NCBI GenBank assembly: GCA_003389385.1
Contig: QQVM01000010.1
Location: 1 to 64,000, forward strand
DNA from: Bacteroidota bacterium
Lineage (GTDB): Bacteria; Bacteroidota; Bacteroidia; AKYH767-A; 2013-40CM-41-45
DNA length: 64,000 bases
Direction: 5' to 3'
The notes beneath the pieces were generated by a model that made no database searches, was not told where the DNA came from, and saw only the letters and a program-made list of their open reading frames with translations. Made by a program: the position numbers and the translations under genes. Of the stretch, positions 1 to 64,000 are shown piece after piece (position 1 is the stretch's first letter; every line of letters begins with the position of its first letter).

Positions 1-146
1 TTGCCGGAACAAAAGTGCATTCAGGCAATACAAACTCTGATCATTATCTCTTCCATAAAGGAAATCTTTCCGCCGGAGTTTACTTCTTCCGGATTTCAAA
101 TTCTGTTTCCGGAAAATCCGAGAACGGTATTTTTGAAATAAAGTAA
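1..146 (+). CDS. T9SS-sorted secreted protein, C-terminal end only (partial)
   Basis: Only the last 48 codons lie in the window, read from base 3 to a TAA at 144-146. The peptide matches the C-terminal sorting domain of the next gene (269-2626), ending in an LSAGVYFF-type strand and a short basic tail ending in K. Such domains direct outer-membrane passage and cell-surface attachment by the type IX secretion system. The DNA is identical to 2481-2626 over its first 127 bases and differs at only three positions near the stop, so the two genes are very recent tandem paralogues or have been homogenised by gene conversion. Nothing can be said about the upstream domains of this copy. Confidence 0.85.
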   Translation, partial: AGTKVHSGNTNSDHYLFHKGNLSAGVYFFRISNSVSGKSENGIFEIK

Positions 147-155
147 ATCATCAAG

Positions 156-189
156 CAGAAAGCACCTTTAATGTTAAAGGTGCTTTCTG
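156..189 (+). terminator. Intrinsic terminator after the partial T9SS gene
   Basis: A perfect 16-bp inverted repeat (CAGAAAGCACCTTTAA and its complement around TG) starts ten bases after the TAA. It is followed by an AT-rich stretch with a T run about 20 bases on. The T tract is not immediate, so termination efficiency is uncertain, but the position is typical. Confidence 0.7.
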
Positions 190-268
190 TAATTTCAGAA
201 TAAATTTTTTCCTGAAATATTGAAAAAATAATTGTCAGTCCAAATCCATTCAATTAAATTTCATCTTC

Positions 269-2626
269 ATGAAATTAATTCTGACTTGTTTTATCCTCCT
301 CTTCCAGTTCATCTTGGTCACTCGAGCCCAGACCCTGAACTCAATCACGCCTAATACTGGATTTCCGGGCCAACAGGGCTTAACAACCAGGATCACCAGT
401 ACCAACGTAATCATGCAGACAGCAAGCGCCAATGGAAACATTTGGAACATGGTTCTTCAACAAGGATCTGATACTATTCAAATATATGATTACAATACTC
501 ACAATGGGATCTGGCCGAGTCCGATAAATATTCCGAGCAATGATACTTTAGATGTCACCTTCAGCATCGATGCTTCAAAACCGATCGGACCATACAATCT
601 CTACATAAAGACATCTGATCCTTCATGCTGGGGCTGTCACTTCTTCTATAATGCTTTGAATTATGCTTTTACAGTTGGTCCGCCTGACGGATATGCTACT
701 GGGTTGGTTTACGCTGATAAGAACAGAAACGGCCGACGCGATCCGGGTGAAAATGGAATCCCGAATCAAATGGTCCAGATTATGCCTTTGAATGTTATAA
801 CAAAAACTGACTCTTCAGGCATGTATTCTTTCGGACTTGGAAACGGAACATACAAAATTTATTATTATCTTAACCTCAATAGACACTATTCAGTCTCTTC
901 CGATTCTCTTAATTATACATTTACCATAAACAATGGAAACATTAGCGGATTGGATTTTGGACTGGAAGATCCCCTAATAAGCATCAGTCCGGGAGTCACC
1001 TTCATCGGCAATCAGACTAACACGATTGTTAGTGCTCATCCAATTTTCGTTAACAGCTTCGTGGTTCCTTATGGCAATATATGGCAGGCCAACTTCTTTG
1101 GGCCTGTTAACTCAACTTTGCATTTGTCTAATATTACGGTCCTCGATCCGAACAGGATTCAAATCATCATACCTTCTACTCAATTCACCACTCCAGGAGT
1201 GTATACTTTGAGGCTAAGCTTAGCCGTACCAAATAATTATTTCTTCCTTGATAGCTGCATCACGGTTCTATCGCCTCCTTCTTATTTATCAGGTATTGCT
1301 TTTTTCGATGCTAATAGTAACGGGGTATATGATGCAGGTGATTCGCCTGTAGCTAACGAGCGATTCACACTTTCTCCAGGCAATAGCATTGCTTTCTCTG
1401 ATGCAGGTACTGGCAATTTTACATTTCCTGCTTACCTAGGAAACCATACACTAAGCTGGAATCCTGGTGGAACTTATCTAACCCTCACCACGCCTCCATC
1501 ATATACCTTCACGAACAGCGGAACACAGAGTGGTTTCGATTTTGGATTCCGTTCAAATCTGCCTGACTATTTCTGCGATCTTTTATATGCCCAGCCTTTC
1601 ATGCGATGCAATCAGAATGTAACGCATTTGTTCACTATTATAAACAGAAGCAATGTCACTGCTCAGGGAACATTCTCATTGCACATTCCCGGAATCAATC
1701 ATACTTCATCCAATCCTCCATTTACAAGCCAGTCAGGTGATACGCTCTTCTGGAATATCACTGGTCTTAATCCATTATCAAGTCAAAACATTTCAGTTAC
1801 ACTGATGAATCCCGGGGCTGGAAGTACTGTTGTGTTGAATGCACATCTTGAAGTCAGGGATGGCTCCGGAACAATACAAGATGAAGATCATATTACAAAC
1901 GGCACGGGTGTGCTTTGCGCTTATGACCCCAACGACAAGGCCGTAGATCCACCGGGAGTGGACGAGATTATGCATTACACCCTGCTAAGCGATACACTCG
2001 AATACCTGATCCGCTTCCAGAACACAGGAAACGATACAGCATTCACTGTATTCATCCGCGATACCATCGATGCATCCCTGGATCTTTCATCTTTAGAAAT
2101 TCTTGCAAGTTCTCACAGCATGACTGTTCAGGTCGACAGCAACCGTGCTGCCACATTTATGTTCCAAAACATTTTATTACCCGACAGTAATGTGGATGAA
2201 CCTGGAAGCCATGGTTACATCTTGTATCGCATTCGTCCCGCTGCAGGACTTCCGGATCCGACAAGAGTAGAGAACACCGCTCATATTTATTTTGATTTGA
2301 ATCCGGCAATTACCACCAATACAACCTGGAATACTCTGGTAAACATGATTCCGACAAAGCTCAAACCGATTGTACGCAGCCAGGGAAATGTAAAATTCTA
2401 TCCGAACCCCATGAACCGCGAAGGAAAATTTGAATTCCTGAATGACAGGCATGATAAAATGCTTGTGGAAGTTTTCACTCTTGCCGGAACAAAAGTGCAT
2501 TCAGGCAATACAAACTCTGATCATTATCTCTTCCATAAAGGAAATCTTTCCGCCGGAGTTTACTTCTTCCGGATTTCAAATTCTGTTTCCGGAAAATCCG
2601 AGAACGGCACTTTTGAAATTAAGTAA
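269..2626 (+). CDS. Secreted multidomain protein with SdrD-B-like repeats and T9SS sorting domain
   Basis: A 785-residue secreted protein of unknown specific function. Residues 1-20 are a signal peptide ending TRAQ. Two SdrD_B/CNA_B-like beta domains follow, near residues 138-230 and 335-425, each with an acidic loop (DKNRNGRRDPGE; DANSNGVYDAGD) and a closing FDFG-type strand. Residues about 540-690 carry a conserved block (DPNDKAVDPPG, then LEYLIRFQNTGNDTA) often found just before the sorting domain in Bacteroidota surface proteins. The last 80 residues are a T9SS type A sorting domain (FYPNPMN, GVYFFRI). The protein is probably exported and surface-anchored, perhaps in adhesion. It has its own terminator and a near-identical C-terminal paralogue upstream. 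Confidence 0.85.
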   Translation: MKLILTCFILLFQFILVTRAQTLNSITPNTGFPGQQGLTTRITSTNVIMQTASANGNIWNMVLQQGSDTIQIYDYNTHNGIWPSPINIPSNDTLDVTFSIDASKPIGPYNLYIKTSDPSCWGCHFFYNALNYAFTVGPPDGYATGLVYADKNRNGRRDPGENGIPNQMVQIMPLNVITKTDSSGMYSFGLGNGTYKIYYYLNLNRHYSVSSDSLNYTFTINNGNISGLDFGLEDPLISISPGVTFIGNQTNTIVSAHPIFVNSFVVPYGNIWQANFFGPVNSTLHLSNITVLDPNRIQIIIPSTQFTTPGVYTLRLSLAVPNNYFFLDSCITVLSPPSYLSGIAFFDANSNGVYDAGDSPVANERFTLSPGNSIAFSDAGTGNFTFPAYLGNHTLSWNPGGTYLTLTTPPSYTFTNSGTQSGFDFGFRSNLPDYFCDLLYAQPFMRCNQNVTHLFTIINRSNVTAQGTFSLHIPGINHTSSNPPFTSQSGDTLFWNITGLNPLSSQNISVTLMNPGAGSTVVLNAHLEVRDGSGTIQDEDHITNGTGVLCAYDPNDKAVDPPGVDEIMHYTLLSDTLEYLIRFQNTGNDTAFTVFIRDTIDASLDLSSLEILASSHSMTVQVDSNRAATFMFQNILLPDSNVDEPGSHGYILYRIRPAAGLPDPTRVENTAHIYFDLNPAITTNTTWNTLVNMIPTKLKPIVRSQGNVKFYPNPMNREGKFEFLNDRHDKMLVEVFTLAGTKVHSGNTNSDHYLFHKGNLSAGVYFFRISNSVSGKSENGTFEIK
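2481..2626 (+). repeat. Second copy of the 146-bp segment at the window start
   Basis: Bases 2481-2626 repeat bases 1-146, with 127 consecutive identical bases and three mismatches close to the stop codon. It encodes the T9SS sorting domain. The intergenic sequences after the two stops are unrelated, so the identity ends with the coding sequence. Its true upstream extent cannot be seen because the first copy is cut by the window edge. Confidence 0.9.
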
Positions 2627-2640
2627 TCTGAAAACTCATA

Positions 2641-2665
2641 AACGCCGTGGGTGATCCACGGCGTT
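2641..2665 (+). terminator. Intrinsic terminator
   Basis: A perfect 10-bp stem (AACGCCGTGG / CCACGGCGTT) with a five-base loop lies 14 bases after the TAA of the 269-2626 gene and is followed by a T-rich run (TTATTTTAA). It separates this gene from the next secreted protein gene. Confidence 0.85.
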
Positions 2666-2681
2666 TTATTTTAATATAATC

Positions 2682-3602
2682 ATGAAAAAACTTTTTCTTA
2701 TTTTCTTTCTTTCGATGCTGTGTCTGTACTCAAAGGCATGGATAGACCGCGGCGCGGTATGGCATTATGAATTTATTTCACTTTTTGGTCCGGGATTCGT
2801 TAAAATTGAATATACTCACGATACAATAGTTCAGGGAAAAACATGCCAGGTATTGCGTCCAACAACTTATGTGTTTAGAAGTCAGGGGCCAGGACTACCA
2901 CTGGTATTATTCAGTATAAATCAACAGGCATCTGAGTATACTTATCAGAATGGCGATACAGTTTTTTACTATAGAAGCGGCGCTTTTCAGGTATTATATA
3001 ATTTTGGGGCTCAGAGAGGCAGTTCGTGGGATCTTGGAGTTGATACAAACGATTTGTTGTGCTCACGCTCACTATGCAATGTGATCGATACTGGAAGTGT
3101 TTTTATTAACGGACAGTTTCATCGCTTCATAGATTTGGACCCTGACCCTAACTCCAGTGTCGGTCTATATGGAAAAGCCATAGAAAGATTTGGTGCCGCC
3201 GAAACTTATCTTTTTCCCCTCGACAGAAATTGCGATTCAAGTATTGTGGTCGACTGGGCCTATTACAGTTTCAGCTGTTACCAGGACAGCAGCTTTTCAT
3301 TATACAATGTCACCGCAAACGATTGTGAATACCTCCTGACCATCGGCATTGATGAAATCAAAAACAGAACTGAGGTCCGGGTTTTTCCAAATCCTTCCAA
3401 CCAATCATTTAAACTTATTTCGACTCTTTCAGGCAAGTATCATCTTAGCCTGTTCAGTCCTGAAGGAGAATTAATCCTGGAGACATCCGGAGTGCTTAAC
3501 GATCATGAAATAAATGTTCAGACTCTTTCTGCCGGTATATATTTTATTCGGCTTCGCTCCGAAAACCTCCGGGAGCAAACTATTCGTTTTGTGAAATATT
3601 GA
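2682..3602 (+). CDS. Secreted protein with T9SS type A sorting domain
   Basis: A 306-residue protein with a clear signal peptide (residues 1-19, hydrophobic LFLIFFLSMLCLYSKA). The central 200 residues are not recognised; they contain several Cys residues (CSRSLCNV, NCDSS) compatible with disulfides after export. Residues about 228-306 form a T9SS sorting domain (VFPNPSNQSF ... LSAGIYFIRL). The gene stands between the terminator at 2641-2665 and the next T9SS gene with a 100-base gap, so it is probably transcribed alone. The function of the mature domain is unknown. Confidence 0.8.
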   Translation: MKKLFLIFFLSMLCLYSKAWIDRGAVWHYEFISLFGPGFVKIEYTHDTIVQGKTCQVLRPTTYVFRSQGPGLPLVLFSINQQASEYTYQNGDTVFYYRSGAFQVLYNFGAQRGSSWDLGVDTNDLLCSRSLCNVIDTGSVFINGQFHRFIDLDPDPNSSVGLYGKAIERFGAAETYLFPLDRNCDSSIVVDWAYYSFSCYQDSSFSLYNVTANDCEYLLTIGIDEIKNRTEVRVFPNPSNQSFKLISTLSGKYHLSLFSPEGELILETSGVLNDHEINVQTLSAGIYFIRLRSENLREQTIRFVKY

Positions 3603-3702
3603 GAATTTAAGCCTCGATTCTGCACCAGTCAAGAGAAGCAAAGCTTTCATTGCTGAATAATTCTTAACTTTACTGACTCCCAAACAGATTTGACGCGATT
3701 CA

Positions 3703-5808
3703 ATGCTCAGGATATTTTTACTGATTCCCGTTTTATGTCTTTTGCTTTTTAAGGCAAATGCACAAACGCTTGGCAATTATAACAATATTGTCATGAGTGC
3801 CGGGAAGGACAGCATCAATACTCCTTCATCAGTTCCTACGGGTACTGTTAAGATTGCCGTGCATAGCTCCCCCGAATTTCGAGGCATTCTTACTGCACGC
3901 GCATCCGATGGTATCATACGCATCAACAATGCAGGTCCGGTTGGAGTTCACCAAATCACTGTTAGGGCTTATAATTCTTCCGGAGCTAGTTCAACAAAAA
4001 CATTTACACTTACTGTTACCAAGCCTTTGTGCAGTGACGGAACTTTTAACGGGAATATCCAGGTGCCTGTTGCCAGGCCGAATCTCACCAGTGTTAACCT
4101 GGGCGATTTTAACGGCGACGGTAAGCAGGATATTGCAGTCACTCATGCAGGATACAATACTGTTTCCATTAAACTTGGCGATGGATTAGGCGGGTTTAAC
4201 GGAAACACGGAAGTCTCTCTCGCATCACATCCATTCAACCTTGCCATTGGCGACTTCAATCTTGATGGAAGACAGGATCTGGCGGTGGTAAGCGAAGGCG
4301 CGGACTTTGTGGCCATACGTCTCGGTGACGGAACCGGGCTTTTCAACAGTCAACCCAACGTCCTTGCAAGGTCTAGTCCGGTTAGTATAGACCTCGGCGA
4401 CTTCAACGGAGACGGCTACCTTGACTTTGCAGTGGCAAATTATAACGACCATAATGTTTCTATCCGTATTGGAAATGGCAGCGGATTATTTTCCGGCACT
4501 ACGAATCTAATGGTCGGTTCATTCCCTTTTTCAGTTGCGGTTGGTGATCTGAACAATGATGGCAAACATGATTTTGTAACGGCGAATAAAGGAAGTCATA
4601 ATGTGTCTGTAAGGTTAGGAAACGGAAACGGAACCTTCAGTGTGGCTAACGATGTACCTGTAGGAATAAGTCCGAACAGTGTAGTTATTGCAGATTTCAA
4701 TCATGACGGAAAACAGGACATCGCAACTGCTAACTTCGGATCCAATAGCATTTCAATCCGCCTCGGAGACGGTGCAGGAAATTTTTCAGGAAGCATTGAG
4801 ATTCCGGCTGGCTCAGGTCCATACTCCCTTACCGTTGGAAATTTCAATGGCGATGCTCATCCTGACCTGGTCTGCGCGAATTATTTTGGAAACAATGTAT
4901 CAGTGCGCATGGGTGATGGTAAGGGCGGATTTATCATTGCACCTGATGTGTCTGCAGGATCATATCCCGTCAGCATTGCTGCAGGAGAATTTAATGCTGA
5001 CAGGATTCAGGATTTCGTTGTGGCGAATTACGCTGATCAAAATGTTTCCGTACGACTTGGAAATCCCGGAACTCCGGCTGCAGTGTCCGTCAGTAACAAT
5101 TCTCCTATCTGTGAAGGCTTGAGACTGCAGTTCAGTGCAGAGGGAGGTATTGCATATTCATGGTCTGGTCCAAACGGATTTACTTCCCAATCACCCAGCC
5201 CTTTTATCTCTGTGTCCAGTTTAAGTGACAGCGGAATTTACTTTCTGCAGGTGCTGGACTCCATCAATTGTTATTCTCATCACGGAGATACAGCATATAT
5301 ACATCCCAATCCAGCGGTGAGTTTTACATTGATGATTGACTCTTTATGCTCCTCAGACCCGATACAGCCACTCGGAGGTGGCTCACCAAGCGGAGGAATT
5401 TATACAGGTCCGGGCATTGTGGCCGGATCATTTTTTGATCCTGGCCTCACCGGACCCGGAGCCTTTAATTTAACATATACTTATACCGACAGCAATGAAT
5501 GTGTGAATTCGGTCACCCGAAAAATTCATATCCTCTTGTGCACCGGAATTGAAGATGAAAGCTCTTCATCGCTTTATATTTATCCTAATCCAGCAAGAGA
5601 TCAATTACAGCTTATCACCACAAATAATGTTGATGGTAAGGATATACTAATCTTAAGTTTGGATCTGCGTATTGTAAAAAAATTAATGCTTTCTAAATCC
5701 GGTTACGGGAATATTGACGTTTCGGATCTTTCTGAAGGAGTATATTTCATACAATATCGTGATGGAGAAAGCCTCTTGAGAAAAAAATTTATAAAGGCAA
5801 CCCATTGA
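3703..5808 (+). CDS. FG-GAP/VCBS repeat protein with T9SS sorting domain
   Basis: A 701-residue secreted protein. The signal peptide (residues 1-21) ends KANAQ. From about residue 130 to 450 there are seven repeats of about 58 residues, each with an FG-GAP type calcium-binding loop such as DFNGDGKQD, DFNLDGRQD or DLNNDGKHD and a following V-x-I/V-R-L-G-D/N-G strand. This fits a seven-bladed beta-propeller. The last two loops have lost acidic residues (NFNGDAHPD, EFNADRIQD). An Ig-like region follows (about 455-530) and the C-terminus is a T9SS sorting domain (IYPNPARDQL ... LSEGVYFIQY). It is likely a surface or secreted binding protein; the ligand is unknown. It ends 15 bases from the convergent dusB gene. 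Confidence 0.85.
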   Translation: MLRIFLLIPVLCLLLFKANAQTLGNYNNIVMSAGKDSINTPSSVPTGTVKIAVHSSPEFRGILTARASDGIIRINNAGPVGVHQITVRAYNSSGASSTKTFTLTVTKPLCSDGTFNGNIQVPVARPNLTSVNLGDFNGDGKQDIAVTHAGYNTVSIKLGDGLGGFNGNTEVSLASHPFNLAIGDFNLDGRQDLAVVSEGADFVAIRLGDGTGLFNSQPNVLARSSPVSIDLGDFNGDGYLDFAVANYNDHNVSIRIGNGSGLFSGTTNLMVGSFPFSVAVGDLNNDGKHDFVTANKGSHNVSVRLGNGNGTFSVANDVPVGISPNSVVIADFNHDGKQDIATANFGSNSISIRLGDGAGNFSGSIEIPAGSGPYSLTVGNFNGDAHPDLVCANYFGNNVSVRMGDGKGGFIIAPDVSAGSYPVSIAAGEFNADRIQDFVVANYADQNVSVRLGNPGTPAAVSVSNNSPICEGLRLQFSAEGGIAYSWSGPNGFTSQSPSPFISVSSLSDSGIYFLQVLDSINCYSHHGDTAYIHPNPAVSFTLMIDSLCSSDPIQPLGGGSPSGGIYTGPGIVAGSFFDPGLTGPGAFNLTYTYTDSNECVNSVTRKIHILLCTGIEDESSSSLYIYPNPARDQLQLITTNNVDGKDILILSLDLRIVKKLMLSKSGYGNIDVSDLSEGVYFIQYRDGESLLRKKFIKATH

Positions 5809-5823
5809 AAAGATTGAAGGATT

Positions 5824-6831
5824 TTACGCCGCCAACTCTGAATATCTGCTTCTCACTTCTTCAAGAATACTTAAAATGTCAGACGGATTTTCAACTGTTA
5901 CAAGTTTCATCCTGTAGTCTTTGAAGTGATCCAGGCCCTTGAAATAATTCGAGTAATGTCTTCTCATTTCGAATACTCCAACTTTTTCACCTTTCCATTC
6001 GATAGATTTTTCAAAATGCACGCGGCACATTTCCACGCGCTGATTGATGTCGGGTGAGTTTATTATCAATCCTCTATTCAAGTACTCACGTATCTCTCGG
6101 AATATCCATGGGTAACCGATGCTGGCCCTTCCGATCATTACACCGTCGACTCCGTAACGCTTTTTCATCTCAAGCGCTTTTTCCGGACTATCCACATCAC
6201 CGTTTCCGAAAATCGGAATATGCATACGCGGATTGTTTTTGATTTCTCCTATCAGATTCCAGTCTGCCGGACCTTTGTACATTTGTTTACGCGTCCTTCC
6301 GTGCACAGTCAGGGCCTGAATGCCGATGTCCTGCAATCGTTCAGCAACTTCCACAATGTTCTTTGTGGTTTCATCCCAACCAAGCCTAGTCTTCACTGTC
6401 ACCGGCAGTTTCACTGCTTTGACAATTTCCTCCGTCATCTTAACCATTTTTGGAATGTCTTGCAAGAGTGCCGCGCCGGCACCTTTACATGCGACAGCTT
6501 TGACCGGACAACCGTAGTTGATATCGATCAGATCCGGATTAGCCTTTTCTGCGATCTGTGCCGCTTCAATCATGCTTTGTATTTCTCCGCCAAAGAGCTG
6601 AATCCCGATTGGTCTTTCATATTCAAAAACATCCAGTTTATGAACACTTTTGGCCGCATCGCGAATCAGACCCTCACTTGAAATAAACTCCGTGTACATC
6701 ATATCTGCCCCGTTCAGCTTGCAGACATAGCGAAAAGGCGGATCACTCACATCCTCCATAGGAGCAAGAAGCAATGGGAACTCAGGAAGCTGAATATGTC
6801 CGATTTTAGGCATTTGTAATGAATCTGGCAA
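5824..6831 (-). CDS. dusB: tRNA-dihydrouridine synthase B
   Basis: A 335-residue flavoenzyme that reduces uridine to dihydrouridine in the tRNA D-loop using FMN and NADPH. The TIM-barrel core shows the Dus signature: LLAPMEDVSDPPFR near the N-terminus, the DINYGCPV motif with catalytic Cys108, TVKTRLGW, VHGRTRKQMYKGPADW and the FMN-phosphate-binding FGNGDV and MIGRA motifs. The length is usual for DusB. An alternative start is Met7 (MPKIGHI). Transcription is probably from the promoter at 6898-6929, which lies inside the start region of the divergent CPBP gene. Confidence 0.93.
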   Translation of the reverse strand: MPDSLQMPKIGHIQLPEFPLLLAPMEDVSDPPFRYVCKLNGADMMYTEFISSEGLIRDAAKSVHKLDVFEYERPIGIQLFGGEIQSMIEAAQIAEKANPDLIDINYGCPVKAVACKGAGAALLQDIPKMVKMTEEIVKAVKLPVTVKTRLGWDETTKNIVEVAERLQDIGIQALTVHGRTRKQMYKGPADWNLIGEIKNNPRMHIPIFGNGDVDSPEKALEMKKRYGVDGVMIGRASIGYPWIFREIREYLNRGLIINSPDINQRVEMCRVHFEKSIEWKGEKVGVFEMRRHYSNYFKGLDHFKDYRMKLVTVENPSDILSILEEVRSRYSELAA

Positions 6832-6897
6832 TTAAAGGGTACTGAATGAGGCCTTCGCAACTTGCAGCACTTGGCACATTCGCTTAAATTCGCTCCG

Positions 6898-6929
6898 CAA
6901 AGATACAATATCATGGGACTCAGGGCAAT
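6898..6929 (-). promoter_or_regulatory. Bacteroidota-type promoter for dusB
   Basis: On the minus strand the sequence reads ATTG, 20 bases, TATCTTTG. This matches the -33 (TTTG-like) and -7 (TAnnTTTG) elements of Bacteroidota housekeeping promoters. The -7 element is at 6898-6905 and the -33 element at 6926-6929. It is the only good match upstream of dusB and overlaps the first codons of the divergent gene. Confidence 0.65.
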
Positions 6930-7851
6930 CTGGCAGCACAACAGTGATTATTCGAAATTTCTCATTTCTGTTGGAATTATTCTGCTTTCCGCAGTAATAT
7001 TCACCTTTATCAGCACTCTTTTCGCAGGTATGCTTTTCGGAGTAAACATGGAAGAGCTGCAATTACTGGTGAATAATCTGGATGATCCTGCTTCTATTTC
7101 TGTCCTCAAGCTGATCCAGACAGTGTCATCTGTAGGCACCTTCATCATTCCACCGATCATACTTGCCTATTTGTTTTATCCGAGCATACCGGAATATTTG
7201 CAGCTTGATGTACAACCTGACAACCGCAGTTCCTTCCTGGTTGTGATCCTGCTGTTCATGGCGGTTCCTCTCATCAATTTCCTCGTAGAGCTTAATTCTG
7301 CCATGCACCTGCCAGATGTTTTAAAACCAATTGAAGACTGGATGCGCTCTTCAGAAGATCGCGCGGCAGAACTCACAAAAGCATTTCTTGTGATGCATAC
7401 ATGGCAGGAAATGGCATTCAACCTGTTCATGATTGCATTGATTCCAGCTCTGGGAGAAGAGCTACTTTTCAGGGGTGTAATCCAAAAAATATTCACTCAA
7501 TGGACCGGCAAAAAACACCTGGCTGTCTGGCTTGCAGCATTCCTGTTCAGCGTGATGCATGTGCAGTTTTACGGATTCGTACCACGGCTGCTTTTAGGAG
7601 CATTGATGGGATATTTGCTGGTTTGGAGCGGTAGTTTATGGCTTCCCATTTTAGCCCACTTCGTAAACAATGCAGCCGCAGTGGTTTTCTCTTATCTCTA
7701 TTTTAACCACTATACGAGTTTCGATGCCGACAAAGTCGGCACCGGAGCTACAGACACCTACATGGTAGCCATCAGCCTGGCTGCTACAGTATTCATTCTC
7801 TTCAGGATTTACAGCATAGAAAGTAAAAAGGAATTGCTTTCAGGGGAATGA
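6913..7851 (+). CDS. CPBP family intramembrane glutamic endopeptidase
   Basis: A 312-residue polytopic membrane protein (from the ATG at 6913) of the CPBP/Abi family, which are intramembrane proteases related to eukaryotic Rce1. The signature is present: EELLFRG (motif 1, catalytic Glu pair and Arg), FSVMHVQFYGF (motif 2, His) and ILAHFVNNAAA (motif 3, His-x-x-x-Asn). About eight hydrophobic segments are visible. An upstream in-frame ATG at 6862 would add 17 residues (HLAHSLKFAPQ) without hydrophobic or conserved character, so 6913 is preferred. The substrate is unknown; members act in membrane-protein processing, bacteriocin immunity or stress. Confidence 0.85.
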   Translation: MGLRAIWQHNSDYSKFLISVGIILLSAVIFTFISTLFAGMLFGVNMEELQLLVNNLDDPASISVLKLIQTVSSVGTFIIPPIILAYLFYPSIPEYLQLDVQPDNRSSFLVVILLFMAVPLINFLVELNSAMHLPDVLKPIEDWMRSSEDRAAELTKAFLVMHTWQEMAFNLFMIALIPALGEELLFRGVIQKIFTQWTGKKHLAVWLAAFLFSVMHVQFYGFVPRLLLGALMGYLLVWSGSLWLPILAHFVNNAAAVVFSYLYFNHYTSFDADKVGTGATDTYMVAISLAATVFILFRIYSIESKKELLSGE

Positions 7852-7864
7852 TTCAATACCTTTG
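7833..7864 (+). promoter_or_regulatory. Promoter of tRNA-Ser
   Basis: ATTG (7833-7836), 20 bases, TACCTTTG (7857-7864): a full match to the Bacteroidota -33/-7 pattern, 45 bases before the mature tRNA 5' end. The -33 element lies in the last codons of the CPBP gene. A small hairpin (ACCCC GAA GGGGT, 7879-7891) followed by TTTT falls in the predicted tRNA leader. Confidence 0.65.
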
Positions 7865-7908
7865 TCGCCCCGAATTTTACCCCGAAGGGGTTTTGTGGGA
7901 AATTTACA

Positions 7909-7995
7909 GGAGAGATGTCCGAGTGGTTTAAGGAGCAAGCCTGGAAAGTTTGTATACGGGAAACCGTATCGTGGGTTCGAATCCCACTCTCTCCG
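7909..7995 (+). tRNA. tRNA-Ser(GGA)
   Basis: An 87-nt tRNA with a long variable arm, as expected for class II tRNA-Ser. The acceptor stem GGAGAGA (7909-7915) pairs with TCTCTCC (7988-7994), with discriminator G7995. The anticodon stem CAAGC/GTTTG encloses the loop CTGGAAA with anticodon GGA at 7943-7945, reading UCC and UCU. The variable arm contains TACGG/CCGTA, and the T-loop is GTTCGAATC. The CCA end is not encoded. Confidence 0.95.
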
Positions 7996-8008
7996 CAAAA
8001 AAACAAAG

Positions 8009-8028
8009 ATTGCCCCCGCAGGGGCAAT
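8009..8028 (+). terminator. Terminator after tRNA-Ser
   Basis: A perfect 8-bp stem ATTGCCCC/GGGGCAAT with loop CGCA is followed directly by TTTTGTTTT. It lies 14 bases after the tRNA 3' end. Confidence 0.85.
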
Positions 8029-8036
8029 TTTTGTTT

Positions 8037-8401
8037 TAGGAGCGTGATGAGCTTGCTCATCTAAGCGGATAAAATAAAAATTGAATTGCCGCGTAACGGC
8101 TGGCAATCTTTGTTAAGATTGCAGGATCCCCCACAAGGGATCACCGAAGGTAATCCCGAATTAGGAGCGTGATGAGCTTGCTCATCTAAGCGGATAAAAT
8201 AAAAATTGAATTGCCGCGTAGCGGCTGGCAATCTTTGTTAAGATTGCAGGATCCCCCACAAGGGATCACCGAAGGTAATCCCGAATTAGGAGCGTGATGA
8301 GCTTGCTCATCTAAGCGGATAAAATAAAAATTGAATTGCCGCGTAGCGGCTGGCAATCTTTGTTAAGATTGCAGGATCCCCACAAGGGATCACCGAAGGT
8401 A
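8037..8401. repeat. 125-bp tandem repeat, 2.9 copies, rich in hairpins
   Basis: Three head-to-tail copies start at 8037, 8162 and 8287, each beginning TAGGAGCGTGATGAG. The spacing is exactly 125 bases; the third copy stops at about 8401. Copies 1 and 2 differ at one base (GTAACGG versus GTAGCGG), and copy 3 lacks one C. Each unit contains four inverted repeats: GATGAG/CTCATC, GCCG/CGGC, GCAATCTT/AAGATTGC and GATCCC/GGGATC. There is no convincing reading frame. The block fills the space between tRNA-Ser and the convergent TonB-dependent receptor gene. The rest of this gap (8402-8554) holds only weak hairpins (ATTATG/CATAAT at 8414-8431) and no gene that I can see. Confidence 0.95.
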
Positions 8402-8554
8402 TTGCAAAAGATTATTATGCTTTAACATAATTAGCTCACACAACAAAATGTTGCGGCTGCTCCTATTTTGAGTTTCTTATTTATGACTCGAGTTTTAATT
8501 GAAGCATACAAATTAATTATTCATTTATATAACGCACCTACAACACCCCTCCCC

Positions 8555-10960
8555 CTAAAACTCCAACATCAACCCCACACTCGGCAAAATATTTCCGCTT
8601 GTGTTTTTGATTTCTTTTGTCAGATAAGAATCGGGCGAGGCCGGATCGCTCTGGGGAGTTCCGTTCTCATCATACACAAGATCGAGGAAAGGCTGTGCTT
8701 CTGCCTGAAAATTGTAAATGTTCTGTATGTCCAGATATGCATTGAGAGACCACTTATTAAAAAACCATTTTTTATCAATTCGAACATCCAGACCGTGTAC
8801 GACTGGGTTTCTCTCTGTATTGAGTTTGTTCCAGTCGGGAATTCCCTGCCGGTTCAGTTCCCATATTTCTTTTCGGGATGACAACTGCACATCGTACGGA
8901 GTATATGGAGCTCCTCCAAGCAGACGAAACTTTATTCCAAGCTCCCAGTTCTTTCTCAGTTTCTTCCCGGCGGTAATATTTAATATGTGACGGTTGTCCC
9001 AGGATGATGGCACATAATTTCCATCCTTATCTTTGAACTCACTCCTTACGTATGTGTAGGATAGAATTCCGTAAATGCTGCTGCTGAGCTTTTGCTGCAT
9101 TAACAATTCAAGCCCGTAGCTTCTTCCTTCTGATTCAGGCACTGCAGCTTCGTTTCCAATCACGCCAAAATCAGCTCCGAGGTTAGCAAGTGAAATGCTG
9201 TCGTTTAGAAGGAAGGGATAATCATTATATATTTTATAAAAACCTTCGAGCGAAATTTTACTCAACGGTGTCGGACTGTATTCAAGTCCGCTGACTAAAT
9301 GAGTGCTGCTGATGTATTTCGCTCCATTTTCCTTGTTCACCAGACTCCCTGTGCTGTCACGGTATCCGAGCAGAGTATATGGGGGAAGCTGGAAATATTT
9401 TCCTGCATTGAAATTTATATTCAGTTTTTCCGAAAGCGCGTATGAAGCGGAGATCCTTGGAGATATTTGTTCAAGCGGAGAATTCATTTCAACTGAGTAA
9501 TCACTGAAATCTGTCCTCAGTCCGAATGAAAGTGTCAAATGGTTTTCTAAAACCGGTCTGCTTATCTGTGCAAAGAGTGAATACTTATTGAAACTAAGTT
9601 TGGAGTTATAATCTATTACAATGGCCTGGCCCGCCGTTTCCTTTTTATTGAATGTGTTGTTTCTGTAATCCGCTCTTTCGTATCCTCCACCTGCAAGTAT
9701 TTTCCATTCTTCCAGGCGGATTATATTTTCTATTCGCACCTTGGTTTCAGTTTCAACTGAACGGTAGTCAAGCAGCAAACGGTCTTGTTCTTCCACATTT
9801 CCGGAATATTTCTCAGCACGGTTTTCAAGCTGGTTGCGGCTTACAATAATATTCTGATACCCATTCATGATAAATCTTGTCCACTTCACTCCTCCGGCAT
9901 AATTCCATTGTGTATTTACAGGGAGGTATCCAAGAATGTATCTGTTTCTCTCAATCAACTCCTCATTACTGATGTCTTCATTCACAGATGTATTGAGACG
10001 AAAATCATCTATCGCGCCAATTCCTGTGAGTGTGATACTGTTCTTATCATTGATTCGTGAAACAACTTTGAACTGCGCATCATTGTATGTGGGAAGAAAA
10101 GGCAATGCCAGGGCTTTGAACAGGAGTTGCAAGTACGATCTTCGTGCTGAGAAAAGGAAGTTCGTCTTCTCTCCCAATGGTCCTTCAAGGGTTAATCCGA
10201 CATCACTCGAGCCAATCATAAATGTGCCTCCGGTCTTTTCATCATTGCCTTCTCGCTGTTTGAACTCCATTACCGAACTTAAGGCATTGCCCTTGCTTGC
10301 CGGAAATGCGCCTGCAAAAAAATCCACTTCACGAATGAGATTCACATTGATCATACCTACAGGTCCGCCGGAAGAACCCTGAGTGGCAAAATGATTGATG
10401 TTAGGCACCTCTATTCCATCAAGATAAAAACGGTTCTCTCCTGGCGCTCCTCCTCGTACGATAAGATCGTTACGGAAAGATAATGTTGATGCTACTCCAG
10501 GAAGTATCTGGATCACTTTTGAAATGTCGCGATTGCCACCTGGATTGCGAAAAATTTCCGTGGCGCTGATACTGCGTAAACTCAGTGGACTTTCCTCTGT
10601 CTTGTTGAAGGGATCAGCACGTACAACCACTTCTTCAAGCTTTTCGCTGCTCTCCTCCAGTTCAAAATTCAGCGTAGTGGTCCGGGCTGATGAAAGCTGT
10701 ACTTCAAATGCGCGACTTTCTTTAAATCCAATGAAAGAACACCTTATGTTATACTGTCCGGGTTGAATTCCTTCAATGCGATAGTTACCTGTACTGTCAG
10801 AAGTAGCTCCCAATCCGACTCCTTCAACAAATACATTCGCATACGGAATAGGCTCATTGTTGATCTTGTTGCTGATACGGCCTTTTAACACTGCTGTCTG
10901 GGCATAGACAGAGCTATTATTTAAAATAAAGAAGACTATACCCAAAATTAATCTTGACAT
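8555..10960 (-). CDS. TonB-dependent receptor with CarboxypepD_reg-like domain
   Basis: An outer-membrane receptor of about 801 residues from the ATG at 10960, which gives a compact signal peptide (MSRLILGIVFF...SVYAQ). An upstream ATG at 10987 would add nine polar residues and is less likely. Residues about 25-110 form a carboxypeptidase-regulatory-like beta domain (LKGRISNKINNEPIPYANV), typical of Bacteroidota receptors. A plug domain follows (DISKVIQILPGVAS, DLIVRGGAPGENRFYLDGIE), then a 22-strand-type beta-barrel ending in an aromatic Phe. It would import an unknown ligand using energy from ExbB/ExbD/TonB. No SusD partner is adjacent, so a glycan role is not indicated. The DNA spacer at its 3' side holds the 125-bp repeats. 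Confidence 0.88.
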   Translation of the reverse strand: MSRLILGIVFFILNNSSVYAQTAVLKGRISNKINNEPIPYANVFVEGVGLGATSDSTGNYRIEGIQPGQYNIRCSFIGFKESRAFEVQLSSARTTTLNFELEESSEKLEEVVVRADPFNKTEESPLSLRSISATEIFRNPGGNRDISKVIQILPGVASTLSFRNDLIVRGGAPGENRFYLDGIEVPNINHFATQGSSGGPVGMINVNLIREVDFFAGAFPASKGNALSSVMEFKQREGNDEKTGGTFMIGSSDVGLTLEGPLGEKTNFLFSARRSYLQLLFKALALPFLPTYNDAQFKVVSRINDKNSITLTGIGAIDDFRLNTSVNEDISNEELIERNRYILGYLPVNTQWNYAGGVKWTRFIMNGYQNIIVSRNQLENRAEKYSGNVEEQDRLLLDYRSVETETKVRIENIIRLEEWKILAGGGYERADYRNNTFNKKETAGQAIVIDYNSKLSFNKYSLFAQISRPVLENHLTLSFGLRTDFSDYSVEMNSPLEQISPRISASYALSEKLNINFNAGKYFQLPPYTLLGYRDSTGSLVNKENGAKYISSTHLVSGLEYSPTPLSKISLEGFYKIYNDYPFLLNDSISLANLGADFGVIGNEAAVPESEGRSYGLELLMQQKLSSSIYGILSYTYVRSEFKDKDGNYVPSSWDNRHILNITAGKKLRKNWELGIKFRLLGGAPYTPYDVQLSSRKEIWELNRQGIPDWNKLNTERNPVVHGLDVRIDKKWFFNKWSLNAYLDIQNIYNFQAEAQPFLDLVYDENGTPQSDPASPDSYLTKEIKNTSGNILPSVGLMLEF

Positions 10961-11037
10961 AATTTGCCTGGCTTTACTTTGCTCCAATGAACAATTCTTT
11001 CGCGATTAAGTTTGAATGATAAACTGAATTCTGTTTA

Positions 11038-11589
11038 TCAAACATGTTCCAGAATAAAATCAACTCTATCATGTGGACTCATGACTGGAACTTTAATAAT
11101 AGGAAAATGAAGTGATGTGTATACCTCCTCCAGCAAATTTTGTATGCGCTGTTGCTCTCCGGAATTTTCGGTTCTTATATGGTCATTCTTTAATGGCAGA
11201 AGGTCCAGCAGAAAAACTTTTCTATAGCTCACCATAGTAATGGCCTCCATCAATATTCTGTCGGGCTCAAGATCTAAAAAGCGATAGTATGCCAGGGCAT
11301 CAGGAATTGCTCTGTCTAAAAAAACAACTTCTTCTGCCTTGAGAGCATTCTCCTGTTCAATCTGCATCTCCAGTACTTTTAACTGAAACAACTTTTTATT
11401 CCCTCGTATCTCCGCAATAGACATTCCCTCCTCTTGTTTTGTTTGGAGATAATGTCTGGCATGTTCAATAGTAGTTCGGTAACCTCTTTCTTTTAAAATA
11501 TTTACCAAGGTTGTTTTTCCGGAACTCGGACCGCCGGTAATCACATACCAGTTTGTTTTCCCAGAATTCTTTATCAATGCTTCTGCCAT
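11038..11589 (-). CDS. AAA family P-loop ATPase (AAA_28-like)
   Basis: A 183-residue soluble P-loop protein. Residues 16-27 hold the Walker A motif GGPSSGKTT, and VVFLDRAIPDALAYY is a Walker-B-like segment with the DR(A/S)xxD pattern seen in NadR- and AAA_28-type kinases. The C-terminus has a basic region (RTENSGEQQRIQ) that could form a lid. The family members are probable small-molecule or nucleoside kinases, but the substrate is unknown. The gene stands alone, about 50 bases from the TonB receptor gene and 173 bases from the next gene upstream. Confidence 0.75.
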   Translation of the reverse strand: MAEALIKNSGKTNWYVITGGPSSGKTTLVNILKERGYRTTIEHARHYLQTKQEEGMSIAEIRGNKKLFQLKVLEMQIEQENALKAEEVVFLDRAIPDALAYYRFLDLEPDRILMEAITMVSYRKVFLLDLLPLKNDHIRTENSGEQQRIQNLLEEVYTSLHFPIIKVPVMSPHDRVDFILEHV

Positions 11590-11762
11590 AAAACACTTAT
11601 TAATTATTCTGTTATCAATATTTGAATTCGATTGGGCTCATTCAATTTTCTTTCAAGACCCTGTTTTGTTTATGAGGGCAAAATGACAGTTCTGTCGCGT
11701 TATCTCAAATGATGTCCCGCTAAAAAATAAACTTACCTGATAAAACAATCTGGGGGGCAAAA

Positions 11763-12479
11763 TTAAAAAACGAATTGCTCCTCAAATACACTTGACTTCA
11801 ACACATCTCTGTAAGTCATGATTACACGGTTTCCGCGTTTTTCTACACATGTGATACTGACAGTGCGCACTTTGTTTTCCCTGTTCATAAGCAGAGCCGT
11901 TTCAGTATTACCTTTTCCTCCAAAATAATGAAAATCCATAATCTCGGAGCGATTATACTCCCAATGTGACTTTAAAAATTTGTTGAACCATTGCTGTCGC
12001 TCTTCTATAACATCTTGTGTGTAAAGCGAAGCTGATGACCATATCTGCGGTGAGTGACTGTCGGTTGTACCCTTGTGAATTTTATTTCCATCCCATCTGG
12101 CTTCATAAAGAAATACTTCTGCAGAAGATTCAGCAATAATCATAGTGAATGGTTCTATCCCTGAAAAATCATACTCATCAAGAAATTTATCAGCATTTCT
12201 GAATTTGAAAAAATCCAGTAGTACCAGTCCCCGGCTTTTTCGATAGCTTTCCTCTCTCTCATGTGGCGCGAATGCGCCATTCATAAGGCATACTGTAAAG
12301 CTTCCGGATGTCGCAATCCAAGTTCCGTTTGCTTCGAGGTCTTTTGGAAACAGTACGGATGCATCACCAATCTTGTATAGTGCCGGTGCAGCAGCAGGCT
12401 TGCGCAAGGGACTTTCATCGCGGTTTGAGGTGATAATATAATCACCCTGTCCTTTTGGAAAATAAGTCAGGGTACACAT
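11763..12479 (-). CDS. NRDE family protein (TANGO2-like)
   Basis: A 238-residue protein of the NRDE/TANGO2 family, named for the Asn-Arg-Asp-Glu motif seen here as TSNRDESP (residues about 17-24). The invariant Cys2 directly after the initiator Met suggests an N-terminal-nucleophile fold with autocatalytic Met removal. Other family features are LFPKDLEANGTWIA and the CLMNGAF segment. The biochemical role is not settled; eukaryotic TANGO2 has been linked to heme and lipid metabolism. No operon partner is evident. Confidence 0.85.
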   Translation of the reverse strand: MCTLTYFPKGQGDYIITSNRDESPLRKPAAAPALYKIGDASVLFPKDLEANGTWIATSGSFTVCLMNGAFAPHEREESYRKSRGLVLLDFFKFRNADKFLDEYDFSGIEPFTMIIAESSAEVFLYEARWDGNKIHKGTTDSHSPQIWSSASLYTQDVIEERQQWFNKFLKSHWEYNRSEIMDFHYFGGKGNTETALLMNRENKVRTVSITCVEKRGNRVIMTYRDVLKSSVFEEQFVF

Positions 12480-12573
12480 GTCAAAGCACTTCTGAATTAA
12501 TAATTAAAGTACACAAATCCGGGCAATAGAAAAAGTTATAAAAGCAATTTAAATCATGCGGAATCGCTTTTAA

Positions 12574-13065
12574 TTATTCTTCTTTTTTAAAGTCCAGTGA
12601 AACCGAGTTTACGCAATATCTTAAACCGGTTTCAGTCGGACCGTCATCAAATATATGTCCCAGGTGGGATCCGCAATTGGCGCACAGAATCTCTGTGCGT
12701 ATCATGCCGTGCGACCGGTCTTCTTTCTGGATAACTTTGCCTCCTGCAATTTCCCTGTCAAAGCTAGGCCATCCGCAATGGGAATCAAATTTCATTTCTG
12801 AAGTGAAAAGCTCTGCACCGCACCCACCGCAAACATATATGCCTTTTTCTTTATGCATATTGAATTTCCCGGTAAAAGGCCGCTCTGTTCCTTTTTCTCT
12901 AAGCACATGATATTCTTCTTCGCTGAGTTTTTTTCTCCATTCTTCATCGCTCAGCTGATAGGGGGTGATTTCGGATTTCATATCTTGATTGTCTTTTTTT
13001 TCTTGTGCGCAGGATACGCTTGCTGTGAATATAAACAACAATAAGATTAACTGGATGATTCTCAT
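12574..13065 (-). CDS. msrB: Peptide-methionine (R)-S-oxide reductase, exported
   Basis: MsrB repairs methionine R-sulfoxide in proteins. The 163-residue product begins with a hydrophobic segment ending ASVSCAQ (Cys19), so it is probably a lipoprotein or periplasmic enzyme. The domain (residues about 35-160) starts with the ITPYQLSDEEWRKKLSEEEY pattern typical of the family. It has two zinc-binding CxxC pairs (CGGCGAELF, CANCGSHLGH) and the catalytic Cys151 in RYCVNSVSL. The export signal suggests protection of envelope proteins. No msrA lies nearby. Confidence 0.92.
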   Translation of the reverse strand: MRIIQLILLLFIFTASVSCAQEKKDNQDMKSEITPYQLSDEEWRKKLSEEEYHVLREKGTERPFTGKFNMHKEKGIYVCGGCGAELFTSEMKFDSHCGWPSFDREIAGGKVIQKEDRSHGMIRTEILCANCGSHLGHIFDDGPTETGLRYCVNSVSLDFKKEE

Positions 13066-13192
13066 TACTGCATAACAAATTTTTATTCTGAAGGTTCAGA
13101 ATTCATTTTACTGTTCTTATAGACGAAACACCTGCCCGTTCATTACAGTAATTCACCAAATAATTATAAAATAGCAGCTTGGGGGGCAGCCC

Positions 13193-13633
13193 TCAAACGG
13201 AAACGTGAGGCTTTCCCTGTCCCTTTTCACACAGCATTTTTAAACTTTCAAGAAAATAGCCCCAGTGATAATTGCAAACTCCGAAAAAGTCTGTAATTCC
13301 TTTCCATCCTTCATGATGAAATCTCAAAATACATTTATCTGTCCCCTTTTCTTCAATGTCAAAAATAATGTGCGTTCCTATCCATTGTTTTCCTTCCGGA
13401 AAATCAGAATCAATGCATTCCCACGCAATTCTTTTATGTGGATTCAATTCTATCACGGACATTACATCACAAGCCTTTCCTTCAAAACAGAACCTCAGTG
13501 TGGAGCCAACTGCAGAATCTCCGTGAACAGAATTTGTCCACCATTTTTTTAGCCCCTCCATGTCTGCAATGTTTTTAAAAACTTCGTGGGCTGAAGAATT
13601 AATTGTGATCAGATGAAATATATTATATGCCAT
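13193..13633 (-). CDS. SRPBCC (AHSA1-like) domain protein
   Basis: A 146-residue START/SRPBCC-fold protein. It shows the usual pattern: an N-terminal beta strand with an AHEVFKNIADMEGLKKWW helix, GSTLRF, HKRIAWECIDSDFPEGKQW, a central TDKCILRFHHEGW and a final helix with NYHWGYFLESLKMLCEKG. Such proteins form a hydrophobic cavity and bind small ligands or assist folding; the ligand is unknown. The ATG at 13633 is preferred over the in-frame TTG one codon before. The gene ends with a short Pro-His tail. It lies about 10 bases after ansA in the same direction and may be co-transcribed with it. Confidence 0.8.
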   Translation of the reverse strand: MAYNIFHLITINSSAHEVFKNIADMEGLKKWWTNSVHGDSAVGSTLRFCFEGKACDVMSVIELNPHKRIAWECIDSDFPEGKQWIGTHIIFDIEEKGTDKCILRFHHEGWKGITDFFGVCNYHWGYFLESLKMLCEKGQGKPHVSV

Positions 13634-13646
13634 CAATCCTCAGATA

Positions 13647-14660
13647 TTATTCAGTTAATTCTCCGCGAAGGTTTTTACCAAAAAGCTTTCTGACCTCTTT
13701 GTCTGAATGGCCTTGCCCGTACAAAAACATGAGCTTGGAAATTGCAGACTCCGTAGTAATATCCCCGCCGCTCACTACGCCCATTTCTTTCAGTTTAATG
13801 CTCGTTTCGTATTTCCCCTGTTCCACGGCCCCCCCGCTGCATTGGGAGACATTGAATATGCTGATGCCGCGAGAAACCGCATCTCTGAGAGTGTCCAGAA
13901 ATTTATCTCCTGTAGGAGCATTGCCGCTTCCGAATGTTTCAATAATTACTGCACGAAGACCTTTTGTCCTAATCACAGATTCCATTGCTGCCGGATGTAT
14001 TCCAGGATATAGTTTTATCAGTGCAATATTCGTATCAAGCTTTCTGTGGACTTTCAATTTACCATTTGGCTTTACCAAAATAAAATCATTATTGTAACGT
14101 ATGTGAACACCGGCTTCCGCTAATAGCGGATAGTTGTAACTCTCAAATGCATCGAACTTGCTGGATGTGTATTTCTCAGCCCGGTTTCCCCTGAACAACT
14201 GATTGCTGAAATATATGCAGACTTCCGGTATGACTTGCCTGCCTGCTGCGAGCTGAACTGAAGTGATGAGGTTTCTCTTGGCATCTGTTCGTATAGCGCG
14301 GAGCGGCAATTGGGAGCCGGTAAGAATTACGGGCTTTGATAAATTCTCGAGCATGAAACTCAATGCAGACGCCGTGTATGCCATGGTATCAGTTCCGTGA
14401 AGAATTACAAAGCCATCGTATTTGCTGTAGTTACTCTCGATAAGGACCGATAGTTTAATCCAGAAATCCGGCTGTACGTTCGAAGAATCTATTGGCCTGC
14501 TTAGTGATACATAGCGAATAGCACAATTAATCGCTTTGAGCTCGGGGATTTCTTTCATAAGCAAACGAAGATCCACCGGAACCAGCGACTTTTTTCTATG
14601 CTCATGCATCATGCCGATTGTGCCGCCTGTGTAGATAATCAGCACTCGCTTCTTATTCAT
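13647..14660 (-). CDS. ansA: Type I (cytoplasmic) L-asparaginase
   Basis: A 337-residue asparaginase converting L-asparagine to aspartate and ammonia. The two threonine motifs are present: IYTGGTIGMM near residue 10 and the VILHGTDTMAYTAS block near residue 90, which supplies the Thr-Asp-Lys-type second catalytic triad. There is no signal peptide, and the length fits the cytoplasmic type I group. It is followed by the SRPBCC gene and preceded by the TatD gene with a 10-base gap, so tatD-like, ansA and the SRPBCC gene probably form one operon from the promoter at 15450-15457. Confidence 0.93.
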   Translation of the reverse strand: MNKKRVLIIYTGGTIGMMHEHRKKSLVPVDLRLLMKEIPELKAINCAIRYVSLSRPIDSSNVQPDFWIKLSVLIESNYSKYDGFVILHGTDTMAYTASALSFMLENLSKPVILTGSQLPLRAIRTDAKRNLITSVQLAAGRQVIPEVCIYFSNQLFRGNRAEKYTSSKFDAFESYNYPLLAEAGVHIRYNNDFILVKPNGKLKVHRKLDTNIALIKLYPGIHPAAMESVIRTKGLRAVIIETFGSGNAPTGDKFLDTLRDAVSRGISIFNVSQCSGGAVEQGKYETSIKLKEMGVVSGGDITTESAISKLMFLYGQGHSDKEVRKLFGKNLRGELTE

Positions 14661-14670
14661 GTCTTATTTT

Positions 14671-15441
14671 TTATCGGATGCGGAATATTCTGTCAGCATT
14701 TGATGTTGTAATCTCCGCTATAGCCTGTTCATTCATGTTCTTTAACTCAGCGAGTTTTTTTAAAACTAACTGTATATATAGTGGAATATTTCTTTTCCCG
14801 CGGTGAGGGGCCGGAGCTAAATACGGCCCGTCGGTTTCAAGAACCAGATGCTCGATTGGAATATTCTTAATCGTGCGGTCAAGTCCTGAATTCTTAAACG
14901 TCAGTACTCCACCGATTCCTAAGTAAAATCCCATTTCAATCGCTCTCTGAGCCTGATCTTCATTTCCGGTAAAGCAATGGAATATTCCGAATGGTTCCTG
15001 CTTTTCGGTTTCTTTCAGCAATGTATAAATTTCTTCAAAGGAATCCCTGGAATGTATTACCACCGGTATCTTGTGCTCATTGGCTATTTTAACCTGGATA
15101 CGAAAGGCTTCCTTTTGCTCATCTATAAATGTTTTATCCCAATAAAGGTCAATTCCAATTTCTCCAACGGCACAAAAGGATCTCTTATTAAACCAGTCTT
15201 CAATTGTTTGTAGTTCCTCCCTGTAGTTTTGCTTTACAGAACATGGGTGAAGACCCATCATCGGAAAACAGATGCCAGGATACTTCGATTCAAGTTGCAG
15301 CATCCTGTCAATAGATGACGAGTCGATGTTAGGAAGAAAAAATCTGCTGATGCCTGCCCGGCTGGCAGCAATAATAAGTTCGCTCCTGTCTGCATCAAAA
15401 GATTCATCATACAGATGAATATGGGTGTCTGTGATTTGCAT
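14671..15441 (-). CDS. TatD family metal-dependent deoxyribonuclease
   Basis: A 256-residue TIM-barrel hydrolase of the TatD family. The metal ligands are visible: TDTHIHLYDE at the N-terminus, GEIGIDLYWD, VVIHSRD, GIFHCFTG and LETDGPYLAP. Family members are 3'-5' DNases implicated in DNA repair and in removing damaged ends; this member is closest in length and pattern to TatD/YcfH-type proteins. The ATG at 15441 is only nine bases from a -7 element on the same strand, giving a very short or absent leader. Operon partners are ansA and the SRPBCC gene downstream. Confidence 0.88.
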   Translation of the reverse strand: MQITDTHIHLYDESFDADRSELIIAASRAGISRFFLPNIDSSSIDRMLQLESKYPGICFPMMGLHPCSVKQNYREELQTIEDWFNKRSFCAVGEIGIDLYWDKTFIDEQKEAFRIQVKIANEHKIPVVIHSRDSFEEIYTLLKETEKQEPFGIFHCFTGNEDQAQRAIEMGFYLGIGGVLTFKNSGLDRTIKNIPIEHLVLETDGPYLAPAPHRGKRNIPLYIQLVLKKLAELKNMNEQAIAEITTSNADRIFRIR

Positions 15442-15449
15442 TCGTCAGG

Positions 15450-15457
15450 CAAAGATA
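15450..15457 (-). promoter_or_regulatory. -7 promoter element of the tatD-like/ansA operon
   Basis: The minus strand reads TATCTTTG, an exact TAnnTTTG, nine bases before the ATG. No good -33 element is seen at the normal distance. It lies back-to-back with the promoter of the divergent glycosyltransferase gene. Confidence 0.5.
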
Positions 15458-15472
15458 CAAAGCCTGGCATTC

Positions 15473-15507
15473 ATTGAATTTAAAATGAATTCTTTCCATT
15501 ACTTTTG
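15473..15507 (+). promoter_or_regulatory. Promoter of the GT9 glycosyltransferase gene
   Basis: ATTG (15473-15476), 23 bases, TACTTTTG (15500-15507). The -7 element is an exact TAnnTTTG; the spacer is a few bases longer than usual. It lies 17 bases before the ATG at 15524, which supports that start over the upstream in-frame ATG at 15425. Confidence 0.5.
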
Positions 15508-15523
15508 TCAACATTCATTCCGG

Positions 15524-16516
15524 ATGCCAAAGTTTCTCATAATTCGCTTTTCTTCCATTGGCGATATCGTCCTTACAACACCCGTGGTCCGCTGTCTTAA
15601 AAATCAGGTTCCGGATGCTCAGGTGCATTTTCTGACTAAGAAGTTGTTTAAAGATGTGTTGAGGGCTAACCCGTACATTGACAAGATGCATTTGCTGGAT
15701 GAAAGCATCAATGAGCTCGTAGAAAATCTGCGTAAAGAAAAATTCGATTTTATCATAGACCTTCACCACAACCAGCGTTCACAATTTGTCAAATTCAGGC
15801 TGGGCGTGAAAAGCTTTTCATTCAATAAGATCAATATCGAAAAATGGCTGATGGTGAATTTCAAGTTGAACCGCTTACCCGATCAGCATATTGTCGACAG
15901 GTATCTGGAGACATTGGGGGACTTTAAAGTCAGTTATGATGGAGATGGGCTGGATTACTTCACAGCTCCCGAAAGCGATCGCATAATGTCCGTTTTACCT
16001 AAAACACATTCTGAATATGTCGCATTTGTTATTGGTGCAAAACACTCCACCAAGCGTTTGCCGGAATCAAAAATTGTTTCCATCATCCGCTCATCAGAAA
16101 AATCATTTGTGTTGCTCGGAGGACATGAGGATAAGGGCATCGGGACAAGAATAGCTGAGCAGTGCGGTCAGCGTGTTTATTCAGCATGTGGCACCTGTTC
16201 ACTTGATGAGAGCGCTGTGCTTCTGAAAAATGCGAGTCATGTCATCACTCACGACACAGGCTTAATGCACATCGCAACTGCACTGGGTAAAAAAATTGTA
16301 TCTGTTTGGGGAAACACGATTCCTGAATTCGGAATGTATCCCTTTTACTCTGAAAGCTTCGGGGGAAAAAATGCTGGAATGAAAACTGTCGTTGAAGTCT
16401 CCGGCTTATCCTGCCGTCCATGCACTAAAATCGGCTTCGAAAAATGTCCGAAGAATCACTTCAACTGCATGAATCAAATTGACGAAAAGAAAATTCTTTC
16501 AGCCCTTAATTCCTGA
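15524..16516 (+). CDS. Glycosyltransferase family 9 protein (heptosyltransferase-like)
   Basis: A 330-residue GT-B fold transferase of the lipopolysaccharide heptosyltransferase family (GT9), which adds sugars to the lipid A core using ADP-activated donors. The N-terminus FLIIRFSSIGDIVLTTPVV is diagnostic. DLHHNQRS is the second conserved block, and the C-terminal donor site shows HDTGLMHIATALGK and VSVWGNTIPE. A cysteine-rich tail (CRPCTKIGFEKCPKNHFNC) is common in Bacteroidota members. The ATG at 15524 starts the Rossmann strand directly; starting at 15425 would add 33 poorly conserved residues and overlap the divergent gene. It ends one base from the convergent thioesterase gene. Confidence 0.88.
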   Translation: MPKFLIIRFSSIGDIVLTTPVVRCLKNQVPDAQVHFLTKKLFKDVLRANPYIDKMHLLDESINELVENLRKEKFDFIIDLHHNQRSQFVKFRLGVKSFSFNKINIEKWLMVNFKLNRLPDQHIVDRYLETLGDFKVSYDGDGLDYFTAPESDRIMSVLPKTHSEYVAFVIGAKHSTKRLPESKIVSIIRSSEKSFVLLGGHEDKGIGTRIAEQCGQRVYSACGTCSLDESAVLLKNASHVITHDTGLMHIATALGKKIVSVWGNTIPEFGMYPFYSESFGGKNAGMKTVVEVSGLSCRPCTKIGFEKCPKNHFNCMNQIDEKKILSALNS

Positions 16517-16517
16517 A

Positions 16518-17030
16518 TCAATTTGTAAACAAGGCCTTCAACTCTGTCGCTTCTTCTGGCTTCATCTTCCCGGCAAGAATCAGTGACAACTGTCTTCTTC
16601 TGAGCGCGCTGTCAAACCTAGACTTTTCTTCCTCAGTCTCTGCAATCAGCTGTGGAACATTAATGGTGTGGCCAAGCTGGTCTACTGCAACAAAAGTGTA
16701 AATAGCTTCGTTGCATTTTTTCTTCTCACCGGTCACATTGTTCTCAACCCAAACGTCAATAAATACCTCCATAGACGATGTGAATGCTCGAGATACTTTG
16801 GCCTGCAGTGTGACGATCTCTCCAAGTTTTATCGGCTGGTTGAACGAAACATTGTTAACCGAAGCTGTCACTACAACACGGCCACAGTGCCTTGTGGCGG
16901 AAATAGCTGCGGCTATATCCATCCAGTGAAGTAATTTGCCTCCCATCAGATTTCCCAATGTATTGGTGTCATTGGGAAGCACTATTTCCGTAAGCACTGC
17001 TAATGACTCTTTCGATGTTTTGGTTTTCAT
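16518..17030 (-). CDS. Acyl-CoA thioesterase (hotdog fold)
   Basis: A 170-residue single hotdog-domain thioesterase of the YciA/BACH group, hydrolysing acyl-CoA to free acid and CoA. The family signature PNDTNTLGNLMGGKLLHWMD (residues about 19-38) includes the catalytic Asn/Asp and Gly-Gly turn. RVVVTASVNNVSFNQPIKLGE is the central strand region, and EAIYTFVAVD follows. Residues 140-170 form a charged helical tail. It follows kup by five bases and is likely co-transcribed with it; no functional link is obvious. Confidence 0.87.
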   Translation of the reverse strand: MKTKTSKESLAVLTEIVLPNDTNTLGNLMGGKLLHWMDIAAAISATRHCGRVVVTASVNNVSFNQPIKLGEIVTLQAKVSRAFTSSMEVFIDVWVENNVTGEKKKCNEAIYTFVAVDQLGHTINVPQLIAETEEEKSRFDSALRRRQLSLILAGKMKPEEATELKALFTN

Positions 17031-17035
17031 TGCCC

Positions 17036-19003
17036 TTAAGTATTAATGTCCGACTTCTTGCTGTCCAGTTTTATTCTCTTCAGATTCAATTCCCTAACAG
17101 GACTCACAATGAGAGGCACTTTTTCAATGGTGACAGAACTTGTGTCCAGTCCGAATGCCCGCTCTTCTGAAAGGCTGAGTTTCTTTAACAGAAAATATGT
17201 ATCGAGAATAATTTTCTCATAGAAAGGAAGTTCGTTTTCATAGGAAAGAAATTTCTCCATAACAACAAACCTGAAATCACCAATCAGGTTTTTTCTTCCA
17301 AGCGATTCATATCTTGAAGTGATGTCCACTTCGAAATTCTTAACCATGTCTTCCACAACTTTTCGGAACATCAGGTTAATCAAAGGTTCAACCCTGAAGC
17401 CGAGTCTAAAGTCTATCCTTATAATGTTTCCTTTTATCAGCTCAGTTACTTTATACTCCATGGTAAACGGCTCATCGCGTACATCCACGTGTACAAACCA
17501 GTACATGTCTGCCCGTTTAGGCTGCTTTTGTAAAATGGAATACACCACTTTTGCCTCAATCTCATCTGTATAGTCGGCACTGGTGAGATAGACCAAATGT
17601 GTCGCTGTTTTAGGAATGGAAAAATCATGGCTCAGGTCGCGAAGCATGGGCAGGTAATCTTTGAGCTTGACGAATTCAAGGAATCGGTTTCTGATTTTTC
17701 TCGCCTGGTACCATGCCCACATAACATATATAATGGCCGAACTGATCAGTACACTCACCCATCCTCCATGTGCAAACTTGCTGAGGTTTGCGACAAGGAA
17801 TGAAAATTCAATAGTTGTATAAACCAGAATGAAGGCTCCGATTGTCAACCAGCTGTAACGCTTGATAATCATGTAGAATATCAAAAGTGTGGAGGTCATG
17901 ATCATGTCAATGTTGATCGTGAGTCCGTAAGCTGCTTCCATTTGAGAGGATTCTCCAAAATATAAAACAACTGCCACACAGGACGCATACAATAGCCAGT
18001 TGATTGAGGGAATATAGATTTGACCTTTCATATCTGTGGGGTATTTCACCCTCACCTTTGGCCAAAAATTAAGTCGAATTGCTTCGTTGATGAGCGTGAA
18101 AGATGCACTGATGAGTGCCTGACTTGCAACTATCGTTGCTCCGGTAGCAACGACCAATCCTATCAGTCGGAAACTGTCGGGCATGATCGAATAAAATGGA
18201 TTCCTTTCTTCAAGGTAATTTCCTTCATGTAACATTAACCAGGCGGCCTGTCCGAAATAATTCAACAGCAACATCACTTTTACAAATCCCCAGGATACGC
18301 GTATGTTTTTGCGTCCGCAATGTCCCATATCAGAATAAAGTCCCTCTGCTCCGGTTGTACAAAGAAAAATCGCACCTAGAAGCCAAAATCCTCCCGGGTG
18401 TTCCACAAGAAGATCATATGCATAAACCGGATTGACTGCTTTGACTACTTCGGGAAACTGAAGTATGGAAATGAATCCAATTGTACCGATCATCGTGAAC
18501 CATATAAACATTACAGGTCCGAAAAATTGCCCAACAAATTTTGTCCCGAATTGCTGTATCAGAAACAGCATGGTGAGGATCGCGATGACAATCGGAACAG
18601 TGTCAATTTCCGGATTGAAGTAACGCAATCCTTCTATCGCTGAAGACACAGAAATTGCAGGCGTAATCACTCCATCGGCAAGAAGCGCTGCACCACCAAT
18701 CACTGCTGGAACAATAAGCCACTTAATTTTTGTTCGCTTAACCAGTGCATAGAGAGCAAAAATACCACCCTCACCTTTGTTATCTGCACGGAGTGTAAGT
18801 AATACGTACTTGATTGTTGTCTGTAAGGTAAGCGTCCAAAATATACATGACACACCACCAAGCACACTTTCGGCGCTAATCGCTTCACGTCCGATAATGG
18901 CCTTTAATACGTATAGAGGAGATGTTCCAATGTCTCCGAAAATGATTCCCAGCGTGACTAGCAGGCCGGGAAGTGTAATCCGATTTATTGCACTGGAACT
19001 CAA
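17036..19003 (-). CDS. kup: KUP-family potassium uptake transporter
   Basis: A 655-residue K+/H+ symporter. The N-terminus LGIIFGDIGTSPLYVLKAI is the hallmark of KUP/HAK/KT proteins, followed by about 12 transmembrane segments to residue 430 and a cytoplasmic C-terminal domain. Other family motifs include GEGGIFALYALVKR and GAIFLCTTGAEGLYSDMGHCG. The start codon appears to be TTG at 19003, since no in-frame ATG or GTG lies close to the conserved N-terminus. A TACATTTG element 20 bases upstream supports initiation here. It probably forms a two-gene operon with the thioesterase. Confidence 0.93.
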   Translation of the reverse strand: MSSSAINRITLPGLLVTLGIIFGDIGTSPLYVLKAIIGREAISAESVLGGVSCIFWTLTLQTTIKYVLLTLRADNKGEGGIFALYALVKRTKIKWLIVPAVIGGAALLADGVITPAISVSSAIEGLRYFNPEIDTVPIVIAILTMLFLIQQFGTKFVGQFFGPVMFIWFTMIGTIGFISILQFPEVVKAVNPVYAYDLLVEHPGGFWLLGAIFLCTTGAEGLYSDMGHCGRKNIRVSWGFVKVMLLLNYFGQAAWLMLHEGNYLEERNPFYSIMPDSFRLIGLVVATGATIVASQALISASFTLINEAIRLNFWPKVRVKYPTDMKGQIYIPSINWLLYASCVAVVLYFGESSQMEAAYGLTINIDMIMTSTLLIFYMIIKRYSWLTIGAFILVYTTIEFSFLVANLSKFAHGGWVSVLISSAIIYVMWAWYQARKIRNRFLEFVKLKDYLPMLRDLSHDFSIPKTATHLVYLTSADYTDEIEAKVVYSILQKQPKRADMYWFVHVDVRDEPFTMEYKVTELIKGNIIRIDFRLGFRVEPLINLMFRKVVEDMVKNFEVDITSRYESLGRKNLIGDFRFVVMEKFLSYENELPFYEKIILDTYFLLKKLSLSEERAFGLDTSSVTIEKVPLIVSPVRELNLKRIKLDSKKSDINT

Positions 19004-19022
19004 GAGATGAATTTTCGGAGGC

Positions 19023-19030
19023 CAAATGTA
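19023..19030 (-). promoter_or_regulatory. -7 promoter element of kup
   Basis: The minus strand reads TACATTTG, an exact TAnnTTTG, 20 bases before the TTG start of kup. No clear -33 element is seen. Confidence 0.45.
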
Positions 19031-19131
19031 TAAATTGCCTTTTCGATTTTCCCTGTGTTTTGCAAATTTTTATTCCGGCTCATTTGATGTAATGCCTTAA
19101 GTCTAAATTTTCTCTCTTGCCTAATTCTCAG

Positions 19132-19139
19132 TACCTTTG
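19132..19139 (+). promoter_or_regulatory. -7 promoter element of mnmG
   Basis: TACCTTTG followed by CAGCC, an exact TAnnTTTG, ten bases before the ATG at 19150. A TTTT in the -33 region about 20 bases upstream is a weak partner. It implies a leader of only a few bases and excludes the in-frame codon at 19117 as the start. Confidence 0.55.
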
Positions 19140-19149
19140 CAGCCCAGCA

Positions 19150-21024
19150 ATGAAACTGAATTACGATATCATAGTGGTTGGCGCCGGTCATGCCGGTTGT
19201 GAGGCTGCGGCTGCGGCTGCAAACATGGGCTGCAAAGTATTGCTTGTTACTATGAATATGCAGACAATTGCTCAAATGTCTTGCAATCCTGCCATGGGCG
19301 GAATCGCCAAGGGTCAGATTGTTAGGGAAATAGATGCTCTCGGCGGATACTCGGGAATTGTTTCCGATAAGTCAATGATCCAGTTCAGAATGTTGAACAG
19401 GTCCAAAGGACCTGCCATGTGGAGCCCTCGCTCGCAAAACGACAGAATGCTCTTCGCCCAGGAATGGAGAACCATGCTGGAACATACTAATGGTGTGGAT
19501 TTCTGGCAAGACATGGTTTCCGAACTAATCATTGAAAATGACCGCGTGTGTGGTGTGAAAACCAGTATGGGTGTTGAAGTTCTTGGAAAAGCGGTGGTTT
19601 TGACAAATGGCACATTCCTCAATGGCATCATTCATATAGGAGAAAAGCAATTCGGCGGAGGCAGAAGCGGTGAAAAGTCTGCAAAAGGCCTCACAGAGCA
19701 ACTACAAAGCATTGGTTTTCAATCGGGTAGGATGAAAACAGGCACTCCGCCCAGACTCGACGGAAGATCATTGGATTACTCTAAAATGGAAGTTCAGGAA
19801 GGTGATGAAAAGCCTGGAAAATTCTCATTTTCAGATACTTTACCGCCAAACAAGCAGCTCAATTGCTGGATTGCATATACCAACGATGCTGTTCATGAAA
19901 CTTTGAAAGAGGGCTTTGAACAATCTCCCATGTTTGCAGGAAGAATTCAAGGATTGGGCCCAAGATATTGTCCTTCAATTGAAGACAAGATTAATCGTTT
20001 TGCTGATCGCGATCGGCACCAGCTCTTTGTTGAACCAGAGGGTTGGAATACCGTGGAGATTTATCTGAATGGATTCAGCACTTCGCTTCCAGAAGACACT
20101 CAGTACAAGGCACTTAGGCTCATTCCGGGCTTCGAAAATGCCAAAATGTTCCGCCCGGGATATGCAATTGAATATGACTACTTCCCTCCTCAGCAACTGA
20201 GTTTGAGCCTGGAGACAAAAATTATCCGTAATTTATTTTTCGCCGGACAAATTAATGGGACCACCGGCTATGAGGAGGCCGCATGTCAGGGATTAATTGC
20301 CGGAATCAATGCTGTTCATGCCATTCGAGAAAAGGAGCCCTTCATTCTGAAAAGATCTGAGGCTTACATAGGTGTCTTGATTGATGATTTGGTAACAAAA
20401 GGAACCGATGAACCTTACCGCATGTTTACATCTCGTGCAGAGTTCAGAACTTTATTACGCCAGGATAATGCAGATGTGCGACTGACTCCGTTGTCATATG
20501 CAATCGGACTAGCTGAGGAGCAAAGATTACGACGCGTTGAGGAAAAGGTCTCGTATACCGAAAATCTAATCAACTTTATTAGAAGCACAAGTATTACTCC
20601 TGAAGAAATAAATGAACATCTTCAAAATGCGGGCACCGAACCTATTAGGCAAAAAGTAAAGGTTCACAATTTGCTGCTAAGACCTCAGGTCGATATTCAC
20701 GGGCTTATACACAAATTTGAAGGAATGCGCCAATACATCGGCGACATTCCTGAGTCTGAAAGAAGCCTAGTTCTTGAGCAAGCTGAAATTTCCATTAAGT
20801 ATCAGGGCTATATAGAGAAAGAGTTTGAAATCGTAGAAAAGCTAAACAAGCTTGAAGATGTATCCCTGCGAGAAGACTTTGACTATTCGATGTTAGGCTC
20901 TTTATCAATGGAAGCTCGACAAAAACTCAGCAAAATCAAGCCAAGAACACTAGGTCAAGCATCCAGAATAAGCGGTGTATCTCCTTCTGACATCTCCGTA
21001 CTTTTGGTATATCTGGGAAGATAA
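19150..21024 (+). CDS. mnmG: tRNA uridine-5-carboxymethylaminomethyl modification enzyme MnmG (GidA)
   Basis: A 624-residue FAD protein that, with MnmE, installs the (carboxymethyl)aminomethyl group at U34 of several tRNAs. The N-terminal dinucleotide fold DIIVVGAGHAGCEAAAAAA (residues 4-22) binds FAD. The family motifs MSCNPAMGGIAKGQIVREIDALGG, KTGTPPRLDGRSLDY, GPRYCPSIEDKI and INGTTGYEEAACQGLIAG are all present. The C-terminal helical domain ends in GVSPSDISVLLVYLG, as in well-studied homologues. In many bacteria mnmG lies near the replication origin with rsmG and parAB; these are not in the window, but a parS site starts six bases after the stop codon. Confidence 0.96.
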   Translation: MKLNYDIIVVGAGHAGCEAAAAAANMGCKVLLVTMNMQTIAQMSCNPAMGGIAKGQIVREIDALGGYSGIVSDKSMIQFRMLNRSKGPAMWSPRSQNDRMLFAQEWRTMLEHTNGVDFWQDMVSELIIENDRVCGVKTSMGVEVLGKAVVLTNGTFLNGIIHIGEKQFGGGRSGEKSAKGLTEQLQSIGFQSGRMKTGTPPRLDGRSLDYSKMEVQEGDEKPGKFSFSDTLPPNKQLNCWIAYTNDAVHETLKEGFEQSPMFAGRIQGLGPRYCPSIEDKINRFADRDRHQLFVEPEGWNTVEIYLNGFSTSLPEDTQYKALRLIPGFENAKMFRPGYAIEYDYFPPQQLSLSLETKIIRNLFFAGQINGTTGYEEAACQGLIAGINAVHAIREKEPFILKRSEAYIGVLIDDLVTKGTDEPYRMFTSRAEFRTLLRQDNADVRLTPLSYAIGLAEEQRLRRVEEKVSYTENLINFIRSTSITPEEINEHLQNAGTEPIRQKVKVHNLLLRPQVDIHGLIHKFEGMRQYIGDIPESERSLVLEQAEISIKYQGYIEKEFEIVEKLNKLEDVSLREDFDYSMLGSLSMEARQKLSKIKPRTLGQASRISGVSPSDISVLLVYLGR

Positions 21025-21029
21025 TTGCA

Positions 21030-21045
21030 TGTTTCACGTGGAACA
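21030..21045. promoter_or_regulatory. parS site 1 (ParB-binding centromere site)
   Basis: TGTTTCACGTGGAACA; its complement TGTTCCACGTGAAACA is a 16/16 match to the parS consensus TGTTNCACGTGAAACA. It fills the short gap between the mnmG stop and the methyltransferase ATG, so it is under no coding constraint. Confidence 0.85.
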
Positions 21046-21051
21046 TTCTCA

Positions 21052-21945
21052 ATGGAACACTTAGAAAACTGTCCGGTTTGTAATTTAAGCAATTCCAGAG
21101 CTTATTTAAGCTGTAAGGATTATTCTGTTAGCAAGGAGAGTTTTCGACTGCTTCTCTGTGACTCCTGTGGCTTAATTTATACAAACCCCAGACCTTCAAT
21201 CCAAGGAATTGGACCATACTATGACAGTCCGGATTATATAAGCCACAACAATACAAATCAGGGGCTGATTCATAAGCTTTATAAACTCATCAGAAAATAC
21301 TCCCTTAGAAAGAAAGTCAAACTAGTACAAAGCATTTCCCATACCGATAAAATTAGAATATTGGATATAGGATGTGGAACTGGTGATTTTCTGAACATAT
21401 GCCAATTAAATGGTATGGATGTAACAGGGGTTGAACCTCATGAGGGTGCCCGGCAACTAGCAATCAATCGTTTTGGCTTAAATATATATACTGATTCGGT
21501 CTTTTACAAAAATGATTGGATTGGCAGGTTCAACGTAATAAGTCTTTGGCATGTATTAGAACATGTCCATAATTTACAGGAAAGGCTGGAGCAAGTAAAT
21601 ACTTTTCTGATTCGTGATGGTGTTGTAATTCTGGCTTTACCCAATCCAACTTCATATGATGCTGCTTTTTATAAAGAAAAATGGGCAGCATACGATGTTC
21701 CCAGGCATCTCTACCACTTTAAACCACATGTGATTAAAAATTTGATGCAGAATAAGGGGTTTCGCTTTATTAAATCCTTGCCAATGCCATTTGACAGCTT
21801 TTATGTTTCCATGCTAAGCGAAAAACATCAAGGATCAAAACTTGGTCTCTTAAACGCCTTTTACCTGGGCCTAAAAAGTAATTTTAAAGCAATGGGAAAT
21901 CCGGAGAAGTACTCTAGTACAATCTACATCTTCAAGAAAAACTAG
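21052..21945 (+). CDS. Class I SAM-dependent methyltransferase with N-terminal zinc-ribbon
   Basis: A 297-residue methyltransferase (Methyltransf_23/UbiG-like). Residues 5-45 contain CPVC and CDSCG pairs that probably bind zinc. The SAM-binding motif ILDIGCGTGDFL is near residue 102, with VTGVEPHEGARQLA and ISLWHVLEHVHNLQERL following as motifs II and post-II. The C-terminus (YKEKWAAYDVPRHLYHF) is typical of methyltransferases near cell-wall or polysaccharide gene sets. The substrate is unknown. The ATG at 21052 is preferred over a TTG at 21025, which would make the parS site coding. It ends three bases from a convergent kinase gene. Confidence 0.85.
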   Translation: MEHLENCPVCNLSNSRAYLSCKDYSVSKESFRLLLCDSCGLIYTNPRPSIQGIGPYYDSPDYISHNNTNQGLIHKLYKLIRKYSLRKKVKLVQSISHTDKIRILDIGCGTGDFLNICQLNGMDVTGVEPHEGARQLAINRFGLNIYTDSVFYKNDWIGRFNVISLWHVLEHVHNLQERLEQVNTFLIRDGVVILALPNPTSYDAAFYKEKWAAYDVPRHLYHFKPHVIKNLMQNKGFRFIKSLPMPFDSFYVSMLSEKHQGSKLGLLNAFYLGLKSNFKAMGNPEKYSSTIYIFKKN

Positions 21946-21948
21946 GCA

Positions 21949-23088
21949 TTATTTGTTCCACGTGAAACTAAAAGTGGAACCTTGTCCTGGTACTGACCTC
22001 AAGGACACCTTACCACCCTGGTTCTCGACAATCTTCTTAACTATAGTGAGCCCAATTCCAGTGCTTTCACACTTATCCTTTGATTGAAGGGTTTGAAACA
22101 TGCCGAAAATCTTTTCGTGATGCTCAGGTTTAATTCCAACACCATTATCAGCTACGGAAAAAAGATACTCGTTCTCATACTCTTCACAAGCAACTTTTAT
22201 GTTTCCTTGTTCCTTATCATTATATTTAATCGCATTAAAAAGTAAGTTCTGAAAAACTTCATGCAATTTGATTTTGGGACACTCAAGAGTCGGCATACGG
22301 TCCGGTATTTCAACTCTTATATTATCAGGAACACCAATTAAGTCTAATACATTGATTATAAGCCCCTTAACATCCACCACTTCGGTTTCGATTCTATTTC
22401 CAGTGAGCTTGGTATAATGTAAAATTCCATCAATCAACTGCTGCATACGCCCGGTTCGGCTTTTCATCATGTCAAGCAATTCTATCACTTCATCATTGGG
22501 ATTTTCACCAATTGCATCTTCCATAAATGTTGCAAGACTTGACAATCCTCTTAAAGGAGCCTTTAAATCATGAGAAACTATATATACAAACTCATCCAGC
22601 TGCTTATTTAAAGCTTCAAGACTTTTGTTTTTCTCCACCAACTGCTTACGTTGTGTGTAGAGTCTGGAAAACACATCAACCTTGGCTCGAACCACATGAA
22701 CATCCAATGGCTTTAATAAATAATCCACTGCACCTTCTTCATATCCCTGAATAGTATATTTCTCCTCCTTACTGATGGCTGTAACAAAAATTATTGCGAT
22801 GTCTCTGGTTCTTGAATTTGCTTTCAAAAGTCTTGCTACCTCAAATCCATCCATGCCCGGCATTTGAACATCAAGTAATATCATAGCCAAATCTACATCG
22901 AGAGCAATCCTCAAGGCTTCCTCGCCAGATTCAGCTTTGAGTATTTTTCTTCCTTCCCTGGTAAGAATACTTTCAAGTGAAATAAGATTCTCAGGTCTGT
23001 CATCAACAAGTAAAATATTCAATAGCTCCTGATTATCCTCTACGGTCTTTTCTGCTACCGCTTTGGTATCGTTATTTATCTCGGACAT
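21949..23088 (-). CDS. Receiver-histidine kinase hybrid protein
   Basis: A 379-residue soluble sensor-type protein with an N-terminal receiver (residues about 22-140; acceptor Asp73 in LLDVQMPG), a short coiled coil, a HisKA dimerisation domain (His173 in IVSHDLKAPLRG) and a HATPase_c domain (NLLFNAIKYN, VADNGVGIKPEH, GIGLTIVKKI). No transmembrane segment is present, so it probably receives its signal through the receiver. It is followed by a cheR gene and a large hybrid kinase in the same direction, suggesting one phosphorelay. Its last codons contain the second parS-like site. Confidence 0.88.
   Translation of the reverse strand: MSEINNDTKAVAEKTVEDNQELLNILLVDDRPENLISLESILTREGRKILKAESGEEALRIALDVDLAMILLDVQMPGMDGFEVARLLKANSRTRDIAIIFVTAISKEEKYTIQGYEEGAVDYLLKPLDVHVVRAKVDVFSRLYTQRKQLVEKNKSLEALNKQLDEFVYIVSHDLKAPLRGLSSLATFMEDAIGENPNDEVIELLDMMKSRTGRMQQLIDGILHYTKLTGNRIETEVVDVKGLIINVLDLIGVPDNIRVEIPDRMPTLECPKIKLHEVFQNLLFNAIKYNDKEQGNIKVACEEYENEYLFSVADNGVGIKPEHHEKIFGMFQTLQSKDKCESTGIGLTIVKKIVENQGGKVSLRSVPGQGSTFSFTWNK
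21954..21969. promoter_or_regulatory. parS-like site 2
   Basis: TGTTCCACGTGAAACT matches the parS consensus at 15 of 16 positions; only the last base differs. It lies within the last codons of the receiver-kinase gene, 924 bases from parS site 1, so the methyltransferase gene sits between the two. Confidence 0.75.
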
Positions 23089-23177
23089 AGGTTAAACTCT
23101 ACATTACTATGTATAATAATACACACTCAGATATATTTGGTTGGGTAAACTTTGAATAAAATCTTACAGATCTGAAG

Positions 23178-24014
23178 TTAATGATCCACCTTTCGATAAA
23201 TCTTTGCATCCCTGTCTATGATTGAATATCTGTTAGCATGTTTGTTAAACAAAAGATTCTCCTGTAATCCCAATCCAAGATAACCTAAGTTTCTTATCCC
23301 TTCATAAAACATTCCTATTACATCATTTTGCAAATTGCGACCAAAATAGATCAAAACATTTCGGCATAAAATCAAATGGAATTGGCCCGGTATTTTTCCG
23401 CACGTTAAATCGTGTTTCACAAATGAAATCCGCTCTCTAATTCCATCTCTGAAAATAATCTTGTCATAGCCGAATGTAACATAATCATGAAAAGCTGTTC
23501 TTCCTCCTCCCAAATAAAACTTTGACGTCGCATTTCTTACCATGCTGGCATCAAAAATTCCTGACTCTGCTTTGCTTAGGTTCTCAGGGTTTATATCTGT
23601 GGCAAGTATGCTGCAACGCGACAACAGATTTACTTCATTGAGAAGTATCGCTAAAGAGTATGCCTCCTCGCCGGTGGAACAACCGGCTACCCAAATTTTT
23701 ATGCTGGGATAAGTAGCAAGAAATGGCATAACCTTGTTTCTTAACGCAAGGAAAAATTCGGGATCACGAAAAAATTCCGTGTAGTTAATGGTAAATGATT
23801 GCATTGCTCCGAATGATCTTTCATGATCATTCCTCAATATCGCAAGATAAGCCCCACAACTTGAACATCCACTATCATGAATTTCACGTTGAAGCTTTCT
23901 AACAAGAAATGATCTTGAATATCCGGAAAGGTCTATTCCGCTGTATGTACAGATAATTTGAGTGAATTCCTGAATTTGCTCTTCATGAATTGGAAAAATA
24001 ATACTGTTTGTCAT
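23178..24014 (-). CDS. CheR-type protein-glutamate O-methyltransferase
   Basis: A 278-residue two-domain CheR-like methyltransferase that would use SAM to methylate glutamates of a chemoreceptor-like partner. Residues 1-80 form the helical N-domain (FTQIICTYSGIDLSGYS), followed by NYTEFFRDPEFF, the SAM motif WVAGCSTGEEAYSLAI and FHLILCRNVLIYF. No chemoreceptor, CheA or CheW and no CheB are present in the window, so a role in motility is not supported. In Bacteroidota such genes commonly sit beside hybrid kinases, as here, 17 bases after the 1246-residue kinase. Partner and output are unknown. Confidence 0.87.
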   Translation of the reverse strand: MTNSIIFPIHEEQIQEFTQIICTYSGIDLSGYSRSFLVRKLQREIHDSGCSSCGAYLAILRNDHERSFGAMQSFTINYTEFFRDPEFFLALRNKVMPFLATYPSIKIWVAGCSTGEEAYSLAILLNEVNLLSRCSILATDINPENLSKAESGIFDASMVRNATSKFYLGGGRTAFHDYVTFGYDKIIFRDGIRERISFVKHDLTCGKIPGQFHLILCRNVLIYFGRNLQNDVIGMFYEGIRNLGYLGLGLQENLLFNKHANRYSIIDRDAKIYRKVDH

Positions 24015-24031
24015 ATTCTAACTCATTTAAA

Positions 24032-27000
24032 TTATACATAAAGCCAGATTTTCATTAAGGCTATTAGCTTTTCAATTGAAATAGGTTTAACCAAATAATC
24101 ACTGGCTCCATACTGTATGCATTTTTCACGGTCTCCCTGCATCGCTTTTGCAGTAAGTGCAATTATCGGGACCTGAGTCAGGTTCATATCCTCTCTGATA
24201 ATTCGCATTGTTTCATAGCCATCTAGTTTGGGCATCATAATGTCCATAAGCACCAGGTCAATTTCAGGGTGTCTGACAAGTCTGGATAATGCTTCTTCAC
24301 CATTGATCGCAGAAATAACGTTCAGTCCGTGATGTTCCAATATGCCAGTAAGAGCATAAATGTTCCTGACATCATCATCGACAATCAATACTGTCTTATC
24401 CAAAAGTACGTTCTGTAATTTTTCAGGAATGGAATTGTGGCTGCGCCTTGATTCACATACCCTGCTTAAAAATAACTGCGTTTCTGAAACGATGCGATCT
24501 TCAATTTGTCCGTTATTAATGACAATGGCATTGCTGAGTACTTCCAGGTTGAGTTCTTCATCTGCATTCACATTCTCATTGGTGTAAACAATCAATGGTG
24601 TGTGCTGATATCTTTCAATGCCCCTGATTTGCTCAAGTAAAGTCAGCCCCGTCTGCCTGCTTCTTTGAATGTCCAGATTGAGAAGAATACAATCGAAGTT
24701 TATACTGCTTAATAACTGCAGGGCTTTATCCGAGTCTTCAGCTGTATGAATTACAAGGGATACATTTCTTGAATGAAGTAAGTTACGTATGCTTTGGGAG
24801 TCCACCTGTGAGTCGTCAATAATCAACACATTTTGCGTAGAGCTCATTTGACCTTGATCCAGTTGTGTAAAAACGGATTTGAGATCCTGCGCATCCAGCG
24901 GTTTTGACAAGCAGGCCGTTGCACCAAGATCCAGAGCCAGATTGCCACGATTTCTTGGGCTGAGAACATGTATCGGGATGTGATTCCATTCCGGATTTTT
25001 TCTAATCTTCTGAAGCAAGTCAAGTCCCTGAGCATGCATGTCCATAATAATCGCATGTGGTTTATTGGCTTCCAGCATCCTCAACCCGTCATCACTTTGT
25101 GTTGCATGCAATACTTTATAATTCTTTTCATGAGCCATATCTGCAAGTGTTTGAGCTATGGTTGGGTCTTCCTCCAGTAACAACAGGACTTTTTCACCTT
25201 CTCCAAACGAACTGGGATCATCAGAGACATCGAATGCTTCATTAAGTATTGAGCTATTGAACTTAGCATTCGAAGAGCTGCTATCTTGGCCTTGGGTGCT
25301 GACCTCAGTTCCCCCCAAAGAAATTTTCATCTGTGACGATTCAGTCTCATTAGTAGAGATCGGCAAGCACACATAAAAGCTGCTGCCCTTTCCACTTTCA
25401 CTTTCTAAACGTATCTCACCACCCAAAAGCGAAACCAGCATTTTGCAAATCGACAAGCCTAAACCAGTTCCACCGTACTTTCTGCTTGTTGATCCATCAA
25501 CTTGCTGAAATGCATCGAATATTACCTGAAACTTTTCTTTGGGAATCCCGATTCCGTTGTCATGAACAGAAAACTCCACCAAGCGACGGCTTCGTATTAA
25601 TGCCGGAGTAGAATAACGGGATTTTCGGACTGGGCTGCTTATTCTGAAAACCACTTTTCCGCCCTCCGGAGTAAACTTGAATGCGTTTGACAAAAGATTT
25701 TTAAGAATCTGCTCGAGTCGGATTCTGTCAGTGGTCATCGTCTCAGGAATTTCACTGTGAATCTCTGTTTCAAATTCTATTTTCTTTTCATTGGCTAACT
25801 CGGCAAAGAGATTCATCATGTCATCTTTCACATCCCGTATGTTAACGTCTTCCATGACAAGGTCGATCTTACCTGCTTCTACTTTTGAAAGATCAAGTAT
25901 ATCATTGATGAGAATGAGCAGATCGTTTCCCGACTTATGAATTACTTTAGCATATTCAGACTGCTTCTCGGAGAGATTCGATTCAGGATTATCCGCCAGG
26001 AGTTTTGCCAGAATCATGATGCTGTTGAGTGGCGTTCGCAACTCATGCGACATATTGGCAAGGAATTCTGATTTGTATCTGTTATTAACTTCCAGCTCCT
26101 GTGCTTTCAAGGCAAGCGCTTCTCTTGCCTGCTCAAGAATTTCATTTTGCTGGCTGAGCTCTCTGGCTTTAAATTCGAGCTCCAAATTGCTTTGCTTCAA
26201 CTCTTCTTCTGAAGTCTGAAGCAACTGCGACTGGCTAGAAAGTTCCTCGTTGGTCTGACGCAATTCTTCTTCCTGGGCTACCAATCTGTCTGCCTGCTTC
26301 CTCGTTTCACTCAATAGTTGTCTTGTAAGCATGTTGTTCTTTACCGACGATATTGTGGAGGCCATCGCATCAGAGCTTTTTTCAAGAAAGCTCAATTCTA
26401 TATCACTGAAGGGCCTGAAAGAGGCCAATTCCATGGCTCCGTAAATCTCTCCTCGGTGAATAAGCGGAATAATCAGCAAATGGCTGGCAGCCGCCTCTCC
26501 TAATGCAGACTTGATCTTTAAGTAGTTTTCAGGAGCTCCGCTGAGGTGAATCACTTTCCCGTCTTTTACTGCCTGGCCAACCAAGCCTTCTCCTGGCCTG
26601 ATGGACAGCTGTGCGTCTGATTGGAAGTCCTTTGCATAACTGCCTTGCAGATTAATTATTTGCTTCCCGCCGTGCTCGTTCTTCTCAAGAAGATACAGTC
26701 CGCCCTGGCAAGCATTTACATAAAGCACGAGTGCGCGTATCACATCATCAGAAAGGGTGGCAATGTCATTATGATTATTTCTCAAAACTTCGTTAAGATT
26801 TGCCAGTCCAGCCGAAATCCAGTGTCGCTGTGTATTTTCAAGATGGGCCTTGCGCAGATTCTCCCGCATGCTCAGCAATGCGTTTCCGAGCGCGTCCTTT
26901 TCACCCAATGGTTGATAATCAACTTCAAGATTCCCGGAACCAATATCCTTGGCAAATCCAATGGTACGACTCAGATTGTCCCTCAGCATTGCGACGGCTC

Positions 27001-27772
27001 CGGCCATTTGTCCGATTGCAGTATCGCGGATCTTTATGCTGATCTGTGGAATCTCGCCCTTTCCCATTTGAAGAATATAATTCTTGAGTTTCATTGTGGG
27101 CACAATGATGCTGTTTGACATGTAAAAGGCAGCAATGAGTACAACCACCACTACCAGAATAGCCAACGCAAGCAGGCTCCAAAGCATGATTCTGGAACTC
27201 GACTGCATCACTGCATGCCGTTTCTCCGCCTTGTCTTTCTTTTTTAGGATGAGTTGATTCAGGCTGGCGTTGATCTTATTGCATTCAGGTATCACCTCGC
27301 CTGCAAGAATTTCCTCAGCACTGTAAACCTTTATTGGATCATCATAGTCCGAATTGAAAGCTAAGGTACGCATCACCCTCCTTTGGTTCCCGACTTGTGC
27401 TTCATAACTGTGCAGGATCTTGGTCAGACTATCTACGCTGCTTTTGTCCTCCCACCGGCTCATCAATGCCTGCAAAACCCCTTTCTTTTCCGGATAGTCA
27501 AAAGTGAGAATGGTTCTGAGCTTTTCTTTGTCATCACGATTGTTCGAAAGATACACCCAGTTGGTGCAATGCATTTTGGATCGGGTAATCAAAGAGTTTA
27601 AATCTTCCAGCGCCTGAAGCGAAGGAATATCATTGGTCATTATTTCATTGGTGATGTCCTGACTTCGCCCGATAAATACGCTGGAGTATATCGCATTGAA
27701 AACTGAAATCCCGATCACTATGATGAACACAACATAGATCTCAAGATCAATTTTGTAATTATTTTTTTTCAT
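24032..27772 (-). CDS. Large hybrid histidine kinase with GAF and three receiver domains
   Basis: A 1246-residue inner-membrane hybrid kinase. It has TM1 (residues about 11-31), an extracytoplasmic helical domain (32-195), TM2 (197-220), HAMP (221-275), GAF (about 325-470), a long coiled coil (485-565), HisKA (His576 in NMSHELRTPLN), HATPase_c (690-805) and three receivers. Receiver 1 has acceptor Asp911 and receiver 3 a canonical Asp1177 (LVLMDIMMPKLDG). Receiver 2 has Asn1032 at the acceptor place (ILLNLD) and lacks the conserved Lys, so it is probably not phosphorylated. It heads a three-gene signalling unit with the cheR and receiver-kinase genes. The signal is unknown. Confidence 0.9.
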   Translation of the reverse strand: MKKNNYKIDLEIYVVFIIVIGISVFNAIYSSVFIGRSQDITNEIMTNDIPSLQALEDLNSLITRSKMHCTNWVYLSNNRDDKEKLRTILTFDYPEKKGVLQALMSRWEDKSSVDSLTKILHSYEAQVGNQRRVMRTLAFNSDYDDPIKVYSAEEILAGEVIPECNKINASLNQLILKKKDKAEKRHAVMQSSSRIMLWSLLALAILVVVVVLIAAFYMSNSIIVPTMKLKNYILQMGKGEIPQISIKIRDTAIGQMAGAVAMLRDNLSRTIGFAKDIGSGNLEVDYQPLGEKDALGNALLSMRENLRKAHLENTQRHWISAGLANLNEVLRNNHNDIATLSDDVIRALVLYVNACQGGLYLLEKNEHGGKQIINLQGSYAKDFQSDAQLSIRPGEGLVGQAVKDGKVIHLSGAPENYLKIKSALGEAAASHLLIIPLIHRGEIYGAMELASFRPFSDIELSFLEKSSDAMASTISSVKNNMLTRQLLSETRKQADRLVAQEEELRQTNEELSSQSQLLQTSEEELKQSNLELEFKARELSQQNEILEQAREALALKAQELEVNNRYKSEFLANMSHELRTPLNSIMILAKLLADNPESNLSEKQSEYAKVIHKSGNDLLILINDILDLSKVEAGKIDLVMEDVNIRDVKDDMMNLFAELANEKKIEFETEIHSEIPETMTTDRIRLEQILKNLLSNAFKFTPEGGKVVFRISSPVRKSRYSTPALIRSRRLVEFSVHDNGIGIPKEKFQVIFDAFQQVDGSTSRKYGGTGLGLSICKMLVSLLGGEIRLESESGKGSSFYVCLPISTNETESSQMKISLGGTEVSTQGQDSSSSNAKFNSSILNEAFDVSDDPSSFGEGEKVLLLLEEDPTIAQTLADMAHEKNYKVLHATQSDDGLRMLEANKPHAIIMDMHAQGLDLLQKIRKNPEWNHIPIHVLSPRNRGNLALDLGATACLSKPLDAQDLKSVFTQLDQGQMSSTQNVLIIDDSQVDSQSIRNLLHSRNVSLVIHTAEDSDKALQLLSSINFDCILLNLDIQRSRQTGLTLLEQIRGIERYQHTPLIVYTNENVNADEELNLEVLSNAIVINNGQIEDRIVSETQLFLSRVCESRRSHNSIPEKLQNVLLDKTVLIVDDDVRNIYALTGILEHHGLNVISAINGEEALSRLVRHPEIDLVLMDIMMPKLDGYETMRIIREDMNLTQVPIIALTAKAMQGDREKCIQYGASDYLVKPISIEKLIALMKIWLYV

Positions 27773-27898
27773 TCGCCAAATCGCTTCAACCGGACCCCAA
27801 CCGGGGCCTAGGATATGGCTTAATTATACTTTCAAATATGAAAAACAGTTGGGAAACAAAAAGGAAATCTATCCTAAAACCTTACACTTTGTAAACTT

Positions 27899-30800
27899 TT
27901 ATCTGCTTATCAGCTTTTTTCTAAAGGTGCCTGAAGGACTGTTAAGTTCCAGAATATAGATGCCGCCGGGTAGTTTGCCAGAATTCAGATTGAATATTGA
28001 AAAGCCGGGCTTCACTTGAAATGCATCTGCCAGTATAATTCTCCCTGTCTCATCAAATAGCCTGTAATGTATGCGAGTAGTCAATGGAGTTTGGATAAGA
28101 AGGTCTGGAGATTCTGTAAAGGGATTTGGATAAACAATGCAATTGATTTCATTTATCAATCCGGATGATGCACTAAGCAAGATGAGGGAATAGGGCTGTG
28201 AATGCGAGTAACATCCGTTGATATCTCCAATACGTACTGTATAAGTTCCGGCAAGTGAGGCCAGGTAAAAATTTAAATTGGCTCCGGATATTTCAATCCC
28301 ATTCAAATACCATTGATAACTGGAAGCTGGAGTGGAATACAGCGTATCTCCAGATCTTGAAATGGATGGTGCGACAGGGTTTTGATTTACTTCTATCGCT
28401 CCTTGCACGGTCAATGAATCAAGGCCCATGGAATTGGCTACTTTCAACGACACAGGATAAAGCCCCGCAACAGGATAACAAATTGAAGCGGGTTGCTCAG
28501 AAAATGATTGAGCTGGTGTAGCTCCTGGAAAATTCCATTCCCAGCTTGTTGCATTCGTTGAAAGAGATGCAAAGTCTATGCAATCACCGCTGCAAATAAT
28601 ATTATCACTTGAAATAAATGATGCCACTGGAACAGAGCTGCAATCCACAACCCTAACCATACCAGTCGACATGCTGAATCCTGAACACCATGCATCTCTT
28701 ACACTCAGACTTACACTGTAGATGCCTGTGTCGGGATAACAAACTTGTGCCGGATTCTGAACACTTGCAGACGCCGGATTTCCTCCGTGAAAATTCCATT
28801 CATATATTGATCCGGCAGATGCAGCTGCACTGAAAGAACGGCAGTCATTTCTGCAAAGTACAGAGGAAGTGCTGTTGATGATAGCGGTTGGAGAACTCCT
28901 CACAATAATGTGATTAAACAATGCTTTTGAACTGCTACAGCCATTGTTGCTGGAGGCTGTTAATACGACAGTATAGTTCCCTGCGGATGAATAATGATGC
29001 GTCGGAGATGAGAGTGTTGAATTCTGTCCGTCACCAAACAACCATGTATAGGTAGCAGCTCCGGTACTTTGATTAGAAAAATTGACAGTTAAACTGTCGC
29101 AGCCTTGTGTTTGATCAGCAACAAAATTAACAGTAGGTCGCGAATTTATTGTAATGCTCTGAATGATCGTGTCAGAACAAGAACCCGACCCATATGCTAT
29201 CAGGGTTACAAAGTAATTTCCGGGAGATGAATACAGATGCTTAGGATTTGGCTGAACAGAATTAGCACTTCCATCCCCGAATTGCCAGGAATATCCGCTA
29301 ATGACCGACCCATTGCTTTGGCTTTGATTGTTAAAGATTGTACTGTCCCCCAGACATGTAGAAGATATCGTAAAGCCTGCAAGCGGAGATGGGCTCACGG
29401 TGACAAGGTTTTGCTGATAGGATGTATCTGAACAGGATCCCGTCTGCGCAATGAGTCTGACTGAATAAGTTCCGGTACTGGAGTATGAATGCGATGGGCT
29501 GTTGAGACTTGAAGCCGGGCTTCCATCTCCAAAGTTCCAGGTATATGTAGCGCTGCCGGTAGTTTGATTTATAAATGTGATCGTTTCCCCTGCGCAGACA
29601 TTCGCACTGCTGACACTAAAAGAAGCAAGCGGAGCGGGAGAAACACTCACGGTGATAACTGTATCATCTGTACATTGCGCAGTGCTGCATGTGAGTGTAA
29701 CCTGATAATTTCCCGGAGAACTATAGGCATGCTTAGGATTAGTTCCGCTTCTGGCAGGACTTCCGTCACCAAAGTTCCATGTATATCCCGTGATTCCGCC
29801 GCCGCCACTTGAGCTGTTCACAAATTGAATGGAGTCGCCGGTGCAGGCAATCGGATTCACACTGAAGGACGCAAGCGGCCTTGGATATACTGTAATCATA
29901 TTGTTAATCCTGAGTGAATCGCTGCAAGCTCCCAGGCTGGCACGTAAGCTAACTGTGTATGTTCCCGGATTAGAATATGTATGTGTTGGTGTTGGGCTTG
30001 AGCTCGACGGACTGTTGTCACCAAAGTTCCAGCTATATGTGGGTAGCCCCGGGGTACTGTTAGAAAAACTAACAGTGAAAGGAGCACATCCGGCACGGGG
30101 AGAAGCATTGAATGATATCTGTGGAGAAGGGTTAACAGTAACGTTTTGGCTGCTGCTTGATGTACACCCGTAAGAATCTGTAACCGTGTGGACCACCGAC
30201 CATGTGCCTGCCGTTAAATATGTGTACGATGCGGTTTGTCCTGTCAATGTTCCGGATCCGTCACCGGTATTCCAGCTCCAATTAATTATTGAAGCCAGGC
30301 TGGAACTGGATGCTGACTGAAAACTGATTGATTCTCCAAGACAAACAGGTGTATTGGCCGAAAATACAGATTGCACACTACTAACGTTTACTTGTACAGG
30401 AATTCTGTGTATGCCGGGGCAGGTTCCTACGTAATAGGTTGTGGTTGCTGACAGGGCTGGGCTGGTGTATGTATTTCCGCTACCGAGCAGATTGCCTCCG
30501 ATGGGAGAATCATACCACTCTAAAATTGATCCTGAAGGAAGAGTTCCAATTACGCTAGCATTGATAGTTACAGAGCTACCTGAACATGCGTTAACGGGAC
30601 TCGCAACAAGAATGCTGAAATTCTGAATTGAAGCATTGGCCTCTCCCGCACCACCCCTCGTAGCACCATTAGGTGGAAACTCAGTGAGGCCATATGAGTT
30701 AGTAACTCCGTTCACCCCGCCATTAGCAGTTCGTGTAAAACCGCCATTTGAAACTGCAATGTGTCCACCTCCACCACCGCCTCCGGGACCTTCAGCCTCT

Positions 30801-32152
30801 GTGATGAATGGGCCCAGTGTCTGACTGCCTCCGTTTCCTCCATTAGCAACAGCACTGATCCCACTGATATTTCCATTGCAGTTGATGATGATTGTTCCTC
30901 CGGCACCACCTCCTCCTGATCCGTCTTTCCCATTCGAGGAACCTCCGTTGGATCCATTGGCCAGAATTTGTCCGGATCCCGATAAATTACCGTAACATAA
31001 CACATAAGCAATTCCTCCGCCTCTTCCGCCTATGCCGCCCAGGTTATCATTCTGATCACCGGCACCTCCGCCACCACCAAGAAATATTCTGTTGCCACTA
31101 TAGTCCAGTGGCCTTCCGCCCATACCTCCGTTCTCACGCCGGATGTCTCCGCCCCAAACCGAATTTCCCGGACCGGCAATGATTGCATTTTGATTGGACG
31201 ATGAGAAACTATATCCTCCCCGTCCTCCTCCTGAAGATGTTGAAGTGGCAAAACCCGGATATTCAAGATTCCATGCGGGTATCCAGCTTGCATTACTTAT
31301 GTCCGGATTACCACGGCCAGTCCATGTAGGTATTGATCCGCCATTGCCTCCGCCACCTCCACCAGCATTGTGTGCATTTCCGCCGCCGCCCCCATTTGCT
31401 GCAGCACCCTTACCATATCTTCCTCCAAGTATGTCGTAATCCGATTGGTATCCGAAAATACCTTCGCCTTTTTCTGCTCCATAGTCGGGTAGGTTGGAAA
31501 AGTAATTAACTACACCCCACCATGCGACATTTTCAAGAAGGGCTCCTCCCCGAAATCCTTTTGCACTCACGTCTATTGTTGCGCCGGATCCAATACTGAT
31601 GTTCCCGGATGTTTCAACGGCTAACACACCGCCGGTAGCTCCATTCCATGGGGGACATGTAAGTATGCCGCCACTATTTATTGTCAACGATGAAAACCTC
31701 GGAACCCTTAGTACCTGCGTCCTTCCGGCAACAGAATAACTATTCTGTAAAGCACAGCTTGTAGTAATATTATTAGAACCCGACACAGATGACACTTCTG
31801 CAAACTCATATCTGCCGCAGTTGTTGTAGTTTGTGATTGCACCATAAGTGCTGTCATCAGGATTGCTTACTTGAACGCCTTGCATTTGGATAATCATAAT
31901 CAGATCGCCTCTTCCAAGAGCAGATGAAAATAATCCACCAGAATTAAGATTATTGGAAACGACCTGAATGGTGTTTGTACCAGAATTAACATCAGAACTA
32001 ATACCGGTATATTCATTTACAAAAGAGGTTCCGGATGGGATACTTTTCGCGCCATCTTTTCCGGCTTGCGCCAATGCATAAATACTCGCAATCGAGAAGA
32101 CTATCGTCAAAACGATTCGCTGTTTTAATAAATGTTTGGATCCGGCGGTCAT
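27899..32152 (-). CDS. Large PKD-repeat secreted protein with T9SS sorting domain
   Basis: A 1417-residue secreted protein. A signal-type hydrophobic segment ends ALAQ near residue 29. Residues about 30-500 form a glycine-rich region with long Gly runs (GGGGGNAHNAGGGGGGNGG) in a beta-helix-like context. An Ig-like stretch (about 515-590, ATTTYYVGTCPG) precedes eight PKD domains (about 595-1270), each with W-x-F-G-D or a derivative and a Y-x-x-x-G-x-Y/W-x-V strand. The last two PKD copies have degenerate W-N-F motifs (EWNFHGG, EWNFPGA). The C-terminal 75 residues are a T9SS domain (VYPNPFTESP ... LPGGIYILEL). It is likely a surface adhesin or matrix protein. It lies between the hybrid kinase and an ABC exporter in the same direction but with gaps of about 100 bases. 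Confidence 0.87.
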   Translation of the reverse strand: MTAGSKHLLKQRIVLTIVFSIASIYALAQAGKDGAKSIPSGTSFVNEYTGISSDVNSGTNTIQVVSNNLNSGGLFSSALGRGDLIMIIQMQGVQVSNPDDSTYGAITNYNNCGRYEFAEVSSVSGSNNITTSCALQNSYSVAGRTQVLRVPRFSSLTINSGGILTCPPWNGATGGVLAVETSGNISIGSGATIDVSAKGFRGGALLENVAWWGVVNYFSNLPDYGAEKGEGIFGYQSDYDILGGRYGKGAAANGGGGGNAHNAGGGGGGNGGSIPTWTGRGNPDISNASWIPAWNLEYPGFATSTSSGGGRGGYSFSSSNQNAIIAGPGNSVWGGDIRRENGGMGGRPLDYSGNRIFLGGGGGAGDQNDNLGGIGGRGGGIAYVLCYGNLSGSGQILANGSNGGSSNGKDGSGGGGAGGTIIINCNGNISGISAVANGGNGGSQTLGPFITEAEGPGGGGGGGHIAVSNGGFTRTANGGVNGVTNSYGLTEFPPNGATRGGAGEANASIQNFSILVASPVNACSGSSVTINASVIGTLPSGSILEWYDSPIGGNLLGSGNTYTSPALSATTTYYVGTCPGIHRIPVQVNVSSVQSVFSANTPVCLGESISFQSASSSSLASIINWSWNTGDGSGTLTGQTASYTYLTAGTWSVVHTVTDSYGCTSSSSQNVTVNPSPQISFNASPRAGCAPFTVSFSNSTPGLPTYSWNFGDNSPSSSSPTPTHTYSNPGTYTVSLRASLGACSDSLRINNMITVYPRPLASFSVNPIACTGDSIQFVNSSSGGGGITGYTWNFGDGSPARSGTNPKHAYSSPGNYQVTLTCSTAQCTDDTVITVSVSPAPLASFSVSSANVCAGETITFINQTTGSATYTWNFGDGSPASSLNSPSHSYSSTGTYSVRLIAQTGSCSDTSYQQNLVTVSPSPLAGFTISSTCLGDSTIFNNQSQSNGSVISGYSWQFGDGSANSVQPNPKHLYSSPGNYFVTLIAYGSGSCSDTIIQSITINSRPTVNFVADQTQGCDSLTVNFSNQSTGAATYTWLFGDGQNSTLSSPTHHYSSAGNYTVVLTASSNNGCSSSKALFNHIIVRSSPTAIINSTSSVLCRNDCRSFSAAASAGSIYEWNFHGGNPASASVQNPAQVCYPDTGIYSVSLSVRDAWCSGFSMSTGMVRVVDCSSVPVASFISSDNIICSGDCIDFASLSTNATSWEWNFPGATPAQSFSEQPASICYPVAGLYPVSLKVANSMGLDSLTVQGAIEVNQNPVAPSISRSGDTLYSTPASSYQWYLNGIEISGANLNFYLASLAGTYTVRIGDINGCYSHSQPYSLILLSASSGLINEINCIVYPNPFTESPDLLIQTPLTTRIHYRLFDETGRIILADAFQVKPGFSIFNLNSGKLPGGIYILELNSPSGTFRKKLISR

Positions 32153-32249
32153 TTTATTTCGCTGCCCTGCTAAATTATAAATATCCTCTCTTGAAGCATC
32201 TGAAATTCAGCCAATGCGCTGATTTATTACGCAAAGAAAGCACTTGGGT

Positions 32250-33365
32250 TTATTCCCAGCGGAAAAACCTTACAGCTGCGATATAAATCACGATTCCCCA
32301 TAACGAAATTACGGATAACTCCAGCCATAAGCCTGAAAAAGTAACACCCTCAAAAGCAACCTTTCTCAAGGCATCATTCAAATAGGTGAGGGGCAGAAAT
32401 CTGCTGACTGGCTGCAGCCAGTCGGGAAATGCATCAACTGGAAAAAATGTTCCGCTGAGAAGGAATTGAGGCAGTGTGACAATATTCGAAATGGGTGGAA
32501 TTACGCTCTCGCTTTTTGCAATTCCACTAACCACAAAGCCAAATCCCATGAAAACCATCAATCCCAGGGCGGAAAGTATCAACATATGGATAACGGTAAG
32601 CAAGCCATTAATGAGAGTGAATCCAAAAAAGCATCTTCCAAGTAAAATAATGATTACTGCTCCGGCCAATTGAAAAATGAGCCGGCTAAGCGCTTCTCCG
32701 AAAATTATATATATGCGTTTGATCGGTGTGGCAAAGAACCGCTTCATGACCATAGTCTGCCTTAGGGAGAAAAAAACAAAGGCGGTTCCAAATACACCTG
32801 CACTTAAAATCGAAAAACCCAATTGACCGGGAAGGATAAAGTCTATGGTTTTATATTCTCTTGCTTCCACTACTTTCGATTGAAGAAGCGGTGTTTCACT
32901 GATCGAAATTCGTCCTGTGCTATCAATTGTTTGAAATAATCTTTCTTTGATCAGTATGCCTGATGCTATCGTCTGAAGAAGTTTGCTCTGGTCTCCTCCC
33001 GTCTTTGAGTGATAAAGCTGAACACCTCCGCCCGCCGTGTCGATGAATATTGCTGCGTCAACTCTTCCTTTTATCAGGAGTTCGTCAATTTCCTTTTTTG
33101 TTTTTCCTGATAAAATCCGAACACCGGGCGCACTGCTTATCTCATGAAAAAAAACAGAACCGGTATCTGATCCGGGATAAAGACCCAGCTCAAGTCTTAC
33201 TTTGTTTCCTCCAATAAATCCAAACACTAAAATAAATACAAGCGGAAACACCAGTATAAATACCACTGCAGACGGACTGCGAAGAATTGATCTTAGGCTC
33301 GCTCTCGTGATAGCAAGCATGGCCCTTGTCTGGCTGAAATTATACTTTCCTGTTTCCCCTCTCAT
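32250..33365 (-). CDS. ABC-2 type transporter permease
   Basis: A permease of about 371 residues with one N-terminal TM (residues about 20-40), a large extracytoplasmic domain (45-170) and a C-terminal bundle of five TMs including the LLSGTFFPVDAFPDWLQPVS motif typical of ABC2_membrane_3 proteins. It pairs with the ATPase encoded just upstream. The Met at 33365 gives an ATGA overlap with the ATPase stop codon, so it is preferred over the Met four codons earlier (33377). The substrate is unknown; drugs, lipids or antibiotics are common for this family. Confidence 0.87.
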   Translation of the reverse strand: MRGETGKYNFSQTRAMLAITRASLRSILRSPSAVVFILVFPLVFILVFGFIGGNKVRLELGLYPGSDTGSVFFHEISSAPGVRILSGKTKKEIDELLIKGRVDAAIFIDTAGGGVQLYHSKTGGDQSKLLQTIASGILIKERLFQTIDSTGRISISETPLLQSKVVEAREYKTIDFILPGQLGFSILSAGVFGTAFVFFSLRQTMVMKRFFATPIKRIYIIFGEALSRLIFQLAGAVIIILLGRCFFGFTLINGLLTVIHMLILSALGLMVFMGFGFVVSGIAKSESVIPPISNIVTLPQFLLSGTFFPVDAFPDWLQPVSRFLPLTYLNDALRKVAFEGVTFSGLWLELSVISLWGIVIYIAAVRFFRWE

Positions 33366-34123
33366 GTGTTTCTCCATTGTCTACCGGTAAGTGAGATGAA
33401 AACATCTTCCAGGCTTGCGCTCTTTACACTTACTTCGCGCTTGAATCCTTCTGAAACCAGGTTGTCTATCAAATCAGAAGGAGCTCCCGACGCAATTACT
33501 TTTCCTGAGTCTATTATCAGCACTCTGTCGCATAACTGCTCGGCTTCTTCCATGTAATGTGTCGTCAGCACTATAGTTGTACCCTTAGATCGAATCGACT
33601 GGATAAGTTTCCAAAGATTTCTTCTTGCTTGCGGATCAAGTCCGGTAGTCGGCTCGTCCAGAAAAATAACCTCTGGATTATGAATCAGTGTAGTGCATAT
33701 TGAAAAGCGCTGTTTTTGTCCTCCTGAAAGGTGCTTGTAGCGGGCGTTTCCTTTTTCTTCAAGTCCTACAATTTCCAATAAACTTTGTGGATTAGATTTT
33801 ACATTATACAATCCTGAAAATAACTCGAGAAGTTCTCGCAAAGTAAGGTTTGGGTAATAGCCTGAAGACTGAAGCTGAACAGCTATTCTTCTTTTAATCT
33901 CTGAGGGATGCTTTTCTACGTCAAATCCGCAAACACTCACAGAACCCGAGTCAGCTCTGAGCAAGGTTTCCATGATTTCCAATGTGGTGGTTTTACCTGC
34001 ACCGTTAGGTCCCAGAAGTCCAAAAATTTCACCCGCGTATACTGTGAAGTCAATCCCCTGAAGTGCAGCAACAGGTCCGTAGTTCTTTTTCAGATCTCTT
34101 ACTTCTATGATCTTATCAGGCAT
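33362..34123 (-). CDS. ABC transporter ATP-binding protein
   Basis: A 253-residue nucleotide-binding subunit of an ABC-2 exporter (DrrA/CcmA group). Walker A is LLGPNGAGKTTTLEIME, the Q-loop VQLQSSGYYP, the signature LSGGQKQRFS, Walker B VIFLDEPTTGLDP and the H-loop LTTHYMEEAEQL. The C-terminal segment ends in ASLEDVFISLTGRQW, usual for the DrrA branch. It is transcribed from the promoter at 34136-34166 and overlaps the permease gene by four bases, which implies translational coupling. Confidence 0.93.
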   Translation of the reverse strand: MPDKIIEVRDLKKNYGPVAALQGIDFTVYAGEIFGLLGPNGAGKTTTLEIMETLLRADSGSVSVCGFDVEKHPSEIKRRIAVQLQSSGYYPNLTLRELLELFSGLYNVKSNPQSLLEIVGLEEKGNARYKHLSGGQKQRFSICTTLIHNPEVIFLDEPTTGLDPQARRNLWKLIQSIRSKGTTIVLTTHYMEEAEQLCDRVLIIDSGKVIASGAPSDLIDNLVSEGFKREVSVKSASLEDVFISLTGRQWRNT

Positions 34124-34135
34124 CGGCCGAAACTA

Positions 34136-34166
34136 CAAAATTAATTGTATGCCTTGGCTTGCCAAT
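34136..34166 (-). promoter_or_regulatory. Promoter of the ABC exporter operon
   Basis: The minus strand reads ATTG (34163-34166), 19 bases, TAATTTTG (34136-34143), a full match to the Bacteroidota -33/-7 pattern, 12 bases before the ATPase ATG. Confidence 0.65.
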
Positions 34167-34188
34167 ATGACAAGGAAATAGGAGTGTG

Positions 34189-35325
34189 CTAAAACATATT
34201 CAGGCGACTCATCAGATTGTCTTTATAAGACTTTCCAATTGGAATTCTGTTGCCATCAATGATGCATGCATTTTCTTCCAGGGCGCTGATTTTATCCAAC
34301 TGTACTATGTATGACCTGTGTGCGCGAGCAAAGTTGAGCTGAGGCAGCTTTGCCTCAATGTCTTTCATGCTGCTGTGTAAAATAAACTGCTCTTTGGAAG
34401 AAGTCTTGATGATAACATAATTGTCTAGCGCCTCAATCCAAAGTATGTCCTGAAAATTCACCTTTACAAAACGCGAATCTTTCTTCACAAAGAAGGAGTT
34501 GTTCGCATAGATGTTCTCCAGGAAGTTGAACAGATTCTTGTCAGCGCTCGTTTCCTGAACCGAATCCTTTCGACCCGGAGAAGTCAATACAAATGCACAA
34601 CCGTTAATCTTGTTGTTAACTGTCAGTATTGGAAATGTATTTACGGCTACGCTATGCTCTGTGGCGCCATTTGACACCGGCACCTGCGGCCCGCTTTCAA
34701 GTGATGGGTTTTCTCCTACTACAGAGTGGGCAAGTGTTTTGAATACGTTCTTCGTTTCTCCGGGAGAGTTCTTCATCGCAATGCCAATGTCCTTACCAAG
34801 CGCTTCCTGCTTCAGGCAACCGGTTAAAGTCTCGGCCATCTTGTTCATGAAAATAACCTTCTCGTTAGAGTCGGTTATGATAACAGCTACCTCCAGGCTG
34901 TCAAGAGCTGCTGCAAAACGGTTTCCCTTGTTCTGCATTTCCAGGTCCTTTGTATACTTATAGTATGCGATTTCAATCGCGGTGCGTATATCATCTTCCT
35001 CGAAAGGTTTTATTATGTAGCCATAAGGCTCTGTTAGCTTGGCCCTTTCAAGTGTTGCCTTATCAGAAAAGGCTGTCAGAAAAATAAATGGAATCTGATA
35101 GTGCTGATGAATTTGCTCGGCAACCTGAATGCCGTCAAGCTCACTGCTCTTAAGATTAATATCCAGGAGAATTAGATCCGGATTCAGTTTTTCTATGGAG
35201 TCAAGCGCTTTTTTTCCGTTTGCAAATGGATCAAAAGCCTCGTAACCGAGCTTTTTGAGGATTCTCTGAATGTCCTTAGCGACAATAATTTCGTCCTCAA
35301 CGATCATAATTTTAAGTGTGGCCAT
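34189..35325 (-). CDS. LytTR response regulator with receiver and PAS domains
   Basis: A 378-residue DNA-binding response regulator. Residues 4-120 are a receiver (VEDE acidic pair, acceptor Asp55 in ILLDINLK, FLTAF, IKPF). Residues about 135-250 form a PAS domain (VAVIITDSNEKVIFMNKMAE). Residues about 280-378 are a LytTR domain (IYANNSFFVKKDSRFVKVNF, ILWIEALDNYVII, FARAHRSYIVQLDKI) that binds DNA repeats. The neighbouring histidine kinase gene (35359-36564) ends 33 bases upstream and is its probable cognate. The target genes are not indicated. Confidence 0.9.
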   Translation of the reverse strand: MATLKIMIVEDEIIVAKDIQRILKKLGYEAFDPFANGKKALDSIEKLNPDLILLDINLKSSELDGIQVAEQIHQHYQIPFIFLTAFSDKATLERAKLTEPYGYIIKPFEEDDIRTAIEIAYYKYTKDLEMQNKGNRFAAALDSLEVAVIITDSNEKVIFMNKMAETLTGCLKQEALGKDIGIAMKNSPGETKNVFKTLAHSVVGENPSLESGPQVPVSNGATEHSVAVNTFPILTVNNKINGCAFVLTSPGRKDSVQETSADKNLFNFLENIYANNSFFVKKDSRFVKVNFQDILWIEALDNYVIIKTSSKEQFILHSSMKDIEAKLPQLNFARAHRSYIVQLDKISALEENACIIDGNRIPIGKSYKDNLMSRLNMF

Positions 35326-35358
35326 ATTGTATTATTAAACTTCTGATTTATTCTTATG

Positions 35359-36564
35359 TTAATTCTTTGGATAATGAAATTCTATGCTGAACTGTGTTCC
35401 CTTATCTACATTAAGATCAAGCTTTCCGTCAAGCTGATCAGTAAGCGCCTGTATCAGCTGCATGCCTAAGGATTCTGAGCCTTCCATTTTGAAGTCAGAG
35501 GGAAGCCCTACCCCATTGTCTGATATCTTTAGATTGATCTTGTTTCCTGACTTCTTCAGTGATATTTTAATTTCACCTGATCGATTCCCTGGGAATGCAT
35601 ATTTATAGGCATTGGAAACAAGTTCATTGACAAGAAGTCCGCTGGGCATGGCAGTATCCATATCAAGGCCCACATAATCTGTGTCTATTAACAGCTTTAC
35701 CCTATCGGTCTTATCTCCATAAGACTGATAAATATACTGCGTTAGTTTTTCAACATAATCTCCAAAATCAATCTCGGTTAATTCATCTGCCTGATAAAAC
35801 TTTTCATGAACAAGGGCCATAGATCGCACTCTGTTCTGTCCGTCTTTGACTGCCTTTAACGTCGACTCATCTTTAATATAACCTGACTGAAGATTGAGTA
35901 GACTGATAATAATCTGCAGATTGTTTTTTACCCTGTGGTGTATCTCCTTTAACAACACGTCCTTCTCTTTCAGCGACTCTTCAATCCTTTGCTGCATCTT
36001 TTTTCCCGCAGTAATGTCGGTGTCAACCAAAACAATTTTCTTCAGCTGTCCATCTTCATTAAAAACCGGAGTCAAAGTGGAGGATAACCAAATGTTGTTC
36101 AGATTATGTGTTGTGAGGTTAGACTCAAAAATTCTTGAGTGCTTTAGTTTCACCGCTTCATCAATCTCCTTTCTAATCTCATTGTACACATTAATTTCAT
36201 TTACTTTCCTTCCAATGATTTTATCCTTTCCCATCCCGGTAAGACGGGTAAAGGCATCATTTACCCATTCGATTTCTCCATGTGCATCAGCAATTAATAC
36301 GGCATTGTCAGTCCTGCTTACTGCGAGAGACAACTTTTCGAGTTCCAGATTTTTTTCCACTAATTGTTTTGTTTTAACCTCAACTCTTTCTTCAAGCAAT
36401 CTTCTGATCCTGCTAAAGGTGCTGCTTCGCAATCTGAAGTAAATGTAGATTGTGCCTACAAACATCAGGAAGCTGATTATTATCAGCCACAAGTCTCGCC
36501 AGAAGGGATCTGTCTGAAGTATCAGGTGATCTGATTGCAACAATACCATATTATGGCAGGCCAT
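35359..36564 (-). CDS. PAS-containing histidine kinase (HisKA_2 type)
   Basis: A 401-residue kinase. One TM segment is near residues 27-45 (LIIISFLMFVGTIYIYF), followed by a coiled coil, a PAS domain (about 80-190: AVLIADAHGEIEWVNDAFTRL), a HisKA_2 domain with His209 in KEIHHRVKNNLQIIISLL, and HATPase_c (about 295-400: ELVSNAYKYAFP, ISDNGVGLPSDF, SLGMQLIQAL). The HHRVKNNLQ motif marks the HWE/HisKA_2 class often paired with LytTR or PAS regulators. It probably phosphorylates the LytTR regulator encoded directly downstream. The signal is unknown. Confidence 0.9.
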   Translation of the reverse strand: MACHNMVLLQSDHLILQTDPFWRDLWLIIISFLMFVGTIYIYFRLRSSTFSRIRRLLEERVEVKTKQLVEKNLELEKLSLAVSRTDNAVLIADAHGEIEWVNDAFTRLTGMGKDKIIGRKVNEINVYNEIRKEIDEAVKLKHSRIFESNLTTHNLNNIWLSSTLTPVFNEDGQLKKIVLVDTDITAGKKMQQRIEESLKEKDVLLKEIHHRVKNNLQIIISLLNLQSGYIKDESTLKAVKDGQNRVRSMALVHEKFYQADELTEIDFGDYVEKLTQYIYQSYGDKTDRVKLLIDTDYVGLDMDTAMPSGLLVNELVSNAYKYAFPGNRSGEIKISLKKSGNKINLKISDNGVGLPSDFKMEGSESLGMQLIQALTDQLDGKLDLNVDKGTQFSIEFHYPKN

Positions 36565-36690
36565 TAGTAATGAACCGCTAGAGAATACGTTTTTTACTCT
36601 TTTCTTTAAAAAATGTTGCTAATTACGGCTCTTCATTGAAGTAAAATGAGCCTCCAGCTTACAATTAGGGCTAAAATCAGATTCTCCCCA

Positions 36691-36837
36691 TTACTCACCG
36701 TCCCGATCGTCATTTTCAGAGTATGAGTCTGGCTCTGGCCGGGCTGGAGTATTAAGCACTTTAAAAAAGAAATAGGCGGTTATAATCGTGACCAGAACCT
36801 GAACTAACACCATTGTGATTATTGCTGAATTGCTCAT
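36691..36837 (-). CDS. Small membrane partner of the NSS transporter (MetS-like small subunit)
   Basis: A 48-residue open reading frame beginning MSNSAIITMVLVQVLVTI and ending in an acidic tail (SENDDRDGE). It has one transmembrane helix (residues about 5-27) and a proline-containing linker. Its ATG lies one base after the TAA of the NSS transporter gene, so translation is probably coupled. Size, single helix, and position directly behind an NSS gene match the MetS family of NSS small subunits, where MetS is needed with MetP for methionine uptake in Corynebacterium. The assignment rests on context and topology, not on a clear sequence motif. Confidence 0.75.
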   Translation of the reverse strand: MSNSAIITMVLVQVLVTIITAYFFFKVLNTPARPEPDSYSENDDRDGE

Positions 36838-36838
36838 G

Positions 36839-38647
36839 TTAATTCCTTCCAGTTTTTTCGCGTCTTATTGTAGCGCGGTATACAAGATAGCAAATAAATC
36901 CAAAAAGCAACAGAAGTAGCAATCTGGACATGTCAGTAAAGAACACATTATTGATGAAGTTGCCAGTAGCTAATTTTTGCCCTTTGATCACAGCATCACC
37001 GGGTCTGACAATAATTTCCTTATTATCTGAAAAGCGATATGCGGCAATCTGACGGTTGTTTTCATTTACAAGCCGGACTATACTGCGTTGATCAATTCGG
37101 TCAATGCTGCCGACCGTTCCGCTGACACCACTTTCAAAATAATCTGCAAAATACTCCTTGTTTACTTCTACTCCTTTATTTTGAATTTGACCGATAATGG
37201 AAGACGCATCCAGCTCCCATTTATTTTTAAATGCATTCTGCCAGTCATTATTCTTAGGAGTGATCAAGGATGCGAGAAATACTATTAAAATAAGTAATGG
37301 TGTAACATACTTGATAACCGGTTTGAATATTATTGGAATTCTTATGTCAGCACCCGCATTCAATTCCTGCCAACCTTTGTTTATACCAAAAATCCAGGCA
37401 AACAAAATGCACTCAGCAAGAGCAAATATTACAAGTGATACCGTACCTGCCCAATAATCGTATTCGCCAAAAACTCCTTCGTTATAAAATAAAACAGTTG
37501 GCAGGCCCATTGCAAGAACAAGCGCTCCAAAGGTCCATGCAGACTTGTTTCTTGACCAGTTAAACTCATCACGCATGAAGCCCATCCAGGGAGTTCCCAT
37601 CGCCAGAGATGAAGTAATTCCTGCAAAGAATAGGAGACCAAACCACATCACTCCGCCGATTGTGGCCAAAGCAGGACCCCACTGCTGGAACAAATACGGC
37701 ATAGTCTGAAAAGCCATAGAAAAACCGGCATTCTCTTTAACCCAGTCAAGTCCCAGGTAACCGACTGCAATTGGAATAACTATTGATGCGCCCAGGACTA
37801 TCTCTACAAATCCATTCATCCACCCAGCGGTCATTGAATTTAATGCTATATCATCTTTCTTTTTCACATAAGCGGCGTAGCAGTGAATTGTTCCCATTCC
37901 AACAGACAGGGTAAAGAAAATTTGTCCGGCTGCAGCAAGCCAGACTTTGGGATTTGATAGGCTGTCGAACTGTGGCTCCCAAAGAAAATTTAAACCAAGG
38001 CTCGAGTCGCAGTCATCGCAAGAGCCGGTATTACCAAGTGTTACACCTCTTATAGCAAGGAAAGCTCCGAAGAGCAAGAGAAGAGGCATTCCAATTTTAG
38101 CCGCCTTCTCTACACCTCCGCTCAGGCCTTTTGACAGAATGTACACATTTAGTGAAAGGCAAAGTATATAAGCAATTACCGCCTCAAATGGAATTCCTGA
38201 AATACTCGTATTGATGTCGGTGTAGTTCGTAAAGAATCTGGCAACCTCTGTTTGGCTTAATCCGGAGAAAGTTTGACCAATTGAGTGAAAGACATACGAT
38301 AAGGTCCATGATTCAATGTAACAATAATAAGCAGCAACCGCCACGTTGGTAAAAATTCCAAAAACCCCAAAATACTTCCAGAGGCGCTTCTTGGTCATAT
38401 TATCCAGAATGAACGGCGTTGAATGATTTCCAAAGCGGCCGCCATATCGACCCATTGACCATTCAATCCAAAGCAGCGGGATACCCATCAGTAGAAAGCA
38501 TACTATATATGGAATGATAAATGCCCCACCACCATTGTTTATTGCTTGAACCGGGAATCTTAGAAAATTGCCAAGGCCAACTGCATTTCCTGCCATGGCA
38601 AGAATTAGTCCGACTCTAGTGCCCCAGGATTCATGCATATTACTCAT
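36839..38647 (-). CDS. Sodium-dependent NSS family transporter
   Basis: A 602-residue neurotransmitter:sodium symporter family member, probably importing an amino acid with Na+. TM1 carries the usual unwound substrate region in AGNAVGLGNFLRFPVQA, and TM2 has GGGAFIIPYIVCFLLMGIPL. About 11-12 TM helices are visible. It is about 100 residues longer than usual prokaryotic NSS proteins; the surplus is a hydrophilic insert (residues about 465-568) before the last helix. It is followed after one base by a 48-residue membrane protein. A weak promoter-like TTTG-N18-TACATTCG lies upstream. Confidence 0.9.
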   Translation of the reverse strand: MSNMHESWGTRVGLILAMAGNAVGLGNFLRFPVQAINNGGGAFIIPYIVCFLLMGIPLLWIEWSMGRYGGRFGNHSTPFILDNMTKKRLWKYFGVFGIFTNVAVAAYYCYIESWTLSYVFHSIGQTFSGLSQTEVARFFTNYTDINTSISGIPFEAVIAYILCLSLNVYILSKGLSGGVEKAAKIGMPLLLLFGAFLAIRGVTLGNTGSCDDCDSSLGLNFLWEPQFDSLSNPKVWLAAAGQIFFTLSVGMGTIHCYAAYVKKKDDIALNSMTAGWMNGFVEIVLGASIVIPIAVGYLGLDWVKENAGFSMAFQTMPYLFQQWGPALATIGGVMWFGLLFFAGITSSLAMGTPWMGFMRDEFNWSRNKSAWTFGALVLAMGLPTVLFYNEGVFGEYDYWAGTVSLVIFALAECILFAWIFGINKGWQELNAGADIRIPIIFKPVIKYVTPLLILIVFLASLITPKNNDWQNAFKNKWELDASSIIGQIQNKGVEVNKEYFADYFESGVSGTVGSIDRIDQRSIVRLVNENNRQIAAYRFSDNKEIIVRPGDAVIKGQKLATGNFINNVFFTDMSRLLLLLLFGFICYLVYRATIRREKTGRN

Positions 38648-38792
38648 AAGAGTTGGTTTTTACATGACGAATGTATTGAATTTTGGATATGATCAAAAAA
38701 TAAATAGTCGGGATTCTGATTAATTTGACTTCATGCTGTCAGAGTATTTTGGGGGGAGCATGAAAAATAAAGGAATCAATATAAATAGAAAA

Positions 38793-38813
38793 GCCCGTGA
38801 ATCCATCACGGGC
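38793..38813 (-). terminator. Terminator of the TonB operon
   Basis: An 8-bp stem GCCCGTGA/TCACGGGC with a five-base loop lies 24 bases beyond the TPR gene stop. Read on the minus strand it is followed by TTTTCTATT. It would end the seven-gene exbB to TPR transcript. Confidence 0.8.
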
Positions 38814-38837
38814 CCCGATTATTAAAGATGTGCCGGT

Positions 38838-40529
38838 TTATTTTCCGTTCTTTTTTCCTTCCAGCTGATCAATCGCCTGCTGAACATTCCTCTTGTCTTC
38901 CGGCTCAAGATTTAAAGCTGACTTAAGACGAAGATAAGCGAGTGCATTTGTGTTATCTTTTTTCAAGATGAAAAAATAAGCAAGATATCCGTATGCTTCT
39001 GCTAAACCGCTATTGTACTTAGCTGGATTGAGAGAGTCGGCCTGAGCAATTTCTATATACTTCTCGTAATGTGGTTTTGCAAGACCCAGCTCTGAAGTAG
39101 AGTCAATGTGTGTATTTGCCTGGGCTCTCCACAACCAACCACTGGCATATGTAGGAGCCACTTCATTCAGCTTTGCAAATATCGAATCTGCAGACATGAA
39201 GTTCGACATGAAGTAATAAGAACGGCCAATCAGTATATAGTCAAGTGCTTTGATGTCTTTTCCGGTCGCGGCCTTTTCCTGCAGTACTTTGACGGTCTCT
39301 TCATACCTTTTAATTTTATAATATGCATTAGCTATATCCGAAAGCAAATCCGTTCTGTTGGGGTCAATGTTATATGCTTTCCTCATTTGTAATATGCCCA
39401 TTGAATCCTGATCGCTGGCCGCCAGAAGTTTTCCGTAATATTCGTAGTCATACGATGCGCGCTTTGACTCAGGAAGTTTGTCAAACAACTTTTGAACCAT
39501 TTGAAGCCCTTTGACATATTCCTTTGTTTCATAGTAGCAATAGGAATAAACTCGAAGTAAAGTCAGATTTCCTCCATCACAATTTTTTTCAACTTGATTC
39601 AATTCTGAAAGTGCGCCAGAGTAATCTTTGCTCAGGTAGAGAAAAGATGCATAACGAATACGTGCAGCGCAGTTGTTTTTAGAAAGTTCGAGATACTTGC
39701 GGTAGTTCTCTTTTGCTTTACTGAGTTTACCCATTTTAAATTCCGTCTCTCCAAGTTCACGATATGCCGGGGCATATCCGGGATCAATTTCAATTGCATT
39801 TTGAAACTCAGCTGAAGCCCCTTCATAATTCGTACTTCTTTTATAAAGTTTACCCTTGCTTACAATTGCTCTTACTGAGTTTCTGTTAAGATCGAGTGCT
39901 TTGTTGTAAAACTCTGCAGCCAGAGTTCCGTTGTTCAATTCTGTGTAAACATCACCATATAATAAATTTGCCTCCACATTCTTGGGGTCGATTCCCAGAG
40001 CTTTATCCAATAATTTCCTGGCCTTGTCAAGATCTTTATTTTTAAAATGTATATATGCATCTGCAGATTCAATGTAAGCGAGGGGGTTCTTTTGCGATGC
40101 AGATGCAATGACACCGTCGATAATCGAATTGGCCTGTTCTACATTTCTCCGGGCTTCTTCGTGTCTTTTTTGAAGCTCGGCATTTCCCTGATCCTTATCG
40201 GCAGCGGATTTGGCTTCTGCCAAACTTATCATGTCCAGTAGAATTTTTGCCTGACCAATTTTAATCAGCGAATTAGCCGCATCGATTTCAGCTCCTTTGT
40301 TAAAAATTAATGCAGCAGAATCGGGGTTGTCGCTTAACAATAGATTCTCACCATAGTAATAATAAATAGTCGCATTTCCTGGCTCTTTGCTAATTAGACT
40401 TCTGAAAAGTGCACTGGCAGCATCATACTGTTCGTTCTCTGTGAGTTTGCGTGCATCTTCAAGGCTTTGTCCTTTCAAAACATTGCTTAGGAAAAGCAAT
40501 GATAATGCATAAATTAGCTTCTTAATCAT
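38838..40529 (-). CDS. Tetratricopeptide-repeat protein, exported
   Basis: A 563-residue protein with a signal peptide (residues 1-20, LSLLFLSNVLKGQS) and TPR motifs throughout, for example ATIYYYYGENLLLSDNPDSA and YAPAYRELGETEFKMGKLS. It is likely periplasmic. It is the last gene of the exbB-exbD-exbD-tonB-small protein-PstS-like-TPR series, which recurs in Bacteroidota. It may scaffold the TonB/ExbBD complex or its client proteins; this is inferred from position only. Confidence 0.85.
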   Translation of the reverse strand: MIKKLIYALSLLFLSNVLKGQSLEDARKLTENEQYDAASALFRSLISKEPGNATIYYYYGENLLLSDNPDSAALIFNKGAEIDAANSLIKIGQAKILLDMISLAEAKSAADKDQGNAELQKRHEEARRNVEQANSIIDGVIASASQKNPLAYIESADAYIHFKNKDLDKARKLLDKALGIDPKNVEANLLYGDVYTELNNGTLAAEFYNKALDLNRNSVRAIVSKGKLYKRSTNYEGASAEFQNAIEIDPGYAPAYRELGETEFKMGKLSKAKENYRKYLELSKNNCAARIRYASFLYLSKDYSGALSELNQVEKNCDGGNLTLLRVYSYCYYETKEYVKGLQMVQKLFDKLPESKRASYDYEYYGKLLAASDQDSMGILQMRKAYNIDPNRTDLLSDIANAYYKIKRYEETVKVLQEKAATGKDIKALDYILIGRSYYFMSNFMSADSIFAKLNEVAPTYASGWLWRAQANTHIDSTSELGLAKPHYEKYIEIAQADSLNPAKYNSGLAEAYGYLAYFFILKKDNTNALAYLRLKSALNLEPEDKRNVQQAIDQLEGKKNGK

Positions 40530-40540
40530 ATTCTTTTGTG

Positions 40541-41500
40541 TTATTCATTTATTTTAACAATGCGAATTGGCATGGTTGCAGGTAATAATCCCATAAGACG
40601 AATAATTCTTTGTCCGTGGTCTCCCGCAACAAATGAGGCAAAGCCCGTGCCAAGACCGTTTCTTCCCTCCCTGCTGATGATGTACACGTCGCGCGTGAAG
40701 GGATATTTTTTTAATGCAATGTAAGCCTGAAAAGGTTTATAATAATCTTTATCGGAGCCTACGCTGTCCGTTTCGGAAACACCGGCAATAGTGACTTTAC
40801 TTAAAAAGGAGTTAACCTCAGGATTTTCCCGGTCACTGATCCAATTAAGGCTTATCACACCCAGTGCATTTACATTATTACTCACATAATCCACCAGTGC
40901 CTCATTTGATTCAAGTGCGTACCAATTAGAGGGCACAGGTGAGTTTCCAAGAAACTTCTCCTTCAGATAACGCGCATTGCTGCTTGAGTTACCGTCAAAC
41001 ACAATTCGGATACTATCGTTGATCGGGTTTTTTCCCAGCTGATTCCAGGTAGATATTTTACCACTGAAAATGTCTCCCAGCAAGGAGGGGGTAAACAAAC
41101 TATCCTTGTTGTCAGGGTTTATCATAATGGCAAGTGCGTCAACAGCAATACGGTTAACCCTCGGAATAATTTTCATTTCACGTAAAGTCTGTAACTCCGT
41201 TTCATTCAGCTCTCTGTTCAGAATAACAAGACGAGCGCTGTCGTTATTCAGAAGCACACTTACAGCTTCCGGCTCCGGCAAATACCTGGCATTAATTTTA
41301 GCATATTTGTAAATGCTGTGAAATGTATCAAGCTGAACTTGTAGCAATGGCCTGTAAGATTCGTCGGCCACAATAAGAATCTCACCAGAAACCGGCGTAT
41401 CAGAGTATTTTGACTTATCTCTCTTGCAGCAAACAAGAGTTAGGAGGCCAAAGACTAAAAAAACGAATAGAAAAAATATACGACTAGCTTTTACCTTCAT
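40541..41500 (-). CDS. PstS-like substrate-binding lipoprotein
   Basis: A 319-residue periplasmic-binding-protein-like lipoprotein. The hydrophobic N-terminus ends VCCKRDK near residue 25, a lipobox-like site. The body resembles phosphate-binding PstS proteins (EILIVADESYRPLLQVQ, ISTWNQLGKNPINDSIRIVFDG, SSNARYLKE). No pstC, pstA, pstB or phoU lies nearby, so it does not belong to a phosphate ABC importer here. In related genomes such genes lie in the TonB operon, as in this case. The ligand is unknown; phosphate is only a guess. Its start overlaps the stop of the small gene upstream. Confidence 0.85.
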   Translation of the reverse strand: MKVKASRIFFLFVFLVFGLLTLVCCKRDKSKYSDTPVSGEILIVADESYRPLLQVQLDTFHSIYKYAKINARYLPEPEAVSVLLNNDSARLVILNRELNETELQTLREMKIIPRVNRIAVDALAIMINPDNKDSLFTPSLLGDIFSGKISTWNQLGKNPINDSIRIVFDGNSSSNARYLKEKFLGNSPVPSNWYALESNEALVDYVSNNVNALGVISLNWISDRENPEVNSFLSKVTIAGVSETDSVGSDKDYYKPFQAYIALKKYPFTRDVYIISREGRNGLGTGFASFVAGDHGQRIIRLMGLLPATMPIRIVKINE

Positions 41501-41690
41501 TAGAGTCTCTATTTAAACGAATAAGCTTATATGCCCTGAATACTGAATACAAGAACAGTACTATGCCGGCAATTGTATTATTTATATCAGGAAGGCCTGG
41601 AATCTGCCAGACAAAGATTAAGATAATTCCCGCAGCAGCATAAACGAGAATCATTATAAGGTTGAATGCGAAGCCAATATTTGAAAACAT
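41484..41690 (-). CDS. Small two-helix membrane protein in the TonB operon
   Basis: A 68-residue protein with two hydrophobic helices (residues about 5-29, IGFAFNLIMILVYAAAGIIL, and about 37-52) separated by a QIPGLPDINN turn and ended by a charged tail. It lies between tonB (28-base gap) and the PstS-like gene (17-base overlap), so it is almost certainly translated. No function is known. Similar short proteins occupy this place in related operons and might be accessory to ExbB/ExbD/TonB. Confidence 0.8.
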   Translation of the reverse strand: MFSNIGFAFNLIMILVYAAAGIILIFVWQIPGLPDINNTIAGIVLFLYSVFRAYKLIRLNRDSNEGKS

Positions 41691-41718
41691 GGGCCGTAAT
41701 GGGCCAAAATGATGGTTC

Positions 41719-42516
41719 TTATTTCAAGGTAAAGCTAACGGGAAGGTTATATTGAACCTGAACATTTCTACCGTTTTGCTTACCTGGTTTCCATTGTGGC
41801 ATCGCCTTAACAACCCTGATAGCCTCTTCGTCGCAACCGCCACCAATGCCTCGCAAAACCTTGGCATCTTTCACTTTCCCGTCCTTATCAACAACAAAGG
41901 TTACATAAACCCTTCCCTGAATTCCGTTTTCACGTGCAACAGGTGGGTATTTAATGTTTTTTGAAAGATACTCGAACAATTTATCCTCTCCGCCTGGGAA
42001 TGTGGGCATTTCTTCCACAACGGTGAATATTTTTCCCTCATCCTCTCCAACTACCGGATTTTCCGGAGGCAGGTCTATGATGTCTTTAGAGCCTTCCTGA
42101 GTTACTGTGCTAACCTGTACCTCCTTCACTTCTTCCTGAGTAGGTGGGGGCTCTTGCGCTTCTTCATCCTTTACAACCTTCGGAGGAGTAAACTTTATAG
42201 TTTGCTGGACTGGAGGCGGGGGAATTACAGGTGGTGGAGGGGGCGCGCTCTTATCAATTGGAGGTGGTTCTGCCAGAGTTATTGCTTCGGTTACACTTTC
42301 TTTCTTTGCAAACTCAACTTTCGAGAGAACACTGACTAATTTGGGAATGGCAATAAGCAAAAGCAGGCCAATTATTGAAGCAATCAAAGCAAACATAAGG
42401 CGATCAGTATACTTCTTGCGAAGAATATAGCCTCCATATGCCTTGTTCCGGCTTTCAAATACCAGCTCAACCCGATCCGGGTTTACAGGTTCATTCCAGC
42501 TGAAGATCTTGCTCAT
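41719..42516 (-). CDS. tonB: Energy transducer TonB
   Basis: A 265-residue TonB protein. It has an N-terminal cytoplasmic stretch of about 37 residues, one TM anchor (about 42-62, FALIASIIGLLLLIAIPKL), a proline-rich spacer (PPPIDKSAPPPPPVIPPPP) and a C-terminal TonB domain (about 180-265) with NGIQGRVYVTFVVDKDGKV and NGRNVQVQYNLPVSFTLK. It links proton-motive force harvested by ExbB/ExbD to outer-membrane receptors such as the one at 8555-10960. The order exbB, exbD, exbD, tonB in one direction indicates a single operon. Confidence 0.95.
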   Translation of the reverse strand: MSKIFSWNEPVNPDRVELVFESRNKAYGGYILRKKYTDRLMFALIASIIGLLLLIAIPKLVSVLSKVEFAKKESVTEAITLAEPPPIDKSAPPPPPVIPPPPVQQTIKFTPPKVVKDEEAQEPPPTQEEVKEVQVSTVTQEGSKDIIDLPPENPVVGEDEGKIFTVVEEMPTFPGGEDKLFEYLSKNIKYPPVARENGIQGRVYVTFVVDKDGKVKDAKVLRGIGGGCDEEAIRVVKAMPQWKPGKQNGRNVQVQYNLPVSFTLK

Positions 42517-42527
42517 CCTGTATTTGT

Positions 42528-43175
42528 TTAGTTGGCTGAAGCGTTTTTAATGAGTTCTCTTTCTGAATCAGAAAGGTCAACAATTGCATAACGTCCGACA
42601 TTAGTGACAATCATTTCATCAAGAATGTCAACCAGATTTTTGTATTTGGATTTATCGTCAGGCTTGATCAGAACAATCAATCCACGTTTTTCGGCAGCTT
42701 TTACTGCTGCTTTGTGCTTTTTTATTTCTTCTTCCTTGTTAGGAATAAGGCCGGCAGCCACAGAATCTTCGACCATCTTAACAAGATCAATTACCAGTTT
42801 GTTCCTTTCAAGTAAAACTTTGTGAATACTGTTTGCTCCGGTTACTGAAAAGTCAGCAATATTAGTTTCAGGCGGCTGGGTTGGATCATCCATTCCCATA
42901 TACCAAATTATTCTGTCGTTTTCCGTAAGGAGAATTGACATCGTTTGGGAGGCCGGCACTTTAGTTCTTTGCTCATCTTCGATTTCATCCTTTACGGGCA
43001 TAGTGATATCCATGGTTTTTGGCTTTGCCAGGGTAGTGGTAAGGATGAAGAATGTAAGCAGAAGGAAAGCTAAATCCACCATCGGAGTCATGTCGATGTG
43101 AGTGGATGCTTTTTTGGCGCGCACCTTTTTGTGTTTGCCTTTATCCTGGCCTTCCTGTTGTTGTACCTCTGCCAT
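42528..43175 (-). CDS. exbD: ExbD/TolR biopolymer transport protein (second copy)
   Basis: A 215-residue ExbD-like protein. A basic N-terminus (KHKKVRAKKASTHI) precedes DMTPMVDLAFLLLTFFIL, the conserved TM helix with the proton-pathway Asp. The periplasmic part (about 60-215) is longer than in the classical 141-residue ExbD, containing a loop of about 60 residues with MVEDSVAAGLIPNKEEEIKK. It ends 11 bases from tonB. Two different ExbD copies in one operon are usual in Bacteroidota and may form a heteromeric complex. Confidence 0.93.
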   Translation of the reverse strand: MAEVQQQEGQDKGKHKKVRAKKASTHIDMTPMVDLAFLLLTFFILTTTLAKPKTMDITMPVKDEIEDEQRTKVPASQTMSILLTENDRIIWYMGMDDPTQPPETNIADFSVTGANSIHKVLLERNKLVIDLVKMVEDSVAAGLIPNKEEEIKKHKAAVKAAEKRGLIVLIKPDDKSKYKNLVDILDEMIVTNVGRYAIVDLSDSERELIKNASAN

Positions 43176-43233
43176 TTTTAAATCTTATACTAAGCGGGGC
43201 TTGTACCCGAATATTTCAATTGGTAATTATACT

Positions 43234-43833
43234 TTACTCACTTTCAAGATTAGTAATCAAAGCGAATCTGTTGGCTTTGTTGTCCTGAAGTGTGGCAATC
43301 ACTCTTTTAATGGTAGGAATGTCTGCGTCCCTGTCACCATTAATCGCGATGCTATTTCTGGGTGCGGCATTACGCGCTGCATTTACCCATACTGACAATT
43401 CATTATTCAATGAGTCTGTTGGAATTCCCGGTGTGGCAAGATTCATTGCTTTTCTCTGATCATCCGTCGCAGAGAGATATTCCTTTAGGTTATTTGAAGG
43501 AACGCCTACCGATGAAAGAAGTGAGAATTTTTTCTTTTCTTCTTCGCTAAACTCTATGTTGAAGCGTTTTCCAAGCCTCTCCAAAATGTCCCGCCGAACT
43601 TGCTGACCTTCTACATTAAAGAATACCCTTCCATTTTTATCCACCGTGAGCATGATTACTCCCTGATCAGGCAGGGGAATTTCACTCACTGAAGAGGGCT
43701 GATCAACAACCACCGGCTCATCAGGACGAAATTTGGTTGTAAGCATGAAAAAGGTAACCAACAAAAAGGCCAAGTCAACCATTGGAGTCATATCCAGCGA
43801 AGGGCTTTTCTTTGGTATTTTAATTTTCGGCAT
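43234..43833 (-). CDS. exbD: ExbD/TolR biopolymer transport protein (first copy)
   Basis: A 199-residue ExbD-like protein with SLDMTPMVDLAFLLVTFFML (residues 11-30), the single TM helix with conserved Asp, and a periplasmic domain of about 165 residues. It contains an insert (EFSEEEKKKFSLLSSVGVPS) not found in short ExbD proteins. The final strand-helix segment GDRDADIPTIKRVIATLQDN is conserved. It lies 70 bases after exbB and 58 bases before the second exbD, all in the same direction. Confidence 0.93.
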   Translation of the reverse strand: MPKIKIPKKSPSLDMTPMVDLAFLLVTFFMLTTKFRPDEPVVVDQPSSVSEIPLPDQGVIMLTVDKNGRVFFNVEGQQVRRDILERLGKRFNIEFSEEEKKKFSLLSSVGVPSNNLKEYLSATDDQRKAMNLATPGIPTDSLNNELSVWVNAARNAAPRNSIAINGDRDADIPTIKRVIATLQDNKANRFALITNLESE

Positions 43834-43903
43834 TTAAATTTTGGCTGGTTTGTTAACAGAGTCCATTAACTTGAAAATTCCATAGGCTGGATAAAAATTC
43901 TTT

Positions 43904-44740
43904 TTAATCGTGCTTAATTCTGGCATTGAATGACTGAACCAAAGTATATCCGGCCTCATCAATTCCGTAGGTAATGTTATCAATACGACTGGTAAATGTA
44001 TTGTACATGATGATGGCAATTGCAGATGTGATTACACCAAGGGCTGTGTTGATGAGGGCTTCGGAGATACCGGTTGAAAGCGCTACTGCATCTGGTGCTC
44101 CAGCCTGAGCAAGGGCAGAGAAGGCTCGAATCATACCCAATACTGTTCCGAACAGACCAAGTAGCGTTGCCACAGATGCAATTGTAGATATGATCATCAG
44201 ATTTTTAGAAAGCATTGGAAGCTCAAGTGTAGTGGCTTCTTCAAGCTCTTTCTGAATTGCGAGCAGCTTTCTTTCCTTATCAAGATTTTTATCCTGTTCC
44301 ATCTGGCTGTATACAGTAAGGCCGGCATTTACTACATTGGCAATGGAGCCGCGCTGTTTTTCACATTCTTTTCTTGCGCTTTCCACATCACCCTTCATCA
44401 TCAGGGTGCGGATTTTCTGAATGAATTCTTCTATGCTTCCAGTTCCTTTGGAGCGGCGAATTGTAATTGCTCTTTCAATCGAAAAAATTATTGCCGTGAA
44501 AAGTGTGCAAAGGAGGAAGGGGACAACGAAACCTCCGTGGTACATCACACCCATGTAGTGGTTGAGCGCGCCCACTTCGCTTGCCGGAAGAGGATTGAGG
44601 CTGGTGTCACCGTTTGTAAAATTGTCAGGATTTCCCAGTACAAATGTCCAGAATGTCCAACCCATGATGTATGCGATTGGGATTACAAGCATTGAGAGAA
44701 TTGATTTCAGTTTGCTGCTTTTAGCTGAGGGATTGCTCAT
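43904..44740 (-). CDS. exbB: MotA/TolQ/ExbB proton channel family protein
   Basis: A 278-residue ExbB-type protein. Three TM helices are visible: residues about 15-33, 64-88 (GGFVVPFLLCTLFTAIIF) and the C-terminal pair that includes ATLLGLFGTVLGMIRAFSAL and LINTALGVITSAIAIIMYN, the signature of the family. With ExbD it forms the proton-driven motor for TonB. It is the first gene of the operon that runs to the TPR gene. A long N-terminal extension before TM1 is as usual in Bacteroidota. Confidence 0.94.
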   Translation of the reverse strand: MSNPSAKSSKLKSILSMLVIPIAYIMGWTFWTFVLGNPDNFTNGDTSLNPLPASEVGALNHYMGVMYHGGFVVPFLLCTLFTAIIFSIERAITIRRSKGTGSIEEFIQKIRTLMMKGDVESARKECEKQRGSIANVVNAGLTVYSQMEQDKNLDKERKLLAIQKELEEATTLELPMLSKNLMIISTIASVATLLGLFGTVLGMIRAFSALAQAGAPDAVALSTGISEALINTALGVITSAIAIIMYNTFTSRIDNITYGIDEAGYTLVQSFNARIKHD

Positions 44741-44944
44741 GTCAATATTCAGTTTTATGTATTTTCAGATTAAAGGAAACGCAATAAATCTGTATAAATT
44801 TAGTGCTTTTGCTTTTTCGGGCGGACAATATTAGGAAATTTAGGTGAAAACAAAAACTCGATTTGTTCAGCTTAGAAATTTAACGAAATGATGACAGTAT
44901 TGCTTATTGGCGGAATCTTCACATTAGTAAAGTGTGACTTAATT

Positions 44945-46318
44945 TTAGATGGCATCAATGATAAGTCCGGGCAGGATGCCAAACAACAGGGCCAACAAAG
45001 AGCAAATTAGCAAGAATGCTTTATTAAAGACATTTACTCCCAAATCATTCATTTGAACGTTGCTTTCAAAGATATTGATGATTATCCGGAAATAGTAAAA
45101 CACACCAACAAGAGAACCCGCTACAGCAATCAAAACAAGGCCGGTATAGCCACTCTGAAGAGCGGCAGAAAATATATAATACTTGGCAAAAAATCCGGCC
45201 AGAGGGGGTATTCCTGCAAGGGAGAGAACTGCGATACAAGCTGCGGAAGCCATTATAGGATTCTTGGAAAACATTCCGCGTAATCCCGATATCTCTTCTG
45301 TGCCCGATTTTGAAGAGACTATCAAAAGAACCATAAAAGCGGCAAGTGATGAAATACCATATGCTGCAGTATAAAACAACAGGGAAGAAGCGGCCTTTTC
45401 ATTGAGCGCAATCACGGACATGATCATGTATCCCGCATGAGAAATACTTGAATAAGCGAGCATTCTCTTGAGGTTAGTCTGATAGACCGCAAGGATATTT
45501 CCCAAGACAATAGTTATTGCAGAAATCACCCAAAGTGTAGCGATCCAAAATTCTGATGGTCCTGCGAAGGCACTGCCAAATAAGCGGAGAAAAGATGCGA
45601 TGGCCGCAGTTTTCACCACCGAAGACATGAATGCAGTCACTGGCGTGGGGGCGCCCTGATAAACATCCGGAGCCCAGAAATGAAAGGGGGCTGCAGCAAT
45701 TTTAAATGTCAGGGCGGTTAATATCAGGAGAATGCCGGCTATCAATACCGGAGATGAGCTATGCCCTGTGCTCATGATGTATTCTGAAATCTGGTCAGTG
45801 TTGAAGCTGCCTGTTATACCATAAACCAGTGCGATACCAAACAATAAAAAGCCAGTGGTGAAGGCGCCTAAAAGAAAATATTTCATTGCCGCCTCATTAG
45901 AGGCAAGGTTGTCTTTTTTACTGCCCGCCAGAGCATACATCGAAATCGAAAGGATTTCTATTCCAAGGAAAAGCATGATCAGATTTGTAAACGAAACCAT
46001 CACAAGGGCGCCAATTAGGGAAAAAACAATTAGGGAAAAATAATCGGTTCGGGTTTCTTGATCCTCAAACATACTTGAAGACATTACAAACCAGAGAAGG
46101 GTTATAAACAGGATCAATACTGAAAAGGACACGGCGTAATTATCTGTCCTGATCATATTATTAAAATAAGAAGCACTGTTGTTCCAGTCGCCCAGGGCGG
46201 CCACTATGGCGGCAATGATGCCGGCAAATACAATTGGAAAAATAATCTTCTTGAAATTGAAAATTTCAGAGAACAGGATTATCAGTCCCAGAGCAGCCAG
46301 TATAATCAGTGAGTTCAA
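44945..46318 (-). CDS. nuoN: NADH-quinone oxidoreductase subunit N
   Basis: A 457-residue antiporter-like proton-pumping subunit of complex I, with about 14 TM helices. The Proton_antipo_M core has FMSSVVKTAAIASFLRLFGS and KRMLAYSSISHAGYMIMSV with the conserved Lys residues. Its order behind nuoL and nuoM with 18-22 base gaps confirms the subunit identity. The other nuo genes are not in the window. It is the last gene of the nuoL-nuoM-nuoN unit. Confidence 0.94.
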   Translation of the reverse strand: MNSLIILAALGLIILFSEIFNFKKIIFPIVFAGIIAAIVAALGDWNNSASYFNNMIRTDNYAVSFSVLILFITLLWFVMSSSMFEDQETRTDYFSLIVFSLIGALVMVSFTNLIMLFLGIEILSISMYALAGSKKDNLASNEAAMKYFLLGAFTTGFLLFGIALVYGITGSFNTDQISEYIMSTGHSSSPVLIAGILLILTALTFKIAAAPFHFWAPDVYQGAPTPVTAFMSSVVKTAAIASFLRLFGSAFAGPSEFWIATLWVISAITIVLGNILAVYQTNLKRMLAYSSISHAGYMIMSVIALNEKAASSLLFYTAAYGISSLAAFMVLLIVSSKSGTEEISGLRGMFSKNPIMASAACIAVLSLAGIPPLAGFFAKYYIFSAALQSGYTGLVLIAVAGSLVGVFYYFRIIINIFESNVQMNDLGVNVFNKAFLLICSLLALLFGILPGLIIDAI

Positions 46319-46336
46319 GTCAGCTTATTTTCTGTT

Positions 46337-47800
46337 TCAGTTATTGAGTGTAAGTGAGTTTCTGGAAACTCTATCAAGAATTTCAGCAACTGCCGGTTCT
46401 GCAAGGCTTAAGAAGTAAGATGGATATATTCCTATCCAGAATATCATGATCACAAGCGGAGTGAGAACCAGCCATTCCGTTCTAGAAAGCTTATCAAAGC
46501 TTTTAATCTCTTTATTCTCCGTACCCAGGTTTATTTTCTTAAACGCATTTAGCATATAGACGGCACCGAGAATGACACTTATTCCGGCAAGACCGGCGAT
46601 CAGGGGTTTGTACTGAAAGAGTCCATTCAGTATGAGAAACTCACCCACAAAGCCGCTGGTAAGTGGTAATGCGATGCTGGCAAGTAAAATGATCAGAAAA
46701 AACGTAGAGAATACCGGAGCCATGTTTCTGATGCCCCCCATACTTTCCATTTCATCAGAATTCAGCCGTCGGAACAAGATATCTGCTATGAAAAATAATC
46801 CGACCACGCTAACTCCATGACTCAGCATTTGAATAATTCCCCCTTGCAAACCACTTGATGTAAGACTGAAAACACCTGCAGCGATAAGGCCCACGTGAGC
46901 TATTGAAGAATATGCAATCAATCTTCTGAAATCACTTTGAGTCATCGCTATCAGTGAGGCATATAGAATTCCTGCTACACAAAGGCCAATTGCCCAGGGT
47001 GCCCATTCTTGAACGGCCGAAGGAACTACAGGCAATAGCCAGCGAAGAGTACCATACACCCCCATTTTTAGCATGATTCCGGAAAGAAGCATGGATCCCG
47101 CTACGGGGGCATTCGTATAGGTGTCGGGCTGCCAAGTGTGAAAGGGGAATACCGGTATTTTAATGGCAAATGCAATAAAAAATGCCCAGAAAATCCAGCT
47201 TTGCTCGTCAAGGCTTAGCGTTGTTTCATAAAGGCGGCTTATCTCGAAACTGTGCGGATATGGCGTTTTAGTCCAAAGGTAGATAAGTGCTACGAGCATG
47301 AGCAGACTGCCTGCAAGGGTGTAAATAAAAAACTTCAAGGTAATGGCAGCTCTGTTTTTTCCTCCCCACATAAGGCAAATGAGGTATATCGGAATAAGGG
47401 CCAGTTCCCAGAAAACATAAAACAGAAAGCCATCATAAGAAATGAAAACACCTATAAGGGCCGTTTGCATCAGGAGTACCAGTGCATAAAACAATCCTGG
47501 CTTTTCATAACTGTGCTTGAAGCTGGCAAGTATTATAAGCGGAACCAGAAAAACCGTTAGCAGGACAAGCAGAAGTCCAAGTCCGTCAAGACCTATATAG
47601 TAGCTGATACCCAGTGAACGAACCCACCAGCTGTTTTCTACGAATTGCATTCCTGCTGCCGGATCAAAGCCACCGGCAAGCACAAGAGCAAGCACAAACT
47701 CGATCATTGCTGCAGAGAATGCGACAAGCTTTGCCCTCTCTCCGGCAAGAAGGACTCCTATTGCGGCGATGGCTGGGAAAAATAAGAGTATGCTGAGCAT
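46337..47800 (-). CDS. nuoM: NADH-quinone oxidoreductase subunit M
   Basis: A 487-residue proton-pumping subunit of complex I with about 14 TM helices. The core contains IYLICLMWGGKNRAAITLKF, the FPFHTWQPDTYTNAPVAGSM region, and DFRRLIAYSSIAHVGLIAAG with conserved Lys/His residues. YYIGLDGLGLLLVLLTVFL at the N-terminal side is typical of NuoM. It lies between nuoL and nuoN, separated by 22 and 18 bases. Confidence 0.95.
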   Translation of the reverse strand: MLSILLFFPAIAAIGVLLAGERAKLVAFSAAMIEFVLALVLAGGFDPAAGMQFVENSWWVRSLGISYYIGLDGLGLLLVLLTVFLVPLIILASFKHSYEKPGLFYALVLLMQTALIGVFISYDGFLFYVFWELALIPIYLICLMWGGKNRAAITLKFFIYTLAGSLLMLVALIYLWTKTPYPHSFEISRLYETTLSLDEQSWIFWAFFIAFAIKIPVFPFHTWQPDTYTNAPVAGSMLLSGIMLKMGVYGTLRWLLPVVPSAVQEWAPWAIGLCVAGILYASLIAMTQSDFRRLIAYSSIAHVGLIAAGVFSLTSSGLQGGIIQMLSHGVSVVGLFFIADILFRRLNSDEMESMGGIRNMAPVFSTFFLIILLASIALPLTSGFVGEFLILNGLFQYKPLIAGLAGISVILGAVYMLNAFKKINLGTENKEIKSFDKLSRTEWLVLTPLVIMIFWIGIYPSYFLSLAEPAVAEILDRVSRNSLTLNN

Positions 47801-47822
47801 TTTGATCTGTCTGGCCTTTAAA

Positions 47823-49715
47823 CTATGATATTAGAAGATTGTATGCGAGGATGGCTATGATGCTAAACACCATTATGAATATGTAAAATCCAATCCCTCC
47901 AGTCTGAATCCTCCTCAGCATTCCTGAGGTAGAAATCAGAATGGGCTTGATGGAGTTTACCGTACGGTCGATTATACTTTTCTCGACCAGGCTGTGAAAC
48001 GTGCGGCCGATAAAGAATGCAGGTTTTACAACTAGGTAGTCATAGAGTTCGTCCACATAATATTTATTCATCAGAACACGTGACAGGCCCTTTACAGAAC
48101 CATCTTCCAGAGGTATGTTTTTGTTGCTGACAAATTTGCGATAGGTGTACAAAATTATTATCAGCAGTAAAATTGCAAATACGCTGATCAAAGACCATTC
48201 GAAGGCATGAGATGGTTTAGATAAAATGAGTTGAGAAGGGTATGCAAGTACCGGTTGTAAAAAAGAGCCGATGATGTGTTTATCGGAAAATATTTCGGGC
48301 ATTCCGAGAAAGCCGCCGAATGCCGAAAGAATCGCAAGAATAACCAAGGGCGTAGTCATAATTCCCGGTGATTCGTGCAGGTGTTCTTTCTGTCTTTGGC
48401 TTCCCCTGAAATCACCATAGAACGTGAGGAAAAACAGGCGAAACATATAAACAGCAGTAAACACCGAAGCAAGGGCAAGAGCAACAAAGAGATACTTGTA
48501 TTCCACCCACACATGAGCAAGAATCTCATCTTTAGAAAAGAAGCCCGCAAGAGGAGGAATCCCTGCTATTGCAAGAGTTCCAATGGCAAAGACAGTAAAA
48601 GTTACCGGAAGATTTTTTTTAAGTCCTCCCATCTTTCGGATGTCCTGTTCTCCGCCCATTGCGTGTATCACACTACCGGCGGCAAGGAACAAGAGGGCTT
48701 TAAAAAAAGCATGTGTGGTAACATGAAAAATCGCGGTGGTGTAAGCTCCGGCGCCGAGTGCAGCAAACATAAAGCCGAGTTGGCTTACGGTGGAGTATGC
48801 AAGGACTTTTTTGATGTCGTTTTGTGCGAGGGCAATGGTTGCGGCAAAGACTGCGGTGGCAGTACCAAGCACGGCAACGATAAATAATGTGTCTGGGGCA
48901 ATTGAATACAGAACGTTCGACCTCACAACCATATAAATACCTGCGGTGACCATCGTGGCAGCATGGATGAGCGCCGAAACCGGAGTGGGACCTGCCATTG
49001 CATCCGGAAGCCATGTGTATAGCGGTATCTGGGCACTTTTTCCGGCAGCACCAATGAGCAGTAAAAGAGTGATGGCAATTATTTGAGGTTGATTGTCGGG
49101 CATGGAGGCAGCAGAAGAAAAAACGCTGTTGTAATCGAGCGATCCAAACGTGGATATAATTAACAATATGCCCAAAAGGAAACCAAGGTCACCAATACGG
49201 TTCATTATAAATGCCTTGTTTGCTGCAGCGTTATACTCAGGTGTTTTAAACCAGAACCCAATCAATAGGTACGAGCACAGGCCAACCCCCTCCCAACCAA
49301 CGAACATCAATAAGAAGTTGGAGCCCATAACCAATATTAACATGAAGAAAATAAACAAGTTGAGGTATGAAAAGAATCTTGCAAAACCATCATCGCCTTT
49401 CATGTAACCAATCGAATATACATGGATGAGAAAACCAACACCGGTAACAATCAACATCATTATCAGTGAAAGCTGATCGATCATCAATGAAAAGGGAATG
49501 CTGAGAACACCTAGATTAATCCATTCAAATAATGTGTATTCATCAGATGAACCAGAATGTAAAAAGAACAGCAGCAGACTTAGGACAAAAGACGCTAAAA
49601 CCGTCAGGCTTCCAATCCAGCCTGCACTTGTTCCTTCCAGTTTTTTCTGCAAGAGGCCGATGAACAAAAAGCCTAAAAGAGGCAAAAGAGGTATCAGCCA
49701 CACCATTAACATCAT
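47823..49715 (-). CDS. nuoL: NADH-quinone oxidoreductase subunit L
   Basis: A 630-residue subunit, the largest antiporter-like subunit of complex I. The core motifs are FVGWEGVGLCSYLLIGFWF, the AGPTPVSALIHAATMVTAG region, and DIKKVLAYSTVSQLGFMFAA. The C-terminus continues past the core with the long lateral helix region and a final TM anchor (FYIFIMVFSIIAILAYNLL), which separates NuoL from Mrp-type antiporters. It is the first gene of an isolated nuoLMN unit with its own -7 element at 49737-49744 and a terminator just upstream. Confidence 0.95.
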   Translation of the reverse strand: MMLMVWLIPLLPLLGFLFIGLLQKKLEGTSAGWIGSLTVLASFVLSLLLFFLHSGSSDEYTLFEWINLGVLSIPFSLMIDQLSLIMMLIVTGVGFLIHVYSIGYMKGDDGFARFFSYLNLFIFFMLILVMGSNFLLMFVGWEGVGLCSYLLIGFWFKTPEYNAAANKAFIMNRIGDLGFLLGILLIISTFGSLDYNSVFSSAASMPDNQPQIIAITLLLLIGAAGKSAQIPLYTWLPDAMAGPTPVSALIHAATMVTAGIYMVVRSNVLYSIAPDTLFIVAVLGTATAVFAATIALAQNDIKKVLAYSTVSQLGFMFAALGAGAYTTAIFHVTTHAFFKALLFLAAGSVIHAMGGEQDIRKMGGLKKNLPVTFTVFAIGTLAIAGIPPLAGFFSKDEILAHVWVEYKYLFVALALASVFTAVYMFRLFFLTFYGDFRGSQRQKEHLHESPGIMTTPLVILAILSAFGGFLGMPEIFSDKHIIGSFLQPVLAYPSQLILSKPSHAFEWSLISVFAILLLIIILYTYRKFVSNKNIPLEDGSVKGLSRVLMNKYYVDELYDYLVVKPAFFIGRTFHSLVEKSIIDRTVNSIKPILISTSGMLRRIQTGGIGFYIFIMVFSIIAILAYNLLIS

Positions 49716-49736
49716 CTATTCCTAAAAATTATGGCG

Positions 49737-49744
49737 CAAAAGTA
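49737..49744 (-). promoter_or_regulatory. -7 promoter element of nuoLMN
   Basis: The minus strand reads TACTTTTG, an exact TAnnTTTG, 21 bases before the nuoL ATG. A GTTG 16 bases upstream (49761-49764) is a possible but closely spaced -33 element. It lies between a terminator and nuoL, as expected if nuoLMN is transcribed on its own. Confidence 0.5.
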
Positions 49745-49752
49745 GAAAAATC

Positions 49753-49777
49753 CCGAACAACAACCTTGATTGTTCGG
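49753..49777 (-). terminator. Terminator of the 81-residue protein gene
   Basis: An 8-bp stem CCGAACAA/TTGTTCGG with a nine-base loop lies 21 bases beyond the stop at 49799. Read on the minus strand it is followed by GATTTTTC. It separates the small gene from nuoL. Confidence 0.75.
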
Positions 49778-49798
49778 AGGCTCCCGCGACCCTAGTAC

Positions 49799-50044
49799 TT
49801 AGTTTTTCTGTTTCTTGTTGTCTGCCTTTGACTTATTGCCAGCTTTTTCAAAAACCCGCTTCCTTGATTTTGCCTTTTCAGACAAGCTGACCTTTTCGGT
49901 TGCATACACAGAAAACTCACCTTCTTGGTAATCAGTGATGAAAACATCCAGATCAATTTTATTCTCTGTTGTCAGTTTTTCAATCTTTTTGAAGAATTCT
50001 CCCAGTTGATCGAGATCTTTTTTCTGTTGTTTACTGAGGGACAT
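49799..50044 (-). CDS. Small lysine-rich protein of unknown function
   Basis: An 81-residue soluble protein, not recognised. The N-terminal half is helical and charged (KQQKKDLDQLGEFFKKIEKL), followed by a short strand region (IDLDVFITDYQEGEFSVY) and a very basic tail (KSRKRVFEKAGNKSKADNKK). A TAAATTTG element on the minus strand at 50071-50078 and a terminator after the stop mark it as a stand-alone gene. The basic tail could bind nucleic acid, but that is conjecture. Confidence 0.6.
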   Translation of the reverse strand: MSLSKQQKKDLDQLGEFFKKIEKLTTENKIDLDVFITDYQEGEFSVYATEKVSLSEKAKSRKRVFEKAGNKSKADNKKQKN

Positions 50045-50345
50045 GTGGCCGAATTTGTTATCGTTTTCAACAAATTTAACTTGATTGCGTTCACTCTTGT
50101 TTCCAGGTATAGTGTAAAATAAAAGTCTTTATGAACCGCTACTGTTAATAACGAGAGCCTTGCCTCCTACACATAACATACTAAAAAAGAACGTCTTAAG
50201 ACATTACTAGTAAGAAAATATGTAACTATTCGAATAAATGAAAGTTTGTATCGTGTAATACTGGGTGTAAAGGCCAATAAAGTTTAATTTTACAGCTCGA
50301 TTGGGCTATAGAAAAGACGAAAAATTAATTAGGGGGAAGAATATT

Positions 50346-51374
50346 GTGAAAATCAAGTCATTGTTGTTTAATGTCAGGGTGCCTTTAATTTGGCTTCTGG
50401 TTGTGTTAGTTACCAGTGTTGGGCTGGTCCTTAGTTCTTTTGTAAATAATAAAAATGCCAAGCCGTCCACTCAATCAAGCGCCCCACCGGTGGTTGATTG
50501 TGATGCGAACATGGATTTGCTTAGACAAAAAAAGTCGGCATTTGTCAAGCCGCTTTTACTTAGCGATTTGCTGGTGCAGGACAGGAAAATGTCCAATTTA
50601 AAAAGTGAGCTTAGTGCTTATCTGAATCAAAAGCAAAAAGCAAACATTATTACGGGAGCTTCGGTTTATATCAGGAAGTTAAATTCCGGTTCATGGATTG
50701 CCATTAATGAAAACGAAATGTATAATCCGGCCAGCCTGATGAAGGTGGCTTACCTGATAACATTTCTAAAAGAATCTGAGTCAAACCCTGGCCTGTTGAG
50801 TAAAAAAGTTTACTTCAACGAGCATTTTACAAAAGGCAACAATCAAAACATTGTCGATTTCAAATTGCAGGAGAAGAGGTTTTATACGATTCGCGAATTA
50901 TTAGAGGCCATGATTGTTTATAGTGACAACGATGCAACCGGATTGCTGACACAAAACCTGAACCAACAGAGGTTTCACAAACTTTTCGAGGACTTGGGGC
51001 TTCAGAAACCATCTACTACCGGAGAATATTTTATTAATGCATCCGAGTACGCCAGATTTTTCAGGATACTTTACAATGCCACATATTTAAATCCTGAAAA
51101 TTCTGAGCTCGCCGTACAGCTTTTGCTCAACAGCACATTCCGCGAAGGCATATGCAAAAACCTTGATCCCAGCATTCCTGTTGCTCACAAATTTGGAGAG
51201 CGTATAATCAACAATGTAGCCCAGCTTCATGAATTCGGAATTGTTTACTACAGAAATGAGCCATATTTAATTGGTGTTATGGGAAAGGCAAACAGTCTGA
51301 CGCCATTGAAGGAAATGGTGAGTGATGTTTCTGGGATGGTTTATGCTTACATGAGCAAATTCCACAGTCAGTAA
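50346..51374 (+). CDS. Class A beta-lactamase-like serine hydrolase, membrane-anchored
   Basis: A serine hydrolase of about 342 residues in the beta-lactamase2 family. A membrane anchor lies near the N-terminus (VPLIWLLVVLVTSVGLVLSS). The catalytic motifs are Ser130-x-x-Lys in NPASLMKVAY, the SDN triad in VYSDNDAT, and HKFGE in the KTG position. The third motif is not KTG, so antibiotic resistance should not be assumed; a D,D-peptidase-like or lipid/peptidoglycan-related role is as likely. The start is uncertain: GTG at 50346 precedes the KIKSLLF anchor region, while a TTG at 50301 would add 15 residues. No ATG is available before the anchor. Confidence 0.82.
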   Translation: MKIKSLLFNVRVPLIWLLVVLVTSVGLVLSSFVNNKNAKPSTQSSAPPVVDCDANMDLLRQKKSAFVKPLLLSDLLVQDRKMSNLKSELSAYLNQKQKANIITGASVYIRKLNSGSWIAINENEMYNPASLMKVAYLITFLKESESNPGLLSKKVYFNEHFTKGNNQNIVDFKLQEKRFYTIRELLEAMIVYSDNDATGLLTQNLNQQRFHKLFEDLGLQKPSTTGEYFINASEYARFFRILYNATYLNPENSELAVQLLLNSTFREGICKNLDPSIPVAHKFGERIINNVAQLHEFGIVYYRNEPYLIGVMGKANSLTPLKEMVSDVSGMVYAYMSKFHSQ

Positions 51375-51377
51375 GAC

Positions 51378-51896
51378 TCAGTCCTGGGCCGGCAGAATTC
51401 TGTTCCATTTAAGCACATTTACAACTTTAGTTCCGCTTTCATATGAATCTTTGAATTTCAGTTTCAAGTATTCTTCGGGAAATTCGTAGTTGTATTCCAT
51501 TTCACCTGATTTTGAAATAACTGCCTGTGTTCTTGAATACTCTGATGTTTCTTCAAAATAATTTCGATACAGGTATACGCCCGGAACATCAGTACGCGAA
51601 AATTTGACATTATAAGATGCTCCGTTTAAATTGTATGTATCATAGCCATTTCCGGCACTAAGAATTGCCACTTTAACAGGCTTGGGGTATTTGATTACGT
51701 CATACAAGGTATCGTAACGATAATATTCCTGGGTTGTAATAACGCTCCATATTCCCTCAATTCGATCCAAAGAGTCTTTTTTACCTTTGAAATAATTCTG
51801 GAACTCTTGTTCGCTTTTCGGCAGACCACTTTGCGCAAATGAGATTTTCGCCAGAAGTAATGCAATAACAATCAGGACTGATCGGATAATTTTCAT
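51378..51896 (-). CDS. Exported protein of unknown function
   Basis: A 172-residue protein with a signal peptide (residues 1-21, VLIVIALLLAKISFAQ). The mature part is predicted beta-rich with many Tyr residues (TTQEYYRYDTLYDVIKYP, NGYDTYNLNGASYNVKF, YLYRNYFEETSEYSRT). A lipocalin-like or similar small-ligand fold is possible, but I do not recognise the family. It ends three bases from the serine hydrolase gene and lies 44 bases after the M28 peptidase gene in the same direction, so it may be co-transcribed with it. Confidence 0.7.
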   Translation of the reverse strand: MKIIRSVLIVIALLLAKISFAQSGLPKSEQEFQNYFKGKKDSLDRIEGIWSVITTQEYYRYDTLYDVIKYPKPVKVAILSAGNGYDTYNLNGASYNVKFSRTDVPGVYLYRNYFEETSEYSRTQAVISKSGEMEYNYEFPEEYLKLKFKDSYESGTKVVNVLKWNRILPAQD

Positions 51897-51940
51897 TCAA
51901 CGAATTTATCAAATTATTGGGTCGGTCGTAAGCTTAAATA

Positions 51941-53437
51941 TCAGAACGCAAGTGAGCGAGCAAATCGAAAAATCAGTGAGGCGCGATTTTTTAAGGGCTC
52001 ATACATAATCTTATCCGAAGTGTCTTCCGGGCGGTGGTAATCATCGTGTATTCCGCTGAAATAAAATAGTGATGGAATTCCTTTTTCAAGAAAATGAAAC
52101 TGGTCGTTCCTGCGCATAAGGTTCAGCGGATGCAAAGGATTGCAGTACTTAAGGTCAAGCCGCAGGGAATCCGAATTGAGCTTCTCATTTTGCAGAATCA
52201 GTTCAACATATTTTGTTGTATCTGTGATTATGTACAGATAATTGGACAAGCCCAGGCTGTCGTAAGAGGCGTCCGTCCTGCCTATCATATCAATGTTGAG
52301 ATTTGTTGAATATTCTATGTTGCTGCAGGTAGAATAATTTAGAAAATAATCGGCCCCTTGAAGGCCTTTTTCTTCCGCGCCACTGGCAAGGAAATAAATA
52401 TCTCTTAACGGGAGTTCTCCGTTTTGAATTGACAGAGAAAACTGCCGGGCAATTTCCAACATTACCGAGACTCCGCTTGCATTATCATCTGCACCAGGAT
52501 ACAATTCCTCTTTACGGATGCCAAGGTGATCGTAATGAGCAGAAATAATAAGGGCGCCCTTGTGTTTTCTCTTAGCGCCGGGGAGAAATCCGATAACGTT
52601 CATTCCTGTCAATTCGCGTGTATTAGACGAAAAAAACAATTCTGCATCCGTTCGAAAAACAAATGCTGAAGGCTTACCACCTCTGTCTATTCTTTTTTTT
52701 GTACTCATCAGTTTTGACTGCTCCGCTTCGGGCAGAAAGAAGGGGGACATTTCTTCGCTCACAAAAAGTACCGGGATTGATGCCGGGCCTTTGCACAGAT
52801 TTATGAACTCGAAAGATTTTATCGGACTTGAGAGGGAATCTCTCAAAGCAGAGATATTCTCTGAAATAATAACAACTGCCGCCGGCTTCAGCTTGTAAAT
52901 GGATCTGAATTTAAGTTTCCAGTTGTAGTTCCATTCATTCAGATCGCGACGACCGGATGGGGTGCCATTGAAAAATATGATGAATTTTCCGCTTACATCA
53001 TGGCCTTCAAAGTCATCATATTGTTCTGTTTGAATTCCGTATCCGGCAAATATCAGAGAGTCAGGTTTGAATAAGGTGTCATTGGCAGTTTCTACATAAA
53101 AATAGTCAGTGCCAAATAAAAACCTTCGTTGATTTACCGTAACATGTTTTGAGTATCCTGAACGGTTCTTCAACGGAAACTCCTGAATATAATGTGAGTT
53201 ACAGGGAGTGGGAAAAATTCCCAAAGACTTAAACTTTTCCGACAGATAATCCGCACTCCGTATTTCTCCCAACGTTCCGGCAGATCTTCCTTCGAAGAAA
53301 GGAGAGGAAAGTGTGTCTACAACAGATTTTAAGGCTTCAATTGAGATGATGCCGGAATTCTCTAATTCGATTTTGCTCTGAGCAAATGAGGCGCAGAATG
53401 AACCCAAAATAATGATAACTAAAAGTATGGCTCGCAT
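51941..53437 (-). CDS. M28 family metallopeptidase, exported
   Basis: A 498-residue secreted zinc aminopeptidase-like enzyme. The signal peptide (residues 1-19) ends ASFAQ. A PA-type inserted region lies about residues 120-240. The catalytic domain (about 270-498) has the ligand motifs ISAHYDHLGI, PGADDNASGVSVMLEIA, LASGAEEKGLQGADYF, NIDMIGR and the final His in DQFHFLEKGIPSLFYF. Members cleave N-terminal residues from peptides; specificity cannot be inferred. Neighbours are rpiB 15 bases upstream and the 172-residue exported protein downstream, all in one direction. Confidence 0.88.
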   Translation of the reverse strand: MRAILLVIIILGSFCASFAQSKIELENSGIISIEALKSVVDTLSSPFFEGRSAGTLGEIRSADYLSEKFKSLGIFPTPCNSHYIQEFPLKNRSGYSKHVTVNQRRFLFGTDYFYVETANDTLFKPDSLIFAGYGIQTEQYDDFEGHDVSGKFIIFFNGTPSGRRDLNEWNYNWKLKFRSIYKLKPAAVVIISENISALRDSLSSPIKSFEFINLCKGPASIPVLFVSEEMSPFFLPEAEQSKLMSTKKRIDRGGKPSAFVFRTDAELFFSSNTRELTGMNVIGFLPGAKRKHKGALIISAHYDHLGIRKEELYPGADDNASGVSVMLEIARQFSLSIQNGELPLRDIYFLASGAEEKGLQGADYFLNYSTCSNIEYSTNLNIDMIGRTDASYDSLGLSNYLYIITDTTKYVELILQNEKLNSDSLRLDLKYCNPLHPLNLMRRNDQFHFLEKGIPSLFYFSGIHDDYHRPEDTSDKIMYEPLKNRASLIFRFARSLAF

Positions 53438-53452
53438 GGCACCACAAAAGGC

Positions 53453-53893
53453 TTAACAGGCGCTGATTTTTTTAACCCTGTTTTGATGTCTGCCTCCTTC
53501 GAAGGGAGTACTTAAAAAAGTGGTTATAATTTCTTTTGCCTGTTCATAATTCACAAAGCGTGCAGGTATGCAAAGTATGTTTGCGTCATTATGCTGTCTT
53601 GCAAGAGCAGAAACATCTTTTCTCCATGCAATTGCCGCTCTGACGTTTTTATGTTTATTGGCCGTCATGGCCACACCATTTGCGCTTCCGCAGATAAGTA
53701 CTCCAAAATCCATTGCGCCATCATTTATTGTTCTTGCAAGTGGATGAACATAATCCGGATAATCAACCGAATCTGAAGAATCCGTTCCAAAGTCTGTCAC
53801 TTCGTATCCCAACTTTTCAATCTCACTGATAAGAAGAGATTTCATTTCAAATCCTGCGTGGTCCGCACCGATGGCTATCTTGCTGGTTTTCAT
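53453..53893 (-). CDS. rpiB: Ribose-5-phosphate isomerase B
   Basis: A 146-residue isomerase interconverting ribose 5-phosphate and ribulose 5-phosphate. The sequence shows IAIGADHAGFEMK near the start, VTDFGTDSSDSVDYPDYVHP, and the active-site Cys region LICGSANGVAMTANKHKNVRAA typical of RpiB (LacAB family). The ATG at 53893 places the conserved strand at the N-terminus; an ATG nine bases earlier (53902) is possible. A TATCTTTG -7 element lies at 53930-53937 and a perfect LacI-type operator at 53977-53990, which suggests regulation by a LacI-family protein encoded elsewhere. Confidence 0.93.
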   Translation of the reverse strand: MKTSKIAIGADHAGFEMKSLLISEIEKLGYEVTDFGTDSSDSVDYPDYVHPLARTINDGAMDFGVLICGSANGVAMTANKHKNVRAAIAWRKDVSALARQHNDANILCIPARFVNYEQAKEIITTFLSTPFEGGRHQNRVKKISAC

Positions 53894-53929
53894 TTTTTGC
53901 ACTTATAAATTGCTGATATCAAAGATAAT

Positions 53930-53937
53930 TAAAATGT
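53930..53937 (-). promoter_or_regulatory. -7 promoter element of rpiB
   Basis: The minus strand reads TATCTTTG, an exact TAnnTTTG, about 30 bases before the rpiB start. No strong -33 element is seen, which fits a promoter that needs an activator. Confidence 0.5.
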
Positions 53938-54407
53938 TTTCAACAATTCGTAATTTTACATTTGAGCACATTGAAATGTAATCGATTACAAAACGCAGAA
54001 TTAACAAAAGTTTGTGCAGATATTATTTCACAGTTATAAAGTGATGATAAAAATAACTTGGAAAGTTAATTTCCCAATTCTATAATCAACCATCATCATT
54101 AAGTCAAGAGAATGTTTCCAGAAATTATATTCAACTTACTGACAAGAACTGCAGATATACGAAGGGTATAAGTGAAGAAAAATACCAACACTTACATAAT
54201 ACCAGTATGTGAATAGAATACCGACATTCATATTAATCAGGTATTTAATATTCACATCGATGTTGATAAGGCAAACTTTAAAGTTGATATTACATAAGTC
54301 AAGCAAATCTATGAATAGTTTCAAACAATACTAACAGCCTAATAGTAGTAGTAGATTTTATATAAATTAAATTATATATATATTATATAGTATATCGAAG
54401 GAAAAAA
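53938..54407. other. AT-rich intergenic region between rpiB and nadA
   Basis: This is the longest spacer in the window apart from the 125-bp repeats. It is strongly AT-rich and ends in a TATATA-rich tract just before nadA. It contains the LacI-type palindrome (53977-53990), three 8/9 matches to the DnaA-box pattern TTATNCACA within 62 bases (54208-54216, 54248-54256, 54261-54269) and a small inverted repeat TTACATA/TATGTGA (about 54192-54212). A 62-codon minus-strand reading frame here has low-complexity composition and is not believed. It probably holds the promoters of the two divergent genes. Confidence 0.6.
53977..53990. promoter_or_regulatory. LacI/GalR-family type operator
   Basis: TGTAATCGATTACA is a perfect 14-bp palindrome with the central CG and the TGNAANCGNTTNCA pattern of LacI-family operators. 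It lies about 40 bases upstream of the rpiB -7 element. No LacI-family gene is in the window. Confidence 0.45.
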
Positions 54408-55388
54408 ATGGATTTGAAAAAAAGCGGATATTTGGATTATGAAATTGATCCTACACTGGATTTATTTGAAGAGATAGAGAAAATCAAGAAGGAAAAAAAT
54501 GCGATCATTCTTGCGCACTATTATCAGGATGCAGACATTCAGGACGTAGCCGATTACATTGGTGACAGCCTCGGGTTAGCGCAGCAGGCGGAGAAAACGG
54601 AAGCATCAATGATTGCATTTGCCGGTGTGCATTTCATGGCAGAAACAGCAAAAATTCTAAATCCCGGAAAGAAAGTAGTTTTGCCTGATTTAAGAGCAGG
54701 TTGTTCTTTATCTGATTCATGTCCACCGGATAAATTTTCTGCATTCAAAACCAGGCATCCTGATCACGTGGTTATCAGTTACATAAATTGTTCAGCAGAA
54801 ATCAAGGCCTTGAGTGACATCATATGCACCTCTACGAATGCCATTGCAATTGTGAACAGTGTACCAAAAGATAAAAAAATAATTTTTGCACCGGATAAAA
54901 ATCTAGGCAGGTATGTGATGGAAAAGACAGGAAGAGAAATGCTTTTATGGGAAGGCGCATGTATGGTTCATGAAATTTTTTCTCTGGAGAAAATCATACA
55001 ATTGAAAAACAGGCATCCAGAAGCGGATTTCATTGCACATCCTGAATGCGAAGAACCTGTATTGAAGATGGCTGATTTTATAGGATCTACAACCGGCCTG
55101 CTCAACTATACGAAGAAAAGCCCGAAGAATGCGTTCATTGTTGCAACTGAGGCCGGCATTCTTCATCAAATGTCTAAAGCCTCTCCTCAGAAAACATTTA
55201 TACCTGCGCCTCCGGATAATCTTTGCGCCTGCAATGACTGTCCTCACATGAAACTAAACACGCTGGAGAAATTATACCTTTGCATGAAGTATGAAAAACC
55301 AGAACTTGAAATGAACGAAGAATTACGCCTGAGAGCACTGAAGCCAATTCAGAAGATGCTCGAAATAAGCAGGCAACACGGACTATGA
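54408..55388 (+). CDS. nadA: Quinolinate synthase A
   Basis: A 326-residue [4Fe-4S] enzyme making quinolinate from iminoaspartate and dihydroxyacetone phosphate for NAD synthesis. The signature [20 protein letters not shown] is near residue 27. The three cluster-ligand regions are visible: [20 protein letters not shown] and [15 protein letters not shown]. The ATG follows AAGGAAAAAA, one of the few Shine-Dalgarno-like sequences in the window. nadB and nadC are not adjacent. The last bases overlap the next gene as ATGA. Confidence 0.95.
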
Positions 55389-56962
55389 GAAAGCAAGCTG
55401 AAGTAACTAAACTATTACTGACAGGCAGAGTGATAGCTGGTCTGATTTTTATTTTTTTTATAACGTTTAGTGAAAGAGCGAATGCGCAGCAAACTCCGTC
55501 GCCAATAGATCCTAACGGATTCAATGTTTTTTATTATCCCAGCGGGGTAAAATCCAGCGAAGGATTTCTAAAAAGCGGTAAGCCAGACGGATATTGGAAA
55601 AGTTATTATGAGAACGGCCAACTGAAATCAGAAGGCAACAGAAAAAATTTCCAGCTTGACAGTTTATGGAAGTTTTATAATGAACAAGGCATAGTAACTG
55701 CTGAATTTAATTATTCGGACGGCCTGAGATCGGGAATTCAAAAAAGTTATTACGATAACGGTAATTTAAAATCAATAGAGTCGGACTCGATGAATATCCG
55801 CCATGGTGAAAGTTCTTACTATGACAGCAGCGGAACCCTTCAGAAGATCATTCCCTTTAACAACGGAACCGAGCACGGCCTTGTCAGGGAGTATGATGAC
55901 AGCGGGGAACTCATCACAGTGACACTGTACAGAAACGGATTTTTTCAAAGAACCGAAAAGATAAACAGGAAAGACAAGAACGGTTTGAGGCAGGGTGTTT
56001 ACAAGAATTTTTATGATGATGGCAACATAAAATCTGAGGGATTTTACAGGGATGATCTAAAAGACGGAGTATTTAAAGAGTATGCTCAAGATGGAAGGGT
56101 TATAAGCCGACAGGAATTTAAAATGGGAGAATTGGTAATCAAGGAAGAGGAAGAGAAAGAAAAATTTGAAGTCAAGAGAAACTATTATCCGACTGGTGCC
56201 ACGCGGATAGTGGGCACATACAAAAAAGGACTGCCAGAGGGAGTTTTCAGACAATATGATGAAACAGGAAACATTGATTCAGCTAAGGTTTATTCTGCAG
56301 GAAAATTACTGAGACAGGGAAGAATGGATAATCAGGGTCGCGAGCAGGGTGAGTGGAAGGAGTTTTATCCGAGCGGTCAATTGAGGGCCATTGGAAATTA
56401 TGTTGACGGAAAGCGCGAGGGAACCTGGAGGTTTACATATGAAAATGACTCACTGGAACAATACGGCACATATGTAAACGGGCTTCCCAATGGTGAGTGG
56501 AGGTGGTATTATCCCAGCGGCCAATTATGGAGAATAGAAACATACAAAAACGGACTGGAGAACGGTTACATGAAAGAGTACAGCGATTCAGGAACAGTGA
56601 TGGCTGAGGGAAACTATGTAAACGGCAAACAGGAAGGCCCATGGATTTACAGAATTGCTGAATACATTGCCGAGGGGAATTTCGTAGACGGGAAAGAAGA
56701 CGGAAAGTGGAAACAGTTTTACAGTGATGGAGCGAAAGCATTTGAAGGAGAATACCTGGAAGGTCTTGAAACCGGCATACACAAGTTTTACTGGCCCAAC
56801 GGAAAGACAAGAGAGGAAAGGAACTACCGGCTCGGCCTTAAAGACGGCACATGGAAATATTACGATTCGGGAGGCGGGTTGATACTGGAGGTCAGTTATA
56901 AAAACGGCAGATTAAAAAAGCTGGATAATACCCATGTTCCCGAAGGAGAATCGGTCAATTGA
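55385..56962 (+). CDS. Exported MORN/YwqK-type repeat protein
   Basis: A 525-residue protein with a signal-type N-terminus ([20 protein letters not shown]). Nearly the whole mature part consists of about 18-20 repeats of about 22-24 residues with the pattern YYxNGxLKSEGxYxxGxxxGxW, for example [11 protein letters not shown] and [20 protein letters not shown]. These are MORN_2/YwqK-like beta hairpins. The database name toxin-antitoxin YwqK antitoxin refers to a domain family and does not show a toxin-antitoxin system here. Start and nadA stop overlap as ATGA, so the two genes are translationally coupled. It is probably a structural or binding protein in the envelope; its function is unknown. 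Confidence 0.82.
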
Positions 56963-56967
56963 TGTTT

Positions 56968-59295
56968 TTACTTCTTTCTTTTAGGCCTGACAGAGTTTTT
57001 TTTGGAATTTGTTTTTCTTGATGTATGTTTTTTTTCAATGCTTTTTCGTGATGATTTTTCAGGAAGCACATCGCCGATTTTGCGGATCATTTTAAGATCG
57101 ATTTGTTTACGGAGTAAATCACAGCGAACAACCTGAACCTCCACATTATCTCCAAGTGTGTAGACTCTCCCTGTGCGAGCGCCGATTACACAGTAGTTTG
57201 TATCATCGAATTCATAAAAATCATCATCCAATTCACGCAATCGAATCATTCCCTCGCATTTGTTTTCCACAATCTCCACATACAAACCCCATTCAGTAAC
57301 ACCGGAGATCAGCCCTTCATAGATTTCACCAAGCCTTTCCTGCAGGAACTCTACCTGTTTGTATTTGATGGATGCGCGCTCCGCCTCTGAGGCTTTTACT
57401 TCCATTTGCGAACTATGCCGGCATTGCTCTTCCAGTAACTCCTTATCGGCTCCATTTTCATTCTTCAGATAAACATCAAGCAAGCGATGCACAAGCACGT
57501 CAGGATACCTTCTTATTGGAGAAGTGAAGTGAGTGTAATAATCGAATGCGAGTCCGTAATGTCCAATGTTGTCGGTTGTATACAAGGCTTTGGACATGGT
57601 GCGGATAGCAAGTTGTTCGAGTACATTCTGTTCCTTTTTTCCATGCAATTTTTTAAGAAGCCCATTGAGAGAGTGCGCAATTTCTCTGTCGGTATCGGTT
57701 GCGATCTTATAGCCCCATCTTCCTGCGAACTTCGCGAAATTCATTACGCGTTCCTGAACCGGTCCGTCGTGAATCCTGTAAACGAAAGGCCTTGAATGCG
57801 CAATCAGCTCTCTGTTTGAGTGTGACCCGCTCTTCAGGGCAGTTTTCTTTCCTACAAATTCCGCAACAGTACGGTTGGCCAGCAGCATAAACTCCTCGAT
57901 CAGCTTGTGAGCATCTTTGCTTTCTTTCAGATAAACTCCTAAGGGTTTCCCGGAATCATCAAGCTTAAATCGGACCTCCGTTTTCTCAAAACCCACGGCA
58001 CCATTGCGAAATCGGTCCTGCCTCAGCTTTTTTGCAAGCTTGTCGAGCAACAAGATTTCTTTGGAGAAATCACCGCTGCCGGATTCAATAATTTCCTGTG
58101 CATCTTCATAGGAAAAACGCTTGTCGGAATGAATGACAGTTCTTCCCATCCAGCGATGATGCACTTTTGCTTCTTCATCGATTTCAAACACTGCCGAGAA
58201 ACAAAGTTTGTCTTCTTTGGGCCTGAGCGAACAGACACCATTAGACAGTTTTTCGGGCAACATCGGAATAACTCTGTCAACCAGATATACAGAAGTGCCC
58301 CTGAAGTAAGCCTCTTTGTCGAGAGCGGTGGCGGGCCTTACGTAATGACTTACGTCTGCAATGTGCACACCGATTTCCCACCGGCCAGCTTTCAATGGCC
58401 TTATTGAAATTGCATCATCAAAATCTTTTGCATCCTGAGGATCAATTGTAAAAGTCGTTACGTTTCGAAAATCTTTTCTTGACCGGAACTCTTCATCCGG
58501 AATTTTATCAGGAATTCTTTCCGCTTCTTCCTCTACACGTCTGGGAAATTCTGTAGGAAAGCCGAACTCAGACAGAATCGAATTCATTTCCACATCATTT
58601 TCTCCGGGCCATCCCAGTAGCTTGGTGATTTTACCTATGGGATTTTTAGCATCCTTGGGCCAATCGACAATCTCGGCAATTACTTTTTGACCATGACTGG
58701 CACCCTCAACCAGATGTCTTGGAATAAAAATGTCAACAGACATTTTTGGGCTATCGGGCACTACGAATGCGAACTTATTGCTGATTTGAATGAGGCCGGC
58801 GAATTCAGTTCTAGCTCTTTCCAGCACCTCCACAACACAGCCCTCCAGGCGCTGATTTTTATGTCTGGCATAGAGATAAATTTTTACCCGGTCTCCGTGC
58901 AGGGCGTTCTTCACATTTTTCGGTGCGATGTAAACATCGTCCTCCTGGTTTTCGCTCAGCAAGTAAGCCGCACCGCTGTTTGTAAAATCAATGTTTCCTT
59001 CGAGATAGGCATGCTGAGGCTTAAGTTTGTATTTACCAATGTCGACTTCAATCAGGTCTCCCTTTTTTACAAGCTGGGGAAGAATTTCCTGCACACTTTT
59101 TTTCAGGCCAGTCACCAGGTCTTCCACATGAACATCGCTGCCGACGATTTCATTCATGTGAGTGATCATAGACGGTTTTATCAGCTTAAAGAGTTGACGG
59201 TAGTTAAAGGTCCTGTTCGGGTTTTTATGAAAAGCTTTGAATATTTCCGACATCAGAAATGCAGGAACATCAGTTTTGTTTTTCTTCTTGCTCAT
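56968..59295 (-). CDS. rnr: Ribonuclease R
   Basis: A 775-residue 3'-5' exoribonuclease of the RNB family, which degrades structured RNA. It has an N-terminal helix-turn-helix-like region and two cold-shock domains (residues about 10-230). The RNB catalytic core has the acidic cluster in TIDPQDAKDFDDAISI and VHIADVSHYV, and GHYGLAFDYYTHFTSPIRRYPDV. An S1 domain (about 640-725) follows. The tail is strongly basic (KKHTSRKTNSKKNSVRPKRKK region), as expected for RNA binding. It ends five bases from the convergent repeat-protein gene. Confidence 0.95.
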   Translation of the reverse strand: MSKKKNKTDVPAFLMSEIFKAFHKNPNRTFNYRQLFKLIKPSMITHMNEIVGSDVHVEDLVTGLKKSVQEILPQLVKKGDLIEVDIGKYKLKPQHAYLEGNIDFTNSGAAYLLSENQEDDVYIAPKNVKNALHGDRVKIYLYARHKNQRLEGCVVEVLERARTEFAGLIQISNKFAFVVPDSPKMSVDIFIPRHLVEGASHGQKVIAEIVDWPKDAKNPIGKITKLLGWPGENDVEMNSILSEFGFPTEFPRRVEEEAERIPDKIPDEEFRSRKDFRNVTTFTIDPQDAKDFDDAISIRPLKAGRWEIGVHIADVSHYVRPATALDKEAYFRGTSVYLVDRVIPMLPEKLSNGVCSLRPKEDKLCFSAVFEIDEEAKVHHRWMGRTVIHSDKRFSYEDAQEIIESGSGDFSKEILLLDKLAKKLRQDRFRNGAVGFEKTEVRFKLDDSGKPLGVYLKESKDAHKLIEEFMLLANRTVAEFVGKKTALKSGSHSNRELIAHSRPFVYRIHDGPVQERVMNFAKFAGRWGYKIATDTDREIAHSLNGLLKKLHGKKEQNVLEQLAIRTMSKALYTTDNIGHYGLAFDYYTHFTSPIRRYPDVLVHRLLDVYLKNENGADKELLEEQCRHSSQMEVKASEAERASIKYKQVEFLQERLGEIYEGLISGVTEWGLYVEIVENKCEGMIRLRELDDDFYEFDDTNYCVIGARTGRVYTLGDNVEVQVVRCDLLRKQIDLKMIRKIGDVLPEKSSRKSIEKKHTSRKTNSKKNSVRPKRKK

Positions 59296-59508
59296 AGTTT
59301 CGATTAGGTGAGGCCACGATGTAACACTTCCAGCCTCAAATCTGTATTTAATATGAATTATACCGACTAAAATTATTCAAGCCCGGCATATATTAATCGC
59401 CTGAATCCATTAATTATGAGGGGCTACAGGTTGATAAACACCATGGCTATGTGAACAAACTGTTTCATAACTTTTAACAGTTTTGCAATAAGCCCTATAA
59501 CGCAGCGT

Positions 59509-59516
59509 TAATTTTG
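59509..59516 (+). promoter_or_regulatory. -7 promoter element of the coiled-coil protein gene
   Basis: TAATTTTG, an exact TAnnTTTG, 37 bases before the ATG at 59554. A TTTG at 59482-59485 (spacer 23 bases) is a possible -33 element. Confidence 0.5.
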
Positions 59517-59553
59517 ACCAAACCATAAATCTAAACAATTTAAATCAAAAAAA

Positions 59554-60453
59554 ATGGAAACGAAAGACACGGAACAAAAATCAGGAAAAAGTACGCTATG
59601 GATTGTGCTGCTGATAGCATCCGTAATGCTGAACATTTACCAGTGGTTTCACACCTCAAAAACCATAGACAACTACGAGCAGAGGGTTGATACACTTGTT
59701 GTAGAAAGGGTGAATGTTGAGAAAGAGCTTGCAGACACAAAAGCAGAACTGGAGAAATACAGAGGCATATCCGCCAACCTTGACAGTTTACTCAACGAAG
59801 CTCAGGCACAGCTTGACGTTCAGGAGGCTAAGATTAAAAATCTGTCGAAGTCGGAAAGAAACACAGTTGAGCTAAACAAAAAGCTTCAGGCCCAGCTTAA
59901 AGATTTGCAGATGCTGAGAGACGAGTACCTGGGCCGAATAGACAGCCTGCTTATGGCCAATAAGCAGCTGCAGACTGAGAAAGAGCAGCTGACCAGTAAT
60001 GTGGAATCACTTTCAAAGAACCTTGAAACAACGGTAGCGACAGCATCAGTGCTCAAGTCAGAATACATCAAAGTGAAGTCACTCAAGCGCCGTGACAGCG
60101 GAAAGTATGTGGAAACAGCTATGGCAAAGAGGACACATAAGCTGGACGTATGCTTTGACATTCTTGACAACAAGATAACCAAGCAGGGAGAAAAAACTGT
60201 TTACCTGAAAATCACGGAGCCGGGAGGCAAGCCGATAGGCAACAGGAGCACGGGGTCGAACACGTTCAAGACATCTTCAGGTGAAGAAGTTATGTATGCA
60301 AGTTCCGCAAACATAACTTTCACAGGGGCCAAGCAAAATGTGTGTATGAGTTACGAAGAGCAGCAGGACAAAATGTTCCCTGCCGGCACATATCTTGTCG
60401 AAGTTTATGTTGACGGAAACCTGAGCGGAGCCGGATCCTTCACTTTGAGATAG
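59554..60453 (+). CDS. Membrane-anchored coiled-coil protein of unknown function
   Basis: A 299-residue protein. A short cytoplasmic N-terminus is followed by one TM helix (residues about 14-30, TLWIVLLIASVMLNIYQWF). Residues about 40-170 form a long coiled coil (VNVEKELADTKAELEKYRG; ANKQLQTEKEQLTSNVESLS). A C-terminal domain (about 195-299) is predicted beta-rich with conserved Cys residues (KLDVCFDIL, KQNVCMSYEEQ) and ends FTLR. It probably spans the periplasm from an inner-membrane anchor. The family is seen in Bacteroidota but has no known role. It has its own -7 element and a strong terminator, so it is monocistronic. Confidence 0.75.
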   Translation: METKDTEQKSGKSTLWIVLLIASVMLNIYQWFHTSKTIDNYEQRVDTLVVERVNVEKELADTKAELEKYRGISANLDSLLNEAQAQLDVQEAKIKNLSKSERNTVELNKKLQAQLKDLQMLRDEYLGRIDSLLMANKQLQTEKEQLTSNVESLSKNLETTVATASVLKSEYIKVKSLKRRDSGKYVETAMAKRTHKLDVCFDILDNKITKQGEKTVYLKITEPGGKPIGNRSTGSNTFKTSSGEEVMYASSANITFTGAKQNVCMSYEEQQDKMFPAGTYLVEVYVDGNLSGAGSFTLR

Positions 60454-60475
60454 GGAGTGACCGACATTGATTTGG

Positions 60476-60504
60476 AAGGGTCGTCCCATATTGGGACGGC
60501 CCTT
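60476..60504 (+). terminator. Intrinsic terminator
   Basis: A 13-bp stem (AAGGGTCGTCCCA with TGGGACGGCCCTT, one G-U pair) and a three-base loop is followed by TTTT. It lies 22 bases after the coiled-coil gene stop and just before the stop of the convergent thioredoxin gene, so it may serve both. Confidence 0.9.
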
Positions 60505-60506
60505 TT

Positions 60507-60848
60507 TTAATTCTGATCAATTGCTTCTTCCAGAGAAGAAATCATTTTCGATACAACATCGAAGCCGCGCATTCTCCAAAGTTCTTGTTTGTTTTTCAGA
60601 AGAATGAATGTCGGCACACTCATCACGCTATAATTTTCTGCAAGAGAAGGCATCATGTCAATGTCAACTTTTACCAGAAGCACGGGCACAGAGAGTTTAG
60701 TCAGAGTCTGGTTAATAACCGGATCGGCCCATTTGCAAGGCTCGCACCAGTGAGCAAAGAAATCGAGCATGACATAGGCATGATCCAGCCACAATGTTTC
60801 CAGTGCGTCGGGACTTTTGTTTAATTCAACAACCGATAATTTTTGCAC
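60507..60848 (-). CDS. Thioredoxin family protein with CEPC active site
   Basis: A thioredoxin-fold protein of about 113 residues. The active site is FFAHWCEPCKW: the usual WCGPC is changed to WCEPC. The cis-Pro follows in MSVPTFILLKN. The GTG at 60848 is preferred because it begins close to the first thioredoxin strand and gives the normal length; a TTG at 60908 would add 20 residues (NSIPECQQKYSAK) including an extra Cys. There is no signal peptide, so it is probably cytoplasmic. It would reduce disulfides or act on a specific client; the CEPC motif should change its redox potential. Confidence 0.78.
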   Translation of the reverse strand: MQKLSVVELNKSPDALETLWLDHAYVMLDFFAHWCEPCKWADPVINQTLTKLSVPVLLVKVDIDMMPSLAENYSVMSVPTFILLKNKQELWRMRGFDVVSKMISSLEEAIDQN

Positions 60849-61092
60849 GATGAATGGTTGAGTGAGTTTTGCAGAATATTTTTGTTGACATTCAGGAATA
60901 GAATTCAATTAAATTCTGGAGCATGATTGAGCCCGACACGCTCTCAGTTAATTTCTATTGACCTTAGATGACTTCAGAAGTTTGATATGGCAGTGCGCCG
61001 GGAGTGCTATTTATAATTGTCGGCCCCGAATTTCAATAAGTTTTATACAAATATACTACCACTAAGGCTGAAGCTAAAGCTTTTTAACGATC

Positions 61093-62058
61093 TTGGAACA
61101 CCATTCGCAGCACGTGGAAACCAGTAAACCCCCAGCGTATAAGGCCGCAGGCAAAATTTTGTTTTTCCTTTTCATTCTGCTTGTGCCGGTATTATCCTTA
61201 AGTCCCGGCATCTCACTTGTGCTTGGCCTTATCATCGGAATTTTTTTTGGAAACCCCTATCCCAAACAGAGTAAACCACTCAACAAGTATCTGCTGCAAG
61301 GAGCGATCATAGGCCTGGGGTTCGGGATGAATTTTACTAAAGTGATCACAGCAGGCAAAGACGGATTTGTGTTTACGTTGATGACCATAGCAGCAGCAAT
61401 AGGCTTTGGTTATGTTCTTGGGCGTTGGCTGAGGGTAGAACGTATAATCTCTTATCTCATTTCAGTTGGGACTGCCATTTGCGGAGGCAGCGCTATTGCT
61501 GCAGTGAGTCAAGTGGTCAAGGCGGATGACAAAGAGATTTCAGTTTCAATAGGAACGGTTTTTATATTGAATGCTGTGGCTCTTTTTATTTTTCCACTTA
61601 TCGGCGCCTATTTTGGCCTCACCCAGGAGCAGTTTGGAATATGGGCGGCAATTGCAATCCATGATACAAGCTCGGTAGTTGGAGCCGCATCAGAATACGG
61701 AAACGAATCATTGATGATTGCAACAACCGTAAAGCTTGCCAGAGCACTATGGATAATTCCGCTGGCGTTGCTTACATCACTGGTTTTTAAAAAGAAAAGC
61801 TCAGCATCAAGCTTTCCCTGGTTTATCGTTTTCTTCCTATTGGCATCAATAGCCAATACATACCTACAAATTTCTCCTGCAATAAGCACAGGTATCGTTA
61901 GCGTGGCAAAGACAGGTTTTAGCCTTACACTTTTTTTAATAGGCTGCGGCCTTTCACCTGAAGCCATCAAACAGGTTGGATTAAGACCCATGCTTCAGGG
62001 AGTGATATTATGGGTGTGCATTTTAACTTTAACGCTTGTCATGCTCATCCGCTATTGA
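61093..62058 (+). CDS. YeiH/YadS-type putative sulfate exporter family membrane protein
   Basis: A 321-residue polytopic protein with about 10 TM helices. The family signature GTAICGGSAIAAVSQVVKAD is near residue 135, along with AIAIHDTSSVVGAASEYGNE and FLIGCGLSPEAIKQVG. The family (UPF0324/YeiH) is named putative sulfate exporter, but transport has not been proven for most members. The start codon appears to be TTG at 61093: an in-frame stop lies 18 bases upstream and no ATG occurs before the conserved region; GTG at 61114 is an alternative. It lies 62 bases before an SLC13 transporter gene in the same direction. Confidence 0.85.
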   Translation: MEHHSQHVETSKPPAYKAAGKILFFLFILLVPVLSLSPGISLVLGLIIGIFFGNPYPKQSKPLNKYLLQGAIIGLGFGMNFTKVITAGKDGFVFTLMTIAAAIGFGYVLGRWLRVERIISYLISVGTAICGGSAIAAVSQVVKADDKEISVSIGTVFILNAVALFIFPLIGAYFGLTQEQFGIWAAIAIHDTSSVVGAASEYGNESLMIATTVKLARALWIIPLALLTSLVFKKKSSASSFPWFIVFFLLASIANTYLQISPAISTGIVSVAKTGFSLTLFLIGCGLSPEAIKQVGLRPMLQGVILWVCILTLTLVMLIRY

Positions 62059-62123
62059 CATTTTAATTGTACATTCGTTATTTAAGGGTTTAAATATCTT
62101 CTGGGCACATAATTCCGAACGTG

Positions 62124-63884
62124 ATGGAGATTGCAATTGTACTTGGCCTTTTGCTTGCCGCCATCCTGCTTTTCTCATGGGAAAAAATCACAGTGGATAC
62201 TGTCACGCTGATGATGCTCGTGATACTAATTGCAACTAAAATTCTGACGCCCGCGGAAGCCTTCTCCGGATTCGGATCTGACTTTATCATCATACTCGGT
62301 TCCATATTTGTTATCAGCGGAGCTCTTCAGCAAACCGGAGTATTGGATCTCATAGGATCAAAGCTGTTGAAAGTGGCCAGAACCAACCCCTTGTTCCTTA
62401 TCACATATTCAATGATTGCGGTTGGATTGATGTCGGCATTCATGAATAACACCACCGTAACAGCAATCTTTATTGCACCCATCATCACGGTTGCAAGAAG
62501 GATGAAAGTAAGCCCCTCCAAACTATTAATGCCGGTGGCTTATGCGAGCATACTTGGCGGAACCTGCACACTGATTGGTACCTCCACAAATGTGGCGGTG
62601 AGCGGTTATCTGAAAAACAACGGGTTGGCAGACATTGGCATGTTTGATTTCCTTCCGATAGGATTTGCACTTTTTGTGACGGGATTGCTGTACATGGTTT
62701 TAATTGGAAAGAGACTATTACCCGACATCAAGGAAGAGGGTCTCGCCGAAGAATTCAAGTTGAAAGATTATGTCAGCGAAATCGTTGTGAGCCCAGGCTC
62801 AGAGTTAATTGGCCAGGAAATTTTCAAATCGTCCTTGAATCAAACCGGATTCCGAATACTCAATGTTATAAGAGACGGAAGAAATTTTATGCCAGATTAC
62901 AGCACGCTTATTCACGAAAAGGACATCTTGATTGTTGAAGGAAACATTGATGATCTCATGAAAGTGAAAGAAACCACAGGAATCGACATCCGCGCGGATA
63001 AATTTCCAGAGGCGGCTCTTCAGAGTGAACATATAAAGTTAGCTGAGGTTTTGGTAACACAACAATCGGAGTTTTTAAACGACACCCTGAAGAGGTCAAG
63101 CTTTAGGCAGAAGTACGGATTAGTTGTCCTTGCTATTAACAGGACGGGCCAAACAATTTCACAAAAGCTAGGCAATGTGAAACTGCATGTTGGCGACATT
63201 CTCCTGATTCAAGGTCCTTCGGACAAGATCAACTACCTCAAATCAACCAAAGCACTCACCATACTTGAGGACTTCAAGCCGCTACTTTACAGAAAGAGAA
63301 AAGGAATTCTTACGCTCATTCTATTTATTGCCGGTATAGTGGCAGGTACAACAGGCCTGTTGCCATTATCTGCGTCGTTGTTGATGGCAGCCATTACATT
63401 GATATTATCCAAGATAATAAGTGTTGAAAAAGCATACGAAACAATTGACTGGAGACTTTTAATATTAATTGGGGGGATGACTGCATTTGGTGTTGCAATG
63501 AAAAATTCTGGCTCAGATATTTGGCTGGCCGAAAAAATAGTCAGCTTTTTGCTCCCCTTTGGATTAATTGCCATCATGGCGGGCTTTATTATTTTGACAG
63601 TTTTTCTTACCCAGCCTATGTCAAATGCGGCCGCGGCACTTGTGGTGCTACCAGTAGCCATCGAAACAGCGAATCAAGTAGGCGCAAATCCAGTAGCATT
63701 TGGAATAGCAGTAATGTTATCCGCATCTGTTTCCCTGATCACCCCATTCGAACCTTCATGCATTTTGGTTTGGGGGCCCGGTAAATACAGGTTCTATGAT
63801 TTTTTCAAAACAGGATTTTTGATTACGATTTTGTTGATGGCTGTTTTGCTCATCATGATACCCTGGTACTGGCCACTGAAGTAA
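62124..63884 (+). CDS. SLC13 family permease with two RCK_C/TrkA_C domains
   Basis: A 586-residue sodium/anion symporter-like protein of the ArsB/NhaD/SLC13 superfamily, with about 11 TM helices. The first half contains the TM pore loop AFMNNTTVTAIFIAPI and GGTCTLIGTSTNVAVSGYL; the second half repeats this pattern (SNAAAALVVLPVAIETA). Two RCK_C (TrkA-C) ligand-binding domains lie in the cytoplasmic middle (about residues 210-285 and 305-375). This arrangement is known from sulfate and similar dicarboxylate/sulfate carriers. The ATG at 62124 is preferred over a GTG one codon earlier. Position next to the YeiH gene suggests sulfate or sulfonate transport, but this is inference. Confidence 0.87.
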   Translation: MEIAIVLGLLLAAILLFSWEKITVDTVTLMMLVILIATKILTPAEAFSGFGSDFIIILGSIFVISGALQQTGVLDLIGSKLLKVARTNPLFLITYSMIAVGLMSAFMNNTTVTAIFIAPIITVARRMKVSPSKLLMPVAYASILGGTCTLIGTSTNVAVSGYLKNNGLADIGMFDFLPIGFALFVTGLLYMVLIGKRLLPDIKEEGLAEEFKLKDYVSEIVVSPGSELIGQEIFKSSLNQTGFRILNVIRDGRNFMPDYSTLIHEKDILIVEGNIDDLMKVKETTGIDIRADKFPEAALQSEHIKLAEVLVTQQSEFLNDTLKRSSFRQKYGLVVLAINRTGQTISQKLGNVKLHVGDILLIQGPSDKINYLKSTKALTILEDFKPLLYRKRKGILTLILFIAGIVAGTTGLLPLSASLLMAAITLILSKIISVEKAYETIDWRLLILIGGMTAFGVAMKNSGSDIWLAEKIVSFLLPFGLIAIMAGFIILTVFLTQPMSNAAAALVVLPVAIETANQVGANPVAFGIAVMLSASVSLITPFEPSCILVWGPGKYRFYDFFKTGFLITILLMAVLLIMIPWYWPLK

Positions 63885-63900
63885 GGGCCCGGCCATAATA

Positions 63901-63999
63901 TTATTTTAATCCAAGCGAGTCTAGAGCTCGCTCCGCGTCATTGCGGTATTTTATACCGTCAGAAAATATTTTTTTCAGTAATGGTTGAGCGAGACTGGG
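63901..63999 (-). CDS. C-terminal end of an unidentified protein (partial)
   Basis: On the minus strand, 32 codons and a TAA (63901-63903) are open to the window edge. The peptide starts PSLAQPLLKKIFSDG and ends ALDSLGLK, with a helical, charged character. It looks like a real C-terminus (no low complexity), but the family cannot be named from this fragment. It converges on the SLC13 gene with a 16-base gap. Confidence 0.55.
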   Translation of the reverse strand, partial: PSLAQPLLKKIFSDGIKYRNDAERALDSLGLK

Positions 64000-64000
64000 T

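Follow-up and report, generated by a model that had tools for sequence, protein, structure and literature searches.

A family of short structured elements at the 3′ ends of tRNA and tmRNA genes in Bacteroidota

A complete element behind tRNA-Ser(GGA)

What is a 125-bp tandem repeat doing between a tRNA gene and the 3′ end of a convergent gene? The repeat lies in the 64,000-nt stretch of Bacteroidota DNA analysed here (the window), at a locus with a CAAX-protease-like gene upstream of the tRNA-Ser(GGA) gene. A sequence-only reading had described it as nearly identical copies of a hairpin-rich unit, suggestive of recent amplification, that follow a tRNA terminator and might belong to a dispersed repeat family attached to tRNA genes. 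TRF bears out the repeat itself, giving a period of 125, 2.9 copies and 99% matches over 8036–8401, with copies starting at 8036, 8161 and 8286 and the last one ending at 8401. Copies 1 and 2 differ by a single base, and copy 3 has one C missing and ends within its own tail hairpin. The hairpins are borne out as well: the unit at 8162–8286 folds into several of them on either strand (−40.6 kcal/mol, z −3.5 on the plus strand; −43.5 kcal/mol, z −4.3 on the minus strand).

In taking the 125-bp unit for the whole object, the sequence-only reading missed the left half of copy 1. Specifically, 8002–8014, which lies between the tRNA and the T-run, is exactly complementary over 13 nt to 8102–8114, which lies within copy 1, and unsupervised RNA folding (MFE) of 7991–8168 gives a four-way structure followed by a tail hairpin (Table 1). 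The complete element in the window occupies 8002–8157 and begins 5 nt past tRNA-Ser(GGA). In the MFE fold the central arm is capped by a hairpin (8046–8061) with a CTTG loop, and the right arm reads GCCGC GTA GCGGC in copies 2 and 3. The left arm can also form, with 8009–8014 and 8025–8028, an alternative GC-rich hairpin ahead of a T-run. We conclude that a family of miniature non-coding elements is probably represented in the window by one complete copy (8002–8157) and two truncated ones.

Table 1 Position, strand and basis of each feature at the tRNA-Ser(GGA) locus of the window.
Feature	Position	Strand	Basis
tRNA-Ser(GGA), host gene upstream of the element	7909–7996	+	ARAGORN; Rfam RF00005 at 7909–7995
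Outer stem, 5′ arm (AACAAAGATTGCC)	8002–8014	+	13-nt inverted repeat with 8102–8114; paired in MFE fold
Left arm	8015–8024	+	MFE fold; sequence
Central arm: CAATTTTTGTTTTA (8025–8038) pairs with TAAAATAAAAATTG (8070–8083)	8025–8083	+	MFE fold; pairing family-wide
Right arm, GCCGC GTA ACGGC in copy 1	8088–8100	+	MFE folds
Outer stem, 3′ arm (GGCAATCTTTGTT)	8102–8114	+	Inverted repeat with 8002–8014; MFE fold
Tail hairpin GGGATCACCGAAGGTAATCCC, tRNA T-arm look-alike	8137–8157	+	Sequence; family-wide pattern and covariation
Second unit: tail plus right half, the latter starting at the base of the central hairpin	8161–8285	+	TRF, alignment
Third unit: right half, one-base deletion, tail cut within hairpin	8286–8401	+	Sequence comparison
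TonB-dependent-receptor-like gene, 810 aa, convergent neighbour outside the element	8555–10987	−	ORF, ends at 8555

Four further stretches came up elsewhere in the window's genome, on another contig behind tRNA-Ser(TGA), where a 172-bp unit takes in the duplicated 3′ end of the tRNA. Between these stretches lies an element with the same fold and a different sequence (E = 3.9e-5 with covariance model R1, described below); in the comparisons made, its identity to the neighbouring elements and the window copy is 0.55–0.61. A third site lies behind tRNA-Cys, and the nine model matches in this genome at E ≤ 1e-4 all fall at these three tRNA loci. On one contig (L008, 5316–6802, G000:C6) we also observed histidine-kinase-like and response-regulator-like genes (ORFs judged by eye) between two element copies, one of which is cut at the right and the other at the left; these genes are possibly cargo or a later insertion.

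A four-way fold kept while sequence drifts

Elements with little sequence identity and the same fold turned up among the tRNA flanks of 11 genomes of the same taxonomic family and in one match from another family; RNA MFE folding returned the four-way structure for the serine-tRNA examples and not for a tRNA-Arg example (L035). Applied to 42 genomes of the order, a covariance model built from four elements (R1) found a match in 17 (E ≤ 0.1). A refined model (R2), for the building of which 28 matches were aligned, matched 117 of 395 class genomes, spread over 69 of 197 genera, and 0 of 299 genomes of a control class (that of a Lacticaseibacillus), both at E ≤ 1e-4; in a phylum-wide sample it matched 25 of 395 genomes, eight of them from outside the class. 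These E-values are rough owing to a short calibration and, in the large searches, stricter filters. The unit is found both at further tRNAs of its own genome and in other genomes, and the earlier suggestion of a dispersed family attached to tRNA genes is strongly supported by the own-genome search, the model matches in relatives and the adjacency to tRNA genes.

A scan of 84,980 species with an exact tail pattern gave at least 116 stretches, of which the 80 listed ones (L196–L275) were examined. By name these are Bacteroidota except for one Chlorobiota and one Lacticaseibacillus (phylum inferred from the names). They hold 107 matches, which with one from a scan of viral contigs make 108; the viral match lies away from any tRNA 3′ end. 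Sixty-two of the 108 lie ≤260 nt behind a same-strand tRNA or tmRNA gene, 18 lie ≤2500 nt behind one, 16 are too close to a cut end and 12 have no tRNA or tmRNA. The two positions that the pattern leaves free are complementary in 104 of the 107 genome matches, with four pair types among the matches listed, and the Lacticaseibacillus match, with A/A, is among the three exceptions. Copy 1 as a sequence query had no match in plasmids and phages, a weak test given the divergence of the family, and in Rfam searches of the window, L008 and eight further loci only tRNA and tmRNA reached the gathering score.

Most matches of the covariance models lie close to tRNA genes. In a first set, 101 of 132 elements begin ≤15 nt from the 3′ end of a tRNA or tmRNA called by ARAGORN; this set leaves aside antisense-strand matches, copies 2 and 3 of the window, L008 5122–5220 and a few weak or partial matches (e.g. 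L062 1137–1229, L066 821–875 and L109 2023–2121) and retains L056 (E 0.0037, no tRNA), a match probably due to chance. Among the 31 non-adjacent elements, judged by eye, about 16 are later units that follow a displaced tRNA 3′ end and about 11 follow a tRNA-like end left uncalled by ARAGORN or lie slightly farther away; the four that are neither are L056, L108 (at a contig end), a copy preceded by a run of N and the one that follows the kinase genes. In a further set, made up of 46 best-strand matches plus L313 and omitting, among others, second units, L205, L269 and some matches near contig ends, 45 of 47 elements are adjacent by the same distance. Combined, 146 of 179 elements are adjacent, at 23 kinds of tRNA or tmRNA gene and 86 of them at serine tRNAs, and no two of the 179 are identical together with their flanks.

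The fold is conserved to a far greater degree than chance pairing would give. In the 28 sequences aligned for R2, 40 of 42 base pairs have changes on both sides (shuffled mean 27.8). In 91 distinct sequences outside model building, 93.4% of cells pair, compared with 58.1% in shuffled and 46–57% in slid controls; 1248 cells are changed on both sides (shuffled mean 332); and both-side change occurs in 42 of 42 pairs (shuffled mean 36.7). None of 500 shuffles matched any of the three values. Because the 91-sequence alignment was itself fitted to the model, we carried out a different test on loci for which the tail pattern was the sole selection criterion. Folding gave three or more branches on a closing stem in 39 of 52 such loci and in 272 of 1040 dinucleotide shuffles (median z −7.3), the other 13 loci giving no four-way fold, and the two outer-stem arms of a locus match each other over ≥8 nt in 38 of 52 cases, as against 51 of 1022 when arms were swapped between loci. 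Terminal inverted repeats are also a feature of the family: the outer stem measures 13 bp in the window, and 93.1% of outer-stem cells are paired across the family alignment. The four-way cruciform is thus kept by compensatory changes despite the drift in sequence. Certain loops recur, with C-GNA-G triloops in 51 of 88 right arms and GNRA loops in 38 of 136 left arms.

Transcription end or inserted unit

The sequence-only reading had placed a separate tRNA terminator ahead of the repeat. A terminator layout is indeed present by sequence in the left hairpin and T-run of the window (8009–8037); what does not hold is the separateness, as the same stretch doubles as the left arm of the element at 8002–8157. 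A terminator scan lists the left hairpin for the minus strand only and on that strand finds the right arm and T-run terminator-like in each copy (8100–8088, 8225–8213 and 8350–8338), with 4 sites found versus 1.0 expected. Across the family, a T-run lies in the first 60 nt of 110 of 146 elements, and an A-run is present in 101 of 146. It is plausible from these sequence features that the element serves as a transcription end, possibly for both strands. Another role raised earlier, protection of the 3′ end of the receptor mRNA, finds no specific support.

Wobble pairs bear on the strand that is selected. In the left and central arms G.T pairs outnumber A.C mismatches 82:7, whereas the outer stem gives 28:19 and the hairpin base 13:15; these counts are to be read with the caveat that the model may itself prefer G.T and that selection on the T-run yields the same bias. 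These statistics favour a sense-strand role for the left and central arms and not for the outer stem; on whether the fold acts as DNA or as RNA they are mixed and allow no firm conclusion.

The T-run directly behind the tRNA, the family-wide T- and A-runs and the wobble bias, which is expected if the tRNA-sense strand is selected as RNA, together fit a vertically inherited, structured tRNA trailer (a terminator, perhaps bidirectional, or a processing element) that occasionally duplicates by replication slippage between the T-arm and the tail hairpin and needs no mobility. The closest between-genome relatives fit such a trailer too: the 16 pairs at ≥0.80 identity are found at serine tRNAs (the same one or a different one), tRNA-Cys or ends uncalled by ARAGORN. 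However, a terminator needs neither the outer stem nor the tail, and the occurrence of the element is patchy. In G001, the other genome from the window's genus, the upstream genes and the tRNA-Ser are syntenic, but no model match at E ≤ 0.1 occurs anywhere in the genome. The trailer also sits badly with whole units that are present or absent and with different elements stacked at one tRNA, both described below, and on balance we regard it as unlikely.

Instead, the marks left at the tRNA genes are consistent with insertion. A T-loop is recognisable in 142 of the 146 adjacent loci, 137 of which have enough sequence for comparison. In 79 of 137 loci by a stricter criterion, and in 93 of 137 by a looser one, the tail is similar to the T-stem of that locus's tRNA, whereas controls with tRNAs of other amino acids average 24.7 and 40.1, respectively. 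Moreover, a displaced copy of the 3′ part of the same tRNA (at least 12 of 14 nt) is present in 39 of 137 loci and in none for every control draw; by this criterion it is absent from the other 98, among them the window copy, where only AATCCC is left in its place before copy 2. Where both ends are defined the unit measures 158–172 bp, a length that leaves no room for an integrase gene of its own.

Presence and absence can be compared in genus g19. In G034 and G040 an element, B, lies immediately behind tRNA-Ser(GGA), and in G038 and G029 a second element, A, 56% identical to B, lies between the tRNA and B. The additional unit is 158–159 bp long and bounded by exact 17-nt copies of the tRNA end (L165, L168), and the sequences upstream are 91.5% identical over 600 nt between G034 and G029. 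A fifth genome, G037, has element A too, on a contig that ends ahead of where B would be. The element thus abuts the 3′ end of the tRNA gene, and at one orthologous site the whole of it is present or absent; insertion of A and its precise loss, by deletion between the 17-nt repeats, both fit the pattern. Different elements are also stacked at a single tRNA in the window's own genome (G000:C6). In G160 we observed a different arrangement (L153, G160:C23 3000–11000), in which two 109-nt elements, 100% identical and 4.6 kb apart, lie the first right behind tRNA-Gln and the second behind a displaced tRNA-Gln 3′ end, with several ORFs in the interval, one nucleotidyltransferase-like by eye.

Elements at different tRNAs within a genome are mostly about 0.6 identical, and pairs from different genomes have a median of 0.59, with 95% below 0.66. 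The exceptions within genomes are at serine tRNAs in G000 (0.79–0.91) and G400 (0.86) and at tmRNA and tRNA-Arg in G063 (0.78; a tmRNA/Arg/Val group). Because elements at different tRNAs are mostly as unlike as random pairs, most lineages seem to be tied to their own tRNA. Recent spread of one element within a genome is unsupported, as within-genome copies are mostly no closer than copies from different genomes.

Arrays such as that in the window are common: 79 of the 146 tRNA-adjacent loci have further aligned pieces within 1.5 kb, 125 pieces in total. Counting each piece of an array singly, so that the pieces are not independent events, 26 start at the full start of the element, 4 at 0.1 of its length, none at 0.2, 45 at 0.3–0.5 and the remaining 50 further right. 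The peak at 0.3–0.5 indicates that right-half copies directly after the tail are a recurrent product, which may arise from breakage or polymerase switching at the centre of the cruciform. Recent amplification, as the sequence-only reading had it, fits copies 1–3 of the window; the amplified object differs, copies 2 and 3 being truncated right halves in a pattern that recurs at other loci. The tail can also multiply by itself, as in L255 (1364–1434), where three tail hairpins follow one element in tandem at a 25-nt spacing.

We suggest that the elements are probably a family of miniature non-autonomous elements of Bacteroidota with the 3′ end of a tRNA or tmRNA gene as their specific integration site. 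At the T-arm or T-loop a unit would enter as a discrete piece; the copy of the 3′ part that it carries would restore the tRNA, and a terminator, probably a bidirectional one, would come with it, so that insertion would be harmless. Lacking a protein, the element would depend on an enzyme acting in trans, most likely a tyrosine recombinase that works on the folded strand. Insertion as a unit with duplication of the tRNA end is what tyrosine integrases do at tRNA genes, and a recombinase that reads shape in trans would explain a conserved fold with free sequence. New units would enter beside the tRNA, and older ones behind would tend to lose their left halves, with breakpoints near the centre of the cruciform; such losses would account for the 125-bp tandem units of the window.

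Several observations weigh against mobility. The integron-integrase profile TIGR02249 had no match above its cut-off in 16 element-bearing genomes and none in 16 genomes without model matches. Sub-threshold recombinase matches occurred in all 16 genomes with elements, in all 16 without and in well-known control genomes, and so have no association with the elements. In addition, the low likeness of copies within genomes is unlike that of a freshly spreading transposon, the g19 pattern could be a precise deletion, 98 of 137 loci and the window copy are without a displaced tRNA end, and likeness of the tail to the T-stem by the stricter criterion extends to 79 of 137 loci, with 24.7 expected from other tRNAs. 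A broader proposal can be offered only tentatively: that these elements make up a phylum-wide class of mobile DNA, about 160 nt long, devoid of genes and recognised by shape rather than sequence, whose folded single strands enter the T-arm of tRNA or tmRNA genes, with a tail fitted to one target tRNA, polar arrays and a single trans-acting recombinase.

Remaining alternatives and relation to known systems

Islands and prophages that target tRNA genes could leave attachment ends behind after loss of the island body, and large insertions at these tRNAs do occur: in G400 some 45 kb separate tRNA-Ser(TGA) from a displaced 3′ end, and a 429-aa frame resembling a recombinase lies about 1.2 kb past the tRNA. 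Yet the ends of that insertion (260 nt on the left and 45 nt on the right, in the one island examined) have neither cruciform nor T-arm tail, and the same fold at 23 kinds of tRNA or tmRNA is unexpected for remnants of unrelated islands, so that we find this explanation improbable. Behind this insertion (G400:C2, ~183.6–228.5 kb) we observed a displaced cruciform element. Very improbable, in our view, is a gene-free counterpart of an integron cassette array, in which folded single-stranded sites gather at a tRNA instead of attI: structure kept over varying sequence, stacking beside a fixed site and occasional genes between copies (G000:C6; the 4.6-kb interval in G160) are in keeping with it, and the lack of an integron integrase above cut-off in the 32 genomes searched counts against it. 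Finally, local slippage or an assembly artefact, which the near-identity and truncation of copies 2 and 3 might suggest, is hardly credible given the same layout at 146 tRNA- or tmRNA-adjacent loci; slippage alone is rejected by the unit at a second tRNA and in other genomes, and an artefact is refuted for the element itself but may still affect the exact copy number at 8036–8401.

If the elements are mobile and site-specific, as we favour, they invite comparison with several known systems. ICEs, islands and prophages that target tRNA genes carry tyrosine integrases. The elements resemble such integrative elements in their insertion in the 3′ part of the tRNA, the restored tRNA and the displaced 3′ end on the far side, and differ from them in their size of about 160 bp without a gene, their conserved cruciform and their T-arm-like tail hairpin. 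Within integrative elements, NBU1 is placed at the 3′ end of a tRNA-Leu gene by a title cited in PMC8138268. Integron attC sites and cassette arrays share the conservation of structure over sequence and the formation of arrays at one site; here, in contrast, there is no integrase above cut-off and no gene per unit, and a tRNA is the target. Like MITEs, the elements are short and non-coding and have inverted repeats; unlike MITEs, they have a fixed tRNA target, a covarying internal four-way fold and few copies per genome. BrickBuilt of Porphyromonas gingivalis, also of the Bacteroidota, is described in PMC4596501 as a MITE with tandem repeats, at 19 scattered places and with 23-nt repeats. REP sequences are likewise extragenic palindromic DNA (PMC3733652), but by that account they are scattered, of high copy number and 20–40 bp long, whereas the present element is about 160 bp and lies behind tRNA ends.

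In the open-licence literature, judged by titles and the openings of abstracts, we found no published description of such elements. Short non-autonomous mobile DNA at tRNA genes is a known kind of element; the family and its combination of features are apparently undescribed and were not known to us. If our reading is correct, tRNA 3′ ends in a large bacterial phylum would bear an overlooked layer of tiny mobile elements, which would help to account for differences in tRNA flanks among related species, could lead the annotation of tRNAs, terminators and att sites astray, and would supply a wealth of natural variants with which to ask what enzyme reads DNA shape at these genes. Should the elements be immobile, a covarying structure at 23 kinds of tRNA or tmRNA that is absent from Rfam represents a function awaiting a name.

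Other repeats also occur near tRNA genes in these genomes. GC-rich palindromic repeats of other kinds lie immediately behind tRNA-Ser genes in G001 (L022) and G009 (L036 and L039), and in G001 the repeat takes the place that the cruciform element has in the window's genome. Tandem partial tRNA-Arg-like repeats lie behind or between tRNA-Pro and tRNA-Arg (L030 1–220, G000:C16; L031 1740–2620, G009:C1) and are a separate tRNA-derived array. Elsewhere in the window, a 15-bp unit is present in 1.9 repeats at 46012–46040.
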